A DNA stretch of 64,000 nucleotides from Globodera rostochiensis (lineage: Eukaryota > Nematoda > Chromadorea > Rhabditida > Heteroderidae). The first letter of the stretch is position 1; each line of letters begins with the position of its first letter. The notes beneath the pieces were generated by a model, which saw only the letters and a list, made by a program, of their open reading frames with translations, had not been told where the DNA came from and searched no databases. The stretch covers positions 517,985-581,984 of the forward strand of contig JAEVLN010000003.1 in assembly GCA_018350325.1 (NCBI GenBank), read 5' to 3'. The translations under genes and the position numbers were made by a program. Of the stretch, positions 1 to 64,000 are shown piece by piece.

Positions 1-30
1 AAATTTGAATTTTAGTCCAATGTGTTTCAG

Positions 31-775
31 TGTGACGTCAAGAAGGCGGTGCCGCAAAGCAAACGCAGCACGTTCTTGCGTGCCGGTAACATGATGCGCA
101 ACGCGTTCATTGGTGGCATCGGAGGTGGCGGTACTGTCCATGCCAGCATCGGAGCGGGCGGAGGCGGCAATGCCATTCGTGGAGGGCCTCACCACCACCA
201 TCATCATCACCAACAGCAGCAGGTACTTCTCTGCACACAATTGTAGAATAATTTTATTGTCAACGCCAGCAAATGCCGCTGTATCCAAACGCTGCGTCAG
301 CCGCCGCCTACGCGCACTGGTACTACAACGCGGCGGCCGCCGCGGCATACGGCGCCGGATGGTGAGTGCATGTCCTTTTTTTTAAAATAATTTTTAAACA
401 GAATTAAACAATTTTCTTTCAAATATTTTGGCTTTTTCGGATCATCGCCTCCTCCAACCACCCTTTTGTTGTTTATAACACCCGTAATAGCCAGCAAGAT
501 TAACTGGAACCTTTCTGAAAATCTATTTTACACACAGGTACACCACCACTGCACCGGCGGCAGGGAATGCTGCAGCTTCTGCGGCTGCAACTCCGACTGC
601 AGCGGCATGGTTCAATGGACAGCATCATCAACAGCAGCAACATCACCACCACCAACAGCAGCACCACCACCATCAGCACAACAACGCGGCGGCGGCAATG
701 TGGAACAACAATGGGCATGCGCAATCTACTGCTGTTGCACATCACCAGAGTGTCTTAAACAATCACGGCGAGTAA
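31..775 (+). CDS. RRM-type RNA-binding protein, 3' exons (5' end outside window)
   Basis: Three in-phase exons: 31-222, 270-361 and 538-775, ending in TAA. The first follows a TTTCAG acceptor and opens with CDVKKAVPQ, which resembles the last strand of a Musashi/hnRNP/DAZAP-type RRM (consensus V-x-V-K-K-A-x-P). The remainder is low complexity: Gly-rich, then a His run and a Gln run, then Ala/Tyr/Trp and His/Gln tracts. Such tails are usual for RNA-binding proteins that form assemblies. The introns are 47 and 176 bp with GT-AG ends, and the W codon split across exons 2/3 rejoins correctly. The upstream RRM core lies outside the window, so the subfamily cannot be named. The likely role is binding nuclear or cytoplasmic mRNA, inferred only from the RRM end. 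Confidence 0.75.
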
Positions 776-2741
776 TGAAAGAGAGAGGGGAGAGCGAGAG
801 AAGAATGAATGATGAATTATTATTTGAGTAACAAAAATGATGAGAAACATACCAAAAAACCAAACACACCCATTTTTTTTCCACCGTCATACCCTCAAAC
901 TTGGCCTCCGACTGTTTTTTTTAATGTTTTGCTATCTTCAGGGGCGTGTAACCGGGGGAAATGGACATTTTTTATCGTGGTTAATCTGTGATTGTGCAGG
1001 GGGAAGTTCTGGTTATTGTCGTAAAAAATTTTTTGTTACTTTTCTTGAAAACATTCCGCCGAATTCAATGAAAGAATTCGTTGGTTGCACACACACTCTA
1101 CGCCCCTGGGGTGTTGTCACTCTCTTCTCTGTTGTTGTTTGTTTTTTTTCCTTCCTTTTTTGTGCTTCATTCACATTCACCAAAAACATCGATTGATTGA
1201 CCGCGACTGATCCGATGGTTCGCTGATGATGGATGATTAGGGATCATCATCACAATGTTAACTTTCTTTCCCACCCCATTTTTCTTTCACTCCTCCCCCC
1301 CCCACCCCCTTTTGTCCTCAAAAATCGTCAGACAGAGCGACACGCACACCAACCAACCTCCTTCCAAATGCTGGGATGTTTTGTGTGCAAACCCAACAAA
1401 AGAACACAAAAACGCGTTGCTTAAATTTTTTTTTTTTTGCCTTAATGTATGGTGATGCGCGCATAAAAGTTCGGCCAATCAGCAAGTCGGCCAAATTGTG
1501 TTATATGATTATTATTAAAGTTTTAGGGACTATCGTCCGTATTCATTAGCTGATTATTTTGCAAAAAGCGGCCGGCATAAATTCGGTCGGGTCTTTTTAG
1601 TTCAACTTTAAAGCCTCCGGGGAGGGGGGGGGGCGGAGACTGCAATTCCACATCGACCTTTTAATCACGTTGTTCGGCGACCAACAGCCTTTGTGTTCCG
1701 AGGACCGCAATCACTGAAAATGTGACCTTTAATTTTAAATTGAATTTTACTATGCCATTTTATTTTGTTTGAAAACGATGAAATAAAAGAATTCAAAAAA
1801 AAACATTTTTATGGAAACTGTGTGCATTCCGTTCGTGATTTCGTCCATTTCTGTGTGCCTTCTTTAATCGGCAGAAGCGGCTGGTTGAGTTGCTGGCGGT
1901 GGCCCCTCCTTGCCGAGATCATTCTCTTCTGGGCTCTTGCACTACAAAGTGAATAAATAATTCTTTTGGCTCAAATTATTGGTATAAATTATGGAGCAAT
2001 TAAAATAAAAATTTGCTTCCAAATACTCCGGCACAATGAGCTATTTGAGTCCCCAAAATGGGGCCGTAATGCGTAATTACGTCTACTCCTGGAGGGGGGG
2101 GGGGAGTTGTGCCATGGGGGGGGGGGGTGTGTGGAAGGCTTGTAGTCATACCGCCGGTGGACCGAAATTCAACATTGAGAACAAAAATCAAAACCCACCT
2201 GAGTTAGCAAAAAGTCGTGGACACTTTTCGAAACGGCCCCTTCAGCTTTGGGACTCTTTGTGTAAATTTCCAGATGGCCCTTCCCCTTCCATATCAGTCC
2301 AAAGCTGAACATGAACAATTTGTGTGACTATGGTTTTTTGATCAGATTTGTTCCTTCAAATTATGATCAGTGCTAAATAAACCACAAAAAAAGTTCTGAC
2401 AAAGTGCGAAAACAGAGCAGCGATCTAATTGCTTGATGATCTTTTTGTTTTTGACGGATTCCAAAAGGTACTGACTGCTCTCGGCGGCTTTTTAGAGTCT
2501 CGGTCTCGAGTTCAGGGCTCAATTTTTGGTGGATAATGTCATTAATTTGCCAAAAGCTTAGTTTTACCTATTGGGTAGGATTTTGAAAGATTTAAATGAA
2601 TTTAAAATGCCTGAATGCGACATTTTTAAATTTATTTAGCACTGATTTTATATACGATCACAAACTATTCCTTTATTACCGTAATTTGGGATCATTTCTC
2701 AGAAGGAATCTAAACGGAGGGAATGAATGTACATTAATCAA
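776..2741. other. Intergenic, no gene recognised
   Basis: Downstream flank of the RNA-binding gene. It holds C- and G-runs (about 1297-1315, 1625-1634, 2092-2128) and AT-rich stretches. A short GAGTCTCGGTCTCGAGT-like motif near 2495 recurs near 19535. Open frames here are short and of biased composition. Confidence 0.5.
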
Positions 2742-5700
2742 TCAGTTAATGAGGAGGGTTTTGGGGTTGTTCGTGCGCCTCTGGATGGGGGAACCGGAGC
2801 CGAGCCCGGAAATTTTTGCGGGTCCGTGTACTCCCTGAACATGACGCGCCGAATTTTCTGATACCCGGAGACCGGACCAAAATTGTTGTGGAGGTGGTGG
2901 TGCTGCTGGTACTCGCCCGATACCCGCGAATCGGTTTTCGCGATTTGGACTGTACCCGTTGGTTCTGTTTGTGAATGAATGTTGAACAACAACTCACAGT
3001 CGGACCTTGTAGAGACTGTCGTGAACCTTAGAAAGTTTTCTTTATTTGTAAAAATTTATATTTTTAGCAATTTGCTTGCCTTGCTCAAAGCTGCGTAGGG
3101 CAGGGGTTTCATCTAAACACAGTTTAAATTAACGACATTTATTAACAGTTTGAATTTGTTCAGTTTTATGAAAAATTTTATGGCCTTTCAATTTAAATAA
3201 TCGCAAAATTTGTTGTTACTGAGGTTTAGGGAGCGTATAATACATAAATGATTGATTGGCTTGCTTTTTACCAGTTTGGAGACGTCGTTTAGACCGTAGA
3301 ATGCCGGCTTGGCAAAGTCGCCCGTGCCTTTGAAGAAGCCGACCACCTCCTGGTCCGCACTGGTGAAAAACCTTCAAAGTTTTGTTGGGTGGCCTATGCC
3401 AATGAATAAAACACACAAATTAGCAACAAAAAACAAAACGCACATTTGCCCCCACGTGAAGAAGCTGAAAGTGTTCGTCATTATGATCACATAAAAATTT
3501 AAATGACGTCATGGCGTCCATAAGTTTTTTGAATCTTTGGAAAACGGCAAATTAAAATTCAAAATCGGCATTTTGGCCTTTTACAGAATTTTCACTATTC
3601 CACGAGAGGCTTAATAACAACAACATTAACACAACGTACGGGAAGCCAGCTCCTTGCGGATAGGTGGTGACCAGTTGGAGTGGCACATTTGCCGGCACAT
3701 CGCCATATTCGATGTAGCCAATGGAAGGGTTCTCTAAACAAAAAACAAAAATTATATTGTATATGCCTATGCTCGGCATTTGGGCCACATAGGGGGGAAT
3801 GTGGATCTGATCAAGCATTAGAAGAGATTCCTTGAATCAGATCATCAATGATCAGATTACGGTTTCGATCATTGTTACTTTTGGATTTCCCAGAAAGCCA
3901 AATTCCCGGAATCCGGATGATCAGGTTTGAACATTAGCAGCCAGTTTGGATCAAATCACCATGATCAGTCAGAGATTAAGGTCTCGAAAATCACTGATCA
4001 ATCCATCCACGCCATGAGCCATCATTTTTATTAAATCTCATTTGTTCTCTAATGACCTGGGAATTGTTGTTTTTCTGGCAATTGTTCACTTTCTTCAAAA
4101 GCCTCTCTGAAAATAATGGGGAATTTTGCGAAATTTTGCGCGAGTTTTACGCTTTTGCCGCAGCAAAGTCCGCACAATCGACTTCATAACGGACCTGTGC
4201 ATAAATAAATATGTAAGAATTTAGGCATTTTGTTTTCAAAAAAACGAACCAAAATTTTGAATTGGCCAAATTGGAAACTAAAAAAATAATTAAATTTATT
4301 AAAAAAATATATTTTTAATCAATTTAAAGCAAAATGTATTATTTGCCTGACAAGCTGAAAGAACGAGCCACTGCAATGCTTGGAACGGGGCTTTGCCATT
4401 TTTGCTTTCATGCCTTGATCAAACGTCATATGACCGATCTGTAATGCGCACAAAATTTAGGATCCATTTCGATTCTGCTGATTGAGATAACTATTTTAAG
4501 TCCGAAAAGTGAGGATGACATTGGAAACACTCAAAAACCCGGCGCGGACCCCCGGCAAATGCCCGGGTTTCAGGGCAACTGGCAGCCCCGCCCGAGTCGG
4601 TAGTCTTGAATCCCGAACGAGCTCGTCCCGGGGAAACCGGCCGTGGATCAAAACTCACTTCCATGAGATCAGAGGCCTCCATTCTGGACAACAGCACCGT
4701 TTTTCCCACCTTAAAGACAAATGTGCCGTCATTTAAACGCATTTTTTGTGCCAAAAATAGATTGCCGAAACTCACTCACCCGCTCACAGTCAATGCGAAA
4801 GAGTCCTTCGCCCGCCAAAAATTGGGGGAAAATGTCTCAATTAAAAACGCGGCGCTTGCTTACCTCTTGAGCAAATGCAAAAAGCTTTTGCAAATTGATG
4901 GCATCTGAAAATGGTAATGTAAAAAGGGGCAAACTTTTAATAAATTTAAATTATTCCAATACCGGATCGGGCACGGAATTGTTTCGGAATACGGGAGCCA
5001 GACATCGGGATTTCGCCCGAACATAAATGCCGGGCTTGTTGCCAAACAAAAATTTTTGTCCAAAAGCCGAAACCAAACTTTTGGACATTTGCCGGACCGC
5101 AATTTTGGGGACAACTGTCCTTAATAGTCCAGCAGAACCCGTCGGTTTTCGTGCCGACAAATTTACCGCAATTCAGGACAGAAAAAAACGTCAGGACGAA
5201 TTCCCGACATGGCGGGAATTTGTCCTGGCCCGACATGGCGGGAATTTGTCCTGGTCCCGACGGACGGACACTGTGCGCGGGGCCCAAGCAGGGGAATCGG
5301 TCGGATTCAGAGTTTTCCCCAGGCAAAATAAACTGCAACACAACTCGCACACACGCAGTACGTACCTGTGATCACGTCGTACTCATCAAAATTGATCTGA
5401 AAAGTGCGTGTTTATCACTGATCGAATATTGGATTTTTCTAAAAAATGCCCAGAAACTGGAATCTGAAAAATATATTTATTGCAAATAATAATTATACTA
5501 TTAAAATTTCCACTTCAAAACTGATCCAAAGTAACGAAAACCTTTTTTTGCGAAAATTCCCGGATTTTTTTGTTGTTGCCCAAAATGTCTGGGAATCCGG
5601 TTCCAAGCCTACTGCATAAAAGGCTCACTTCCTTATTTGTTTTGGTGCCAAACAATTTTGCCGCGAGTATTGCCGAGTCTAATTGACCGTCGCGCACTTT

Positions 5701-6660
5701 CAAATGATTCACATTGTAAATGACAACTCCACCTGAACAATGCGATTTTATTTATTTTTGGCAAAATGCAAAAATGTGGCCGGCGGGGGGGGGGGGGGGT
5801 GGGGATTTCGTCGTCCCCGAATCCCCGAAAATAACTCAACCCCGCAACGTCGTCGGGGTGCATGCCAACCCTATTTTTTAAATCACATACCGTATATACT
5901 CTTTAATCCCCCATCCTCCGAGTAGGTTGAAAAATAATCCCCATGGGGGATTACAAGAGTATATACGGTATATCATATAATCAACGTGCCATCTTGGCGT
6001 AGCCTGCCCCCGGCCCAGTAAAACGATTCGAGTGGCATTCCGGGCACAATAATCACCGGCTCGTCGTCCTCAAGTCGCCATTGATAGGACCCTGTAAAAA
6101 GTGCCAAATTTTAGGGTTTTGAGAAAAATTTGTTGAAAAATAACGACCGATCGACGCAAACAACACTTACCTATTCTTTGCACCGATTTTACTGAGGTTG
6201 GCCCGCCTTTCCCGGCCAAATTCACCAACGGCAGAAGACCATACGGCTCCTCACTCAACCCATCAAATAACCTAAACACGCAAATGCTTAACAATATGTT
6301 TAATAATCCCGGATAGGGGACGACGCATGCTCTACACAGATTTTGATCACCACAATTGTCACTCAATAAATTCTGTTTAGTATAAGTGCAGGGATTCTGA
6401 TCAGGACAAGTCTAAAAAGATTCTCTGATCAGGACTCAACAGTTCTGTTCAGGTCTCAAGACCAAAGTTTTAACCGGTTCTGATGAGGAGAGGCTCTAAA
6501 CAGATTCTGATCAGATTCTGTTCACTGATCGGAACAGTGTTTTAATAAATAAAAGTCGGAACCCTAAAATTGTTCGAGCTGTTCACTTTTTTCCTCACCA
6601 GAATCCCTGTTCATGTTGCTGCTGTTGTTGTTGCTGTTGTTGCGTGGGTCGTTGAGCCAT
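2742..6660 (-). CDS. DXO/RAI1 (decapping nuclease)-like protein, possible pseudo-enzyme, 15 exons
   Basis: Exons 5'->3': 6660-6599, 6271-6171, 6091-5990, 5732-5629, 5396-5366, 4904-4864 (or 4860), 4805-4780, 4709-4659, 4438-4352, 4194-4151, 4106-4057, 3733-3640, 3359-3272, 3026-2998, 2964-2742. Phases join to about 378 aa, close to DXO length. It starts MAQRPT followed by a nine-Gln run. Signatures in order: VIIVPGMP, WAGGRLRQDGG, YDVITDAINLQKLFAF, FRIDCER-VGKTVLLSR, VRYEVDCAD (DXO metal-site EVD), then QLVTTYP where DXO has the catalytic ELKT, then VVGFFKG. DXO enzymes remove non-canonical RNA caps; EOL-1 is the C. elegans relative. Loss of the ELK Glu and Lys suggests altered or lost catalysis. 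The intron after 5990 is GC-AG. The terminal exon is the weakest part, because all three frames are open there. Confidence 0.65.
3815..4010. repeat. Intronic TGATCA-rich segment
   Basis: Inside an intron of the DXO-like gene (4056-3734). The palindrome TGATCA and near matches (GATCAG, GATCAA) recur every 15-40 bp. Similar intronic segments occur at 6375-6545, 13995-14105, 15260-15450 and 38050-38440. Confidence 0.6.
4535..4585. repeat. Dispersed CCCGGCAAATGCCCGGG repeat, copy 1
   Basis: The palindromic core CCCGGCAAATGCCCGGG with flanking TTTCAGGGCA lies in an intron of the DXO-like gene. A related copy with the same core and TTCCAGGGCATGC lies in a Wnt intron at about 14420-14455. Confidence 0.6.
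5888..5970. mobile_element. Palindromic MITE, copy 1 (83 bp)
   Basis: Terminal inverted repeats TACCGTATATACTCTT and AAGAGTATATACGGTA enclose inner inverted AATCCCCCAT and ATGGGGGATT and a TTGAAAAATAATC spacer. It ends in TA, consistent with a TA target typical of Tc1/mariner-type elements. It lies in an intron of the DXO-like gene. Copy 2 is at 20043-20127. Confidence 0.8.
6375..6545. repeat. Intronic TGATCA-rich segment
   Basis: Lies in intron 1 of the DXO-like gene. CTGATCAG occurs repeatedly, with TTCTG/CAGAA and CAGGTCTC words between. Confidence 0.6.
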
Positions 6661-8277
6661 TTTTGCCGGAGATATTTTTGTGTTGAGGAGAGAGAGTAAA
6701 AGGCTTTTTGTTTTTTTTTGATTGTTTATGTTTGGCTTGTTTCTTTTTTTGTGGTTGTTTTGGCCGGCGTGGGAATGTGAGTTTAGATCCCTGGAGGGGA
6801 TGGAGGGGGGGGGGGAAGAGACAAAATGGATAACAAAGGTTGGGCAACGAATGCCTTGAGGACGGGGCGAGCGGATCGATCGGAACTGATCAAAGACGGA
6901 CGGTTCAGCCCCAAGATAATTGAGGTTCAGAAATGCTATTAATAGCAATTAAGAAGCCAGCAAAAATCAGTGATTGGGACAAGGACTGAATTATGCCTCA
7001 AGTATTTTTGAAAATAAGTTGCCACAATTCCGCATTTTTCGAACTTTAAAATTAGGGGGGGGGGCATTCATTCGTCCGGAATCCGGATCCGTCCAACACC
7101 CGGCGCCCGATTCCTACTGCTGGACTCGCCCAATGGGTAAATGTTGTGCCGGGGACTGAGTTGTCCGTGCGCCCTCTGATCGAATGTTGGGGAACGAATG
7201 TCTCGATCAGATCGGATCGGATCGGATCGGATGTGAATGAATGGCCCCGGAGGGGGCAGGGGGGGGGGAATCGAATGGCGGGCTTTGCATCAGTAAAAGA
7301 GAGGGGGGGGGGAGGCGGTGAAGTGCTCGTCCCGTCCAGCATATTATACATGTTGTTACACACACACACACACCCGCCCCCGCTAAAATTTGCGACGCTT
7401 GTGGCCATTTTGACGGCGGCAGAAGGGAACGGAGCGTACGTATTGCTGCGCCTCGGGGGGGGGGGGGGGAGCGGTGGCGGCACGGAACGAAAGCGCCTCG
7501 GGGGCCATGTGTCAGACAGAGAAGGCAAATTAATTTGAACAAATATATTGAAAAACAGCAAAAAATGATGTAAAGTGACACCCAGTTGAATTGATTTTGT
7601 TAAATCGCAAACGGATTCTTAGTTTTTGGGTCAGAATTTAGCCCGGGATCCCGAGCTCGAAAAATCGGTTTTGCCTGGCCGTTAATTTTTAGGGGGGGGG
7701 GGGACGAGAAGTTTCAAAATTAGCAATTATAATAATAATTAATAGGTACTTAATTAGGCATCACAAATTTGATTTCCACGTAATTTAATTCAAAGGATGA
7801 AAAAATGCGCGCATTTACATTGATCGATCACCTCTTAAAATTCAATCTGTAAGATTTATGCAAATTTGCCGCCGCCTCTTTTTGCGAATTCACTGTTCGG
7901 CGACATTCGTTCAATTATTTCCACTGAAATACACAAAACGTTTAATTAATTTGAATTGTTTCAAAAATTCCGCCAATTATGTATAAATTATGAAGTGATT
8001 TACTTGAGCAAAAAGCCGTTAAACTTTATAAAATTTCTCCCATGGCACCAATCGGCTCATTCGCCCCTTAAGCCATAAATTGACTAAAAAATGTGCCTTT
8101 TAGAGTAAAAAAATGTATTTAGCAGACAAAAATGAACAAAAATAGGGCAATAGCACCCGGCCCCCTCTGAATACCGATTGGCATCAAAACACCCGGATAT
8201 TCGACCAAAATTCTCGGCTAACTAAAACAATCAAGATCAATCAGAGTAATTTTGTGCCGGATACCCCGATCCTGTCT
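6661..8277. other. Intergenic; simple repeats, no gene recognised
   Basis: Holds a (GATCG)n run at about 7204-7233, a CA run at about 7358-7373, and G-runs near 6805, 7057, 7259, 7306, 7456 and 7692. Long open frames on both strands at 7050-7580 come from this biased composition and show no domain. This should contain the promoter of the DXO-like gene, but I see no clear core element. Confidence 0.5.
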
Positions 8278-8285
8278 ATTTCAAT

Positions 8286-8346
8286 TAGAGCCCGGACTTG
8301 AGGACCGATATGATTTCGATCGAGAATCTCGATCGGTCGTGCTCTA
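8286..8346. mobile_element. hAT-like MITE, TAGAG family (61 bp)
   Basis: Starts TAGAGCCCGGAC and ends GTGCTCTA. It is flanked by a perfect 8-bp direct repeat ATTTCAAT (8278-8285 and 8347-8354), as left by hAT transposases. The centre is GATCGAGAATCTCGATCGG. Relatives are at 21135-21305 and 48991-49041. Confidence 0.75.
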
Positions 8347-8354
8347 ATTTCAAT

Positions 8355-8447
8355 AATCTCGATCGGTCCATGCTCTAATTTCAATAATCTCGATCGGTCC
8401 ATGCTCTAATTTCAATAATCTCGATCGGTCCATGCTCTAATTTCAAT
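8355..8447. repeat. 31-bp tandem repeat, 3 copies, derived from the MITE end
   Basis: Three near-identical 31-bp units contain TCTCGATCGGTCCATGCTCTA plus the MITE's own target duplication ATTTCAAT. The array reaches to within 3 bp of the stop codon of the next gene (8450). Confidence 0.85.
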
Positions 8448-8449
8448 CA

Positions 8450-9123
8450 TCAACTGCGACCTGACTTCTTCTTCTTCTTACCCGCGAATGGCAGCTGTCC
8501 AAGTCCACCGTGCCGACCGCCGTCGTCCCATTGAGCTGCCGACCTCTTCGCAAATGCGAACGCAAACTTGGCAGCATCAGCAGCTGCTCCAACTTCGTTG
8601 GTGCCATCGTCGGTGATGTCCCGCGCAACGCGGTTGTTCTTCAATGCTTCTTGCGATTGGAATGCAAATGATTGCTGGGACGGAAAAGCGGACGACGACG
8701 CCGACGACGACAACGATGATGACTTTTTTGCGGCAGTTCGGAAGAACTCATTTTGACCCGTCCGCTGTCGATGGAGCGTGGCGAATGCTGAACATTGTGA
8801 AGGTGTACTGCCAGGATTAGCAACGGGCATCCGAAAGCCGGTTCTTGGCACATACAATTCACCAATGGACATCAAAATGTGTTAGCACTGCTCGAGAGTC
8901 TAGGTTCCCGAGACGAGAAAATTTTCGGCTTTTAGGTCTCGGTCTTGGTCTTGAGGCGAGTCCATGGCTTACCTTCTGGCATAAAGGCGCTCATGCCATT
9001 GTTGGGCGGCATCAGTAAGACATTGTAGATCGGAATGGCACCACCAAGCGCAACAATGAGCAGCACCGACAGAAACGGCACTGTTGGGTTGCGGACGAGA
9101 TTAATAAAATGCGCCACCGCCAT
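8450..9123 (-). CDS. Small single-pass membrane protein of unknown function (about 162 aa)
   Basis: Exon 1 is 9123-8973 and exon 2 is 8787-8450, joined by a GT-AG intron with a TTCAG acceptor in matching phase. Residues about 16-38 form one hydrophobic segment (VPFLSVLLIVALGG...). It is preceded by a short MAVAHFINLVRNPT head and followed by a polar tail rich in Ser/Ala, then GGLGQLPFAGKKKKKSGRS at the C-terminus. I do not recognise a family. A second acceptor (CTGGCAG, giving an Arg-rich shorter tail) also keeps phase, so the tail is less certain than exon 1. The head-in or head-out topology cannot be decided. Confidence 0.55.
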
Positions 9124-12100
9124 CTGTTGGAGTCAGTCAGTCAGCAGAGGAGCAAAAAGCAATGAGCGAAGGGCATTTTGGGCACCCATCGATGGGCATA
9201 TTTATAGGGGGGCACAGCTCGGCTTGCTTGTGCTCGCATGACGTCACAGTCAGCCAGCCCGCCCCGGGGGCACGGCGGCATCGGAATTCGGCACCAAACC
9301 GGACGGAACACAAAGCTGGGCGGCATTGTTTATGAACGGCGGAGCAAGAGGCGGAGAAGGAAGTGCGTAACGGAGAGGACAAAAAGCGAAGAGTTTGGGC
9401 AAAGGAAATGCCAAAGGGGGAAGGGGTCAGCTGACTTTGCTCAAATGCCCGATTTTGCAATAAGTGAGTGAGTGACTGGAGGAGTGCCGTCGTCGAACAA
9501 TGAATGCCCGGGGGGGGGGAAGTCAGGCAAAATCCAAAGTTCCCTTCCGGCGCCATTTTGGATGTGATTCGCTCGCCAGCCAATCTCTGCTGCTGATGAA
9601 ACGAAATTGCGTGTGATGGTGGCAATGGCACGCCGGCCGGCCGATGATGATGGCTTTTTCAAAATGGCCAAGCAAGCGGAAGCATCACATGCAAACGTTG
9701 TGATGTTCGTTCCTAAATGTGCAACCGTAATTTTTAAAGTTTTTTATGGGTTTTCAGAGGCAACCGGGGGATTTTGAAAATCAGGGTTTGGATTACAAAA
9801 CATTTTCCAAAATCGGGATTTTATTAGGTGCAAACCGCGCGATTTGTTCGGGATCCTGTCTCGGAGAAATCCCGCCATTCGGGAGATTTTCGCGTTCAAC
9901 CGTACACCGAACTGGCCGTAATGTGTGTGCCGGTCGAGTCGGTGGTGTTCGGATAAACGAAAATGCTCAACAGAGGAACTGCAGGCCCAAGGAAGAGTTA
10001 GTGCCAACTCAATGTGCCATCATCTTGCTGCCGCCAGCTCTACACCAATTTTGGCATTCTTTCCCCCCACACATTGCCGTCCTCCTTCTCCTCCCCGTCA
10101 AACAGGAGCAGCAAGCAGTACATTCATCTATCGCCGAAATGCTTCTTCAACTGCTTCTTCCCCCCCCCCCCCCCCCTCCCCTCCAGGCATTGTCGTCCCA
10201 ACCCAACGTCCCCCGTCACTCCCCCAAATCTTCACATAAATATATAAACCCCCACCCCTCATTCATTCATTCTTCATTCACTTTCTTCTTCCTCATCCAT
10301 TTTCACTCCACAAAAAGCGATTCATCAAATGTGTCCGTCCCCCCCCCCCCCCCCCCGAATTGCCGTCCGTCCCATTGCCTTCACAGTTTGGCTGCTGCTG
10401 CTGCTCCGTTGTCCGTCCCGTCCATCCAAATCCAAATGCAACCCATTCATTTTGTTGGGGCCAAAATGTCACAATATTTTGGCTGTCTGTCCCCCCCCCC
10501 CCCACACAGCGCCTCAAAACGGAGGAGCGGTCAAAATGATGGGGAAGAAGTTGAGCGAGCGAGTGGAGAGTTGGCCCTCACACTTTAAAATATATTTATT
10601 TCATTTTTTTTAATTTTTGGCAAATTATTTTAAAAAATTTAAGTTAATTAAAGGACATTGCCACATTAACTAGTGCCAAACAAATAGAGTTAAAGCTCCA
10701 ATTCATAATATGATCGACCAAGTCTAAGCGTTTATTAAAAGTATACGGAAATTGCATATTTTTTTTTTTGTCTTCGAGGGGGAATCTTTTTTTGGAAATG
10801 CAACAAAAAAATAATTTTGCATATTTTAAAGGCACCCAATCAACCCCATTAATATATTGTAATAATCATCCCCCCTCTCCCCCCCCCTCTTTTTCTCATG
10901 GATTTTTTTCTTTCACATCACGCGACTGCTGGGGACCGTTTCACAATAATAATATGTATCACATTTTTTTGTCATTTCCAACCAGAGAATGGACAAAGCG
11001 ACAATTTTTGGAAAACGCGGATCTCGGCTAAATCCCGATCCCGACCCAATCGCCAATGGTCGGGCGGGATCCCGACCAAATCCCGATCAATCCCTGTGTT
11101 TTTGCGCGATCCCGCAGGATTGAGAAAAAATGCTCAAAATTGCCTAAACTAATTTTTTAAACTAAAATTTCAGTATTATTTCAAATTAAAATCAAATGCA
11201 ATATAATTGAATGAAACATTAAGTTTGCCTAATTTGCAAAATTTGATAAAAACCTAACTACCTAAAAAATGTTTTTTTTTGTTTTAATTAATTTGAACAA
11301 ACATTATTTGTTTTTTGTATTAATTTAAGGAAGAAAAAGTGTCCGGCTGGTTGGACGGTTAAAACGCCTCAGGGGACGGGGGCATAAAGAGCCTAATTTG
11401 TAAGGGGGGAGGGGTGGTGGGACGCCCCGGGCGCCAGTTCAAGAATCGATCTTTATTTAAAAATGTTCTCACTTTAATTAATATTGATTCTTTAAATTAT
11501 AGTAAAGAATAAAAAAAGTTAAGCCTAAAAATTCGGGGTATTTGAGGGGACAACATTCGGGGACGCTATGTCGGGGGTCAGGATTGATTCTCCCCCTCCC
11601 CCCAAAATTTTCGGGAGCTCTCGGGGTCACATTTTTGGGTTCTATTATATGTATTGGCATTCTGTCTAAATTCATTATTCCTCCCCCGCCCCACACTCCC
11701 TTTGCTCTCCACCAAACTTATCTTGGCCATTTGTACCCCCCCCCCCCCCCCCCCGCCCCCTCTCCCCTCCGGCGAAAAGGGTTCACAACAGCGCCAATTG
11801 GCCAACAAACAATTAATTACACCCCCCTCAACCCATTTGGTCGCTTTGTTGGCCAACAAAACTGGCGGGGCAACAGCAAACGGCCAGCGACTATGGCGCT
11901 GCTGGCAGCAATTGCTTCGTCCGCTTCGGCTAACAACGAATTTCAGCCCCCCGGGGCATCTTTCTTTTTGGAGAGGGGGAGGAGGAGCTGCTTTATGTGA
12001 ATGGGTTCTGTGTGTGTGTCTGTGTGGCGGCCAATGGAAAGGTATTGCCCCCGGAAGCGGAGGCGCATAATTAATTGCCTCCGGGCGAATCGCCACCGCC

Positions 12101-13461
12101 CAATATAATGCCCCGTAAATTTGGGATGCACACGGCGTTTGTGCCGTGCCATCTCCAGCGCGCTTTTTTCTGAATAAAATAAATTTTATTTTTTATTTTT
12201 GCAACAAAAAAGAGGTTAAAATAAGCGGGGGGAGGGGGGGAGGTCAACTTGGTGCACCAAGAATTTTAAACCTTTGAAGCTGAAGCTTTTCTATTAGCTA
12301 ACCTAAAATAATATTGCTATTAAAGTCTCAGTTAAATTAAAATTCCGGGATCGGAATGGAACTCCCGTTCCCGTAAAAATCCCGTCTAAAATTTCTCGGG
12401 AATGCCACGGGAACAGGAAAAAAAAAATTTAAAAATTAATAATATCGACTCGACAACGGAATAACACACCAATGCTTCCCGTGCCTTATTCATCTTTCCG
12501 CTTCAAAACTTCTTTCATAAGAAAACGCTCCAAAATTTTTTGTATGTTTATTTGAATACCAAAGAAATATTATTATTTTTTGTTTTATTATTAAATACCT
12601 AAACACAAATTCTTTGTTCCATTGATTGATCCCCATCCGTTTGGAGTTTAAATTATTGCGTTTTATGCCCCCCCCCCCCGCCGTCATTTATTGCTTTTTA
12701 TGACCACGGGCCGATTCTCTCTCTGTCTTTTCGTTTTGGTCGACTCATTCCGTCAATTGGTCGTGCCCAAACAAAGTGTCCTGCTGCTGTTGCTGCACAT
12801 ATCACCACCACCACGACCACCATCAAATCATCGCCGATGGGAGAGAATGACCCATCCCCCCCCCCCCCCCCCCCAGCGCCAAAATGCATCCCCCGCCCGT
12901 CCATTGGTCCAAAGGTCCCCCCCCCCCCCCCCTCAAACATTTCATTTCCCACATTTATGATCCTAGCAACAAACAAACCTCGCAGAAAGTGTTTGCACTA
13001 TTGAGGAGACCGAACAATTTGCCCACAGGGGAGTGGGGGGGGATTCGGGATCCCGAACATTCCTAGGCAATGATCGCTTGCGAGCTGCTCGACCAATTGC
13101 AGAACATCCCTATCAAAATGAATGCCGTCTCGGGCACTAAAGCCCGATCACCCATCCCGATCAATCAATCGTGACTAATTCCTAAACACTGGCCGGGCTC
13201 GAATCAATCAATTCCACAAAACAGACGGGTGGAACTCCGGTTTCGGGTCGTCGAATTGAACCCCGCGAAATGTCGAGAAAATCAGCAAATCCCAACTGAC
13301 AAATGAGTGCCGATCTCGTCCGGTCTCTTTTTAAGAGTTGATCTGCTTAATGTGTCTTACATTAACATTTATTAAAATTTAAGAAACAATTCGGTTTATT
13401 TCTCAAATTGATGCCGAAAATTTCATCAACATTTGACAGAACTGCGCGGAGGACAGTGCCA
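9124..13461. other. Long intergenic region rich in C/G runs; no gene recognised
   Basis: Holds many 8-17 bp homopolymer C or G tracts (e.g. 10160-10175, 10340-10355, 10490-10503, 11737-11754, 12857-12874, 12917-12932). These make long Pro-rich open frames on the + strand (9746-10588, 11542-12070) that I regard as artefacts. One tRNA-like fragment lies at about 11338-11450. It should hold the Wnt promoter. Confidence 0.5.
11338..11450 (+). repeat. Degenerate tRNA-like (SINE head) fragment
   Basis: GGCTGGTTGGACGGTTAAAACGCC resembles a tRNA-Ser/Leu A box in its TGG...GGTTAA part, and CCAGTTCAAGAATC resembles a B box about 70 bp on. TTAAAACGCCTC is shared with the tRNA-like unit at 46012. The acceptor stem does not pair, so it is not a functional tRNA. 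Confidence 0.4.
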
Positions 13462-16400
13462 ATGTGTCGGATGGCACTTTTCCTGTTCTCCTTTCTTATA
13501 CCGATTCGTCGTACAAATGCCATGCTGGACGTGTCGTGGTGGTGAGCGAGCCAATTGCACTTTTTGGCCAAATGGAATTGGAATATTTTATTCAAAAATT
13601 GAGACCGGGTCCCGGTCACCGGGAATAGACTCTCCAAAGTTCGAGACTGGGAAATGTCTTCGAAAGCTACTTAAAACCGTAAAAATTTGCCAAAAGCTGA
13701 AATTCGTCCTTTTTTTGTAATTAAAAAATGCCAATTAGCGAACATAAAATTGTCCAACAAATTCACCGAAATTCCCACATTTTCGAGACTGTCGTCGGCT
13801 GACAAAATTATCCAAATTAAATTTCAAAGGTCATCAGTGGCCCAGCTGAGCACACAGCTCAATTTGCCCCCCTATTATGAATCAACCAAAGAATGGAACG
13901 GCGGCTGGAATGGACGCGAAATGGCCGTCCGCAGCGGCAGCGACGGCACAACCGCCCGAATGCGTTGAGCTGAAAGGTCTGGTGAATTCAAAATTCGCTG
14001 ATTTGGGTGATCAGAACTCCCCTGACCAGGAAATGATCAACTCAAAATCACTTTTTTACTGATTTTTGTTTGATCACAGAGAGAAGCACATTTTGATCAG
14101 AATCATTTTTAAACATCGTCAACACATTTTTGTAAATTTCACATTTTCAGGTTTATCGCCAGGACAGAAGCGAATATGTGAGTGCATGGAATCGAATCTT
14201 GGCACGGAAACCCAAATGCATGCCTTTTTTTAATTCATGGCACCGTGGCGACAGCTTTTTCGGAAAACATACGGAAATGTCACAAAAAAAAATTCAAAAA
14301 CACGGCAAAAACCTTTAAATTACCAGACAATCAATTTTGTCTGTTTTTTGTTTGACAAAATGTTTAACAAATCTTGAAGCCCAAAAAGCCGGCAACCTCA
14401 AAAATCCGGCACCGAACACGAAAACCCGGCAAATGCCCGGGTTCCAGGGCATGCACCCTCTGAAAGCATTGAAATTAATGAATTTTCAAAAAAAAAACCA
14501 ATTAATTTAATCATTTTTCTTATCGGACAAAATTTAACAAATTTTATTTTTAAATAGGCGAACTCTTCAAGGATCACATGCACGCTGTTGGAAGCGGAGC
14601 TAAACAGGCCATTTTTGTGAGTTTATTCATTTGTATTAGAGAGCGGACGGGATCGGGGGAATCCCGTCCGAAAATTTGTTGGGTTTCCGCGGGAATTTGT
14701 CGGATTTTCGGGAGAATTGGGTCGATGGGTGTTCGGTTAACCGCGTGCAAGACGGCTTTAAAATTGGGTTTCAAAATATGTATATAAAATTCCTTATTGT
14801 GCCATTAATAGCGGATCAAAAACTTTTAATGTTTTAATAAAAAATAAAATTAGATTTAAATTTAACTTTTGGTTTGAGGAATGTGAGTGGCAATTTCGCA
14901 ACAATCGATGGAACTGTTCAACGCCACAAGAGCTGAAAGGACACATAGGGCCAATACATAAAAAAGGCAGGCACAAAACTATAAAATAATTAAAATTTTT
15001 TATGTTAATAAAATAAAATTTTTTAATTTAAATTTTGCTGTTGAGGAATATTTTTGACATAATATATTTTTATTATGCTATTTAAGGGACACGAGAAGCG
15101 GCATTTACTTATGCCATTCTCTCGGCCGGCGTCACGCATGAAATTGGTCGCCGCTGTCGTCAAGGCCATCTGCGAAGTTGTGGCTGTTCAGGGAGCGAGA
15201 ACTCGCCCAACCGCAACTTGCAGGTCCTTCCCTAATCTATTGGATCATTTAGTCGAATTATTAATTAAAGTGTGATCAAAATTGACTCTAATTCTGATCT
15301 GGTGAGAACATTAGCTCAAAATCACCAAAACACCTGATTGGTGACATATTGAACCAAGATCACCAGATCGAAAGCATTTTGAGCTAATCAAAAAGTGTAT
15401 GATCCAATCTTGTGATAAATAAATCATTTGGAAAGCTGGATCACAAAACCCGATCACTTTCTTTAAACTGGACTTGAAATTCCCAAATTTCCAAATTTTT
15501 TGAGAAGCCCCCGAAAATTTTGTCGGGGCCTTTCGTCCCTGACATTGAACCCCAAAACCGACGTCGGGGTGCCAACTTTTTCAACATTAAGCAGCAAAAC
15601 GGCGGAGTAAACGAAGACTGGACGTGGAGCGGTTGCGGGGACAACATCGATTATGGCTATCGATTCTCACGGTGAAAGCATTTTTTGAAATGATCAGTTG
15701 GCTGATCAGTTTAGAAAAATGTAAGGGAATTTCAAGGGATTTCATTGATGTTCGAGAAAAGGAAGAGAATACCAAGCGATCCGCGGAATGGCTCGGACGA
15801 TCGCTGATGAATCGGTGGAACAACGAAGTTGGCAGAAAGGTAACAATGGCACGACCGGAAAGGCACAATGTGACATTTGGTCCATTTCCGTTCGACATTT
15901 CGTCCATTGGACATTTGGCACGATTCATTCTAGACATTTCGAAACATTCAGATAGTGAAGCGGCACACAAAGCCAAAGTGCAAATGCCACGGTGTCAGGT
16001 CAGTCAGCAAATGCAAGAAAAATGAAAATTGGATCAAATTTTGCGTCTTTTCAGCGGTTCGTGCAATCTGAAGACGTGCTGGATGCAATTGGTGAAACTT
16101 TCTTAAAATTTGGATAAATGGAATTTTTTTCTGAATTTCAAAACGGATTAAATCAATTTTAGCTTTAAAATGAAGAGAGCTTTGGAACTTTTTGAAAATT
16201 ATGGGCCGGGGTCTAGGCAAGATTTGGAAAATTTAACTTATGCCGCAACTTTAGTCGGGCGCCGGCCGCCTTTTACTTTGGTTAATGACGCGGAATTTAT
16301 TTTTTGCCAAGATTTCAGCCGCCGATTCGCCAAATTGGCAACATTCTGCAGGCCAAGTACAGACAGGCGAAGCGCATTCAGATCAACAGCCGTGGCAACA

Positions 16401-17787
16401 TGCAATTTGATGAGCCGCTGGCAATGCTTGACGCATCGACAGCAACACGACATCAGCGGCAGCAGCAACAGCGACGGAAGAACAGAGCACTGACGGATTT
16501 GGTGTTTTTGGTGAGTGCCATTGTTGGCGGCTTCTTCTCCGGCACGGCACTCGCCACCCCCCTCCCCTAATTTTGAGTGCCAAAAAATAAAACAGAAAAT
16601 GGGCGCAGGAAATAATTAGGAAAATTGGGGCAACTCCTCGGCGATGACTGCTTTGAAACGTCGCAACTTTCTTGGCAGGCAGAGTCCCGGTTCCGGAACC
16701 GGTTCTAAAGCGGTTCCATTCCGGAATTGCGAATCACGGAGCTGTTTCGGAACCGGAACCGCGAAACTGGCTTTGAATCTCAGAAATCTTGAACTGCTTC
16801 GGAACCGTGGAATCGTTAGAAACTGGAAACGAACCGGGACATCAGCGCTGCGCAAAAATTAAAGAATTTGGACAACCGGCTCACAAAAACATAGATTATT
16901 CCACGAATATAAAGGATTTAGGAAAAATGGAATAATTTGGCAAACAAAAAAACCCCTCGGGGGACGAGCCCTTTTGCTGCTGAAAATGAATGTTTTTTAG
17001 GATGTTTCGCCTGACTATTGCCGCATCGATCGTACCGACGGCACAATTGGGACGCAAGGCCGAGTTTGTTCGTAAGTTAGCACACACATAAATTCATAAA
17101 TTTAATTAAATTTTACTAATTTAAAATAAATATTAATGCGATTAATAAGGAACGACCCGCACGCATCCAATTCTTGCGATTTGCTCTGTTGTGGAAGGGG
17201 CTTCGAAAGCCACATTGAAGAGGTGTGTGTATGTGTGATTTTGTTTATTGAAACAATGATTATTTGAGCCGTTTTAAAAAGGCTTTAAACACAAATTATT
17301 TAAAAAATAGCTCATTAAAGATAAAAAAATGTTGCTAAACGTGATGAGCAATTTCAGCTTTATTTTATTTTTACATATTAACATTTTAATTCTTTTTCAA
17401 GACGGTGAGCAAATGCAATTGCAAATTCCAATGGTGCGTAAGTTCGACACGACATCAGCAGGGTTGAGCCCTGACCTTTTCAGCCCGACCTTTCAGACCC
17501 GACCTTTTCAGCCCCGACCGTTTCAGCCCCGTCAGTTATACCTCCGATTGGGGGGGGGGAGGTGGGGTCCCGGCTCCCGAGACTCCCGGCTTCCAAAGGT
17601 CGGGACTCAAGCTTAGCAAGCTTTAAAAATAAATTTTAAAATATACATTTTGCTCAGGTGCTGCCATGTCGTTTGCGAAACATGCAGGTTTGTTGTTTGT
17701 GGCCCCCGATCTGCAGGTTAATGATGGCCAAATTTGCCCCCTATTTTTGTGCACAGGAATGTAACCCAAGTGTTCACATGCAAATAG
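13462..17787 (+). CDS. Wnt family secreted glycoprotein (Wnt5/CWN-2-like), 16 exons, complete
   Basis: Exons: 13462-13541, 13858-13976, 14151-14177, 14558-14616, 14879-14966, 15087-15223, 15595-15671, 15737-15839, 15952-15998, 16055-16091, 16319-16510, 17001-17071, 17150-17222, 17402-17433, 17658-17687, 17757-17787. All phases join to 400 aa. Residues 1-20 are a signal peptide. The family motifs then follow: [59 protein letters not shown] (with the lipidated serine), [36 protein letters not shown] and C-terminal VFTCK. I count 24 family cysteines plus two in the N-terminal region. Role: palmitoleoylated ligand for Frizzled/Ror receptors. The [10 protein letters not shown] and TCWMQL blocks favour Wnt5/CWN-2. 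A Gln/Arg-rich linker follows SRGNMQF. The intron after 14966 is GC-AG. Exon 1/2 is the least certain junction. Confidence 0.93.
13995..14105. repeat. Intronic TGATCA-rich segment
   Basis: Lies in Wnt intron 2. TGATCA/GATCAG occurs five or six times (GGTGATCAG, CCTGACCAGG, ATGATCAAC, TTTGATCACAG, TTTTGATCAG). Confidence 0.55.
14420..14455. repeat. Dispersed CCCGGCAAATGCCCGGG repeat, copy 2
   Basis: Lies in Wnt intron 3, with the same palindromic core as at 4535-4585. Confidence 0.6.
15260..15450. repeat. Intronic TGATCA-rich segment
   Basis: Lies in Wnt intron 6. Repeated GTGATCA, TGATCTGG, CAAGATCACC, GGATCA and GATCAC words. Confidence 0.55.
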
Positions 17788-18621
17788 CACCACAGAGACA
17801 GCGTTAGAGTACAACACAGCGCATCCAAAACGACACGCGCAACTGTACTACAGTATCATAAATCCATCCCACCAAAGTGCGTACAGTATCCATCCATCGG
17901 TCTCCCTACCGAAAAAGTGAGATGCGAATGACTCAGCATTCAGCACATCACAAATCCGATGTTAATCACTTCTAAATCCTCTTTTAATTTTTTTTTTTGA
18001 CTTCAATTGTCAGGCACTTACGTCTTGGAAAATTGAGAAAACAAATTTGGGAAATTTGGAGGCCAATTAAATTAATGAAGTGAACCATAGAAACTGTTTT
18101 TGCTTAACGCCCTATTTCCCAATAACAAAAAATTCTGAACCCGAATTTGTATGATCCCTCGATCTCATTGTTTCTTTTCAAGTAGTGCGCGGATCCTAGT
18201 GAAATGATTAAACATTTTTTAAAATTTATTTAAAAATTGAAAATCCGTTTCCGGAAATCGATTCACCGCGCACTAATTTAACAGTTACTTATACTTTTGT
18301 AGTTCAATGTGTACATTTATCCTCACAATATCCCAAGAATTATTTAAATTAATGAAGAAGGTATGGAAATGCGAATAAAACAATAGAAAGTGCCAATGTA
18401 TGGTCGAGTCGATTCCGGCATTTTGGTTCCCCCTTAAAACAAACTATAAAAACTCATTTTCTGATCAAATTTATATTAAAAATATTTTCCAATTTTATTC
18501 TTAGTTAATAAAATAATTATTTAAAAAAGCATGCAATCAAATAGTGGGAAAGAGAATATGAAGCACGAGTCATTTTCTGATCAAATTATCATTGAAAATG
18601 AACGGACGGCGCAAAAAACAT
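17788..18621. other. Convergent 3' flank, nothing recognised
   Basis: AT-rich DNA between the Wnt stop and the C-terminal exon of the minus-strand membrane-protein gene. It holds a GGTTCCCCCTT/CATTTTCTGATCAAAT duplication (about 18450 and 18570) and no gene. Confidence 0.5.
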
Positions 18622-21600
18622 TCATTTAACTTTCTGTAAAGTGGTTGTACGGAACACATAAGTGGCCGCGGGGGAGGAGTTGCCGCCGCCGCCGACGATG
18701 TTGGCCATTCTGGCGGGCACAGTGCCGCCGGCGCCAATCACATCTTCCAACGCTTCGGCCTCGTGTACGCGTTGCCAAATGACGAACGGAAAATAAAAAA
18801 CAATAATTACTCAATCAAGTTCGGGAATTTTATTCTTGGATCATTTTTTTTTTTGAACTTCTTGATGATAATACCGTTCGGGATCCCACGGAATTTATTC
18901 TTGGATCATTTTTTCTTGAACTTCTTGATGATAATACCGTTCGGGATCCCACGGAATTTATTCTTGGATCATTTTTTCTTGAACTTCTTGATGATAATAC
19001 CGTTCGGGATCCCACGGAATTTATTCTTGGATCATTTTTTCTTGAACTTCTTGATGATAATACCGTTCGGGATCCCACGGAATTTATTCTTGGATCATTT
19101 TTTCTTGAACTTCTTGATGATAATACCGTTCGGGATCCCACGGAATTTATTCTTGGATCATTTTTTCTTGAACTTCTTGATGATAATACCGTTCGGGATC
19201 CCACGGAATTTATTCTTGGATCATTTTTTCTTGAACTTCTTGATGATAATACCGTTCGGGATCCCACGGAATTTATTGTTGGAATCTTTTTTTTTTTTTG
19301 AACTTCTTGATGATAATACCGTTCGGGATCCCACGGAATTTATTCTTACAAATTGTCCTAATTTTTTATTAAATAAGGCGGAAGGAAAGAACCAAAAGGG
19401 CGCAGTGGAAGAAGGACAGCACGAATGGGACGGTGTGCGCGGGTGCGAACAGTCCAACGCCAAAGTGAGCCCAGCCGCTCAGAATGCAAACCATCGCTTG
19501 GCTCTGTGAAGTGCGGTGATTAAAACTGTTCGAGAGTCTCGGTCTCGAGTCTCAAAGCAAGAAAAAATGACCTATCATCTTTTCTCATTCCTTAAAGATC
19601 GACAATTTTCAAAGCTCCCTTTTAAAATTGTTTCCAAATTTATTGAAATTGGTGTCCAATTTTTGCGCGTACGCCCCCCGCCCCCACCAAAATGCGTTGT
19701 CCAATGTAATGTTTCTGTTGCCCTGTCGAGAACTGGAAGGATGCCACCAATGAAATGATGGCCGGTGCCAAACATTGGCATGCATACTCGCGCGCATACA
19801 TTTCGTGCAGTTCCGTGATGATGTGCTCGCGGATGATCTGTTTCAAACAAAAAGCATAACAACTTGCAAAAAGCTCAAATCCTGGGCCAAAGGAGCTCCT
19901 TGGACCAATCTGATCAAAGATTCGATCGGTCCTCATGTCCACGGGCTCAATTCAAAAGCGACGCCCTGATTTGTGAGCTGTATGTGAAGGGTCCTACTAA
20001 GGCGCCCAACAGCGGTGCCGATAGGCATTGCCAGAAAAAATTTACCATATTCACTCTTTTAATCCCCCACTCTCTAAGCAGGTTGAAAAATAATCCCCCA
20101 TGGGGGATTAAAAGAGAGAATACGGTAAAGGCTTTTGATTACACGAAAATTTTAGAAAGACCATTCGGGCCAACTTCTTTTTTGTCCTGGTCACAGACTG
20201 GCGAAGCTTGAAATTAAAAGATTTGAAAACACCAAGCTTGAAGTTCAAAGCACAAAAAAAGCCGAAGTTTTTTGAAGCAGTACTTTCGCAGGTCCTGTGC
20301 TGGTACCCAATGTCTTGTTTTAGGGTAGCAAAAGGATTCTGAAACTTCCCCCCTCCCCCTTCACCTTTTGAAAAATTTTTAATTTAGCAAAAAAAGAAAT
20401 ATTAAATGTTTTTGACCATAAGTTTGAGGAGCTGTTCAGCAAATGCAAATTGGAACATGGCCGAGAAGAGGCAAATTGCGGAGTCTATCCAGAAGACGGC
20501 ACGCTGTGAAACAAAGTTGGAATGGCCCGTGTCAATCCAACGCCGCGTTCGCGCGCACATCAGCTGAATATAAACCAACAATTTAAATTTAAATTAAGCA
20601 TTAAAATAAAATAATAAATTAAAAAATATTTATTTAATCGGTTAATTTTTACCTCAATTTCATCGCTTAGTGATGAACGGGACGAGTAAATAAGTGCATA
20701 AAGTTCCACAAGTAGCCAAATTCCATCCAAAATCAGTGAACATGCGAGAAACTGACATGAAAAAGACTGTTTTAAAAAAGTTTAAAATTTCCTGGGAATA
20801 ATGCCACCAAAAATGCGTCAAAATTAGAATCGAAATTTTAAAAGAAATTTCTTAAAAATGCCAATTTTTGTACACGCCCATCGAAAGCGCCGATGTTTAT
20901 GTTTTTTTAGCCATAATTTTTGGCCATTTTTTCTTCATCAATCTTTGAGCGTTTTAAGCAATTAATTCCAAAGTGAAAAATTTTAAATTAAAAAAAAGTA
21001 TTTAGATAATTCTCAAAATAATTGTTTCATTTAAATTCCTTTTATTAATCTACAATTAATTATATGATAATAAATGCAAATTATTTAAAGTTTAAGCTAA
21101 TTTAGTTGAAAATAACGCTTTTGTTACTTATAAATAGAGTACGGACCTGTCGAGATCTCGTCTAGATTTTCAAGATCTCGATCGATTCTCGGCCAAATGC
21201 TACCAAGATTTCGTGATTCGAGATTTTTCTGAATTTTTAGTGATCTCGACGAAATCCCGATCGGTAAATGTTTATCAAGCCTTCAGCCATCAAGTCCGGG
21301 CTCTACTTATTATGTATAATAAATAAATTTGTTACATTTTGTGAAATATAATGTCCTCGAGCACGTTGTTCATACAGCAAGAAAGCACTGATCAGCTTGT
21401 TCATCAAAATAAACGCGGCGGTTATTGCCTTTGAAAACTTAAGAAACATTTAAGATTCATTTAATCCAAAATGTAAAATGATCAGCCGCCACAGCATGTG
21501 ATCAAAAGCATTTCCATTTTTAATTAAAAATATATTCACCAAAATCACTGCGTTCACTCCATAGACTTTGTCATAAACAGCCGAGCAACAGTGAAAGAAG

Positions 21601-22434
21601 GCGAATCCAAGCTGTAAAAGGAGTAAGCTACAATCTTTTATAACGGCTAGCATCATTGATCAATGCCGTGGCACCAATGCTTCTTCTTTCTAACTTAGGG
21701 TAGCCAGCTGGCAGCACACAACATCGGTTATCGGTAACCGAAGTTTTTGAGTTGAAAGCCCGAAACCACGTTTTGGGCAAAACTTTCGCTAAAGCAGTGC
21801 TTTAAACTATGGGCATGTTTTAAATAGGGTTGGCATACCCCGACATTCGGGGAGGAAGGGTTTGTTGGGGGTATAAATCAGGGACCGGGTCGAAGTTGTC
21901 GGGGGGGGGGGGGGGGAGGGAAACTCTCGGGGGTCGGGGAATAACCCAAAATTGTCGGGAGGTTCGGGATCAAAGGTTTTTGAGGTCGGGGTGCCAAGAC
22001 TGGGTTTAAACATTATGTACATGATAAGGAGCGGTGAAACGTTGCAGAACAACATGGACCGCGTCAAATTTGCCTCCGGAAATCTGCGAAAATTGTGTAA
22101 AAAAAAATCACAAATTTATGTGAATTATGTGGACCATTGGCCCATAGATCAGTTGAGGATAGACCAACAGCAACAGGCCGGACATGGCGTGGAAAAGCAC
22201 TTTGGCGTGAGCGTGAAAACGAAAGGCTTTGATGGCGGAAAGAATGCTAACAAAAATATAATTTAAATAATAAAAATGTAAAATAAACTCTTCGATGTTT
22301 TTTTTAAAATTAAGAAATTGGAAAAAAAGTTTAGGACTTTTTGTTTAAAAATTAAATACAAATAAAAATCACAGTGATGCGGCAAGAATTAAGTGCGGCA
22401 CTTGGCAAAGTGGGCAGGACAGGCCGAAGACCAT
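18622..22434 (-). CDS. Multi-pass membrane protein, about 10 exons, function unknown
   Basis: Exons placed 5'->3': 22434-22373 (start MVFGLSCPLC), 22246-22112, 22083-about 22004, 21611-21540, 21428-21336, 20751-20653, 20563-20417, 19837-19688, about 19496-19360, and a C-terminal exon from about 18760 to the TGA at 18622. Phases match for exons 1-3 and 4-8. Each exon carries one or two hydrophobic segments (e.g. HLILAASLILSAI, SGLLLLVYPQLIYG, AVILAITAAFILM, LDGIWLLVELYALIY, AVFWIDSAICLFSAMFQFAF), about eight to ten in all. FHAHAKVLFHAMSG after the first segment is reminiscent of nematode Sra/Srab receptors, but the segment count is too high for a plain 7TM. I do not recognise the family. The donor of exon 3 abuts a MITE and could not be placed, and the exon 9/10 join flanks a tandem array and is unresolved. 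Confidence 0.5.
18830..19350. repeat. 63-bp tandem array, about 8 copies
   Basis: Units start at about 18838, 18903, 18966, 19029, 19092, 19155, 19218 and 19281. Inner copies are essentially identical; the first and last have longer T-runs. Each contains CTTGAACTTCTTGATGATAA and CCGTTCGGGATCCCACGG. The period is a multiple of three and several frames lack stops, so long open frames run through on both strands. It sits between the last two exons of the membrane-protein gene. Confidence 0.95.
20043..20127. mobile_element. Palindromic MITE, copy 2 (85 bp)
   Basis: Same design as 5888-5970. Ends TACCATATTCACTC and GAGAGAATACGGTA, inner AATCCCCCAC/ATGGGGGATT, spacer GGTTGAAAAATAATCC. Intronic in the membrane-protein gene. 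Confidence 0.8.
21135..21305. mobile_element. hAT-like MITE, TAGAG family (171 bp)
   Basis: Starts TAGAGTACGGAC and ends GTCCGGGCTCTA. Flanks CTTATAAA and CTTATTAT match at six of eight positions. Internal CTCGATCG motifs are shared with the copies at 8286 and 48991. Intronic. Confidence 0.65.
21700..21805. repeat. Dispersed repeat, AGGGTAGC...ATCGGTTATCGG type
   Basis: A stretch with ACATCGGTTATCGGTAACCG and AAAGCCCGAAACC is matched in inverted orientation at about 30400-30490. Confidence 0.55.
21825..22002. mobile_element. hAT-like MITE (about 178 bp) at an exon edge
   Basis: Starts TAGGGTTGGCATACCCCGAC and ends GTCGGGGTGCCAAGACTG. Flanks GTTTTAAA and GGTTTAAA match at seven of eight positions. 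A 17-bp G-run lies inside. It directly abuts the third exon of the membrane-protein gene. Confidence 0.6.
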
Positions 22435-24355
22435 TTTGTTGAGACGGAAAATTCAAATATTGACACCTTATCAGTTTTTAGCGTATTAAATATATTTTTA
22501 AATTTAATTAATATTGTTCAAATTTTTTTCAAAACATTAATATAATTTTTGTACTAAATTAACCGAAATGTGAACATTTGTGTTGAGGACAAACACACAA
22601 ACAATGGAAAATAAGGCAAGAAAGAGAATGGCGCCGGGGGGGGGGTGGCAACATTTTGAAGGGTCACCACGAAAATCGATGGGTGGTCCGGTCGGTCGTC
22701 GGTCCGCCGGAAGAGCGTTGAGGAGAAGCATTAGCATTATCGCCCCAACCCTCCCGCTTCGACCAAAGCCTCCCCCCCCCCCCCCAATTTTGTCCATTTT
22801 GGGTGTGTCCCCTTGCTGGGGATGGGACAGCTGCTGCTTTCGAAGAATGAAGAAAATTTTGCATAAACTTTTGAACAAACCACAAAGGATGGACGACAAA
22901 GCCGGGCATTTTTGGAGAAAAAAGAAAGAAGCCGGGAGGCCGGGATTTTAAAAAATTCAAAAAATGATGGTGGTAAAATCCGCGCGACATTTTCGTCCCG
23001 GTCAAAAAAAGCCGGGAGTTTGATGCCCGACAAATTCCAATTCTCGGCCTTTCTGCTGTCTGCTCAAGTTTTTTAAAGGGGATTTTTTGTGTTCTAAAAT
23101 TAAAAGGTAATGTGCAGAGTGCGCGTGCATATGACTGCCAACAATAAATTATTGATGAATGTGCGAAAATGTTGCCCAATTTTGGTGGGGTCCGGTTGTT
23201 GTGACGCTCGTCGGACAACAGCTGACCGGATGTAATTGCCAAGCACAGCGGCAAATGGACGGACGGTCGGCCCCCCTGGGGTCTATTTATATATTTAATT
23301 ATGGTTAATGACTTCAAAGTTTATTTGCAATAAAGTTTGGTCGTGTTCCCCATAAACAAAAAATAAAAACCAAATTTCCTTTTTTGTGTGCTAATAATGT
23401 GTTGTCGTTGGGTGGGGGGGGGGTAATCATCGATGGGTTGGGGGGATGGGTGCCTTTTTCATCAAATCCATCAAAACCGAGCTGCACTTCATATACCACA
23501 CGAAATCTGCAAAAAGTTTTCCGCGGAACAGGGGTTTTTTGAGGTAGGATACCCCCAAACCAAATTGCATTTAAAAGAATTCGAATTTAATATGTACCTA
23601 AAAATATCGCTATTTTCATAATGCTTCTTAGAAGTCACTTTAAAAAAATGTTTTAAATTTCTTTAAAAATTAAACAGATTTGATCAGCTACTCTCTAATG
23701 GCATGTGAATGGCACTCGATGGGCTTTTCATACACAAAAAAGTGAACATTCCGAGAAGGAAGAAAATGCAAAAGAAAAAATACCCTACGGCGCTGAATTT
23801 TGCGCTGTTCCATCCGTGGCGAAAACGTCGCGTGGCTCAGCTTTTTGTACACAGAAAAATAATTTGTCTAATTTTGTAAATTTTTTGTTCATTATTAAAT
23901 ACAATTTAGGCGCGTGCTTGTGTGTGGTCGATTTTGTACTTTTTTAGAAGTTTTTTAAACAAATGCCAAAGATTATTTAAAGCGAAGATTTTGCCTGATT
24001 ATTCATTTTTTTAAATACGATAATTTTTTGAAGCTTTTCAGAAATAGGAGAGGTCCAGCGACGCCAATAGGCGCAGCTGGGAAATTTTTTTTGAAGATTT
24101 TAACGATAAATTTTAATTTTTCCAAAAAACCACAAAAAACCCGAAGGATTATCTCGAAGACCACAAAATTCCGCATCTTAAAAAATCCTCATTGGCTTTT
24201 CTAAAAACCACAGATTTGAGGTAAAATCCGCAGATTTCCAATCTCTGGTTTAAACGATATCAATTGGCCCATTTCTGAGCTTTTGATTACTCAAAATTTA
24301 TTAAACCATCGTCTGCAAATTGTGTTAATTTGACTTTTTTTATTCGTACAAACAA
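22435..24355. other. Intergenic, repeat-bearing
   Basis: Upstream of two divergent genes (membrane protein on -, receptor on +). Carries a dispersed repeat at 22857-23125 also found at 30487-30713, a short block near 23218 also found near 29612, and C/G-runs. No gene recognised. Confidence 0.5.
22857..23125. repeat. Dispersed repeat, copy 1
   Basis: About 270 bp that match 30487-30713 closely, with a few small deletions in the second copy. Shared words include CATAAACTTTTGAACAAACC, TTTCGTCCCGGTCAAAAAAA and GTGCAGAGTGCGC. Confidence 0.8.
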
Positions 24356-27300
24356 ATGAATTGCACCGCAATTCGCAGAGAAGTCGCGCAGGGCGTGGAC
24401 CCGTGGAATTTAACAATAGTCACAGTTCAAATTCTTTTGCTGTTGTTCCATCTGTTTTGTGCATATCCGGTATTCAAAATGGCTCGAGAACGCTTCGCTC
24501 TGTACATTTTGGTCAGCAAAGTGAGTAACTTCTTGCGGGGTAAGGGTTGGCACCAGCAGGGATGTAAACAGGATGCCAAAAAATGTCCGGCATCCGGTTA
24601 CATTGTTGATTGGCATCCCGATGCCGGGTTTGAGATTTTCGGGTTCGGGGTGCCAACCAGTGATTAAACAGGATGCCAAAAAATGTCCGGCATCCGGTTA
24701 CATTGTTGATTGGCATCCCGATGCCGGGTTTGAGATTTTCGGGTTCGGGGTGCCAACCAGTGATTAAACAGGATGCCAAAAAATGTCCGGCATCCGGTTA
24801 CATTGTTGATTGGCATCCCGATGCCGGGTTTGAGATTTTCGGGTTCGGGGTGCCAACCAGTGATTAAACAGGATGCCAAAAAATGTCCGGCATCCGGTTA
24901 CATTGTTGATTGGCATCCCGATGCCGGGTTTGAGATTTTCGGGTTCGGGGTGCCAACCAGTGATTAAACAGGATGCCAAAAAATGTCCGGCATCCGGTTA
25001 CATTGTTGATTGGCATCCCGATGCCGGGTTTGAGATTTTCGGGTTCGGGGTGCCAACCAGTGATTAAACAGGATGCCAAAAAATGTCCGGCATCCGGTTA
25101 CATTGTTGATTGGCATCCCGATGCCGGGTTTGAGATTTTCGGGTTCGGGGTGCCAACCAGTGATTAAACAGGATGCCAAAAAATGTCCGGCATCCGGTTA
25201 CATTGTTGATTGGCATCCCGATGCCGGGTTTGAGATTTTCGGGTTCGGGGTGCCAACCAGTGATTAAACAGGATGCCAAAAAATGTCCGGCATCCGGTTA
25301 CATTGTTGATTGGCATCCCGATGCCGGGTTTGAGATTTTCGGGTTCGGGGTGCCAACCAGTGATTAAACAGGATGCCAAAAAATGTCCGGCATCCGGTTA
25401 CATTGTTGATTGGCATCCCGATGCCGGGTTTGAGATTTTCGGGTTCGGGGTGCCAACCAGTGATTAAACAGGATGCCAAAAAATGTCCGGCATCCGGTTA
25501 CATTGTTGATTGGCATCCCGATGCCGGGATTGAGATTATCGGGTTTGGGGTGCCAACCAGTGATTAAACAGGATGTCAAAAAATGTCCGGCATCCGGTTA
25601 CATTGTTGATTGGCATCCCGATGCCGGGATTGAGATTTTCGGGTTCGGGGTGCCAACCAGTGATTAAACAGGATGTCAAAAAATGTCCGGCATCCGGTTA
25701 CATTGTTGATTGGCATCCCGATGCCGGGATTGAGATTATCGGGTTTGGGGTGCCAACCAGTGATTAAACAAGATGCCAAAAAAATGTCCGGTATCCGGTT
25801 ACATTGTTGATTGGCATCCCGATGCCGGGATTGAGCCGGTTCGGGGTGCCAACCAGTGATTAAACAGGATGCCAAAAAAAAAGTCCGGTATCCGGTTATA
25901 TTGTTAATTGGCATCCCGATGCCGGGTTTGAGATTTTCGGGTTCGGGGTGCCAACCAGTGATTAAACAGGATGCCAAAAAATGTCCGGCATCCGGTTACA
26001 TTGTTGATTGGCATCCCGATGCCGGGTTTGAGATTTTCGGGTTCGGGGTGCCAACCAGTGATTAAACAGGATGCCAAAAAATGTCCGGCATCCGGTTACA
26101 TTGTTGATTGGCATCCCGATGCCGGGTTTGAGATTTTCGGGTTCGGGGTGCCAACCAGTGATTAAACAGGATGCCAAAAAATGTCCGGCATCCGGTTACA
26201 TTGTTGATTGGCATCCCGATGCCGGGTTTGAGATTTTCGGGTTCGGGGTGCCAACCAGTGATTAAACAGGATGTCAAAAAATGTCCGGCATCCGGTTACA
26301 TTGTTGATTGGCATCCCGATGCCGGGTTTGAGATTTTCGGGTTCGGGGTGCCAACCAGTGATTAAACAGGATGCCAAAAAATGTCCGGCATCCGGTTAAA
26401 TTGTTGATTGGCATCCCGATGCCGGGTTTGAGATTTTCGGGTTCGGGGTGCCAACCAGTGATTAAACAGGATGTCAAAAAATGTCCGGCATCCGGTTACA
26501 TTGTTGATTGGCATCCCGATGCCGGGTTTGAGATTTTCGGGTTCGGGGTGCCAACCAGTGATTAAACAGGATGCCAAAAAATGTCCGGCATCCGGTTACA
26601 TTGTTGATTGGCATCCCGATGCCGGGTTTGAGATTTTCGGGTTCGGGGTGCCAACCAGTGATTAAACAGGATGCCAAAAAATGTCCGGCATCCGGTTAAA
26701 TTGTTGATTGGCATCCCGATGCCGGGTTTGAGATTTTCGGGTTCGGGGTGCCAACCAGTGATTAAACAGGATGTCAAAAAATGTCCGGCATCCGGTTACA
26801 TTGTTGATTGGCATCCCGATGCCGGGTTTGAGATTTTCGGGTTCGGGGTGCCAACCAGTGATTAAACAGGATGCCAAAAAATGTCCGGTATCCGGTTATA
26901 TTGTTAATTGGCATCCCGATGCCGGGTTTGAGATTTTCGGGTTCGGGGTGCCAACCAGTGATTAAACAGGATGCCAAAAAATGTCCGGCATCCGGTTATA
27001 TTGTTAATTGGCATCCCGATGCCGGGATTGAGATTATCGGGTTCGGAGTGCCAACCCCGGTTTAAACTTTAAAGTTTAAACTATTGTTTTTTAATTGTTT
27101 CATTTTATGCAAATATTATCCTTTCAGCTATTCGCTGCAATTTTGTTATTACTTGCAATTATAATGCAATACGCGCCAGTGGACGATTTATTTTTCAATC
27201 ACATCGTCATGTTGTGCGCCTTCTTCAGTTCGATCAGCAATCGCTTGCACATAATTGCGCTGGCTGCAAATCGAGCCCATGCAATGTTTTTCCCATTTCA

Positions 27301-28411
27301 TTACGCACAAAAAATGACAAAAAAGTAAAAAAGTTTAATAAATAATAATAATTATTTTAATAATAATAATGATAAAAATAAAAATAATATGAATTAAGAT
27401 TTATTTTTGTTCAATGTGTGTTTATGCATTTATTGTCCATTCCTATCGCTTTTTACCTTTGTAAGTTAATATACTTTGTATAATAAAACTCAATTAAACT
27501 TTTTAATTTTCAATAGCTAATTTCTATACTCCCGGTTACTATACCTGGTCATATGTCATTGTTCCATCGTTATTTTATGCTGCAATTGTGACAAAGTTTG
27601 CATGGATCAAAGGTAGGACAAAACCGGATATTATCCGGGTCCCCGGGATATCGGGTAGCTCAAAAAACACCCGGATATCGGTCCCTGATAACTCTGGGTT
27701 TGTCCAACCCTAGTAGAAATAACAAAGTTTAAATTTGGGTTACTCCCCCCCCCCCCCCCCCCCCCCCGAAGAACCCCGACCCCAACGCCCCTGAAGAAGC
27801 CCCGACTCTAACGCCCTCAAACCCCCGAAAGATCGGGGAGCAACCCTCGTTTAAATATTTCTTCCTAAGAAAGCTTTTAGCCTAAAAATTGATTGAAATA
27901 TCAAAAATTGTTATAGCTCATAACCGGAGTTGGAACACGGAAGGGGCGGCGGCTTCGTCATCGGACAAAGACAGTGCGCGGATCACTTGGACTTGCTTCG
28001 CAATTCAAAGTGTGACGGTGTGTCAGTTGGCGTATACTTCTGCAATTAATTTGCAATGGTTCCACAATTTTATGCTCTGCGACCCGATAGGGAAAATGCT
28101 GTTTTTCCCGCTTCAACTCGCTCTAAATTTGTATTATGTCGCAGACGAGGCAAGAACAATTCAATTTGAATTTGAATATAGAATTTTCAATTTGCCAAAA
28201 ATCGAATTTTTAGCTCTTTTTATTATTGTTATGCAAAGAAATGCGCAAGAATTGTAGACAAATGCTTGGTAAAGTTTGGCCCTTTACAACTGCACAAGTT
28301 GCAGCCACCGACAACGACAACGGCTTCCGAACCTCTCAAACACAGAACATCAAAAGTGTCAATGTCAATTTCGTCGGATCAAACCGCCGTTTCGCAGTTC
28401 AACGATCGTAA
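24356..28411 (+). CDS. Seven-transmembrane receptor, nematode chemoreceptor type (316 aa), complete
   Basis: Exons 24356-24520, 27128-27324, 27399-27460, 27517-27612, 27917-28149 and 28214-28411 join in phase to 316 aa with no internal stop. The N-terminus carries an N-glycosylation site (MNCT, with DPWNLT after it), then TM1 (TIVTVQILLLLFHLF), TM2 (LFAAILLLLAIIMQY), TM3 (HIVMLCAFFSSISNRLHII) leading into NRAHAMFFPFHYAQKMTKK (the usual DRY-region position), TM4, TM5 (YVIVPSLFYAAIV), TM6 and TM7 (LYYVADELFLLLLC), and a tail starting KEMRKNCRQML. This is the layout of Str/Srx/Srsx-type chemosensory GPCRs acting at sensory cilia; the subfamily is not assigned. The intron after 28149 is GC-AG (GAG|GCAAGA), and intron 1 is filled by a satellite. 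TM5/6 is the best supported part. Confidence 0.85.
24541..27064. repeat. 100-bp satellite array, about 25 copies, inside receptor intron 1
   Basis: Units of 100 bp (a few 98-101) each carry AGGATGCCAAAAAATGTCCG, GGCATCCCGATGCCGGG and GGGGTGCCAACCAGTGATT. Copies between 25500 and 25900 are the most divergent; the outer ones are near-identical. The array is bounded by AAGGGTTGGCACC on the left and GTGCCAACCCCGG on the right, which resemble hAT-like MITE ends seen elsewhere in the window. All units are open on both strands, which is why overlapping 64- and 71-codon frames recur; none looks like a protein. Confidence 0.97.
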
Positions 28412-28990
28412 AATAAATTTTTTAAATAAAAAAATTTAATAATGAATTAATTTTTTGGTTAAAAAGCATCTAGTGTATTCATTTTTGAACATTTTCAAAT
28501 TTAAAGAAAACCGCCTTTCTTCCATTATTTGAAACAGCGTTCAGTAGTAGCCCACCCAACCAATGAATAAATGAAGCATTGTTAGCCAACCAATTAAATA
28601 TTTTGTGAATTGCGTTCAACACGTTCAACAATCAGACGAAAAGCGGTTGCCAATTTCAGACTGATGATAAAAAGTTTGCTTCCATTTAAATGTTACTATT
28701 GGCACTTGGCCCTAATTAATGTTCAAATGCATTTGATACCATTTGGGGAAAATAAAAGAACTTTGTGTACTTTTTGTAATGTGTTGGCTGTCTGTCTGTC
28801 GCTGGAATGAAACAGAAAATGATTAATAAATTTTTGTACCAAACAAAAAAAGGCGAATGTCATAAACATAAATTTTAAATAAAATAAATGAATAACAAAA
28901 TGAGACAAAATAATACATAAAGAAAGGTTGAAGCCGTGACAAAATGCCAACAAAGCATTGAATTTCAATATTTTATGTTTGACACGTTGC
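28412..28990. other. Intergenic, AT-rich, nothing recognised
   Basis: AT-rich spacer between the receptor gene and the small secreted peptide gene. No domain or repeat noticed. Confidence 0.5.
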
Positions 28991-28998
28991 TATATATG
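28991..28998 (+). promoter_or_regulatory. Candidate TATA box
   Basis: TATATATG lies 82 bp upstream of the start codon of the secreted-peptide gene, in a sequence otherwise less regular. Inference from position only. Confidence 0.35.
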
Positions 28999-29079
28999 TT
29001 TAGGAATAAGCGCTTTTTGCACTATTTAAGGTGGGCTCTGAAGTGAGGAAAATGCACCAGAATTCCAACAAAAATAAAA

Positions 29080-29259
29080 ATGAACTCCCAAATTTCAATC
29101 ATTTTTTGCATTATTCTTGTAATTGCTCTTCTACCAATGAATAATGATGCCAAATCTGGAGGATGTTATTATAATAATATAAAATGTGTTCACGATGGAT
29201 GCAACGGAATTTGCGGTGATCCTCCGGAGTGCGACTGCATAGTTGGCGTCCGAGTATAA
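29080..29259 (+). CDS. Small secreted cysteine-rich peptide (59 aa), single exon
   Basis: ATG at 29080, TAA at 29257-29259. Residues 1-24 form a classic signal peptide (MNSQ, a hydrophobic core SIIFCIILVIALLP, then NNDA). The mature part of about 35 residues begins KSGGC and has six cysteines at 29, 36, 41, 45, 51 and 53, spaced C-x6-C-x4-C-x3-C-x5-C-x-C, with a GDPPECDC stretch. Six cysteines in 35 residues imply three disulfides and extracellular action. AATAAA signals follow at about 29273 and 29287. No family is recognised. It could be an antimicrobial peptide, a protease inhibitor, a signalling peptide or (if the host is a plant parasite) an effector; nothing in the sequence chooses between these. 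Codon use is AT-rich like its flanks. Confidence 0.7.
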   Translation: MNSQISIIFCIILVIALLPMNNDAKSGGCYYNNIKCVHDGCNGICGDPPECDCIVGVRV

Positions 29260-31687
29260 ATTATAATCGTATAATAAAAATGTTGTAATAAACATTGGGC
29301 AGTTTTATAATATTTAATGTGCTTGTTGAGTTCAGTTTTTCAATAAATATTATACATATTATATATTAAAATATTCAAAATAATTTAGCCGCCTTTTATT
29401 CCCGCTGACGGCTTCAACAAACGCAACCGCCGTGGGCAATAGAGAACAGCCAAGCAGAATTAATTTTAATTAGAAATGATCGATTCGTAGTCTTAGATCA
29501 CTTTTGATATTTTTTGTTAATTGATTCGACATTTCGGCCTTGAAGGAGTAAATGAGACTAAATATACATTTTGACCATTTAAATCTCAAGTATAGTTACC
29601 TGCTGATTTCAGCTGACCGGATGTAATTGACAAGCACAGCGGCAAATGGATATTTTTCAGCTAATTTCTTGAATTTATTCCAAACTTCTTCAAATTTATT
29701 TTTGCTTTTCGACAGTGAATGTATAAACATTAATCATTAAAAAGCAATGTATGTGGGTGTTCATTCTTGTAGCATTTTTAACAATTTTTTGACCGATTCA
29801 TTTTGTACAGTTCCCCACTTAAGTCACAAAATATCCGGGTTACATTTTATATGAAATTACATTGATGTTGCTGAAGTTTTTTTACATATTATGTATTTTA
29901 TTTGCCAAAATTTTTGCCGGAAATATTTAAAATAATTTGCTTAGCTTAAATATAAATATTTTACATTATTTTTCTCAAACGGGTGCTACAGTTTTCCGGT
30001 TAGATTTCTGAGATTTCTGAGAATATATATGACTAAAAAAAGATTGAAATTAATAATTTTTGATTTTATTAATTCACCAGGAATTATGCACCGATATTCT
30101 GCACCAATACAAAAACAATAAACGGTTTAGGTTGCGAGAGTACCAGGTATTTTGAACGTGGAGTATTGAAGTTTTTTTACATATTATCTATTTTATTTGC
30201 CAAAATTTTTGCCGGAAATATTTAAAATAATTTGCTTAGCTTAAATATAAAGCTTACACATCACGTGGCACTGACGTTCTCGAGCGGTTCCGTCAATTTG
30301 CTTTAGGAGGAATATGCTTGAAGTCAATTTCGATGCTTTAAACGTTGAGGTTTTCCGAGGACATCTCTGCCCCTGTTAATGGTTTTACTCCGGGTTTTCG
30401 ACACCCCGTAGCGCGGTTTCGGGCTTTCCTCAAAAACTGCGGTTATCGGTTCCGGCTAACCGATGTTATGCTGCTAGCTACCCTTTTACATAAACTTTTG
30501 AACAAACCACAAAGGACGGACGACAAAGCCGGACATTTTTGGAGAAAAAGAAAGAAGCCGGGGGCCGGGATTTAAAAAAAATTCAAAAGTAATGCATTTC
30601 GTCCCGGTCAAAAAAAAGCCGAGATTTTGATGCCCGACAAATTCCGATTCTCGGCCTTTAGTTTTAAAGAGGATTTTTTGTGTTCTAAAATTAAATATGT
30701 GCAGAGTGCGCTAGCATTTGTTGGGGGAAACTCATTGTTTTGTTAAGTTTTATTCATGAGTAGTCTATATGTGGGTAACAGATTAATTGGTATAGGTGAA
30801 AAAGTGAAGGCACGAAATTCTACGAAGGACCTGACAAAAAAAATCGAATTTTATTTTATTTTCTTAGGAAATTTTTTGAAAAAGTCGAAATAGTGGCGCA
30901 AAAAAATAGTGACGAACAGCCATTTTTTGTCAAAAAATCCCGAAATAGCTTTTTTAGTTACGAATAGTGACGTTAAAACAACGAAATTTTCGACTAAAAA
31001 CATGTTTTTCGTGCAAGAAAAAATAGTTAAATAACTTAAAATCCATAGCCCTGCAAATGACCAATTTCGTATATCCTTTTGCCTTGACGAATGTAATGTG
31101 GATATAACCTTTGTTAAGCAGTGAGATGGCACAAAGTAAAAAATTTGTTTCCAACCAAATTGATGGAGGTGTTAAGTGTGGCCGGAAATTTGACACAAAC
31201 CGGGGCCTCCAACACAACAAAGATGCACCATGCAACCAACACGCGACGCCACAGCCCACAGTAAGAATTTAAGCTGCATGCTCTCAAGGGGAAAAAATGT
31301 GTCGACCTCCCAGCAGTCCCTTAGCTGGGGGGGAGGCAGGTGGGGGCATGCCCCCCACCCGAAATAAAATTTGAGAAAAAAACCATAGGCGACCCTTTTG
31401 TTTAGCAACTTTAAACAATTTTGGTCATTTTTCTTAACCAGTGTTGTAAAATATTCAAAAATTTTTGCCCGTGGTCGGTACCCCCGGCCTTCTCCCATTC
31501 CTAAAAACATTCAAAAAAATGCTGTGTTTTTTGCCAAAACATATTAAGGCAGCAAAGATCCACAGCCATTGCCCTGGGACGGTGAAGGCCTCTGCACGAT
31601 CACAAAAAGAATAGGCCGGCAGCAAAAGATCACTGGTAGTTCAACAATTCAAATGATTGACGTACGTTATAATGTCTAGGGCACACC
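29260..31687. other. Intergenic with several dispersed repeats
   Basis: An imperfect duplication of about 80 bp (29873-29957 and 30168-30252, both with TTTTTGCCGGAAATATTTAA). A block near 29612 is shared with 23218; an inverted relative of 21700-21805 lies near 30400-30490; the second copy of the 22857 repeat is at 30487-30713. No gene recognised. Confidence 0.55.
30487..30713. repeat. Dispersed repeat, copy 2
   Basis: Matches 22857-23125 in the same orientation with small gaps. Shares CATAAACTTTTGAACAAACC and TTCTCGGCCTTT. Confidence 0.8.
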
Positions 31688-32125
31688 ATGCGAGTGATTG
31701 TCGTATGTAAAAAGGCGATAGTGCGAAGCGCGGGGCTGCGACTTACCGGTAGTTTCACAAAAGAAACCCGGTCCGCGCTGGCCCGAGGCTACAAAGCCGC
31801 GCGCCGTGAATGTGGAGAAGCCGCTGTGCGAAAACTTCGCTTCGAACTCTGCACTCCCCCGCACGATTCGAAGCTCGACGGACCATCCGCTACCGAAGCA
31901 GCAGTCGTGGCCATGCTGTCGCTCGCCAGCCATAGGCGATTGCGGACGGACGTCGCCATCACTGGCGATGTTGGACCGACGGGCAGAATTCGAAAAGTCG
32001 GGTGCATACGCCGAAAAGGTGCAAGGCGCCGTGCGTGCCGGAATTCGCACTGTTTTCCCCCGCACTAGCGCAAAGACTTTGAAGATATCCCGAAAGAAGA
32101 GATTAAATGCTGGTTTTCTGTTTGA
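31688..32125 (+). pseudogene. Lon protease proteolytic-domain remnant, frameshifted
   Basis: From ATG 31688 one frame reads GLRLTGSFTKETRSALA, then LDGPSATEAAVVAMLSLA and RTDVAITGDVGPTGRIRKVG. These align with the Lon C-terminal domain (GLxLTGSLGxVMKESA; KDGPSAG with the catalytic Ser; ADVAMTGEITLRGRVLPVGG). The match then jumps +1 to AYAEKVQGAVRAGIRTVF (Lon EKLLAAxRAGIKTV, containing the catalytic Lys), and jumps again to RKDFEDIPKEEIKCW, ending at TGA 32123-32125. The original frame meets TAG at 32065-32067. The two shifts compensate. No N-terminal or ATPase domain and no introns are visible. The fragment is GC-rich in AT-rich surroundings. It could be a processed pseudogene or a transferred fragment. 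Confidence 0.7.
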
Positions 32126-33337
32126 TTTTTTATTTTGAACAATAAAATATGATCTCACTGACAACAAGAAAATGGTGACAATTTGCACATGCAATTATAT
32201 GTACGAAATCAAATCACTCTTCGCTCTGAAGAAGAAATGCGTAAAGGGGTTTTCTTTCTTTCTTTTTTTTAATTTTTTCTTTTTTTAACGGGCCTCCTTT
32301 CCATAAAATTAAAGTCCAAGTTTATTGTTGACTATTTTTCATTTAATTTTTTTATTTTGAAAATAGAAAATTAAAATTAAAAGAAGCGGCGGCAAACAAA
32401 CATAAAAAGTGTAACCATTTTCCTCACAAGACACACGCGCACAAAAAGCAAGTTGACAAAATTTGTTTGAGAAAGCTCGAGCAAAATACACAAAATAAAC
32501 ATTTTTTAATAAATGCATTTTTTCTAATTTTTATATGGAAGAAAAGGGAGTTTTGCCAGAAACGGATCGATCAGTCTTTCATTTCAAATATTATTTTCCT
32601 AAAATTATAAAATATTTAAACAATTATATCAATTAGAGAATTTGTCCGTCGTTAATTTTGGAAAATTCCAGCTCTCAAATATTTTAGAAAGGTAATTAAA
32701 ATTCTCTATTTTTAAATTAACAAAAATTCGATTTGTCCCGTTTCTGTCCTCAAAATACAACGAACAAAAAGGCGTCGATGTAAACACACGAATTTGGATT
32801 ACAACAAACAAACCAATGTTAGTGTTAGCGAATGGGACGCGGCGGGACAATTCAATGAAAAAAAAATGAAGAAAATAGTCTCAAAAAATATTTGTTTATG
32901 TAATCTCCAAAATCTCCTCAAATTTTTGGGTTCAGGTGACACAGAGTTGAGCAAGGGTTAAAATTAAGGGAAGAAAAGTGGCATTTTTCGATTTCCGGCA
33001 TTTCGTTGTAAAAGCGTGACTCTATATGTTCGGTGCTTGAACCAGAGTTGGCAGACGCCACCCCCGACACGTCGGGGCTGACATTTTTGGGGTTTGGGGA
33101 CAAAAAAAAACCCGACCAAAATTTTTCGGGGTTTGGGAGTTTTTCGACACTAAAATCCTCGAAAAATCGGGGCAAAAAAAACCCGCCCTAAAATGCCGGG
33201 GGGGGGGTGAGGGGGTCGGCGTGCCAACCCTGGTTAGTTTGAACAAATTGCAGCAGCTAGAAAAACCAATACATATAATATATAATAATAAGCATTCATT
33301 TGTTGTGTTGATGTCCGTCCGTCCGTCCTCCCCATTT
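32126..33337. other. Intergenic; one degraded hAT-like element
   Basis: AT-rich. At about 33042-33232 an element starts CAGAGTTGGCAG and ends GTGCCAACCCTG, with GGGG-rich palindromic interior, resembling the CAGGG family; target duplications are not clear. No gene recognised. Confidence 0.5.
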
Positions 33338-36300
33338 TTATGCGTCGGTCGAATACCATTTGCACTCCTTTAAAAACAATATAAAATGTTATTTAAATTT
33401 TCGAGAAATTTTTAAATGCCAGAAAATAAGTTTTGTAGGTCCCTATGGAGCGTTTTCATGATTTTATTGTGACCTATTTTGACTAAGAATGACTAAAAGA
33501 AAATTTTTCCTTAAGAAAAATGCAATAAAAACGCGTAAAACGCACGCCTAAAGCTCGGGGCTTTCCATTGCACCCAAAAAATTTTACTTTTCTTACCGTT
33601 AATATGTTTAAAAATTAGTGACTATTTTGACTTTTTGAAGGTTTTCGTTGCTAAATCATATTTTTTAACGCATGAATTTGTTTCCCCCACAATATGCCAA
33701 ATGAATGAACGCGCACGCACCAAATAGCTGGACGGCACAAAGCCTTCGGCGTTTGACTGCATGTGCCGCACCCGCGTCCAGCCGTCGCCCACGTCGCGCT
33801 CCAAGCAGCAACAGTTCGTCCCCGTCCCTCATCGAAATGGTCGTGCCGCCCACTTCGTCTGGCGCCGCGTCGTAGGCATACCTGGGTTCCGGGAGTCGAG
33901 TAGAGCGGAATCGAATCGATCCGGATTTTATGGAAAACTCGGAAATTCTTTGGAAATTAAAAAAAACACCGGATCATGTACGGGAGAATTTTAGTCTTCC
34001 TCCAAAAAGGACATTTCAGTCTCAATCCCGACATCCCGCCCGCATGGTGGGTGTGTTCGGCTTACATTGCGATTGCTGTGCCCAACACAATGTCGGACTG
34101 TTGTTGCGGCACTGGACAACCGTTGGCAGCAGCGGCAGCCGACGTGTCACATTCCTCGTAGAAATCGCCGGAGCCGGTGTCCACGTACGGCACATGTTGT
34201 TGGCATGGCGGTGCCGGTGCCGAACCAGCGGCTGCGGCGGTGGCTGAGCAGAAAGAGGAGGAGGAAATGTTTGGCGCTGCTACTGCACTTGCGCAATTTG
34301 CTGTATGTACAAACACCATTTATTTTATTTTACATTTCGGAATTTGTTTTTTTTGTTGCAATTTTTGGCTTTCAAAAATCCGGCAAAGGCACTCAAATTC
34401 TGGAATCTGCTGAAAATTTGGGCATTTTTATCCAGAAATTCCCAATCATCACAACCCAAATCCTGGGCTCCAGACTAATATGGACCGGGGATTTATGGAA
34501 GTTCTTTACCAAACTCATTAAATAAATTTTGCAAAAATACCCCCGTCCCCGTGGGGGGATCACACCTCCGTTGAAATATATGCGGGGTTTTTGTTCTAAA
34601 ATTGCGTTCCCCGGATTTAAGCAAAAACCATGGCACTTTCATCTACTCTAAATACAGAAGTAGATACTACTCACCAGCGCCACTAGAGCTCAGTGTGGTG
34701 CCACTTGCCGACTGATGAAGGACAGCGCCGGCGGCGGTGCCATTGATGCCGCCGTTCATCTGTTGATGTTGTTGCGGATGAGTTGACATCGGTGGCAATT
34801 GAGGATAAATGGTGCCGGATGTTGTTCGAGCAGCAGTGCCGGAGGCGCCCGGGCCGCCGTTGAACGAGGCGCTCAACATCATCATGGAACCATCGGCCGA
34901 CGAGATGGAGGACGCCTCGGAGTAGGAGGAAGCACGATGCTGCTGCTGCTGTTGCTCGGCACTGCCCATCTGCGGCGGGCCGCCACCGTTGAGGCGGCCT
35001 GAACAATGCAACAATTTGAAACTGTACTAATAATTTTTTGAAAAATCAAAATCAGTTTTGGCACGGCGCCAAGTTGGTCATGCCAAGATGGCTCCACAAA
35101 ATGTTCCCGACCGAAAAATGTTGGAAGAAATAAAAACCCCCACTAAGCCTTGACCCTTGCCAGTATTTTTAGACAAAATCCTGAAAAAAACTCTCCCCCG
35201 CCCTCCTTAATGCAGCATGCATGCAACCGCAGTTGCAGACAACGTGCAGCATGCATATGCACAAAGAGGGAAAAGGTCTCTATAAGCATGCAGTACCCAA
35301 GCATATCACATCCATCACCTCCGTGATGATGTTGCTGACCATTTTTCAGCTTTCCAGCAACATTTCCTATACTGCCCCGGGGCGACGAGCTGGGCGATGA
35401 CGAGGAAGTTGTTGTTGTTGTTGCTGCTGCATTGTGCATTTGTTGCTGAGCTGCTTGGTGTTGATGCGGGTTGCCGCCCAGCGGTTGGTTGAGCTCGCCT
35501 TGCGCACTTTGTAGCAATTCCTGCAAAATTAAAAATGCTTTGTTGCCAAAAATTTTCATGTGCCGTGCCTTGAATCGCTGGATCTGCGTCTGCAACGTGT
35601 GCATCTCCTGCTGGTTCTGCAACAATTGCTCGGCCACCTTGGCCGGGTTGCCCAACTGCGGATTCTGCGTGTACGCGACGTGCATACGCTGCATGCCCGC
35701 CTGCGACTGGTCCTTGATGTTCAGCTCGGCTTCCAATTCCTCCAACTTCTGTTGGATCTTTCGGCACCGCTGTTGGGGCGGCAATGTGCCGTACTCGCCG
35801 CCTGTGTTGGCACCACAAGTACCGCCGCCGCCTCCACCACCGCCGCCGCCGTTTGTGCCCGCACTTCCGTTCGTCTGAAAATGGGCCAACTACGGTAATT
35901 TTAAAATCGTATGTGTAGACAAAGCCCGGACTTTTGAGCTGCTATCGAGAGTTCAATCGAGAGAAACTTTGTCAATCAAGATTTTAAAAATCTCGACTAG
36001 GGAAAAAACGGAATTCCACCCATCCCTGCCATATACCACCATCGGATCAAAAATATTTTTAAGTTTAATGACTTTAATTAATTAAAAATCTTATATAAAA
36101 GATACCACCATCTCATCAAAAAAATTTTTAACTTAATGACCTTAATTAACTAAAAATTTTATATAAAAGTATAAAAAAGAATTAGCCCCGTAGGGGTCTC
36201 GATCCCCTGACCTTAAGATTAAAAGTCTCACGCTCTACCAGCTGAGCTAACGAGGCCATATTTCCAAATCCTAGTTTGCATATTTTAACATAAAACAAAA

Positions 36301-39300
36301 ACAATTATAAAATTAAAAAAGAAAAAAAATGTTAGCCCCGTAGGGGTCTCGATCCCCTGACCTTAAGATTAAAAGTCTCACGCTCTACCAGCTGAGCTAA
36401 CGAGGCCATATTTTCCAAATCCAATTTTGTAAATTTTGATTAACATAAAACAAAAACAATTATAAAATGAAAAAACAAAAAAAAAATGTTAGCCCCGTAG
36501 GGGTCTCGATCCCCTGACCTTAAGATTAAAAGTCTCACGCTCTACCAGCTGAGCTAACGAGGCCGCACGACGACAATTTACGGACAGACTATTAATCATT
36601 CACATAAAAATTTTGTTTTTGTTGCTTTTTTTTTTTCGCTTTTGCATAGAAATAAATATTCAAACAAAATAGCGCGATCATTGTGTCAGCTATAATTATA
36701 AAATCAATTAACCCATCAAATCAATTAATTTTCTTTGACCTTGCCATTGTTGGAATTGCTGAACAATTTGAGGGAGTGTTTCCGCGGCACACCGCCGCCG
36801 CCCTTTCCGTTGGCGCCTTTGCCTTGGCCCGGTTGACGCCTCAATGTCGAGCCGTCAAATGACTCGGTGCCGTCCAGGAGAATGTCGGCTGGGTCGCCTA
36901 AAATTTAAAAATTGTAAAAATAAAAATTAAATAGGGCGTTGAAAGCACAGTCGGGGACAGGAATGGGTAAAAACGGAGATCCCCGATTTGCCGTATCCCC
37001 GTCCTGCTGCTACCCCCGAATTTCAACATTCGTTCTCGCCCCCGGTTTGCTCTCGTCACTGAAATAGTGCCAGGTTACAGACCAGTCCGAACCAGGGTTG
37101 CAGCGGATTGGGGAAAAAAGTCGGATACGGATTTCGGATCGGATTACCCAAGATTTCGGATTGGGAAAAACACCGGATTTCGGATAACGGGTGACCCGCT
37201 GCAACTCTGGTCCGAACGGGGATCCCCGATGACATCCCCGTTGCTGGTCCTCGAATATCAGGGGATTAGTCCTCGGCCTCCCGGATAACTCAGCTCCAAA
37301 TTTTGTGCCAATTTAACATTCCGTCAAAAACCTAACAAATTGGATAATTCACCCCAAAGTCACCCGTTTTGTGTCGTGTATTAAGAAATAAATCAAATTG
37401 CTTAACAAATTTAAATAGTTCAAAATTTGTCTAACCCAAATCTTCAAATTGGAAGTCCAACGGGTGGGCAAAGCCGGTTTTTGTCTGCTCAACAACGGCC
37501 AATGTGTCCCTGTTCGGATTGATTGTCCCGATTGCCGTGTTCATGTCCGAGTAACATCTTCAAAAGGGCAGCATTTTTAATATTTTTATTTTTAAAAAAA
37601 CTTAAAGAAAAAAGATTTACATAAAAAAGTTCCAAACGATAAGAAAGGTTTTTCAAAATCCAAAAACTTTGCCCCTGCTTTTTGAATCTGCCGGACCGAA
37701 CAAAATCTCGTCGAGTTTTTTTCGAGATTCTCGATTCGGTCGTCAAGCCTGGCCCACCTCTGGATGATGTTGAGCACACTTGTCTCCGAGGCCACACAGT
37801 CCAGCATCGCTTTCTTGCTGAATTCGATCCGTTCAACGTCCAACTGTCGCATGTCCTCAAGCAGTTGTGGCAAGATCACGTTGTAGTGGTCAAACTTGGC
37901 TTGGTTAGTTGCGCCCAATTGCGCGGCATAATTCTAAACGAATAAAACAAAAAGTAAATTTTAAAAAGTTTTTAAAGATAAATTTAAATTATGTAAAAGG
38001 ATGAAAACGTAGTGGAGGAATAAATGTTATTAATCAATGAATGGGTATAAGTTAACTCAAGATCTGATCATTAATCAATCCGGATCTGGTCTAAAGTCAA
38101 CGCCAGCTAGTACCCAGGATCATCTACAGAAACACTGATCACTGTCAACCCATCCATTTTTTCGGTCCCACTCCACCATCTGATCAGCCCCTCCCAACCA
38201 ATCCACTCGATTGATCAGCTCGAACCCATTAAACGATCAGTTGCTCCAATCCATCAAATGATCAATGCCAATCATTCATGGACCAGTCAACCCATCCATT
38301 TTTATCGGTCCCAATCCATTCAGTCCCTCCCAACCAATCCACTCGATTGATCAGCTCCAACCCATCGATCAGCTCCAACCCATTAAACGATCCCTCCAAT
38401 CCATCAATCAACTGATCAGTGCCAACCCATTATCCACCTGTTTGCTTTGTTCACAAATGGCATTCTTCGTGTTAACATTTGTTTTGGCCCTTTCTAGCTC
38501 GATCCTCGAAAGGTGCAAGTTTTTGTCCGCTTTTGCACATTTTACATGAGCGCCTTGCGCGTCCAAATGGGCTTTCCTGTAAAAAAATGTGTCGTTTTAA
38601 TGTTCAAAAAGTGCCAAAAAGTTTTGGTCGCCATAACTTAGCATCTCATTTACACTTAAATTTTCTAAAATTTACTGAAAACGCCTGGGGGGGGGGGGAG
38701 AGCTGTTCAGTCATTTATGTTGCCAAAAAGCAAAACGCACTCGTAGTTCTTCTTCTGCTTGGCCAATTCATCGACACGGGCCTGCAAATGCTTTTCCATC
38801 ATTTCAAAGTCTTGGTATTGCTTTTTGCGCATTGCCCTCAGCTGTCGGCACTTCTCCACCAGCTGTGGGCACAAATCGTTGCGCAGTCGTTCACCGATCA
38901 CCTGCAAAATGGCAAAATGGAAGGGATGAAATGCGAGGCGAGGCCGGAAATTTACTGAAATTCGAAAATTGGCACCGTCCCGGCCCCCCGAGGGGCGTCG
39001 AGATCAAGACTTACTTTAAAAAACGATTGATCAACAATCGAAATTTTTGAATTTGGAACCGAGATCAGAAATTAACGGAGTTTAAATCGAAAATTTTTTT
39101 GTCTCGAGACTCTTGCGGATCAATTTGCGCAATACTTTTTAAACAATAAATAGGGGACGGGGTGTTAATCCAAAAAATTACAAAGTCTATTTAATAGTGA
39201 TTGTTCATTTTTAGAAACCAAAAATTGAAAAAATAAAATTGATGAAACTTTCTTGAACAAATCCCCAATTTTTAGCAAATTTAAAGGAAAAATTTAAAAT

Positions 39301-41599
39301 TTATTTTTACGAAAATTAATACATATTTTATTAAAAATTTTTTAAAAACTCTACCTCATGCTGCGATGCCAATGATTCAATCTCGCCCAGCATGGTTAAA
39401 AAGGCCATTGTCGTTGTGTACATTTTGGACTCGTCGTCTTCAGTCTTCTTGCCACGTGAACGCTTTGCCAAACTTCTGTAAACTTTCAATTTTTTGTAGA
39501 ATAGGACGGACAAAAAATTAATTTTGACCCCCACCGACGGAATCCAGATCGATCGGGGACCAAATTTGTTCAAAGTATTCAAAGAACTGACTTCAACTTT
39601 GCTGCATATTCCTCCTCAATAAGTGCACGCTCTTTGGCAAATTGGCCGAACCGCTCGAGAAAGTCGATGCCTCGCGATGTGTGCGCAGAAACCACCGGGG
39701 CCTTGTCCTGGAAGGGTAACAAAAATGTTATAAAAAAAAGAATTATAAATATTTTAGATTTTCTCAGGACCCTGATCAATTTTATTTTAAATTTTATGCT
39801 AGATTAAATTCACTTTGAAGATGACAAAAATAAATAATAATCAAATTGCGAAACCAATTAAACATTTTTAATTGCTTAAAAATGCAATTTAATTTTAATT
39901 CATTTTTGTAAACAAAAATTAGTTATATAAATTTAAAGATTTCAATCACGTGATAAAAATGTTGGGAAGTGCCAAGATAGGATTCGGCATAAATGCCCAG
40001 CTCAGCGGTGCCCACTGATCGTCCATTTGCCGCGACCCCATTTTCGGCGGACGACGTGAACAGTGAATAAAGTGCCGATGCCGAACTGCTCAACTCGGAG
40101 CTCAGTGAGCCAATGGTCAATTTGTGTGCCGCTTTCTGTGCCAACTTTTGCGCGCGTCGGCTCAGCGTCGATTTGCCGTCTGACCCGGCACCATTCAGGC
40201 ACATTTGAGAGGTGGCAGCGGCACTTTTCAGTCCAAAAATGCCATTGGTCGCAGCGGTACTGCGATCAATGACACTACTGCTCGACAATGTTGAAATTTT
40301 CTTTGCATTTTCATTGGCCACAAATCCGGCGGTTGCGTAGATGCGACCCTCTCGGCCCTGGCCACCGGTGGTGCAGCCAAACGAACTGATCGGGGGCCGT
40401 TGGTAGTCCGGCAATTTGACCGAAATGCCGCCGACCAGTGACAGACGGCGTTGAACCCTGTTGCTGTTGCTGCTGCTGCTGCTACTGTTAGTGGCCGCCG
40501 GTTTTTCCATGCCGTTGATGTTGTTGCTGGACAAGGTCGAATTATTTGCCAGACCAGCGCCGATCGTGCCCATTCCGGTCACACTGTAATGGAGGCCCTG
40601 ATCAGCAGCAACTACGGTCGAACCGGCACTGAAGCTACTGTCAGTGCCAAAGCTGCTCCTATTGCTGCTGTTGTTGTTGTTGTTGTTGTTTTCGTTGTTA
40701 TTGTGCTGCTCTTTTCCGTTCAATTCACTTCCATTCCAGAAATTCTTTGGATCAGCAGCACCACCGCCGTTGTTGTACTGCTCGATGTCGGTGGCCATCA
40801 CAGTTGCTGGTGATTTTGTTCTCCTCAACCCTACCGCTGTTGCAGCTGCTGTTGCTGCTGCTGCTCCGCCAATGTATGTGATGGTCGTCTGAGTGATTTT
40901 TGTGCCGTTTGAGCAGTCGTCGAATAGCGCCATCGCCGCCCCACCATTCACAGCGCCGCCGCCGCCACTATTCTCACAATCGCCGTTGGCTTGCGCATAA
41001 ATGCGATTGTGGCGTTGAGGATGCTCGTCAACAGCCGCACTGTTCCCATTATTGAGGACCGGCTTTTTCGGGATGAACGGCGGGCGCGGGGGGTCCACCA
41101 CAATTATCGCTGCTGCAGCGGTGGATGAGGATGATGGGGATGAGGAGGTGGTGGAAGAAGAAGCAAATCCACCTCCTGCTCCGCCCACTCTCATCAGTCC
41201 GTCACCGCCACTACCATTTTGGTGCTGCTGTTGTTGTTGTTGTCCGTTGACAATGATTGGCAACTGATGGTAATACTGCATTTGGTTGCCATGCAGCAGT
41301 TGATACTGTTGGTGTTGTTGCTGCTGCTGTCGTTTTTGATGCTGCCGATGCTGGTGGTTGTGGTGTTGCTGTGGTTGAACCAATGACGGATTATGTTGCT
41401 GGTGATGGTGATGAACAGATTGAAACACATTTTTGCTCCTACTATTGTTGCTGTTGTTGCAATTCGAAAGATAGTAATGCTGCTTCTGCTGGAGCTGCTG
41501 CTGTTGTTCTTCACCACCAACTACTGCTTGAGGTCGTCGATAGTGCTTCTGTTGTGCTGCTGCTATTGTCGCTATCGTAGTCTCTCCATGCCCATTCAT
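33338..41599 (-). CDS. TOCA/CIP4-type F-BAR, HR1 and SH3 protein with long N-terminal extension
   Basis: Exons: 41599-39950, 39707-39592, 39475-39355, 38901-38741, 38576-38438, 37933-37758, 37557-37436, 36897-36740, 35874-35319 (48 bp at 35568-35521 may be a GC-AG intron), 34998-34675, 34300-34066, 33881-33721, and perhaps 33367-33338. The first exon gives 550 residues of Gln/Asn/Ser/Gly-rich sequence. Then comes the F-BAR (HTSRGIDFLERFGQFAKERA, coiled helices, TGFAHPLDFQFEDL), a basic linker PRKHSLKLF, HR1 (RCRKIQQKLEELEAEL...YTQNPQLGNPAKV), a Ser/Gln-rich linker, and SH3 (YAYDAAPDEV...GTTISMRDGDEL...GDGWTRV...EGFVPSSYL). TOCA proteins curve membranes and link Cdc42 (HR1) to N-WASP/WAVE actin assembly in endocytosis. 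The SH3 exon carries a one-base frameshift near 33801. The C-terminal exon is tentative. Confidence 0.85.
36184..36256 (-). tRNA. tRNA-Lys: tRNA-Lys(UUU), copy 1
   Basis: 73 nt. Acceptor stem GCCTCGT/ACGGGGC, D arm GCTC-AGCTGGTA-GAGC, anticodon loop CTTTTAA (TTT), T stem AGGGG/CCCCT with loop ATCGAGA. Position 54 is A instead of T. Discriminator T. It lies in an intron of the TOCA gene on the same strand, in a tandem set with two identical copies. Confidence 0.93.
36334..36406 (-). tRNA. tRNA-Lys: tRNA-Lys(UUU), copy 2
   Basis: Identical to copy 1. The spacer between copies 1 and 2 (AAAACAAAAACAATTATAAA type) is also repeated between copies 2 and 3, showing segmental tandem duplication of a unit of about 150 bp. 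Confidence 0.93.
36491..36563 (-). tRNA. tRNA-Lys: tRNA-Lys(UUU), copy 3
   Basis: Identical to copies 1 and 2. Its upstream flank (GCACGACGACAATTTACGG) differs, marking the edge of the duplicated unit. Confidence 0.93.
37093..37209. mobile_element. hAT-like MITE, CAGGG family (117 bp)
   Basis: Starts CAGGGTTGCAGCGG and ends CCGCTGCAACTCTG. Perfect 8-bp target duplication GTCCGAAC at 37085-37092 and 37210-37217. It is inserted in a TOCA intron within another repeat rich in GGGATCCCCG. Confidence 0.88.
38050..38440. repeat. Intronic TGATCA/CCCATCC-rich degenerate tandem repeat
   Basis: Lies in a TOCA intron. About ten TGATCA or CGATCAG words alternate with CCAACCCATC and CCAATCCA(T/C). ACTCGATTGATCAGCTC occurs twice. 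Confidence 0.65.
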
Positions 41600-42296
41600 T
41601 AGCGCTGCATGTGGCGATGACAGCAGCAACTCTCACTCAATTGAAGCAATTTTTGTCAATTGCTTAACCGCAAGTGGGTGGTGCTCTTTATTGGAGGTTA
41701 ATTGATCAGAAAATCCTGTCCTCTGCTGGTGGGCAAGAAGCAATTTTAGCATTAATCGCCGCACATCTTTTCCCTCTCATTGTGTTTTAATTATTTTATG
41801 TATCATAAAGAGCGCGAATCAAATCAAAGCATTGCCCAATCGAATCGACCGATTTATTTTGAATTCTGATCGGTCCCGGTGGGTCCCGTCCTCCACAAAC
41901 TTCCATAAATTATGCTGCTGCTATAAGAAGATTTCGAATCGAATTTGTTTGATTGGAAAAGGGCATCCGACTCGGATTCGGATCATCCGTCACAACCCTG
42001 ATCGTTGTATAATTGGTTTATTTAAAATTAATTATTTTGATTTCTGATCGGTCCCGTGTGGTGGTCCCTCGTCCTCCCCTCCCCCGTTGTCGTGCTCCCC
42101 CAAAAAACTGTCATGAATTGTGCTGCTGCTACTGCTGCTATAAGAAAATGGACATCCCCCTCCATTAAGAAGTGATGGTGACGCGCGGTGTGCACACAAA
42201 TAAATGAATTGCTGGCGGTGGCGGCGGCGGTGGTCCCACCGATACGGAAAGAAACACGGACTGATTGACTGACTCTGATGACTGAACTGGACGCAA

Positions 42297-42633
42297 AAGT
42301 GGAGGGAGGAGAAGGAGGAGAAGGAAGAGGAGGAGGAGAAGGAGGAGAAGGAAGAGGAGGAGGAGAAGGAGGAGAAGGAAGAGGAGGAGGGAGGAAGAGG
42401 AGGAGAAGGAGGAGGAGGAGAAGGAGGAGAAGGAAGAGGAGGAGGGAGGAAGAGGAAGAGGAGGAGAGAGGAAGAGGAGGAGGGAGGAGAAGGAGAAGAA
42501 GGAAGAGGAGGAGGGAGGAAGAGGAAGAGGAGGAGAGAGGAAGAGGAGGAGGGAGGAGAAGGAGGAGAAGGAAGAGGAGGAGGGAGGAAGAGGAAGAAGA
42601 AGAAGAAGAAGAAGAAGAAGAAGAAGAAGAAGA
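42297..42633 (+). repeat. GGA/GAA purine tract, about 340 bp
   Basis: An unbroken run of G and A with GGAGGAGAAGGAAGAGGAGG-like periods, ending in a (GAA)n stretch. It lies about 700 bp upstream of the TOCA start codon. It gives Glu/Gly/Arg frames on one strand and Ser/Pro frames on the other, none credible as genes. Confidence 0.95.
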
Positions 42634-45284
42634 ATATATTGCCTGCCCGCCCGCTAACTCTTAAGGACCCTTTTGAATCATTTGAGTGCGCGTACACACA
42701 CAGCACACACATAAAGAAGAGAGATGTTTCAAATGAAAAAAACGAAAATTTCGTCAAATTGGAGGCGGCGCATGCATAGGTAATCATTTTTTGTACTATT
42801 CAATCTTCAGTTAAAATCTTCTTATATAATTTTCTTTTTTGATATTTTCAAATTTTTAAACCCTTCACTATTCAGTATTTTTTGATCTTCTTCAGAAAAG
42901 CTAAATGCGCGCTTGAATTTTTATTAGAGTATGATGTAGTAAAGCGCAGGGCCGGCCAATTTGGGTGAAGCCCGGGGCTTTGAATCTCAGCCCCAAAAGG
43001 GAAATCTTTGGCACCCGCTCAAACTCTCTCTATATTTTTATACATCAAAATTGGAAAAGAGCTAAAAGAAAATGCCTAAATAAATGAGTGTCTGGGATCA
43101 ACCAACCCCGATCAGAAGGCATAAACTCCGGGGGCGGGGGGGGGGACTGTCGGGGATTTCCCGATCGGGGGTTTAACGTCGGCGGCGGGCGACTGTCGAG
43201 TGATCGGCGGGGGTATGAATAAGGGGGGGGGGGGGGGACCAACAGAACTCTAAGAACAAATCATTTTTAAAAATGGAGAAAAAAAATCAAAAAGTGCAAT
43301 TGAATTTAAGCCAAAAATTGAAAAAGAATTCAATGATTATGAGATAGGTATGTACAGTAAAATAAATTGATTGATCGATATTTGGACGACCAAAACATTG
43401 CAAAAAATTAAACAAAAACAAAAGTTTAAACCAAAGTTCCAATGGAGATGAAATTTGGTGAAAATGCAAGCGGCAGATGATTTAAATAAATGGAAATGGA
43501 TGGACGGACACTGCTCCAATTCAGCCCCTCGATGATCTACATGCATATTCTGCTGCATTTAAGCCCCCCTGCTGCTCTCAAGAAGAAGAATTGTTGCTGT
43601 TGAAGAGGGAATTTGTGCAACAAACAACAGCCCAAAGATAGATTTTCCCGCGGGTGGGTGCGGATGAAAATAATATAGGGAAGAAGAAACGGTCGTGTGT
43701 ACTGCTCCAACACGTTGGGGGGGGGGCGGCGGCGGGGGGTGGGGGAGGGGACGGAATGCAATGGAAATGCGTGTTAAATTTATGTGAGGGGGGCGCGTAG
43801 CGTTGCCGGTTTAGACCGAAAACAAAACGTTCGGGATTCGAGATAAACCGAGGTGTTCAGTTCGTGCATTGAAAGTGAATTATTTTTTGTACGTATTAAA
43901 AGAGCGTAGCGAATTAGCTCGATTGTTGACCAAAATGCTTTAACAGAATATGTCGGCATTGTAAAAAGTGGGAGGTCGGAGATCCTCGGCAAAGATCGAG
44001 CGCTTGAGAGCGCCACAAAATCGGTGAACGGAAAAAGCCAACAATTTGAAAAAAAAATCTTCGTGGCATTCCGGCCTCGATTAACAAAAATAGGTTGGCA
44101 ATTAATTGTACTTTTAAAGAATCAATCAATCTCTGCTTCTCCTGTAAAACTGAAAAGAGAGAGGTGAAGCAGCATTTGGTGGTGGGGATGGACGAATTCA
44201 GAGGCAATGGCTGAGGGGGGGGGGGGAGAAAGCAGCACCCGTCAGCGGTCGGTCGGTCAAAATCACCAATTCCACCACCACCCCACCGCCACAACCTTCG
44301 CGCACTTCATTCCCCCCCCCCCCATTGTCGCTGACTCCCCGGGGGGGGGGGGGAGGGGTCTGTGCTTCGCTTACATCTCTCTAAAGCACACAATCCCCCG
44401 AAAAGCCTCATAGCTCATAGTGGACGATGTTAAATCGCTGATCGCTCATCCAGCACAAAGCTTCTTAGCCGGGGGGGGGGGCGGGTGGAGGTGACTTAAA
44501 AATGAGGAAGAACATGTGTGCGCGAGCGCGCGCAGTGCATGCAGCACATTTATCTTGATGAACAGCAGCAGTTCACACATAATGACAAGAAGCGAGATTC
44601 GAAAACGGATGGATTCGATAAATGAAAGCAAAAACGTAATGACCCCCGCCAGCGAAAGATGGTGGTGTAATCATATTTTAAATTTTCCTTTTTTAAATAC
44701 GTTTTCAAACGCCGCAGGGTAAAATATTTTAAATACGATACTGTATGTAAAGTTGGGGACACCGAGCAGTTTTTTCCTAATCTGTCAGTGAAATCTCAAA
44801 AATATATATATTTAAAATACAAATTAAAAAAAAGTAATTTATGCGTAACATTTTATTTTATACATCAAAAATTGGCTATAAAAAATAGTAAAGTTCTTTG
44901 ATATTAGCATTTGCTGACACAGAGCACCGAGTAAAGGCGGGCTTTTGGTCCATTTGTAGGCCATTCTGCACGAAAGGTGAGGTGGAAGGCTAATGTGTGG
45001 TGGGGGGGGGGGAGGGGACGAATTGCACCTTCCCCCGAGGGGAGAGGGGACGAATTGCACCTTCCCCCTCTTCCCCGACGTCCCCCGCTGGCGCTGCTTT
45101 GCTTTGCAATGCTCCCGCGGAAGCGCTGACCGTTATATTCAGTGACCATTCACTGCGGAGTGGACATATGAACACGGACAATTCAGCACCCAGCGTGCCA
45201 AATTTGAGGAGCTTGAGGGCTTTATGTGTAAGCAAGCTTTTAGGTTTTTGTGCCGACACTCGACCGAAAACAAGCTGCTGCTTG

Positions 45285-45370
45285 TGCACATGGCTCAAAG
45301 GGGTAGGGCAGGCACACGGTTTGGATGTGCATGTGCAGGTCGTGGGTTCGAGTCCCACCGGCGGGTGGGC
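45285..45370 (+). repeat. tRNA-like fragment (candidate SINE head)
   Basis: A perfect B box GGGTTCGAGTCCCACC is preceded by GTGCACATGGCTCAAAGGGG, which is only loosely A-box-like. Acceptor and D arms do not pair. Confidence 0.4.
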
Positions 45371-46011
45371 GGGATGTGCACGTGTGCCTGTTTTTGTGTT
45401 GTACGAAAATTGATTGGAAGGTAAATGAATGGTAATTTGTTATGCAACCAACAAATCTGTTGGTGCTGAAGCTGAACCATCCAGCGCTTAATTGACCCAC
45501 GCCGCAAAGGGAAGCGGTGACTCCCCCCCACCCCACAGGTTCAGCAAACAATTCGCTTAAGCGTTGTCCCTTTGGGGGTCGTCCACCCCCCCCCCCCCCC
45601 GCCCCCCCGCGTCCAGCAGTCCATCATTCGTCGTGTGCACTCCCCGAAATCCCCCCTCCCCCCTTTAAAAGAAGAAATTAGCTCTCCTTTAAGTTAGGGA
45701 CCAACAGAGCACGGTCAACATAATAGGGCGGGAGGGGACGGGGGCAGCTGGGGCAAAAATAATGCACAACGCGACGAAAACGAATGACGGCGCTGGATGG
45801 AAGAAGCTGTACTGCTTGGCTGGACAAAATGGCCGGCAAATTGTAAAGATTATTAACTTGAGAAAATTGAAGAAGAAATTCTATCCCCCCCCCGGCGATT
45901 TAGGGGTTGTTTAAAGTGATGGTGGGAATCGAAGGAGGAGATTAAAATCAGCAAAATGTGTAGTGTAAGGGAGAGAGAGTGATTCCGCCGGTGGTTGGGG
46001 ACGTGGTCGTT

Positions 46012-46125
46012 AAAACGCCTCGGTCAAGCGGGGCCACAAGATCCATACGCAGCCCCGGTAGCTCAGTGGAAGAACTGCTCGCGGATTAGGTGAAGGGCCT
46101 GGGTTCGAGTCCCACCCGCTGGGAG
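46012..46125 (+). repeat. tRNA-like unit (candidate SINE or tRNA pseudogene)
   Basis: TCGTTAAAACGCCTC (shared with the unit near 11360) precedes GCCCCGGTAGCTCAGTGGAAG, an A box. This is followed 40 bp on by CTGGGTTCGAGTCCCACC, a perfect B box. The acceptor stem is mismatched and no convincing anticodon arm forms. Confidence 0.45.
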
Positions 46126-48702
46126 TTCCCATATTTTTTGATTCAGATCAGCGCTTTAGGACAATAAAATGCCCTTTTTATAATTAATTCATTCATTGCG
46201 TAAATCAAACATTTTTTTATAATAATAAAAATGTTATTTTAAAGGCAAAAGATGGCTGCGGCGAGCAGCCAGCAGAATGGGAAGGTGCTGCCCCCAAATC
46301 TGTTAAGCCCTTCCAATTGCTTTCTTTTTTCTAAGAAAAAGAAAGTGAAGAAGCCACAAACCCTCAAAAAAGTCACTTCAAATCGGTGGTCAAAAAGGGG
46401 GGGGGCAGGGGGGGGGGAGAGCGCATTTTAGTCTCAGCCATCGTCGTCCAGAGAGCGCGCAGGTGTGCACAATTTGGTTGGTGGTACTGTCCCAACTGAG
46501 CTAGGCGACGGACGGAGGGAGGGAAAAGCCTACCCACATATTTTGTGAGGGTCATAAGCGGAAGCAAGCGGAAGAGGAGGCCAATATTATATATTTAATG
46601 AAGAAGCTCAAGTGACCCCCGAGGGGCCAGGCCAGCACAGAGTGCTGCACACAAAATGTGTACAACACACAAATATTAATGAATAATTGACGGAATCGGG
46701 GGGCCCGCCGGCGCGCAGATTGGCTCCACATGACGACACACCGCGCCAACACCACCAAAATCGGTTTTTGTTGTGAACGCGCGCAGGAAAATGCTCCCCC
46801 ACAAATTGAGTGCGCGAACGAATATGGTTTTTGCTTGCACGACCAAACCACCACCAAATGCAGCCAGCAGCAGCACAAATGGCGGCGGCGGCGGCGGTGG
46901 GACGGACGGAAAAGGACAGAAAATCCGGGGGGGGGGGCAGCATAAAAACCATAAAGTGAACGAACAGATCTTGAGGAGGAAAAGCGCCTCCGATTCTGTG
47001 ATCTGATAATTGGAAGATCGACAAAAAGCGCCGTAAGCGCTTCTCGAAGCCCCCCCACCCCAATTGGACATGGGAAGGAATTCGTTCTGTCATCAGTAGA
47101 ATTGGTTTGCCAGAGAGAGTGAGTACATTCTGCGCGTGTTTTGCTTTGCTGATGACTTCAAAAACCACTGACGCCCATCTATCTAACAACCAAATCATTC
47201 AAAAATCTCTTCCCAGCCCCACCACCAGCAGCAGCAGTAGCAGCTGGTGGTGGGGGAGGAGGTACAACAAAATTGCGCGATGTTTCCCCTGCGGCGACGG
47301 ACCAACAATGTGTCCGTCCGTCCGTCCCCTTTTTCGCTCAACACCAACCAATTCAACAACGCCCCCCTCCCCCCAATCCCCCTTTTTTTTGTTGTTGTGG
47401 ATCGGTTTGGTGTTGTTGGGTTCGCGTTGCAATGGTTGTACAATAATAATATGCATGCACACCAGGGATTCCGGACCCCGAAAATGTCCGCAATGCCGGA
47501 AACCGGTTACAAAAATCTAACTCTTTAGTTTTGATAAATGTAAATTAAATTGTACTGAATTCGCGAGTCAAAAGCCACAGAAACACTGAACTCCTCCTTC
47601 ATGCTGGACTGGTAAAATCAACACAGATTGACTTAGTATGGACGAAGCTTAACCTATTTTGTTTGAAAATCAGCGTTCAGCCCCGACTCCTTCACAAGGT
47701 CTCAAACTCAGACATTGTGTACCCCCGTCGTTCTACCCACCACGGGTTGAGCGAGGTCGGGGCCCCCGGTACAACGACCCCCGACATTACGCCCCGAGGG
47801 CCGGGACAAAGTACTTAAAACAAATAAATTGTTTATTGGTATGTAAATAAAAAGAAAAGAATCAAAATCCAAAATCCCAGAAAACAGCAGTAGCAGTAGC
47901 AGCAGCAGAATGTTGTTGAACACCTCCGCATCGCCTTATCTCTTTCTGCTGCACTCCATCCGCCGAAATCCCAAAAGAATTGGGGGGAGGGGGGAGGGGG
48001 GGGGGGTGTGAGAATGTGCGCTTCAGGATCATCAAAAATCTGGGTTAATCCCCAAACCCATCAACGCACCCATTTTTTGATCCGAAATGGGGGGGGGGGA
48101 GTTGGGAAGCGCCGCCGGCAAATTCTTTTAGTGCAAATGATGTGTATGCGCGACAGGGACTAATTATTGCAAGAAAAAAAACATTTTTCAACACAATTTT
48201 TGTGGAATTGACTTGAATTATACGCTAATTTGTAAGGTGGCACAGGCAAAGACAGCGCGCGCATTGGAAAAGCCTGCGGTTGCACATCGCGCGCCGCGTT
48301 CGCGCGTGCAACCGGACGATTTCATGCAATCCAAAAAAATTGTCGGGCACGGCTCGAGGAAAAAGTGCCCAGACAAAATGCCTACTAAATAAATTCGGAC
48401 AAAAAAGCTGTTCAAAAGTGACAATTCGAATCCCAACAAATGAAGGAAAAATCGGACAAAGTGTCCCCTAATAGATTTGAAAGACATCGGATCACAAAAA
48501 ATTCATTTTAATTTGACAATAAACAACAATGGCATTTTTGATGGGAATTTTGGGGCATATAAATGCCGTAGAAAATTCATGTTACACACACAAATATACA
48601 CACGCACAAAAGATTCTTCGGCATAAGTCCAAGGCATTTAAGGGCATAATTTGCCGGGCAAAAAAACAAAAACAAAAATGCCATAATAATTGACTGACTG
48701 AC

Positions 48703-48842
48703 CCAAAGTTGCGCCCATTCGCCGCCGCCACCACCGGCACCGCCGCCGCCATCGCCGTCATCTGCTGCTGCTGAGCTGCTGCGTGGACGCCGCTGGTGCC
48801 GTTGTGCTTTTGTGAATCGCCCCCGACACTGAGCGTGGACAT
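48703..48842 (-). CDS. Orphan first exon, Gln/Ala-rich protein (partial)
   Basis: ATG at 48842 lies 6 bp downstream of a TTTTCAG acceptor, which could be a 5'-UTR intron or trans-splice site. The exon reads MSTLSVGGDSQKHN, then AAAQQQ and Ala/Val-rich sequence to NGRNF, ending at donor GG|GTCAGT in phase 2. The next exon was not found. Phase does not join it to the first TOCA exon. Unknown function. Confidence 0.4.
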
Positions 48843-48990
48843 TTTTTGGACTGAAAATGAATGAATGGACACAGTGAATGAGTGAATCAATTTCATCGCA
48901 AAAATAAATAAATTTAATTTATATTCCATTACATATTTTACATACAAATATTTAATTGTGCAAAAAAGTTCGGCAAAACTTGATTTTAAT

Positions 48991-49041
48991 TAGAGATCGG
49001 ACCGGTCGAGATTCTCGATCGGTCCTCAATTCCGATCTCTA
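48991..49041. mobile_element. hAT-like MITE, TAGAG family (51 bp)
   Basis: Starts TAGAGATCGGACCGG and ends TCCGATCTCTA. Perfect 8-bp target duplication ATTTTAAT at 48983-48990 and 49042-49049. CGAGATTCTCGATCGG core as in 8286. Confidence 0.85.
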
Positions 49042-52000
49042 ATTTTAATTACAACTTCTTTGAAATTGGAGCCCAAGTAAGGGCCCGGGCCCGTTGAGAG
49101 TTATTTTAACCGGGCACGCGCAAATAAATGTAGTGGTTTAAAATCAATTACTTTTTAACAATTAAAAGTAGAGTAAGCCGGGACCGGGACTGGTACTGAA
49201 GTCTCCAATTTTGGGACTGAATTTCCCCATGGGTTTTTCAAATTTCAAATCTTTATTTTTGACCATTAGTCCCGGTTTTTTTGACCGGGATTTGATTAAT
49301 TTTCCTCCTTATAATCCCGTTTTTTAATTTTCTCAATCCCGGTCCCGGTTTTCCCCAAAAATCCCGGTCCCGGCCAACTTTAATTAAAAGCAACAATTTT
49401 TATTTCAATAAAGCAACTTTTGGCTGACTTTTAGGATCAGAGATCGGCGAAAATCACAGTTTTTGTTTTCTGACGAAACAAAACGAAAAAAAAATATTTT
49501 TTGTGATTCACCAAAGGAACAGAAAAAAAATAACGAAACGAAAAATGCCCAAAAAACCAAAACGAAACATTTTCGCCCGCCCATTCTCTCCGCTTGGCAT
49601 TTTTTGTTTTTTTTTCTTCCGATGAAAGCACAAAAAAAATGGACGACGGGACGATCTTTTTCCAAAGCCATTAAATGCAAAAATATCAGCGGAACACAAA
49701 GTTTAGTTTATTTTATTTTAGTGTAATAAAAAAAAAAGAGAATGAACGAACGGACATGGCGGGCGGGGCATTAAACAATCAATCAAATAAATGAATGACG
49801 ATTTTGTTCAAATGTTGAAAAATCCCCGTTTTTTTTTGAATGCCGAAACGTCAATTTAAGACAAATCGGGCACAATTTCACCCGGACATTGGACATTGAT
49901 TCGGCATTTTCCGATACGGCAGCAAAAAGATTATAAATTCAATTAGGTAATTAATTACCGTTTATTTGGGTGTTCGTCGTTTATGAAGAAGTTGGAAGAA
50001 GCGCGAACGCCATTTGATCAAATGTAGAAATAAATTTTATCGTCTAAAAAATGAATTTGAATAGTTAAAAACAATAAATATGTAAATAAAGCAACAAAAT
50101 TTATTACAAATTGGGAAATCTCGAAGGTTTTTCTGAAGGGTCGGGGGGGGGGGGAAATGGGGCATAAATTTTCGGGATAAATTTATAGCAATTTAACGAA
50201 TTAACCGATGAATTCAAAAATAAAAATTAATTTATTAAAACAATTTTGTCAACTTTTTCAAATAGAACCCGCCCGGGCTATTATCAAACTCAAAATAGTA
50301 GGGGTATCGTATATGTCGAAGTTCCCGTTTAAAAAGATAAAGCTCAAAATCTAAATTTGATTGATCGACAGCCGAATTTGAATGAATGAAATGATTAATT
50401 AGTAAATGAGAAAAGTGAAATGATTGGGGGGGGGCGGGGGACTTTCTTTGCCTTCAGTTTAATGAGCAGCCAAATTGTTTATCAATTTGCTCCAAATTTA
50501 TTAACGAACGAACGATAAGGTGAAAGAATGAACGAAATGTTTTTATTTATTTATCGGAGGCATTTTGTTTATTTTATTTTATGTGCACTCGTCAAAATTG
50601 GGCATCATTTTTTATCGGTTGGATTTGTCCGATACCATCGTCCGTACAATTTCGGGCAATCCTCGAGCCCACCCCGGCCGATGTTTCACAAGCCATAAGC
50701 CCCGGAAAAAATTGTGCCATTTTTTCTATAAATCCCTCCCCCCCCCCCCCGCCGTTCTTTAAAATTATTTTTATTTAAAAAAAAATAATTTTCCAGAATA
50801 ATTTAAAAAATTTCAAACGTTATTATGAAAAGAAAAGTGAAAGTGATATAAATGGAGCCGTCCGTCCGTCCGTCGTTGTACACATGGCGCATGCCCCCCC
50901 CACCCCAATTTTGTGCTTATTCGCGTAATGTGCGCAACTTTGGGACTAATTCGGTTAAAGTTTTTGGTGGTTCTAAGCGATGCTTTGCCCCCTCAAATCA
51001 CTTCACCCGGCGGGGAGAGCACCGCAAATCTTCTAAACTAATTTAATTGTGTTAGGAGGCATCGCTGCCGCATAAATTTGGTTCGGTTCGGACGCCCAAT
51101 TTTGAACCGTCCGCCCGTCCGTTCGGCAGACGAATGAATGGGCGGCGGGGGGAGGGGAGATTTGGGGGGTCAGTCGATGAATGAATGAATAAATGGATAA
51201 CAGAAATGGGGGGGGGCATTCCTTCTTGAAAAGGGAAAACTTTTTGGTTGGAAGGCGAAAGTTGCAGTGCAACGTTGTGTAAAGCATTAATGTTGCTAAA
51301 AATTACTTTAAAATCATAAATGGGACAAGTGGAATTTTCAGAAATGCCAATTCTCGGATTTGGAAAACCCGGGATGAAAATGCCGAGCAGTGCGACTCTC
51401 GGGTTTGGAAAAAACGGGATATTTTTGGAAAAATGCCAGAATGGGGTCGGCTGGAAGGGGTTGGTTCAGAAAAATACCGGTTCCTGGGGACTGTAACGAA
51501 TTGAATATTCAAAGAATTACACGAAAAATTGAGAATAGAGAAGTGTAATTTGATGTAAAAAAAAGTTGTTTAAGTCAAATTTTGTGATATTGATCACTGT
51601 TGTGCTGAAAGAAAACAAAAAAAAGTGACACATTCCCCAAAAGTTGGCGAACCGGACTGATCGCCTCGCGCGCCACCAACCCCAACCAGCCAGACTGCCT
51701 GACTGACTGGTTGGTTGGTTGTTGTGCATAACAAAATGTTGCGCAGCGCACTTCCAGTCCCTTCATATCGTTCCGCTACTGCTCGACAAACGCGGAGCGC
51801 GTATCGGAATGTTTGGGAAAGTTTTGTCTGGCGCAACAGCCAGCAACGGCACCGTCCCCCGCGCGGAACATTCAAAAATGAATTTTTTTTTTTTTGCAAA
51901 ATTGGGGGTACACACATTTTGTTGTACATGCATAAACTAAGAAGGGGATGATGAAAGTGGAAAGGAACGCCGCCGCCGCCGTCGTCGTCGCCGCCGCCCT

Positions 52001-52133
52001 CCCCGACGATGGCGCAAATGGAATCGATGCGGACGGGGGACGGGGGGGGCAGGGGCCAAGGACACGGACCACCGACTTGTGCTGCTGCTGGCTGAGGAGG
52101 AGGAGCTGAGGGGGGAGAAGACATGCACCCCCC

Positions 52134-52134
<1 letters not shown>

Positions 52135-52189
<55 letters not shown>
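52135..52189 (+). repeat. (CAG)n tract, about 18 units
   Basis: Uninterrupted CAG preceded by a C-run. No credible coding frame surrounds it. Confidence 0.97.
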
Positions 52190-52190
<1 letters not shown>

Positions 52191-53879
52191 AACGAAGTCA
52201 CTGTGCGGCGTGTGCGTGTTGGTGGTGGTGGCGGAGGTAGTGCCATCTTCAAGGAGTGCGGCGGCGAAATGAAGTGAGAGAAAGTTCGGGAAGAGAGTGA
52301 CGAGCGCGCGGGGAGAAAGGGGGCGGAAAGCAGCAAAAGCCGATGTGTCAACTGGAGAGGCCCGGCCGGACACCGATCGAGAATCCCAAACATCGACATT
52401 TTTCGCGAGATTCTCGATCGGTCTTGAAATGTCCGTCCGGGCGGCTGTTTGTCAACCCGAGTGCCGATTAGGCGAACTTTTTGGGCACGTAATTGCAATA
52501 ACCAACACTTTTTGAAGACTCGAAAGCCCAGTTTTTGCAAAAAATGTGTGCGGGGGAATTCGTTTTCAAACCCGTGGTCCCTGGGCACAAAAATATTTAG
52601 AAAATAAAAGTCTCCGCGGTCTTCTTTCTGATATTTTTTTTTCATTTTAAAAGCCATGAAACAGCAATAAAATAGGCCCTTAAAGTGGGGGGAAGATGGG
52701 GATGGTGGTGGCACGGGGCACACATTATTGCCTTGCCCCCCTATGATGGTCTCGCATATCTCAATACTCTCCACCGCCACTCTTCCGCTGATTATCGCTG
52801 CATTTACGTGAACGGGGGGGGCGGGGGGTGCCCATTGATCGATGCACGACGAGATTAGTGGTAGCGGGTTGGTGGGGGAGGGGAGTAGGGAGGGGGAGGG
52901 GGAGGGGGGTAATCGTCAGGGGGGGGGGTATCGTCGGGGGGGGGGGGGTAATCGTCAGGGGGGGGGGGTATCGTCGGGGGGGGGGGGGGGGGATCGTCGT
53001 TTTGTTGAAAATGATTGGGGTAGGGGGGCGAACGAGAAAAAAGAATGAAGAATGGCGATGACTAAGAAGAAAAAGGCGCGACGAAAATTACACAGTTTTT
53101 GCATAAATAAGAACATAAATTAAAATTTTGTGATTAAAAGGATTGGTATGGGGGGAACATTTTAAGTGAATTTTAGGTAAACAATTAGAGAACGGATTTA
53201 ATTTGTAAGGCTCAAAAAAAGCATAGGGTAGGTATTTTCCTCAAAAATTTTAGACCCTTTTCATTTTTTCTTGGACAACAACACTAAAGAATGAATTCTT
53301 TTTAAGTAAAATTTCAAAAACATAAGACATTAATTAGGTAGTTAATTTCATTTACAAAATTTTGAGAGGGAAATTGTGGTAAGCGATTAACGCAACACGC
53401 GATTCAGATCAAAAAAGAAGTTGCTGCTTTTTTGTAGTAAAACCAACCAAAAAAATGGCACAAATTCTCGCGGCAAACAAAAAAAAATCGAAATATTTAT
53501 TAGGCCAGCGCCACAGAAATGCAAAAAGAAACAACAAATGAATGAATTACACAAATTAGTCACCCATTCGTTGCCAATGTGACACAGCGAACAGAACGCC
53601 GATGACTCTGAGAGTGAAGAAAAGCCCCCCCCCCCGGGGGCTGATTCATTTTCCAAAATTCCAATCCGCCACCAACCACCCCCCCCCCCCCCCAAGGTCG
53701 GTGGGTCGGTCGATCGATCGACACTTTGAGTGTGTGGTGGGGGGGGGGGTATGGGAAGGGACGGCTTATGCTTTCTTCTTCCTCCTCTTCTTTTATTCAC
53801 CGAAAACAACGGCGACCGACGGACGGACGACAGCTTTTTGTATTGGATGGGATGGAATGTGCTAACAAGCAAAGCGCGG

Positions 53880-54465
53880 GGGGTGGGCACAAATTCGGGG
53901 GGTTCGGGGGGTGGCACCGTGGGTAGAAATTTGGAGAGGGGGGGGGCACAAATTCGGGGGGTTCGAGAGGGGGAGGGGCGCGGTGGGCACAAATTCGGGG
54001 GGTTCGAGAGGGGGGGGGGCGCGGTGGGCACAAATTCGAGAGGTTCCGGGGTGGCACAGTGGGCACAAATTCGGGGGGTTCGAGAGGGGGGGGGGGCGCG
54101 GTGGGCACAAATTCGAGAGGTTCCGGGGTGGCACAGTGGGCACAAATTCGGGAGGTACGGGAGGTGGCACCGTCGGTACAAATTCGGAGAGGGGGGGGCA
54201 CAAATTCGGGGAGTTCGAGAGGGGGGGGGGCGCGGTGGGCACAAATTCGAGAGGTTCCGGGGTGACACAGTGGGCACAAATTCGAGAGGTTCCGGGGTGG
54301 CACAGTGGGCACAAATTCGGGGGGTTCGAGAGGGGGAGGGGCAGTGGGCACAAATTCGAGAGGTTCCGGGGTGACACAGTGGGCACAAATTCGAGAGGTT
54401 CCGGGGTGGCACAGTGGGCACAAATTCGGGGGGTTCGGGGGTGGGGGCGCGGTGGGCACAAATCT
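53880..54465. repeat. Minisatellite with two alternating unit types
   Basis: Repeats of GTGGGCACAAATTCG followed either by GGGGGTTCGAGAGGGGG with a variable G-run, or by AGAGGTTCCGGGGTGGCACA. Spacing 33-40 bp, about 16 units. All minus-strand frames read Pro-rich repeats such as CAHCATPEP and EFVPTVPPR. Confidence 0.95.
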
Positions 54466-54750
54466 TCTTGTTGCTAAAGCATGCAACAAAAAAGTGGCCA
54501 GAAAACTCACAGGGGGACCGCCAATTTTGGCCGGCTTTGAGTGCTTCCAAATGGCACTAAACATAGTTTTCGTGTAAAGTTCGCTGAGCTCAGCGAGTTA
54601 TGCGCTTCAAATGTCCGTCCCCATTTTTGCTGGCATTTTGGGTGCGTAAAACATTTTCTTGAAATTAAAAAAATTAAAATTACAAACATTTTGAGGTAAA
54701 AATTCAACCCCGGGGGCGGCGGATTCCTCCAAGCCAAAAAAAAATTTAAA

Positions 54751-55017
54751 ATGTTTTTTGAATTGGGTGGCCGGCCAAAATTCTTTAGCCGACAGATGTT
54801 AGTATACGAAAAGCAAAAGGATATGGAGTTATTTGGATCAAATAACGGAATAGAAAATTGGCAATATCGACTGGGCCAATCTCATCATGAAACGATTTTT
54901 ACGATTGGCAACTCACTGGCTCTGGTAGGAATTTTAGTTCCTAAAAACTCAAACGTTTTTTCCCCGCCGGCGCCTAGCAGGCCCCGCCCGTCGAAGCTCT
55001 CCAAAACCAAAAGCTGA
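54751..55017 (+). CDS. Possible small open reading frame (88 aa)
   Basis: ATG to TGA with balanced composition unlike the surrounding low-complexity frames, containing EKQKDMELFGSNNGIENW and ending PSKLSKTKS, with AATAAA-like signals soon after the stop. A possible donor (CTG|GTAGGA) lies inside. No homology recognised; it may be an exon, a small gene or chance. Confidence 0.2.
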   Translation: MFFELGGRPKFFSRQMLVYEKQKDMELFGSNNGIENWQYRLGQSHHETIFTIGNSLALVGILVPKNSNVFSPPAPSRPRPSKLSKTKS

Positions 55018-55488
55018 GTTTGTCTTTATTTAAAATAAAATTAAAAACAAATTTATGTGATTAATTCATTGGGAGCCGTGGCCCCCGCAAGGATCAATTT
55101 CAAATTTTCACAATAAAACACTTAATTTATCGCGCATTTGAAGATTGTCGTCAAGAATTTTGGTCAAGACACAGAGAAGGTGTGTATATTTTTGGTTAAA
55201 AATGCGGTGAATGGAGTTCATTTTTCTGTTAAAATAATGTAGGTATAAAGAACCAGCTCTCGTATAAAATCGATTGGGAAACGCTCGGGGGGTTACCCAA
55301 AAATAAAAACATCACACATCCATCCCCTCAAGGGAATGAGAAAATGCACAAAAATTTGTTCAAAAACTGTCCACAGCGCCTCCTCATTCACAGAATTAAA
55401 TTCTAGGGCCCCAGAAGTCCTGGCTGGAATCGGCGAGTTTCTGGGACCAAACACTGTCCCCTGGGGGGATATTTGTTGTTGACTGGCA

Positions 55489-55880
55489 TCCGGGAAAAAT
55501 CCTCCCACATTTTCCCGTTTAAAATCCCCCAATTTTAAAGTTGAAATGTTATAAACCGGGAAAAATCCCTCCCACATTTTCCCGTTTAAAATCCCCCAAT
55601 TTTAAAGTTGAAATGTAAACCGGGAAAAATTCCTCCCGCATTTTCCCGTTTAAAATCCCCCAATTTTAAAGTTAAATGTCATAAACCGGGAAAAATCCCT
55701 CCCGCATTTTCCCGTTTAAAATCCCCCAATTTTAAAGTTAAATGTCATAAACCGGGAAAAATCCTTCCCGCATTTTCCCGTTTAAAATCCCACAATTTTA
55801 AAGTTGAAATGTCATAAACCGGGAAAAATCCCTCCCGCATTTTCCCGTTTAAAATCCCCCAATTTTAAAGTTGAAATGTC
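55489..55880. repeat. Tandem repeat, 62-66 bp unit, 6 copies
   Basis: Each unit has CCGGGAAAAATCC and CATTTTCCCGTTTAAAATCC (an internal GGGAAAA/TTTTCCC palindrome) and CCCAATTTTAAAGTT. Copies differ by 1-4 bases. Confidence 0.95.
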
Positions 55881-58277
55881 CTAATGGACCACCAACCAAT
55901 TTGGGTCAATTTATGCGGGGAATCGACGGCGGCGGGTGCAAAATGAGTGGCCGGCCGGCCGGTGGCCAACTTTTTGCACAGTTGGCATTTTTGGGCGCCG
56001 TGGGCGCACAATTTGTTGGCCATTTGAAGTCCAAAACGGTCAAAAGCACTAATAATGGCGGCCAACTCACAAAAGGCATAAAATGGCCTTTTAAATGCGG
56101 AGGCTTTGCGGGCAAATGTTTTTAATTTAAGCGAAAATTTATTTCTCAAAACAAACAAATTTAAAAAATCGCATAAAAATGAAAAAGAAAAATTGATAAG
56201 AAACAATTTAAATCAATCAAACTTTAAATGACTCGCGTTCAAAAGAGCGCAAACAATTTCCTCCAAAATTAATTGTCTCTGAAATTATGTGCTCGAAAAA
56301 ATAATTCAAAAAAGAGTCAAAACAATTGCTGGAAAAATATTATTTGGGGTCGGGTGTATTTTTTTGTGCATTTGTCAATTTTTTGACCAGTCAATGGCCT
56401 CCCCCCGGGGGGGGGGGCGAGTGGGTCAATGGCCAACACAAGAGCAGCCACAACGAATGTCCATTTGGCCCTTTTTCTCCCACACTTCCCATCCTGTCCA
56501 CCATTATTGCTCGGCTGCTGCTGCTGAGGGATGAGCAGCGGGGGAAAGAAAAAATGGGTGCCGGATAACTCAGTCCCCGGCATTTCAGCGCCAGATGATT
56601 AAGTGCCGCCGTTTAAATTAAATTTTTATAAAATTCAACACTTATTTGTTAGTGTATTTGGAAAATTTACATGCCAAAAAAAGCCAAAACGGCAAAAAGT
56701 GGAGCTCCTAAAATGGCTTAAAAAATTATATTGACGGCACGGAATGTCAGCGGCATTGAATTGTCCACGTCGCACATTTTGTGTTGAATTTTAGCTGTAC
56801 AAAAATCAAAGTGGTTCGACGAGTTTCAGAATTTCCGGACACTTTTTTCCCATGCTTTTCGGTTGTTGACATTTTAAAGCATTTAAAAAAATAATAGGTG
56901 ATTTAAAATGAGTGGTACTGAATCAGCTCGCACTGAATGGTGCACGCCGGCGCTCGCCGAAGTGGTGGCCAGCCAATTGGTTTGCCATACACTTTCGTTT
57001 TACCGAGCATCATCAGCAGCAGCAGCAGCACACACACATCCATTTAGCACCCTAATAATACACAGCGAGAAGGAGGCAAAAAGAATTTCGAGACAAAAAA
57101 GAGATTGGGCCAGTGAGTGAGTGAGTGCACATTGGGCCAATAGAAGCGACGGCAGACGACGAGAAAAGCATTGGGGGAAAAATGTCAGAGAAACAAACCA
57201 ATCAATAAAAGGCACATTTGCTTGAGGGAATGTGTTGTGTGTGCATAGAATTAATTGATGCCAAAATGATATGGCCAAGCGCTAAGTCAGCAGAATTGGA
57301 TAAACCGGAATTTGGCCCCATTCTTCGGCAGACCGCGGGAGCAGATGTGTCCAAAAATGGCATTTTTTTTTGGACAAAGCGCCTCTAAAGGCACCAAAGC
57401 GGCGACGAGCCTCGGATTTGCAAATTGCGCAATATGGACACAATTCAAAATGAGGACGAAAAAAATCAACTGGGGAAAACATTAAAAAGTATATGGGCAG
57501 GCCGGCATTGAAAAATGGGGACCTAACAATAATGGCCGACCCAAATCCGGGACAAAAATGTACCACGCGCGATTCAATTCTAGTCAATCAACCCTCCCCC
57601 CCCCACCCACGAGGGTTTGTGATCGGGTCCCCGGGGGTACCCAATTTAGGTAAAACCGAACCTTAGCTATAAGCAACAGGTCGGAATCCCGCCAGTTTCA
57701 TTTTCGTTGATCAGTTATATGTATTGACCGGTTTTCCAATCGTACATAACTTCGATCACTAGTGATCAGACTTTTAATACCACCAACACCCACCCACACA
57801 ACACACATCTTTTAGGAAATTGACCAATTTTATGTGTGTTGGAAGAAACCAAAAAGCGCCAACCCCCAAAAAGTTAGAAGGAGGGCGGGCGGGCACTTCG
57901 GCTTCGAATTCGCCACTTTTTGCATTCATAAAGCATAAATTCGACGCCATAAAAGTAACAATTTTCTGCCGCCGCTGCCCTCACAAAAGCGTATGAAAAA
58001 GGCGGCGGCGGCGGCGGCCCTCTTCACTTCGTTTCCGCATAATTTTTTTCATCTTCCTCAACTTTTTTGCACACGCACATTTATCTCATGGGAATTTGGA
58101 GAGCGGCGTGGTGTTGGGGGGGGGGGGGAATGGTTGTGCTTAGAGCTTGATTGATCAATTGGTCCGGTCCCGGGCTCCCCGGGTTTATCCCAGGTTCGGG
58201 GGACGGGTAGTCTTGGTCCGGTGACTTGGGAAAACCCGGATTTCTTGACCCGGGCCTGGTCCGGGTATGGTAGAGAT

Positions 58278-58430
58278 CAGGGATGGGAGCCGACGACCTC
58301 AAAAAATTTCGGAAATCGGAATTGCGACCTCAAAAAAGTCGGAATCGGAATTCCGGGGTCTCAAAAAATTTCGGAAATCGGAATTCCGACACCCCAAAAA
58401 AGTCGGAAATCGGAATTCCGACCATCCCTG
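58278..58430. mobile_element. hAT-like MITE, CAGGGATGG family (153 bp)
   Basis: Starts CAGGGATGG and ends CCATCCCTG. Perfect 8-bp target duplication GTAGAGAT at 58270-58277 and 58431-58438. The interior repeats GTCGGAAATCGGAATTCCG-like units. Confidence 0.88.
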
Positions 58431-59536
58431 GTAGAGATGAGAAATCCGGGTAGCCGGACCCGGCTTTTTCAAAATTACGAATCTCAATTTTGTGGTAACA
58501 TAAAAATGGGGAAAAAAGTTGTTGCTGTTGCACATGAACGAATAGATTATGTATGTAAGTAGAAAGAAGAAACATTGCTACGTTTTTTTTTTGCACGTTC
58601 AGCAGCCAGAACAATGCACATAAATCAATGAATGAATGCACTAACGAATAAATGGCGCAATCGTCCGTATTGCTCCAGGGCATTCATTCATTCAATGTTT
58701 GCAGATTAAAAAGCCCCTGAGGGGATGTGGACGACAACACAACGCCGCGTCCTCTGCTGGACGAAGCATTTGCGCACACACATTTCTGGATGGTAAAAAG
58801 AGGATGATGAGTCGTCAAAACGTCCTTAATGAGAAGGATTCGGCCGATGCATTTTCGATTTGAAGACGATTGATTATTGATGGAAACTTTATGCACGGCT
58901 TTAATAGCCAAGTTTGATGGCAACACAATGTGGGCTTATAAGTTGTTGCTGCTAATGATCGGACTCTATCGTGATCCCTTTCGGGGATTTTCAGTGTTCG
59001 CATTCTCGCCAACCGATTCGGCATCCCGCGATCGAACAATTTGAATCGTTCACCAGTGGGATCGGTCGGTATTGGTCGGGAATAGATCTAGCGTTCGGCA
59101 TCCCGATCGGAGGACATGAATTCCGAATTACATCAAAAAATGGCATAAATTGACAATATTTAATGGAAAACGAGCAAATCAGGCGGAGGCGGCGGTGGAA
59201 GAGAGAGTTGGAGCTGATGAGGGCGGGCAGATGCAGCTAAAAGCACACATAATTGGCTTTATTGGCCGCAATTCCGGCTCAGAAGGGAACAGGAATTGGG
59301 GGGGGGGGGGAAATTAGACGATTTGTTGCTTTTATTTAGCATAACTTTTCCCCCATTTTGCCTTTCCACCAAAAAAAAAACTTGTGGTTTTTTGATTGTG
59401 ACTGGTACAAACACCCAAAATCTTTTGGTGGTCGGTCGTCGGTCACCGGTTCTACGGTATTATTAAATCCTCTAGAAAGTGAGAAGTTATACGCCGCCGG
59501 CACTTTTTCGGAGTTCAAAATTTGGCAGTTAGCCAA

Positions 59537-59712
59537 TAGGGTTCGGACGGGCGCCCGGGTCGTCGGGCGGGCATCGGGTAGGTGCCCGATTAGCGCCCGC
59601 CCGGGCGAAAAAAAAGCCCGGCCAACAAATTAAAAAAGCTCGCTCGGAATTCCCGCCCGGCCCTTCTTGGGCTGCCCGGAAAAAAGCCCGCCCGACCCTA
59701 ACCCGAACCTTA
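59537..59712. mobile_element. hAT-like MITE (about 176 bp)
   Basis: Starts TAGGGTTCGG and ends CCGAACCTTA, flanked by TTAGCCAA and ATAGCCAA (7 of 8). The interior is CCCGGGC/GCCCGCCC-rich. Confidence 0.6.
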
Positions 59713-60542
59713 ATAGCCAATTTTGTTTGTTGTAAGTGCCATCCAAATTCGGGCTCGGGCCGGGTCCGGTCTCTAGAAATGACTGAGACGGATTGCGTCT
59801 CTATTTTCTGTTTGTTTTTTGTTCGGTGGTGTCTTTTATGCTTTTGGTTTTGTCGGTCAGTTGTTTAGAACTTTGTGACTACCTATTTTTTAATTTGCAT
59901 TGTTTTGCTTCTCTCTTACTGGGTATTTTGATGAGCTTTTCAAAGACAAAAACGCATCCCTATGCTTTTTATATCCTTTTCTTTCGAAATATTGGGTTTT
60001 GACGCACCGATCAGGATGAATGAACTTTTTACTCCAAACTAAGGTGTTGGGGGACCTGTCCCCCGACATTTTTTGGGTTACCCCGGACCCCCAAACACGA
60101 ACAGTCCGGAGCGCAATTTGCTCCCCACACAATTTGCTTCTACTGATCGAGCATCTTTCAAATAACCCGAAAAACACTTTTTGGTGCGCCCCAATTTTTC
60201 TGTACCGACCATATTCTTATTCATCAGCCGTTTTTTTGTTATAGGAATCTTATAAATATGAGAACTTTGAATGATTGATGATGCGGATGACACAAAATGT
60301 ATAAATAAATTAAGTGAAAAATGTCAAGGATGGAGAATACACCCGTGCAGGGCTTAAAGTAAATTCCTGAGCATGAATTGGAAATTTGTCGTCAGCACAC
60401 CATCCATTATTTTTGGAGTCCATCCGTTCAATCATTTTGGGTAAAATTTTTCGCCCGATTCCATTTTGGCTAAAAAATTTGGTTTAAATTTTTTACGATG
60501 CTATTTTTAAATTATTTTGCTGGTTTTGTCTTCAACACTCAC

Positions 60543-63500
60543 CGAGCAACAGATGGCAAGGCTTGAAACTCCTCTTCCGTGTAATTGCTTCCGTAGCGTC
60601 TCATATCCTTCACCAACTTTTCCGCTCCGTACAGGTCCACAAATCGGAACGGACCACCCCAAAAAGGCGGGAAGCCGAGACCGAACACACTCGCCAGATC
60701 GCCCTCCGCCTTAAATTTATTCATTATTCGTACACAAAAAAAAACGGGGCAAATGGAAATTGGCATTATAGTAAATGGAGGGGGTGAATAAATTTCCAAA
60801 ATCACTTATAATAATCTTTATTTATTTTTAATACAAAATATTTTGTGTTCCCCACCGGCGATGAAATGATGCCGCCTTCTTCCAAACAGATCAGTGCCTC
60901 GTTGACAAACCGCGACACCACACGCATTTGCTGGTCTTGGACGGAGGAAACGCTCGCCGGTGGGTTTAGCTGATTGCGTGCCAAAATTTCCTGGACCTTC
61001 GGGTTTTGCACTCTTTTTGATTTCTTGTACGTGTAAATGCCTGGAGCAAGAAAGAACAAAATGATAATTTTAATAAAAATCCCAATTTTTTTGTTCGCAC
61101 ACCTCGCCCGGACTCCTTGCCCTTGAAACCAGCGCTGGTCAGTTCGGCGAGTTCAGAAGGGCTTCCTCGAACTGACTTGTCCAAAAATGCCCCGACGTCG
61201 AATTCAACCTTAAAATTTATTTATAGGGGAAGAGGCCAGAAAAATGCAGTGCCTCATCGGCCAGGGTCGCCATGCCGACAAGGAAACCGAATTCAGTTGT
61301 GATTTTGTCGACTTGACGTGGCGATACACCCTCTTGCAGCAGACGGACCATTTCTTTAAGTATTACGCCACGGCAGCGAACCACGAAGTTGCTTTCGTCC
61401 ATGGGCAAAAACTTTTGAGGGCAAGAACAGCAAATATTTAAACTAATTCCAATTAAAATTAGGAGATTGAGACAAAATTTGGAAGTCGAGAATGTTGAAT
61501 CAAACTCAAGACTAATCAACAAATAAATTTTTCGAGTTTTGAATGTGCCAAATCAACTCCCGTACCGTTTTAATGCCCTTGTCAATGCTGACGTTCGCAA
61601 TGCCAGAGCCCACCAGATCCGCGCCAATGACTTTGTGCGCCGTGCCGTTTTTGTCGTCCTTGCACTTTGTTTGACCTGAAGCAACAGCATACGGAAAAAA
61701 ATCCAAACAAAAAAAAGGCTTAGATATTACGGATGCAATCGCTTACGGTACCTTTGAACAGGCCGATTAGCGCCTCCGATTCCTTTGTTTGCGTGAGGTT
61801 GCCAAATTGCTGAAAACAGGTGTAGAATTTTTGTTGCTTTGTGTGGAATACAACATTTAAAATTATTGTAACTTCAATATGTTATTTTTGCCCAATTCCC
61901 ACAATATATCATCACAAATGTTTTCCCTCTAAAAACCCTTCTGTTCCCTCTGTTGCATTGGAATTGTCCCATTCACACAAATCTGCTCTTTTGACATCAC
62001 CCTCCCGACTCCAAACCTCTCTGCTGTACTGCCCATACTAAATCCGTTCTTCACAATACAAACCAATTTGTGCCTAATCCCGCCCAGTCCAAACCCAACC
62101 ATTCCCGTATTTAAGCGTTGGACCATCCCCAACGCATCAACCCTCGCCCAAAATCTGCAGAAATTAAAAATTCCAAAAAAATGTACCCTTCCCCCTCCTA
62201 CCTTCGTCTCCTCTTCGTACCCCTTTTCCAGTCCATCCACCAGTCCGGTGTGGACCACGTCCAGAATACGCAACGGCGCAGGGTATTTGCCGTCCGTCTG
62301 CCCCATCACCTTGGACCGTGCCTTCCCCATCATCACCTGCGATTAAGAATTATGGGGTTTTCCGGTGCCAGTTTGCCAAAATTAAAGAGTTTAAGCACTG
62401 AATATTTTTGGCGTCAAAAAGTTGGTAACATTTTAAACAACGACAAAAGCAATAAAAATGTTTATTTTGTTTGGTTGAACTTTTTTCCGTTTGCGAAAAG
62501 AAAGGTGGAGGGAGGGGGTAACTTTTTAGTGTTTGTTGTGCGCAACACACCTTGCGAAGCAGCGGCGTTTTCTGCGTCCGTTCCAGCAGCGGCCGCTTGC
62601 GGTCCACCTTCAGCGTGCCGGCAGCAAGCTGAGCGCATGTCAAAACGGCAACCTCAAAGAAAAATGGGGTTTGTCCACCACCAACCAGTTCACACCCTTT
62701 CCAAAGAGCGATGCGTCATGTCCAGACCAAGTCCCGATGGCTTAAAATTGAGTATGAAATATTCAACACGCTTAAAAATTGCACAAATGTTGGCATTGAA
62801 ACTCACTTGAACGAGCTGGTCAACTAAGCCCATGGTCTTTGCCGTGTCCGGTCCAATGATTTTGCCTAAAAATTTGTTTTGGACAAAAAAAATCAAGCTG
62901 ATGACATTTACTTACCCGTCAGCATCATGTCGAGCGCGCTTTGCAGTGCGATGAGTTTGGGCAGACGTTGGGTCCCGCCACCGAACGGCAACAAGCCGAG
63001 CATCACTTCCGGCAGAGCAAACTGCGTCATCGACGAGTTGACCGCAATGCGGTAATGACACGCCAGTGCCATCTCCAGCCCGCCGCCCATGCACGAGCCA
63101 GAAATGGCGGCAACGATCTAAACTTTTTGACCAAATCTAATCAGGTTTGATCAGCAGAATCAAATTAAAATGCAATCCGCAACAAAACAAATTATCCAAA
63201 TTCAATAATGTTTTCCTCTAAAATCACCTTATCCAATCGATAGGTTAAAACTTTTTTATTGTTCTAAATTTGGTGCCTAAAAAAACTCGCCGGCTTTTTG
63301 CTGCACTCCATACGATCAAAGTGGGCTTTCACATTGCGCGAGATGCTCGCCGCTGCTTCGGCCGTGTCGCAACGCGACAGCATGCCAATGTCCGCTCCCA
63401 CCAGATAACTCTGCGAAACGTGAAACAATATGCAAAAAAAAGCATGTTTTGTGGCAAGCATATAAAGAAATGCATAATGCTTTTAAAAATAGAAGTTTAA

Positions 63501-64000
63501 ACAAAATTTGTTTTTCGGCTTTTTGTACATACGTTCGGCTTGCCAGACATCAGCACAATGCCGCGCACCGACGGGTTCTGTTCGATGGCATCAAACTCTT
63601 TGCGGAGGGCCTCTGACACGGCATCGTTGAGCGAGTTTTCCTAGATTTGAATTTCAACATTTTTTTCCGAATTTTACAGGCAATATTTAATCGAAATCAT
63701 TTAACGAATTGGGTCCAATGCCCACCTTCACGTTGGGCATATCAATTTTAATCACTGCAATGCCTTTACTCTTTATTGCACAGGTAACCATGCCTGAATT
63801 AAAAATTTATGACACGGAAGTGGTTGACAAACCCGATATTAATATCACATCAAAACGCCGTAAAAAAACTTACTGTACGTGCCTTTGCCCTGCTTATGCT
63901 GTGCCACATGCGGTGTCTCTTTTACCGACTGATGATGCTTCACCTCTTGCACCACGGACACTTCCAGACGAATGCCATCTTCGTTCACTTGTTCTGTTGA
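60543..64000 (-). CDS. HADHA: Mitochondrial trifunctional enzyme alpha (HADHA)-like, dehydrogenase core missing; 5' end outside window
   Basis: Exons: 64000-63874, 63793-63726, 63640-63533, 63410-63291, 63117-62916, 62865-62807, 62628-62551, 62336-62202, 61809-61752, 61675-61566, 61411-61253, 61208-61103, 61040-60856, 60709-60543. All phases join. HADHA performs enoyl-CoA hydratase and 3-hydroxyacyl-CoA dehydrogenase steps of long-chain beta-oxidation. The hydratase part is intact: VGADIGML oxyanion loop, [10 protein letters not shown] and LPEVMLG with both catalytic Glu, GGGTQRLPK. After [19 protein letters not shown] (Rossmann GxGxxG with one Gly now Asp) the protein jumps to [19 protein letters not shown]. 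About 155 residues of the NAD domain, including catalytic His, are absent. The C-terminal [25 protein letters not shown] block ([11 protein letters not shown]) is kept. The last exon is probably near 60.44-60.48 kb (GEKFYPK), in an unresolved phase. Two introns are GC-AG. Confidence 0.88.

Follow-up and report, generated by a model that had tools for sequence, protein, structure and literature searches.

The closest described system is HADHA, the alpha subunit of the mitochondrial trifunctional enzyme (TIGR02441; human 5zqz, 6dv2). A HADHA-like gene of Globodera rostochiensis shares with it the crotonase domain with both catalytic glutamates, the linker and the dehydrogenase C-terminal domain. 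However, it lacks the NAD-binding domain, the catalytic His and Glu of the dehydrogenase and the native C-terminus, and a leader was not found. The titles returned by a literature search name no dehydrogenase-less HADHA paralogue.

Structure and domains of the window gene

The analysed stretch of DNA, below called the window, is 64,000 nucleotides long and spans positions 517985-581984 of contig C23. The genome searched was the 92.6-Mb assembly of G. rostochiensis, consisting of 80 contigs. The HADHA-like copy lies on the minus strand of the window and consists of 14 exons, 63794 to 60543, joined in frame into 540 residues. There are no stops in these 540 codons and no Ns in positions 60300-64000. 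The database protein P0001 (839 aa, a gene prediction) is identical to the copy over all 540 joined residues, and thus uses the same junctions, both GC donors included. The extra N-terminal part of P0001, about 246 residues, is derived from coiled-coil exons upstream of the HADHA part and joined to it in frame. The coiled-coil part (204 residues) has no database relative at E 0.001, so its fusion to the HADHA part may be a prediction error. The first of these exons (L015:6781-8261) are about 74-80% alike to a stretch of contig C6 (L023:3483-4730), and thus these first exons are themselves part of a duplication. Past the window end, contig C23 contains a short ORF with a FLYWCH zinc finger (L015:8286-9066; PF04500, E 8.5e-11). 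On both sides it is flanked by inverted arrays built from a 14-nt unit (CGTTTGCGTCTGGC-like), whose arms, up to 113 nt, are 91% complementary, and the whole looks like a small mobile element.

The exons, all on the minus strand, were compared with those of an intact HADHA gene on contig C67 (protein P0004, see below). The first HADHA-homologous exon, 63726..63791, has the same phase as in C67. A search of the 5.6 kb preceding it (L015) did not recover the mitochondrial leader exons of P0004, which in the C67 gene lie within approximately 0.9 kb upstream. The hydratase part continues with exon 2 (63533..63640; 96 of 108 nt identical to C67), exon 3 (63291..63410), encoding YLVGADI where C67 has FVAGADI and followed by a GC donor where C67 has GT, exon 4 (62916..63117), encoding PFGGGTQ for PGAGGTQ, and exon 5 (62807..62865). 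The latter aligns to a C67 exon, as do the linker exons 62202..62336 and 61752..61809. Two more linker exons are shortened without loss of frame, 62696..62740 by a deletion of 12 nt and 62551..62652 by 15 nt. The dehydrogenase C-terminal domain is encoded by exons 61103..61208 (three in-frame gaps, 27 nt lost) and 60856..61040 (-15 and +3 nt). The last in-frame homologous exon, 60543..60709, has an additional nucleotide near its end that shifts the frame, and thus the family C-terminus is replaced in P0001 by an unrelated tail.

In P0001, Pfam recognizes ECH_1 (PF00378, E 2.9e-37) and the dehydrogenase C-terminal domain (PF00725, E 2.9e-16). 3HCDH_N (PF02737) has no match in P0001 at E up to 0.01, whereas in the intact paralogue P0004 it is found with E 1.5e-54. 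The score of P0001 with TIGR02441, the HADHA equivalog model, is 621.8 bits, below the cut-off of 964.65; P0004 and P0002 score 1007.2 and 1077.9. A six-frame search of the genome with 3HCDH_N produced eight matches, on contigs C38, C67 and C6, and none at the window locus. However, a similar search with 3HCDH (three matches) missed the window locus too, so the absence of a 3HCDH_N match alone proves little. The matches on C38 and C6 were rejected as HADHA candidates; judging by their reading frames only, they look like single-domain HADH genes.

The hydratase site had been described by the first-pass annotation as intact. This is true of the two glutamates in exon 4, E359 and E381 in P0001 numbering, the catalytic pair established in crotonase work; D311 is kept as well. 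On the other hand, F306Y and A308V change columns that are F and A, respectively, in 33 of 33 relatives, and G389F changes a column in which 29 of 32 relatives have G and three have A. All three substitutions are near the hydratase site, and the window product could be at most a hydratase. AlphaFold predicts a folded hydratase domain; its confidence reflects the aligned homologues and is no proof that the protein exists.

Introns of the GC/AG type occur commonly in Globodera: PMC4901422 gives approximately 3.5% of non-canonical splice sites in both genomes and the donor consensus CAGG[T|C]AAGT. The GC donor at 63290 (GCGAGT) is near this consensus, and the one at 61252 (GAG|GCACTG) is far from it; failure of the latter would run the reading frame into a stop. 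Changes affect 2 of 26 splice dinucleotides against a neutral expectation of 4.9 (p 0.10) or 7.2 (p 0.013), depending on which of two distances is used. As a sign of constraint, this retention is only suggestive.

Loss of the dehydrogenase core

The first-pass annotation had placed exons 61675-61566 and 61411-61253 around a 154-bp intron with matching phases and had noted a skip of about 155 residues. The exons, intron and phases were confirmed, and P0001 shares the junctions. The gap is real as well, although compared with C67 it comprises 151 residues and consists of two pieces (113 + 38) rather than one.

The first piece corresponds to three absent C67 exons (132, 93 and 114 nt; 113 codons). 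The intron at 61412..61565 is a hybrid. Its 5' part, 61565-61475 (91 bases), matches the 5' end of C67 intron 11 with score 97, and its 3' part, 61456-61412, together with the start of the next exon matches the 3' end of C67 intron 14 with score 44; the maxima in 500 shuffles were 29 and 27. As read from these matches, the deletion began within one phase-0 intron and ended within a second; with both flanking introns in phase 0, the reading frame holds. As both ends of the intron match C67 introns, exons hidden in its 154 bp were rejected, in agreement with the earlier claim that the intron is too short to hide the missing segment.

The second deletion starts within an exon after FSPVDKMQ and ends within the next exon before FVVRC, removing 38 codons and an intron in frame. 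The resulting fusion exon, 61253..61411, ending at the weak GC donor described above, begins with FLPMDESN, the remnant of FSPVDKMQ, and continues as FVVRC. Thus it does not start at the C-terminal domain itself. A mutated acceptor before 61411 was also considered and rejected, as the alignment shows a conserved acceptor and the exon remnant.

Two exons of C67 are equivalent to the preceding exon of the window copy, 61566..61675. The window copy has lost the intron that separates them, which lies before the NAD loop, and 15 coding nucleotides encoding TERMA, the five residues immediately before the loop. Exon 61566..61675 ends right after the loop, which reads GADLVGSG; the three changed places are G, M and A in 33 of 33 aligned relatives, so the loop defect noted earlier is real. 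Taken together, the deletions remove nearly all of the NAD-binding domain and the segments with MHY and LLEII, which carry the catalytic His and Glu of the dehydrogenase. In this the first-pass annotation was correct.

No counterpart in other species was found in two protein searches, although a missing match does not show absence from those genomes. All 119 other proteins among the matches listed (5269 passed; 7989 candidates scored) carry PF02737. The second search returned 102 proteins, and P0153, P0207 and P0169 were examined. P0153 and P0207 are fragments from Heterodera trifolii that look like an intact HADHA gene. P0169 from Myotis (328 aa) has the hydratase and C-terminal domains and no PF02737; however, much of the hydratase and linker is also missing, so it was read as a gene-model gap.

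Intact paralogue, duplication and selection

Loss of HADHA from G. rostochiensis was rejected, since the genome search suggested in the first-pass annotation finds an intact gene on C67, with leader exons, all dehydrogenase exons and the native end. Thus the window copy is an additional paralogue that has diverged. The joined C67 exons agree by eye with P0004 (A0A914H7H5_GLORO), save for one segment missing from P0004, and the match over leader residues 30-85 is 100%. The segment that the P0004 model skips is encoded by the C67 DNA in an open exon (L014:5216-5015, minus strand), so its absence is probably a gene-model error. A genome search with the window protein produced 22 exon matches: 13 at the window locus, eight on C67 and, on C37, a single weak hit. 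The window and C67 loci have 75% identical residues over aligned codons and several alike introns.

In a maximum likelihood tree of ten proteins the window copy is placed beside C67 and G. pallida (ultrafast bootstrap 76; the node uniting the latter two, 86), with a branch of 0.31, compared with approximately 0.03 for the C67 side. By the AU test, a duplication older than the split from Meloidogyne is rejected (p 0.0007), and so is, with less force, a position as sister to C67 alone (0.030). Positions outside Heterodera and Globodera (0.25) or beside G. pallida (0.20) are not rejected. By this phylogeny the duplication is dated to the cyst-nematode lineage after the Meloidogyne split, probably at or before the split of G. 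rostochiensis and G. pallida. Synonymous differences between the two copies affect 54 of 227 sites in the hydratase and linker part (about 63791-61630) and 58 of 141 in the C-terminal part (about 61390-60543; Fisher 0.0007). Past gene conversion is a possible cause of the lower difference in the former.

Over 539 codons, the pairwise comparison with C67 yields dS 0.37 and dN 0.15. There are 127 residue differences, leaving out the frameshifted tail. Polarized by G. pallida, 116 of them fall on the window side, five on the C67 side and six are unresolved; with H. trifolii, these numbers are 99, 11 and 17. A neutral simulation to 116 differences produced 5.0 stops on average and no stop in 0.3% of runs. 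The absent stops are still compatible with a gene that died recently, after relaxed selection had lasted for long, as a neutral stretch of d = 0.05 has no stop in 7% of runs. Eight of nine small coding indels keep the frame (-12, -15, -12, -12, -3, -15, +3 and +1 in the exon alignments, plus the five codons of TERMA). This count omits, as misalignments or alignment end effects, two gaps in exon 10 (169 and 3) and two in exon 11 (208 and 1), where the real large deletions lie, as well as -3/+3 at the termini of the last stretch.

Columns unchanged across eight other sequences were considered invariant. The window copy has changed 28 of 195 invariant columns and 99 of 332 variable ones. This sparing is seen in the hydratase (5/58 vs 31/127, p 0.015), the linker (6/38 vs 33/90, p 0.021) and the C-terminal domain (9/80 vs 34/104, p 0.0007), and is absent in the NAD remnant (8/19 vs 1/11, p 0.10). 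Faster decay of the remnant was considered (8/19 vs 20/176, Fisher 0.0017) and is not claimed, because without the five junction columns the count is 3/14 (p 0.38). As controls, C67 has changed 0/58 invariant columns in the hydratase, 0/38 in the linker and 1/80 in the C-terminal domain, and C. elegans 19/77 in the hydratase. When other genes are left out in turn, invariant hydratase changes range from 0/49 to 19/77, and the 5/58 of the window copy is inside this range. Variable columns changed near the neutral rate (99/332 vs 107 in the neutral run), and the bootstrap range of the pairwise dN/dS of the linker, 0.44-1.23, includes 1; thus selection is weak at best. From the lack of stops, the in-frame indels and the spared conserved columns, it is probable that during much of its history the window copy was translated and weakly selected.

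Fate of the window copy

We consider it fairly probable that the window copy is a paralogue in an advanced state of erosion, on which selection is strongly relaxed, with a dead dehydrogenase and a hydratase that is possibly alive. In this explanation HADHA was duplicated in the cyst-nematode lineage, and the duplicate, apparently without the mitochondrial leader, lies behind unrelated coiled-coil exons. The dehydrogenase core was lost stepwise, by the intron-to-intron deletion of three exons and the in-frame fusion of two more, probably while the copy was translated under weak purifying selection. The product may have a crotonase domain and a C-terminal scaffold that are both folded, with what remains of the NAD domain disordered between them. 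Outside the mitochondrial complex, such a protein could hydrate enoyl-CoA or merely bind it without turnover.

An alternative, to which we give somewhat less than an even chance, is a plain pseudogene: a HADHA paralogue that worked for a time and suffered the deletions, the frameshift and leader loss after its function had ended. It overlaps in part with the preferred explanation, and for this reason the odds of the readings do not add up to one. The near-neutral rate at which variable columns changed, the long window branch and the existence of an intact paralogue are consistent with it, as are the C-terminal frameshift together with the weak GC donor and the leader that was not found. However, a pseudogene with this many changes should have about five stops and has none, eight of its nine small indels keep the frame, and conserved columns are spared even in the C-terminal domain. 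A collapsed or otherwise erroneous assembly that dropped the exons is very improbable. It is true that introns border the missing piece, as might happen with a mis-join, but separate in-frame deletions, an exon fusion and an intron loss adjoin the hybrid intron, the region has no Ns, and both halves of the intron have diverged from C67, so this is not a C67 mis-join.

The bolder case inside the preferred explanation, an active hydratase-only enzyme in a new cellular place, with no leader and possibly fused to the coiled coil, seems doubtful. The retained glutamate pair and D311, the invariant hydratase columns changing within the range of other genes, the predicted folded domain and the in-frame coiled-coil exons of P0001 argue for it; the substitutions G389F, A308V and F306Y, in columns with little or no variation, and a fusion that may be a prediction error argue against. 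Similarly, it is unlikely that the paralogue, having shed its Rossmann domain stepwise in frame and apparently lacking the leader, has become an expressed cytosolic hydratase-plus-scaffold protein of this plant parasite that retains the dehydrogenase C-terminal domain for structural reasons. Of the hydratase-only product proposed by the first-pass annotation, the genomic, in-frame deletion and the loss of the dehydrogenase stand. On the other hand, given the intact C67 gene, the leader that was not found and the shifted C-terminus, this is an extra eroding paralogue, found so far in one genome, and not a redesigned enzyme of the species. The new architecture suggested for the HADHA family would hold only for an expressed copy. 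PMC8359618 gives accessions of public life-stage RNA-seq from G. rostochiensis, PRJEB12075 and PRJNA274143.

If it is expressed, a channelling multi-domain enzyme would have shed a catalytic domain exon by exon with the frame surviving. If not, it clearly exemplifies how a duplicate decays once selection is relaxed, and it warns that a catalytic domain may be absent even from a protein that matches the trifunctional-enzyme family strongly. With the monofunctional crotonases (ECHS1, 1dub and kin) the window product would share the single hydratase reaction. Unlike them, the window gene is derived from HADHA and keeps the linker and the dehydrogenase C-terminal domain.
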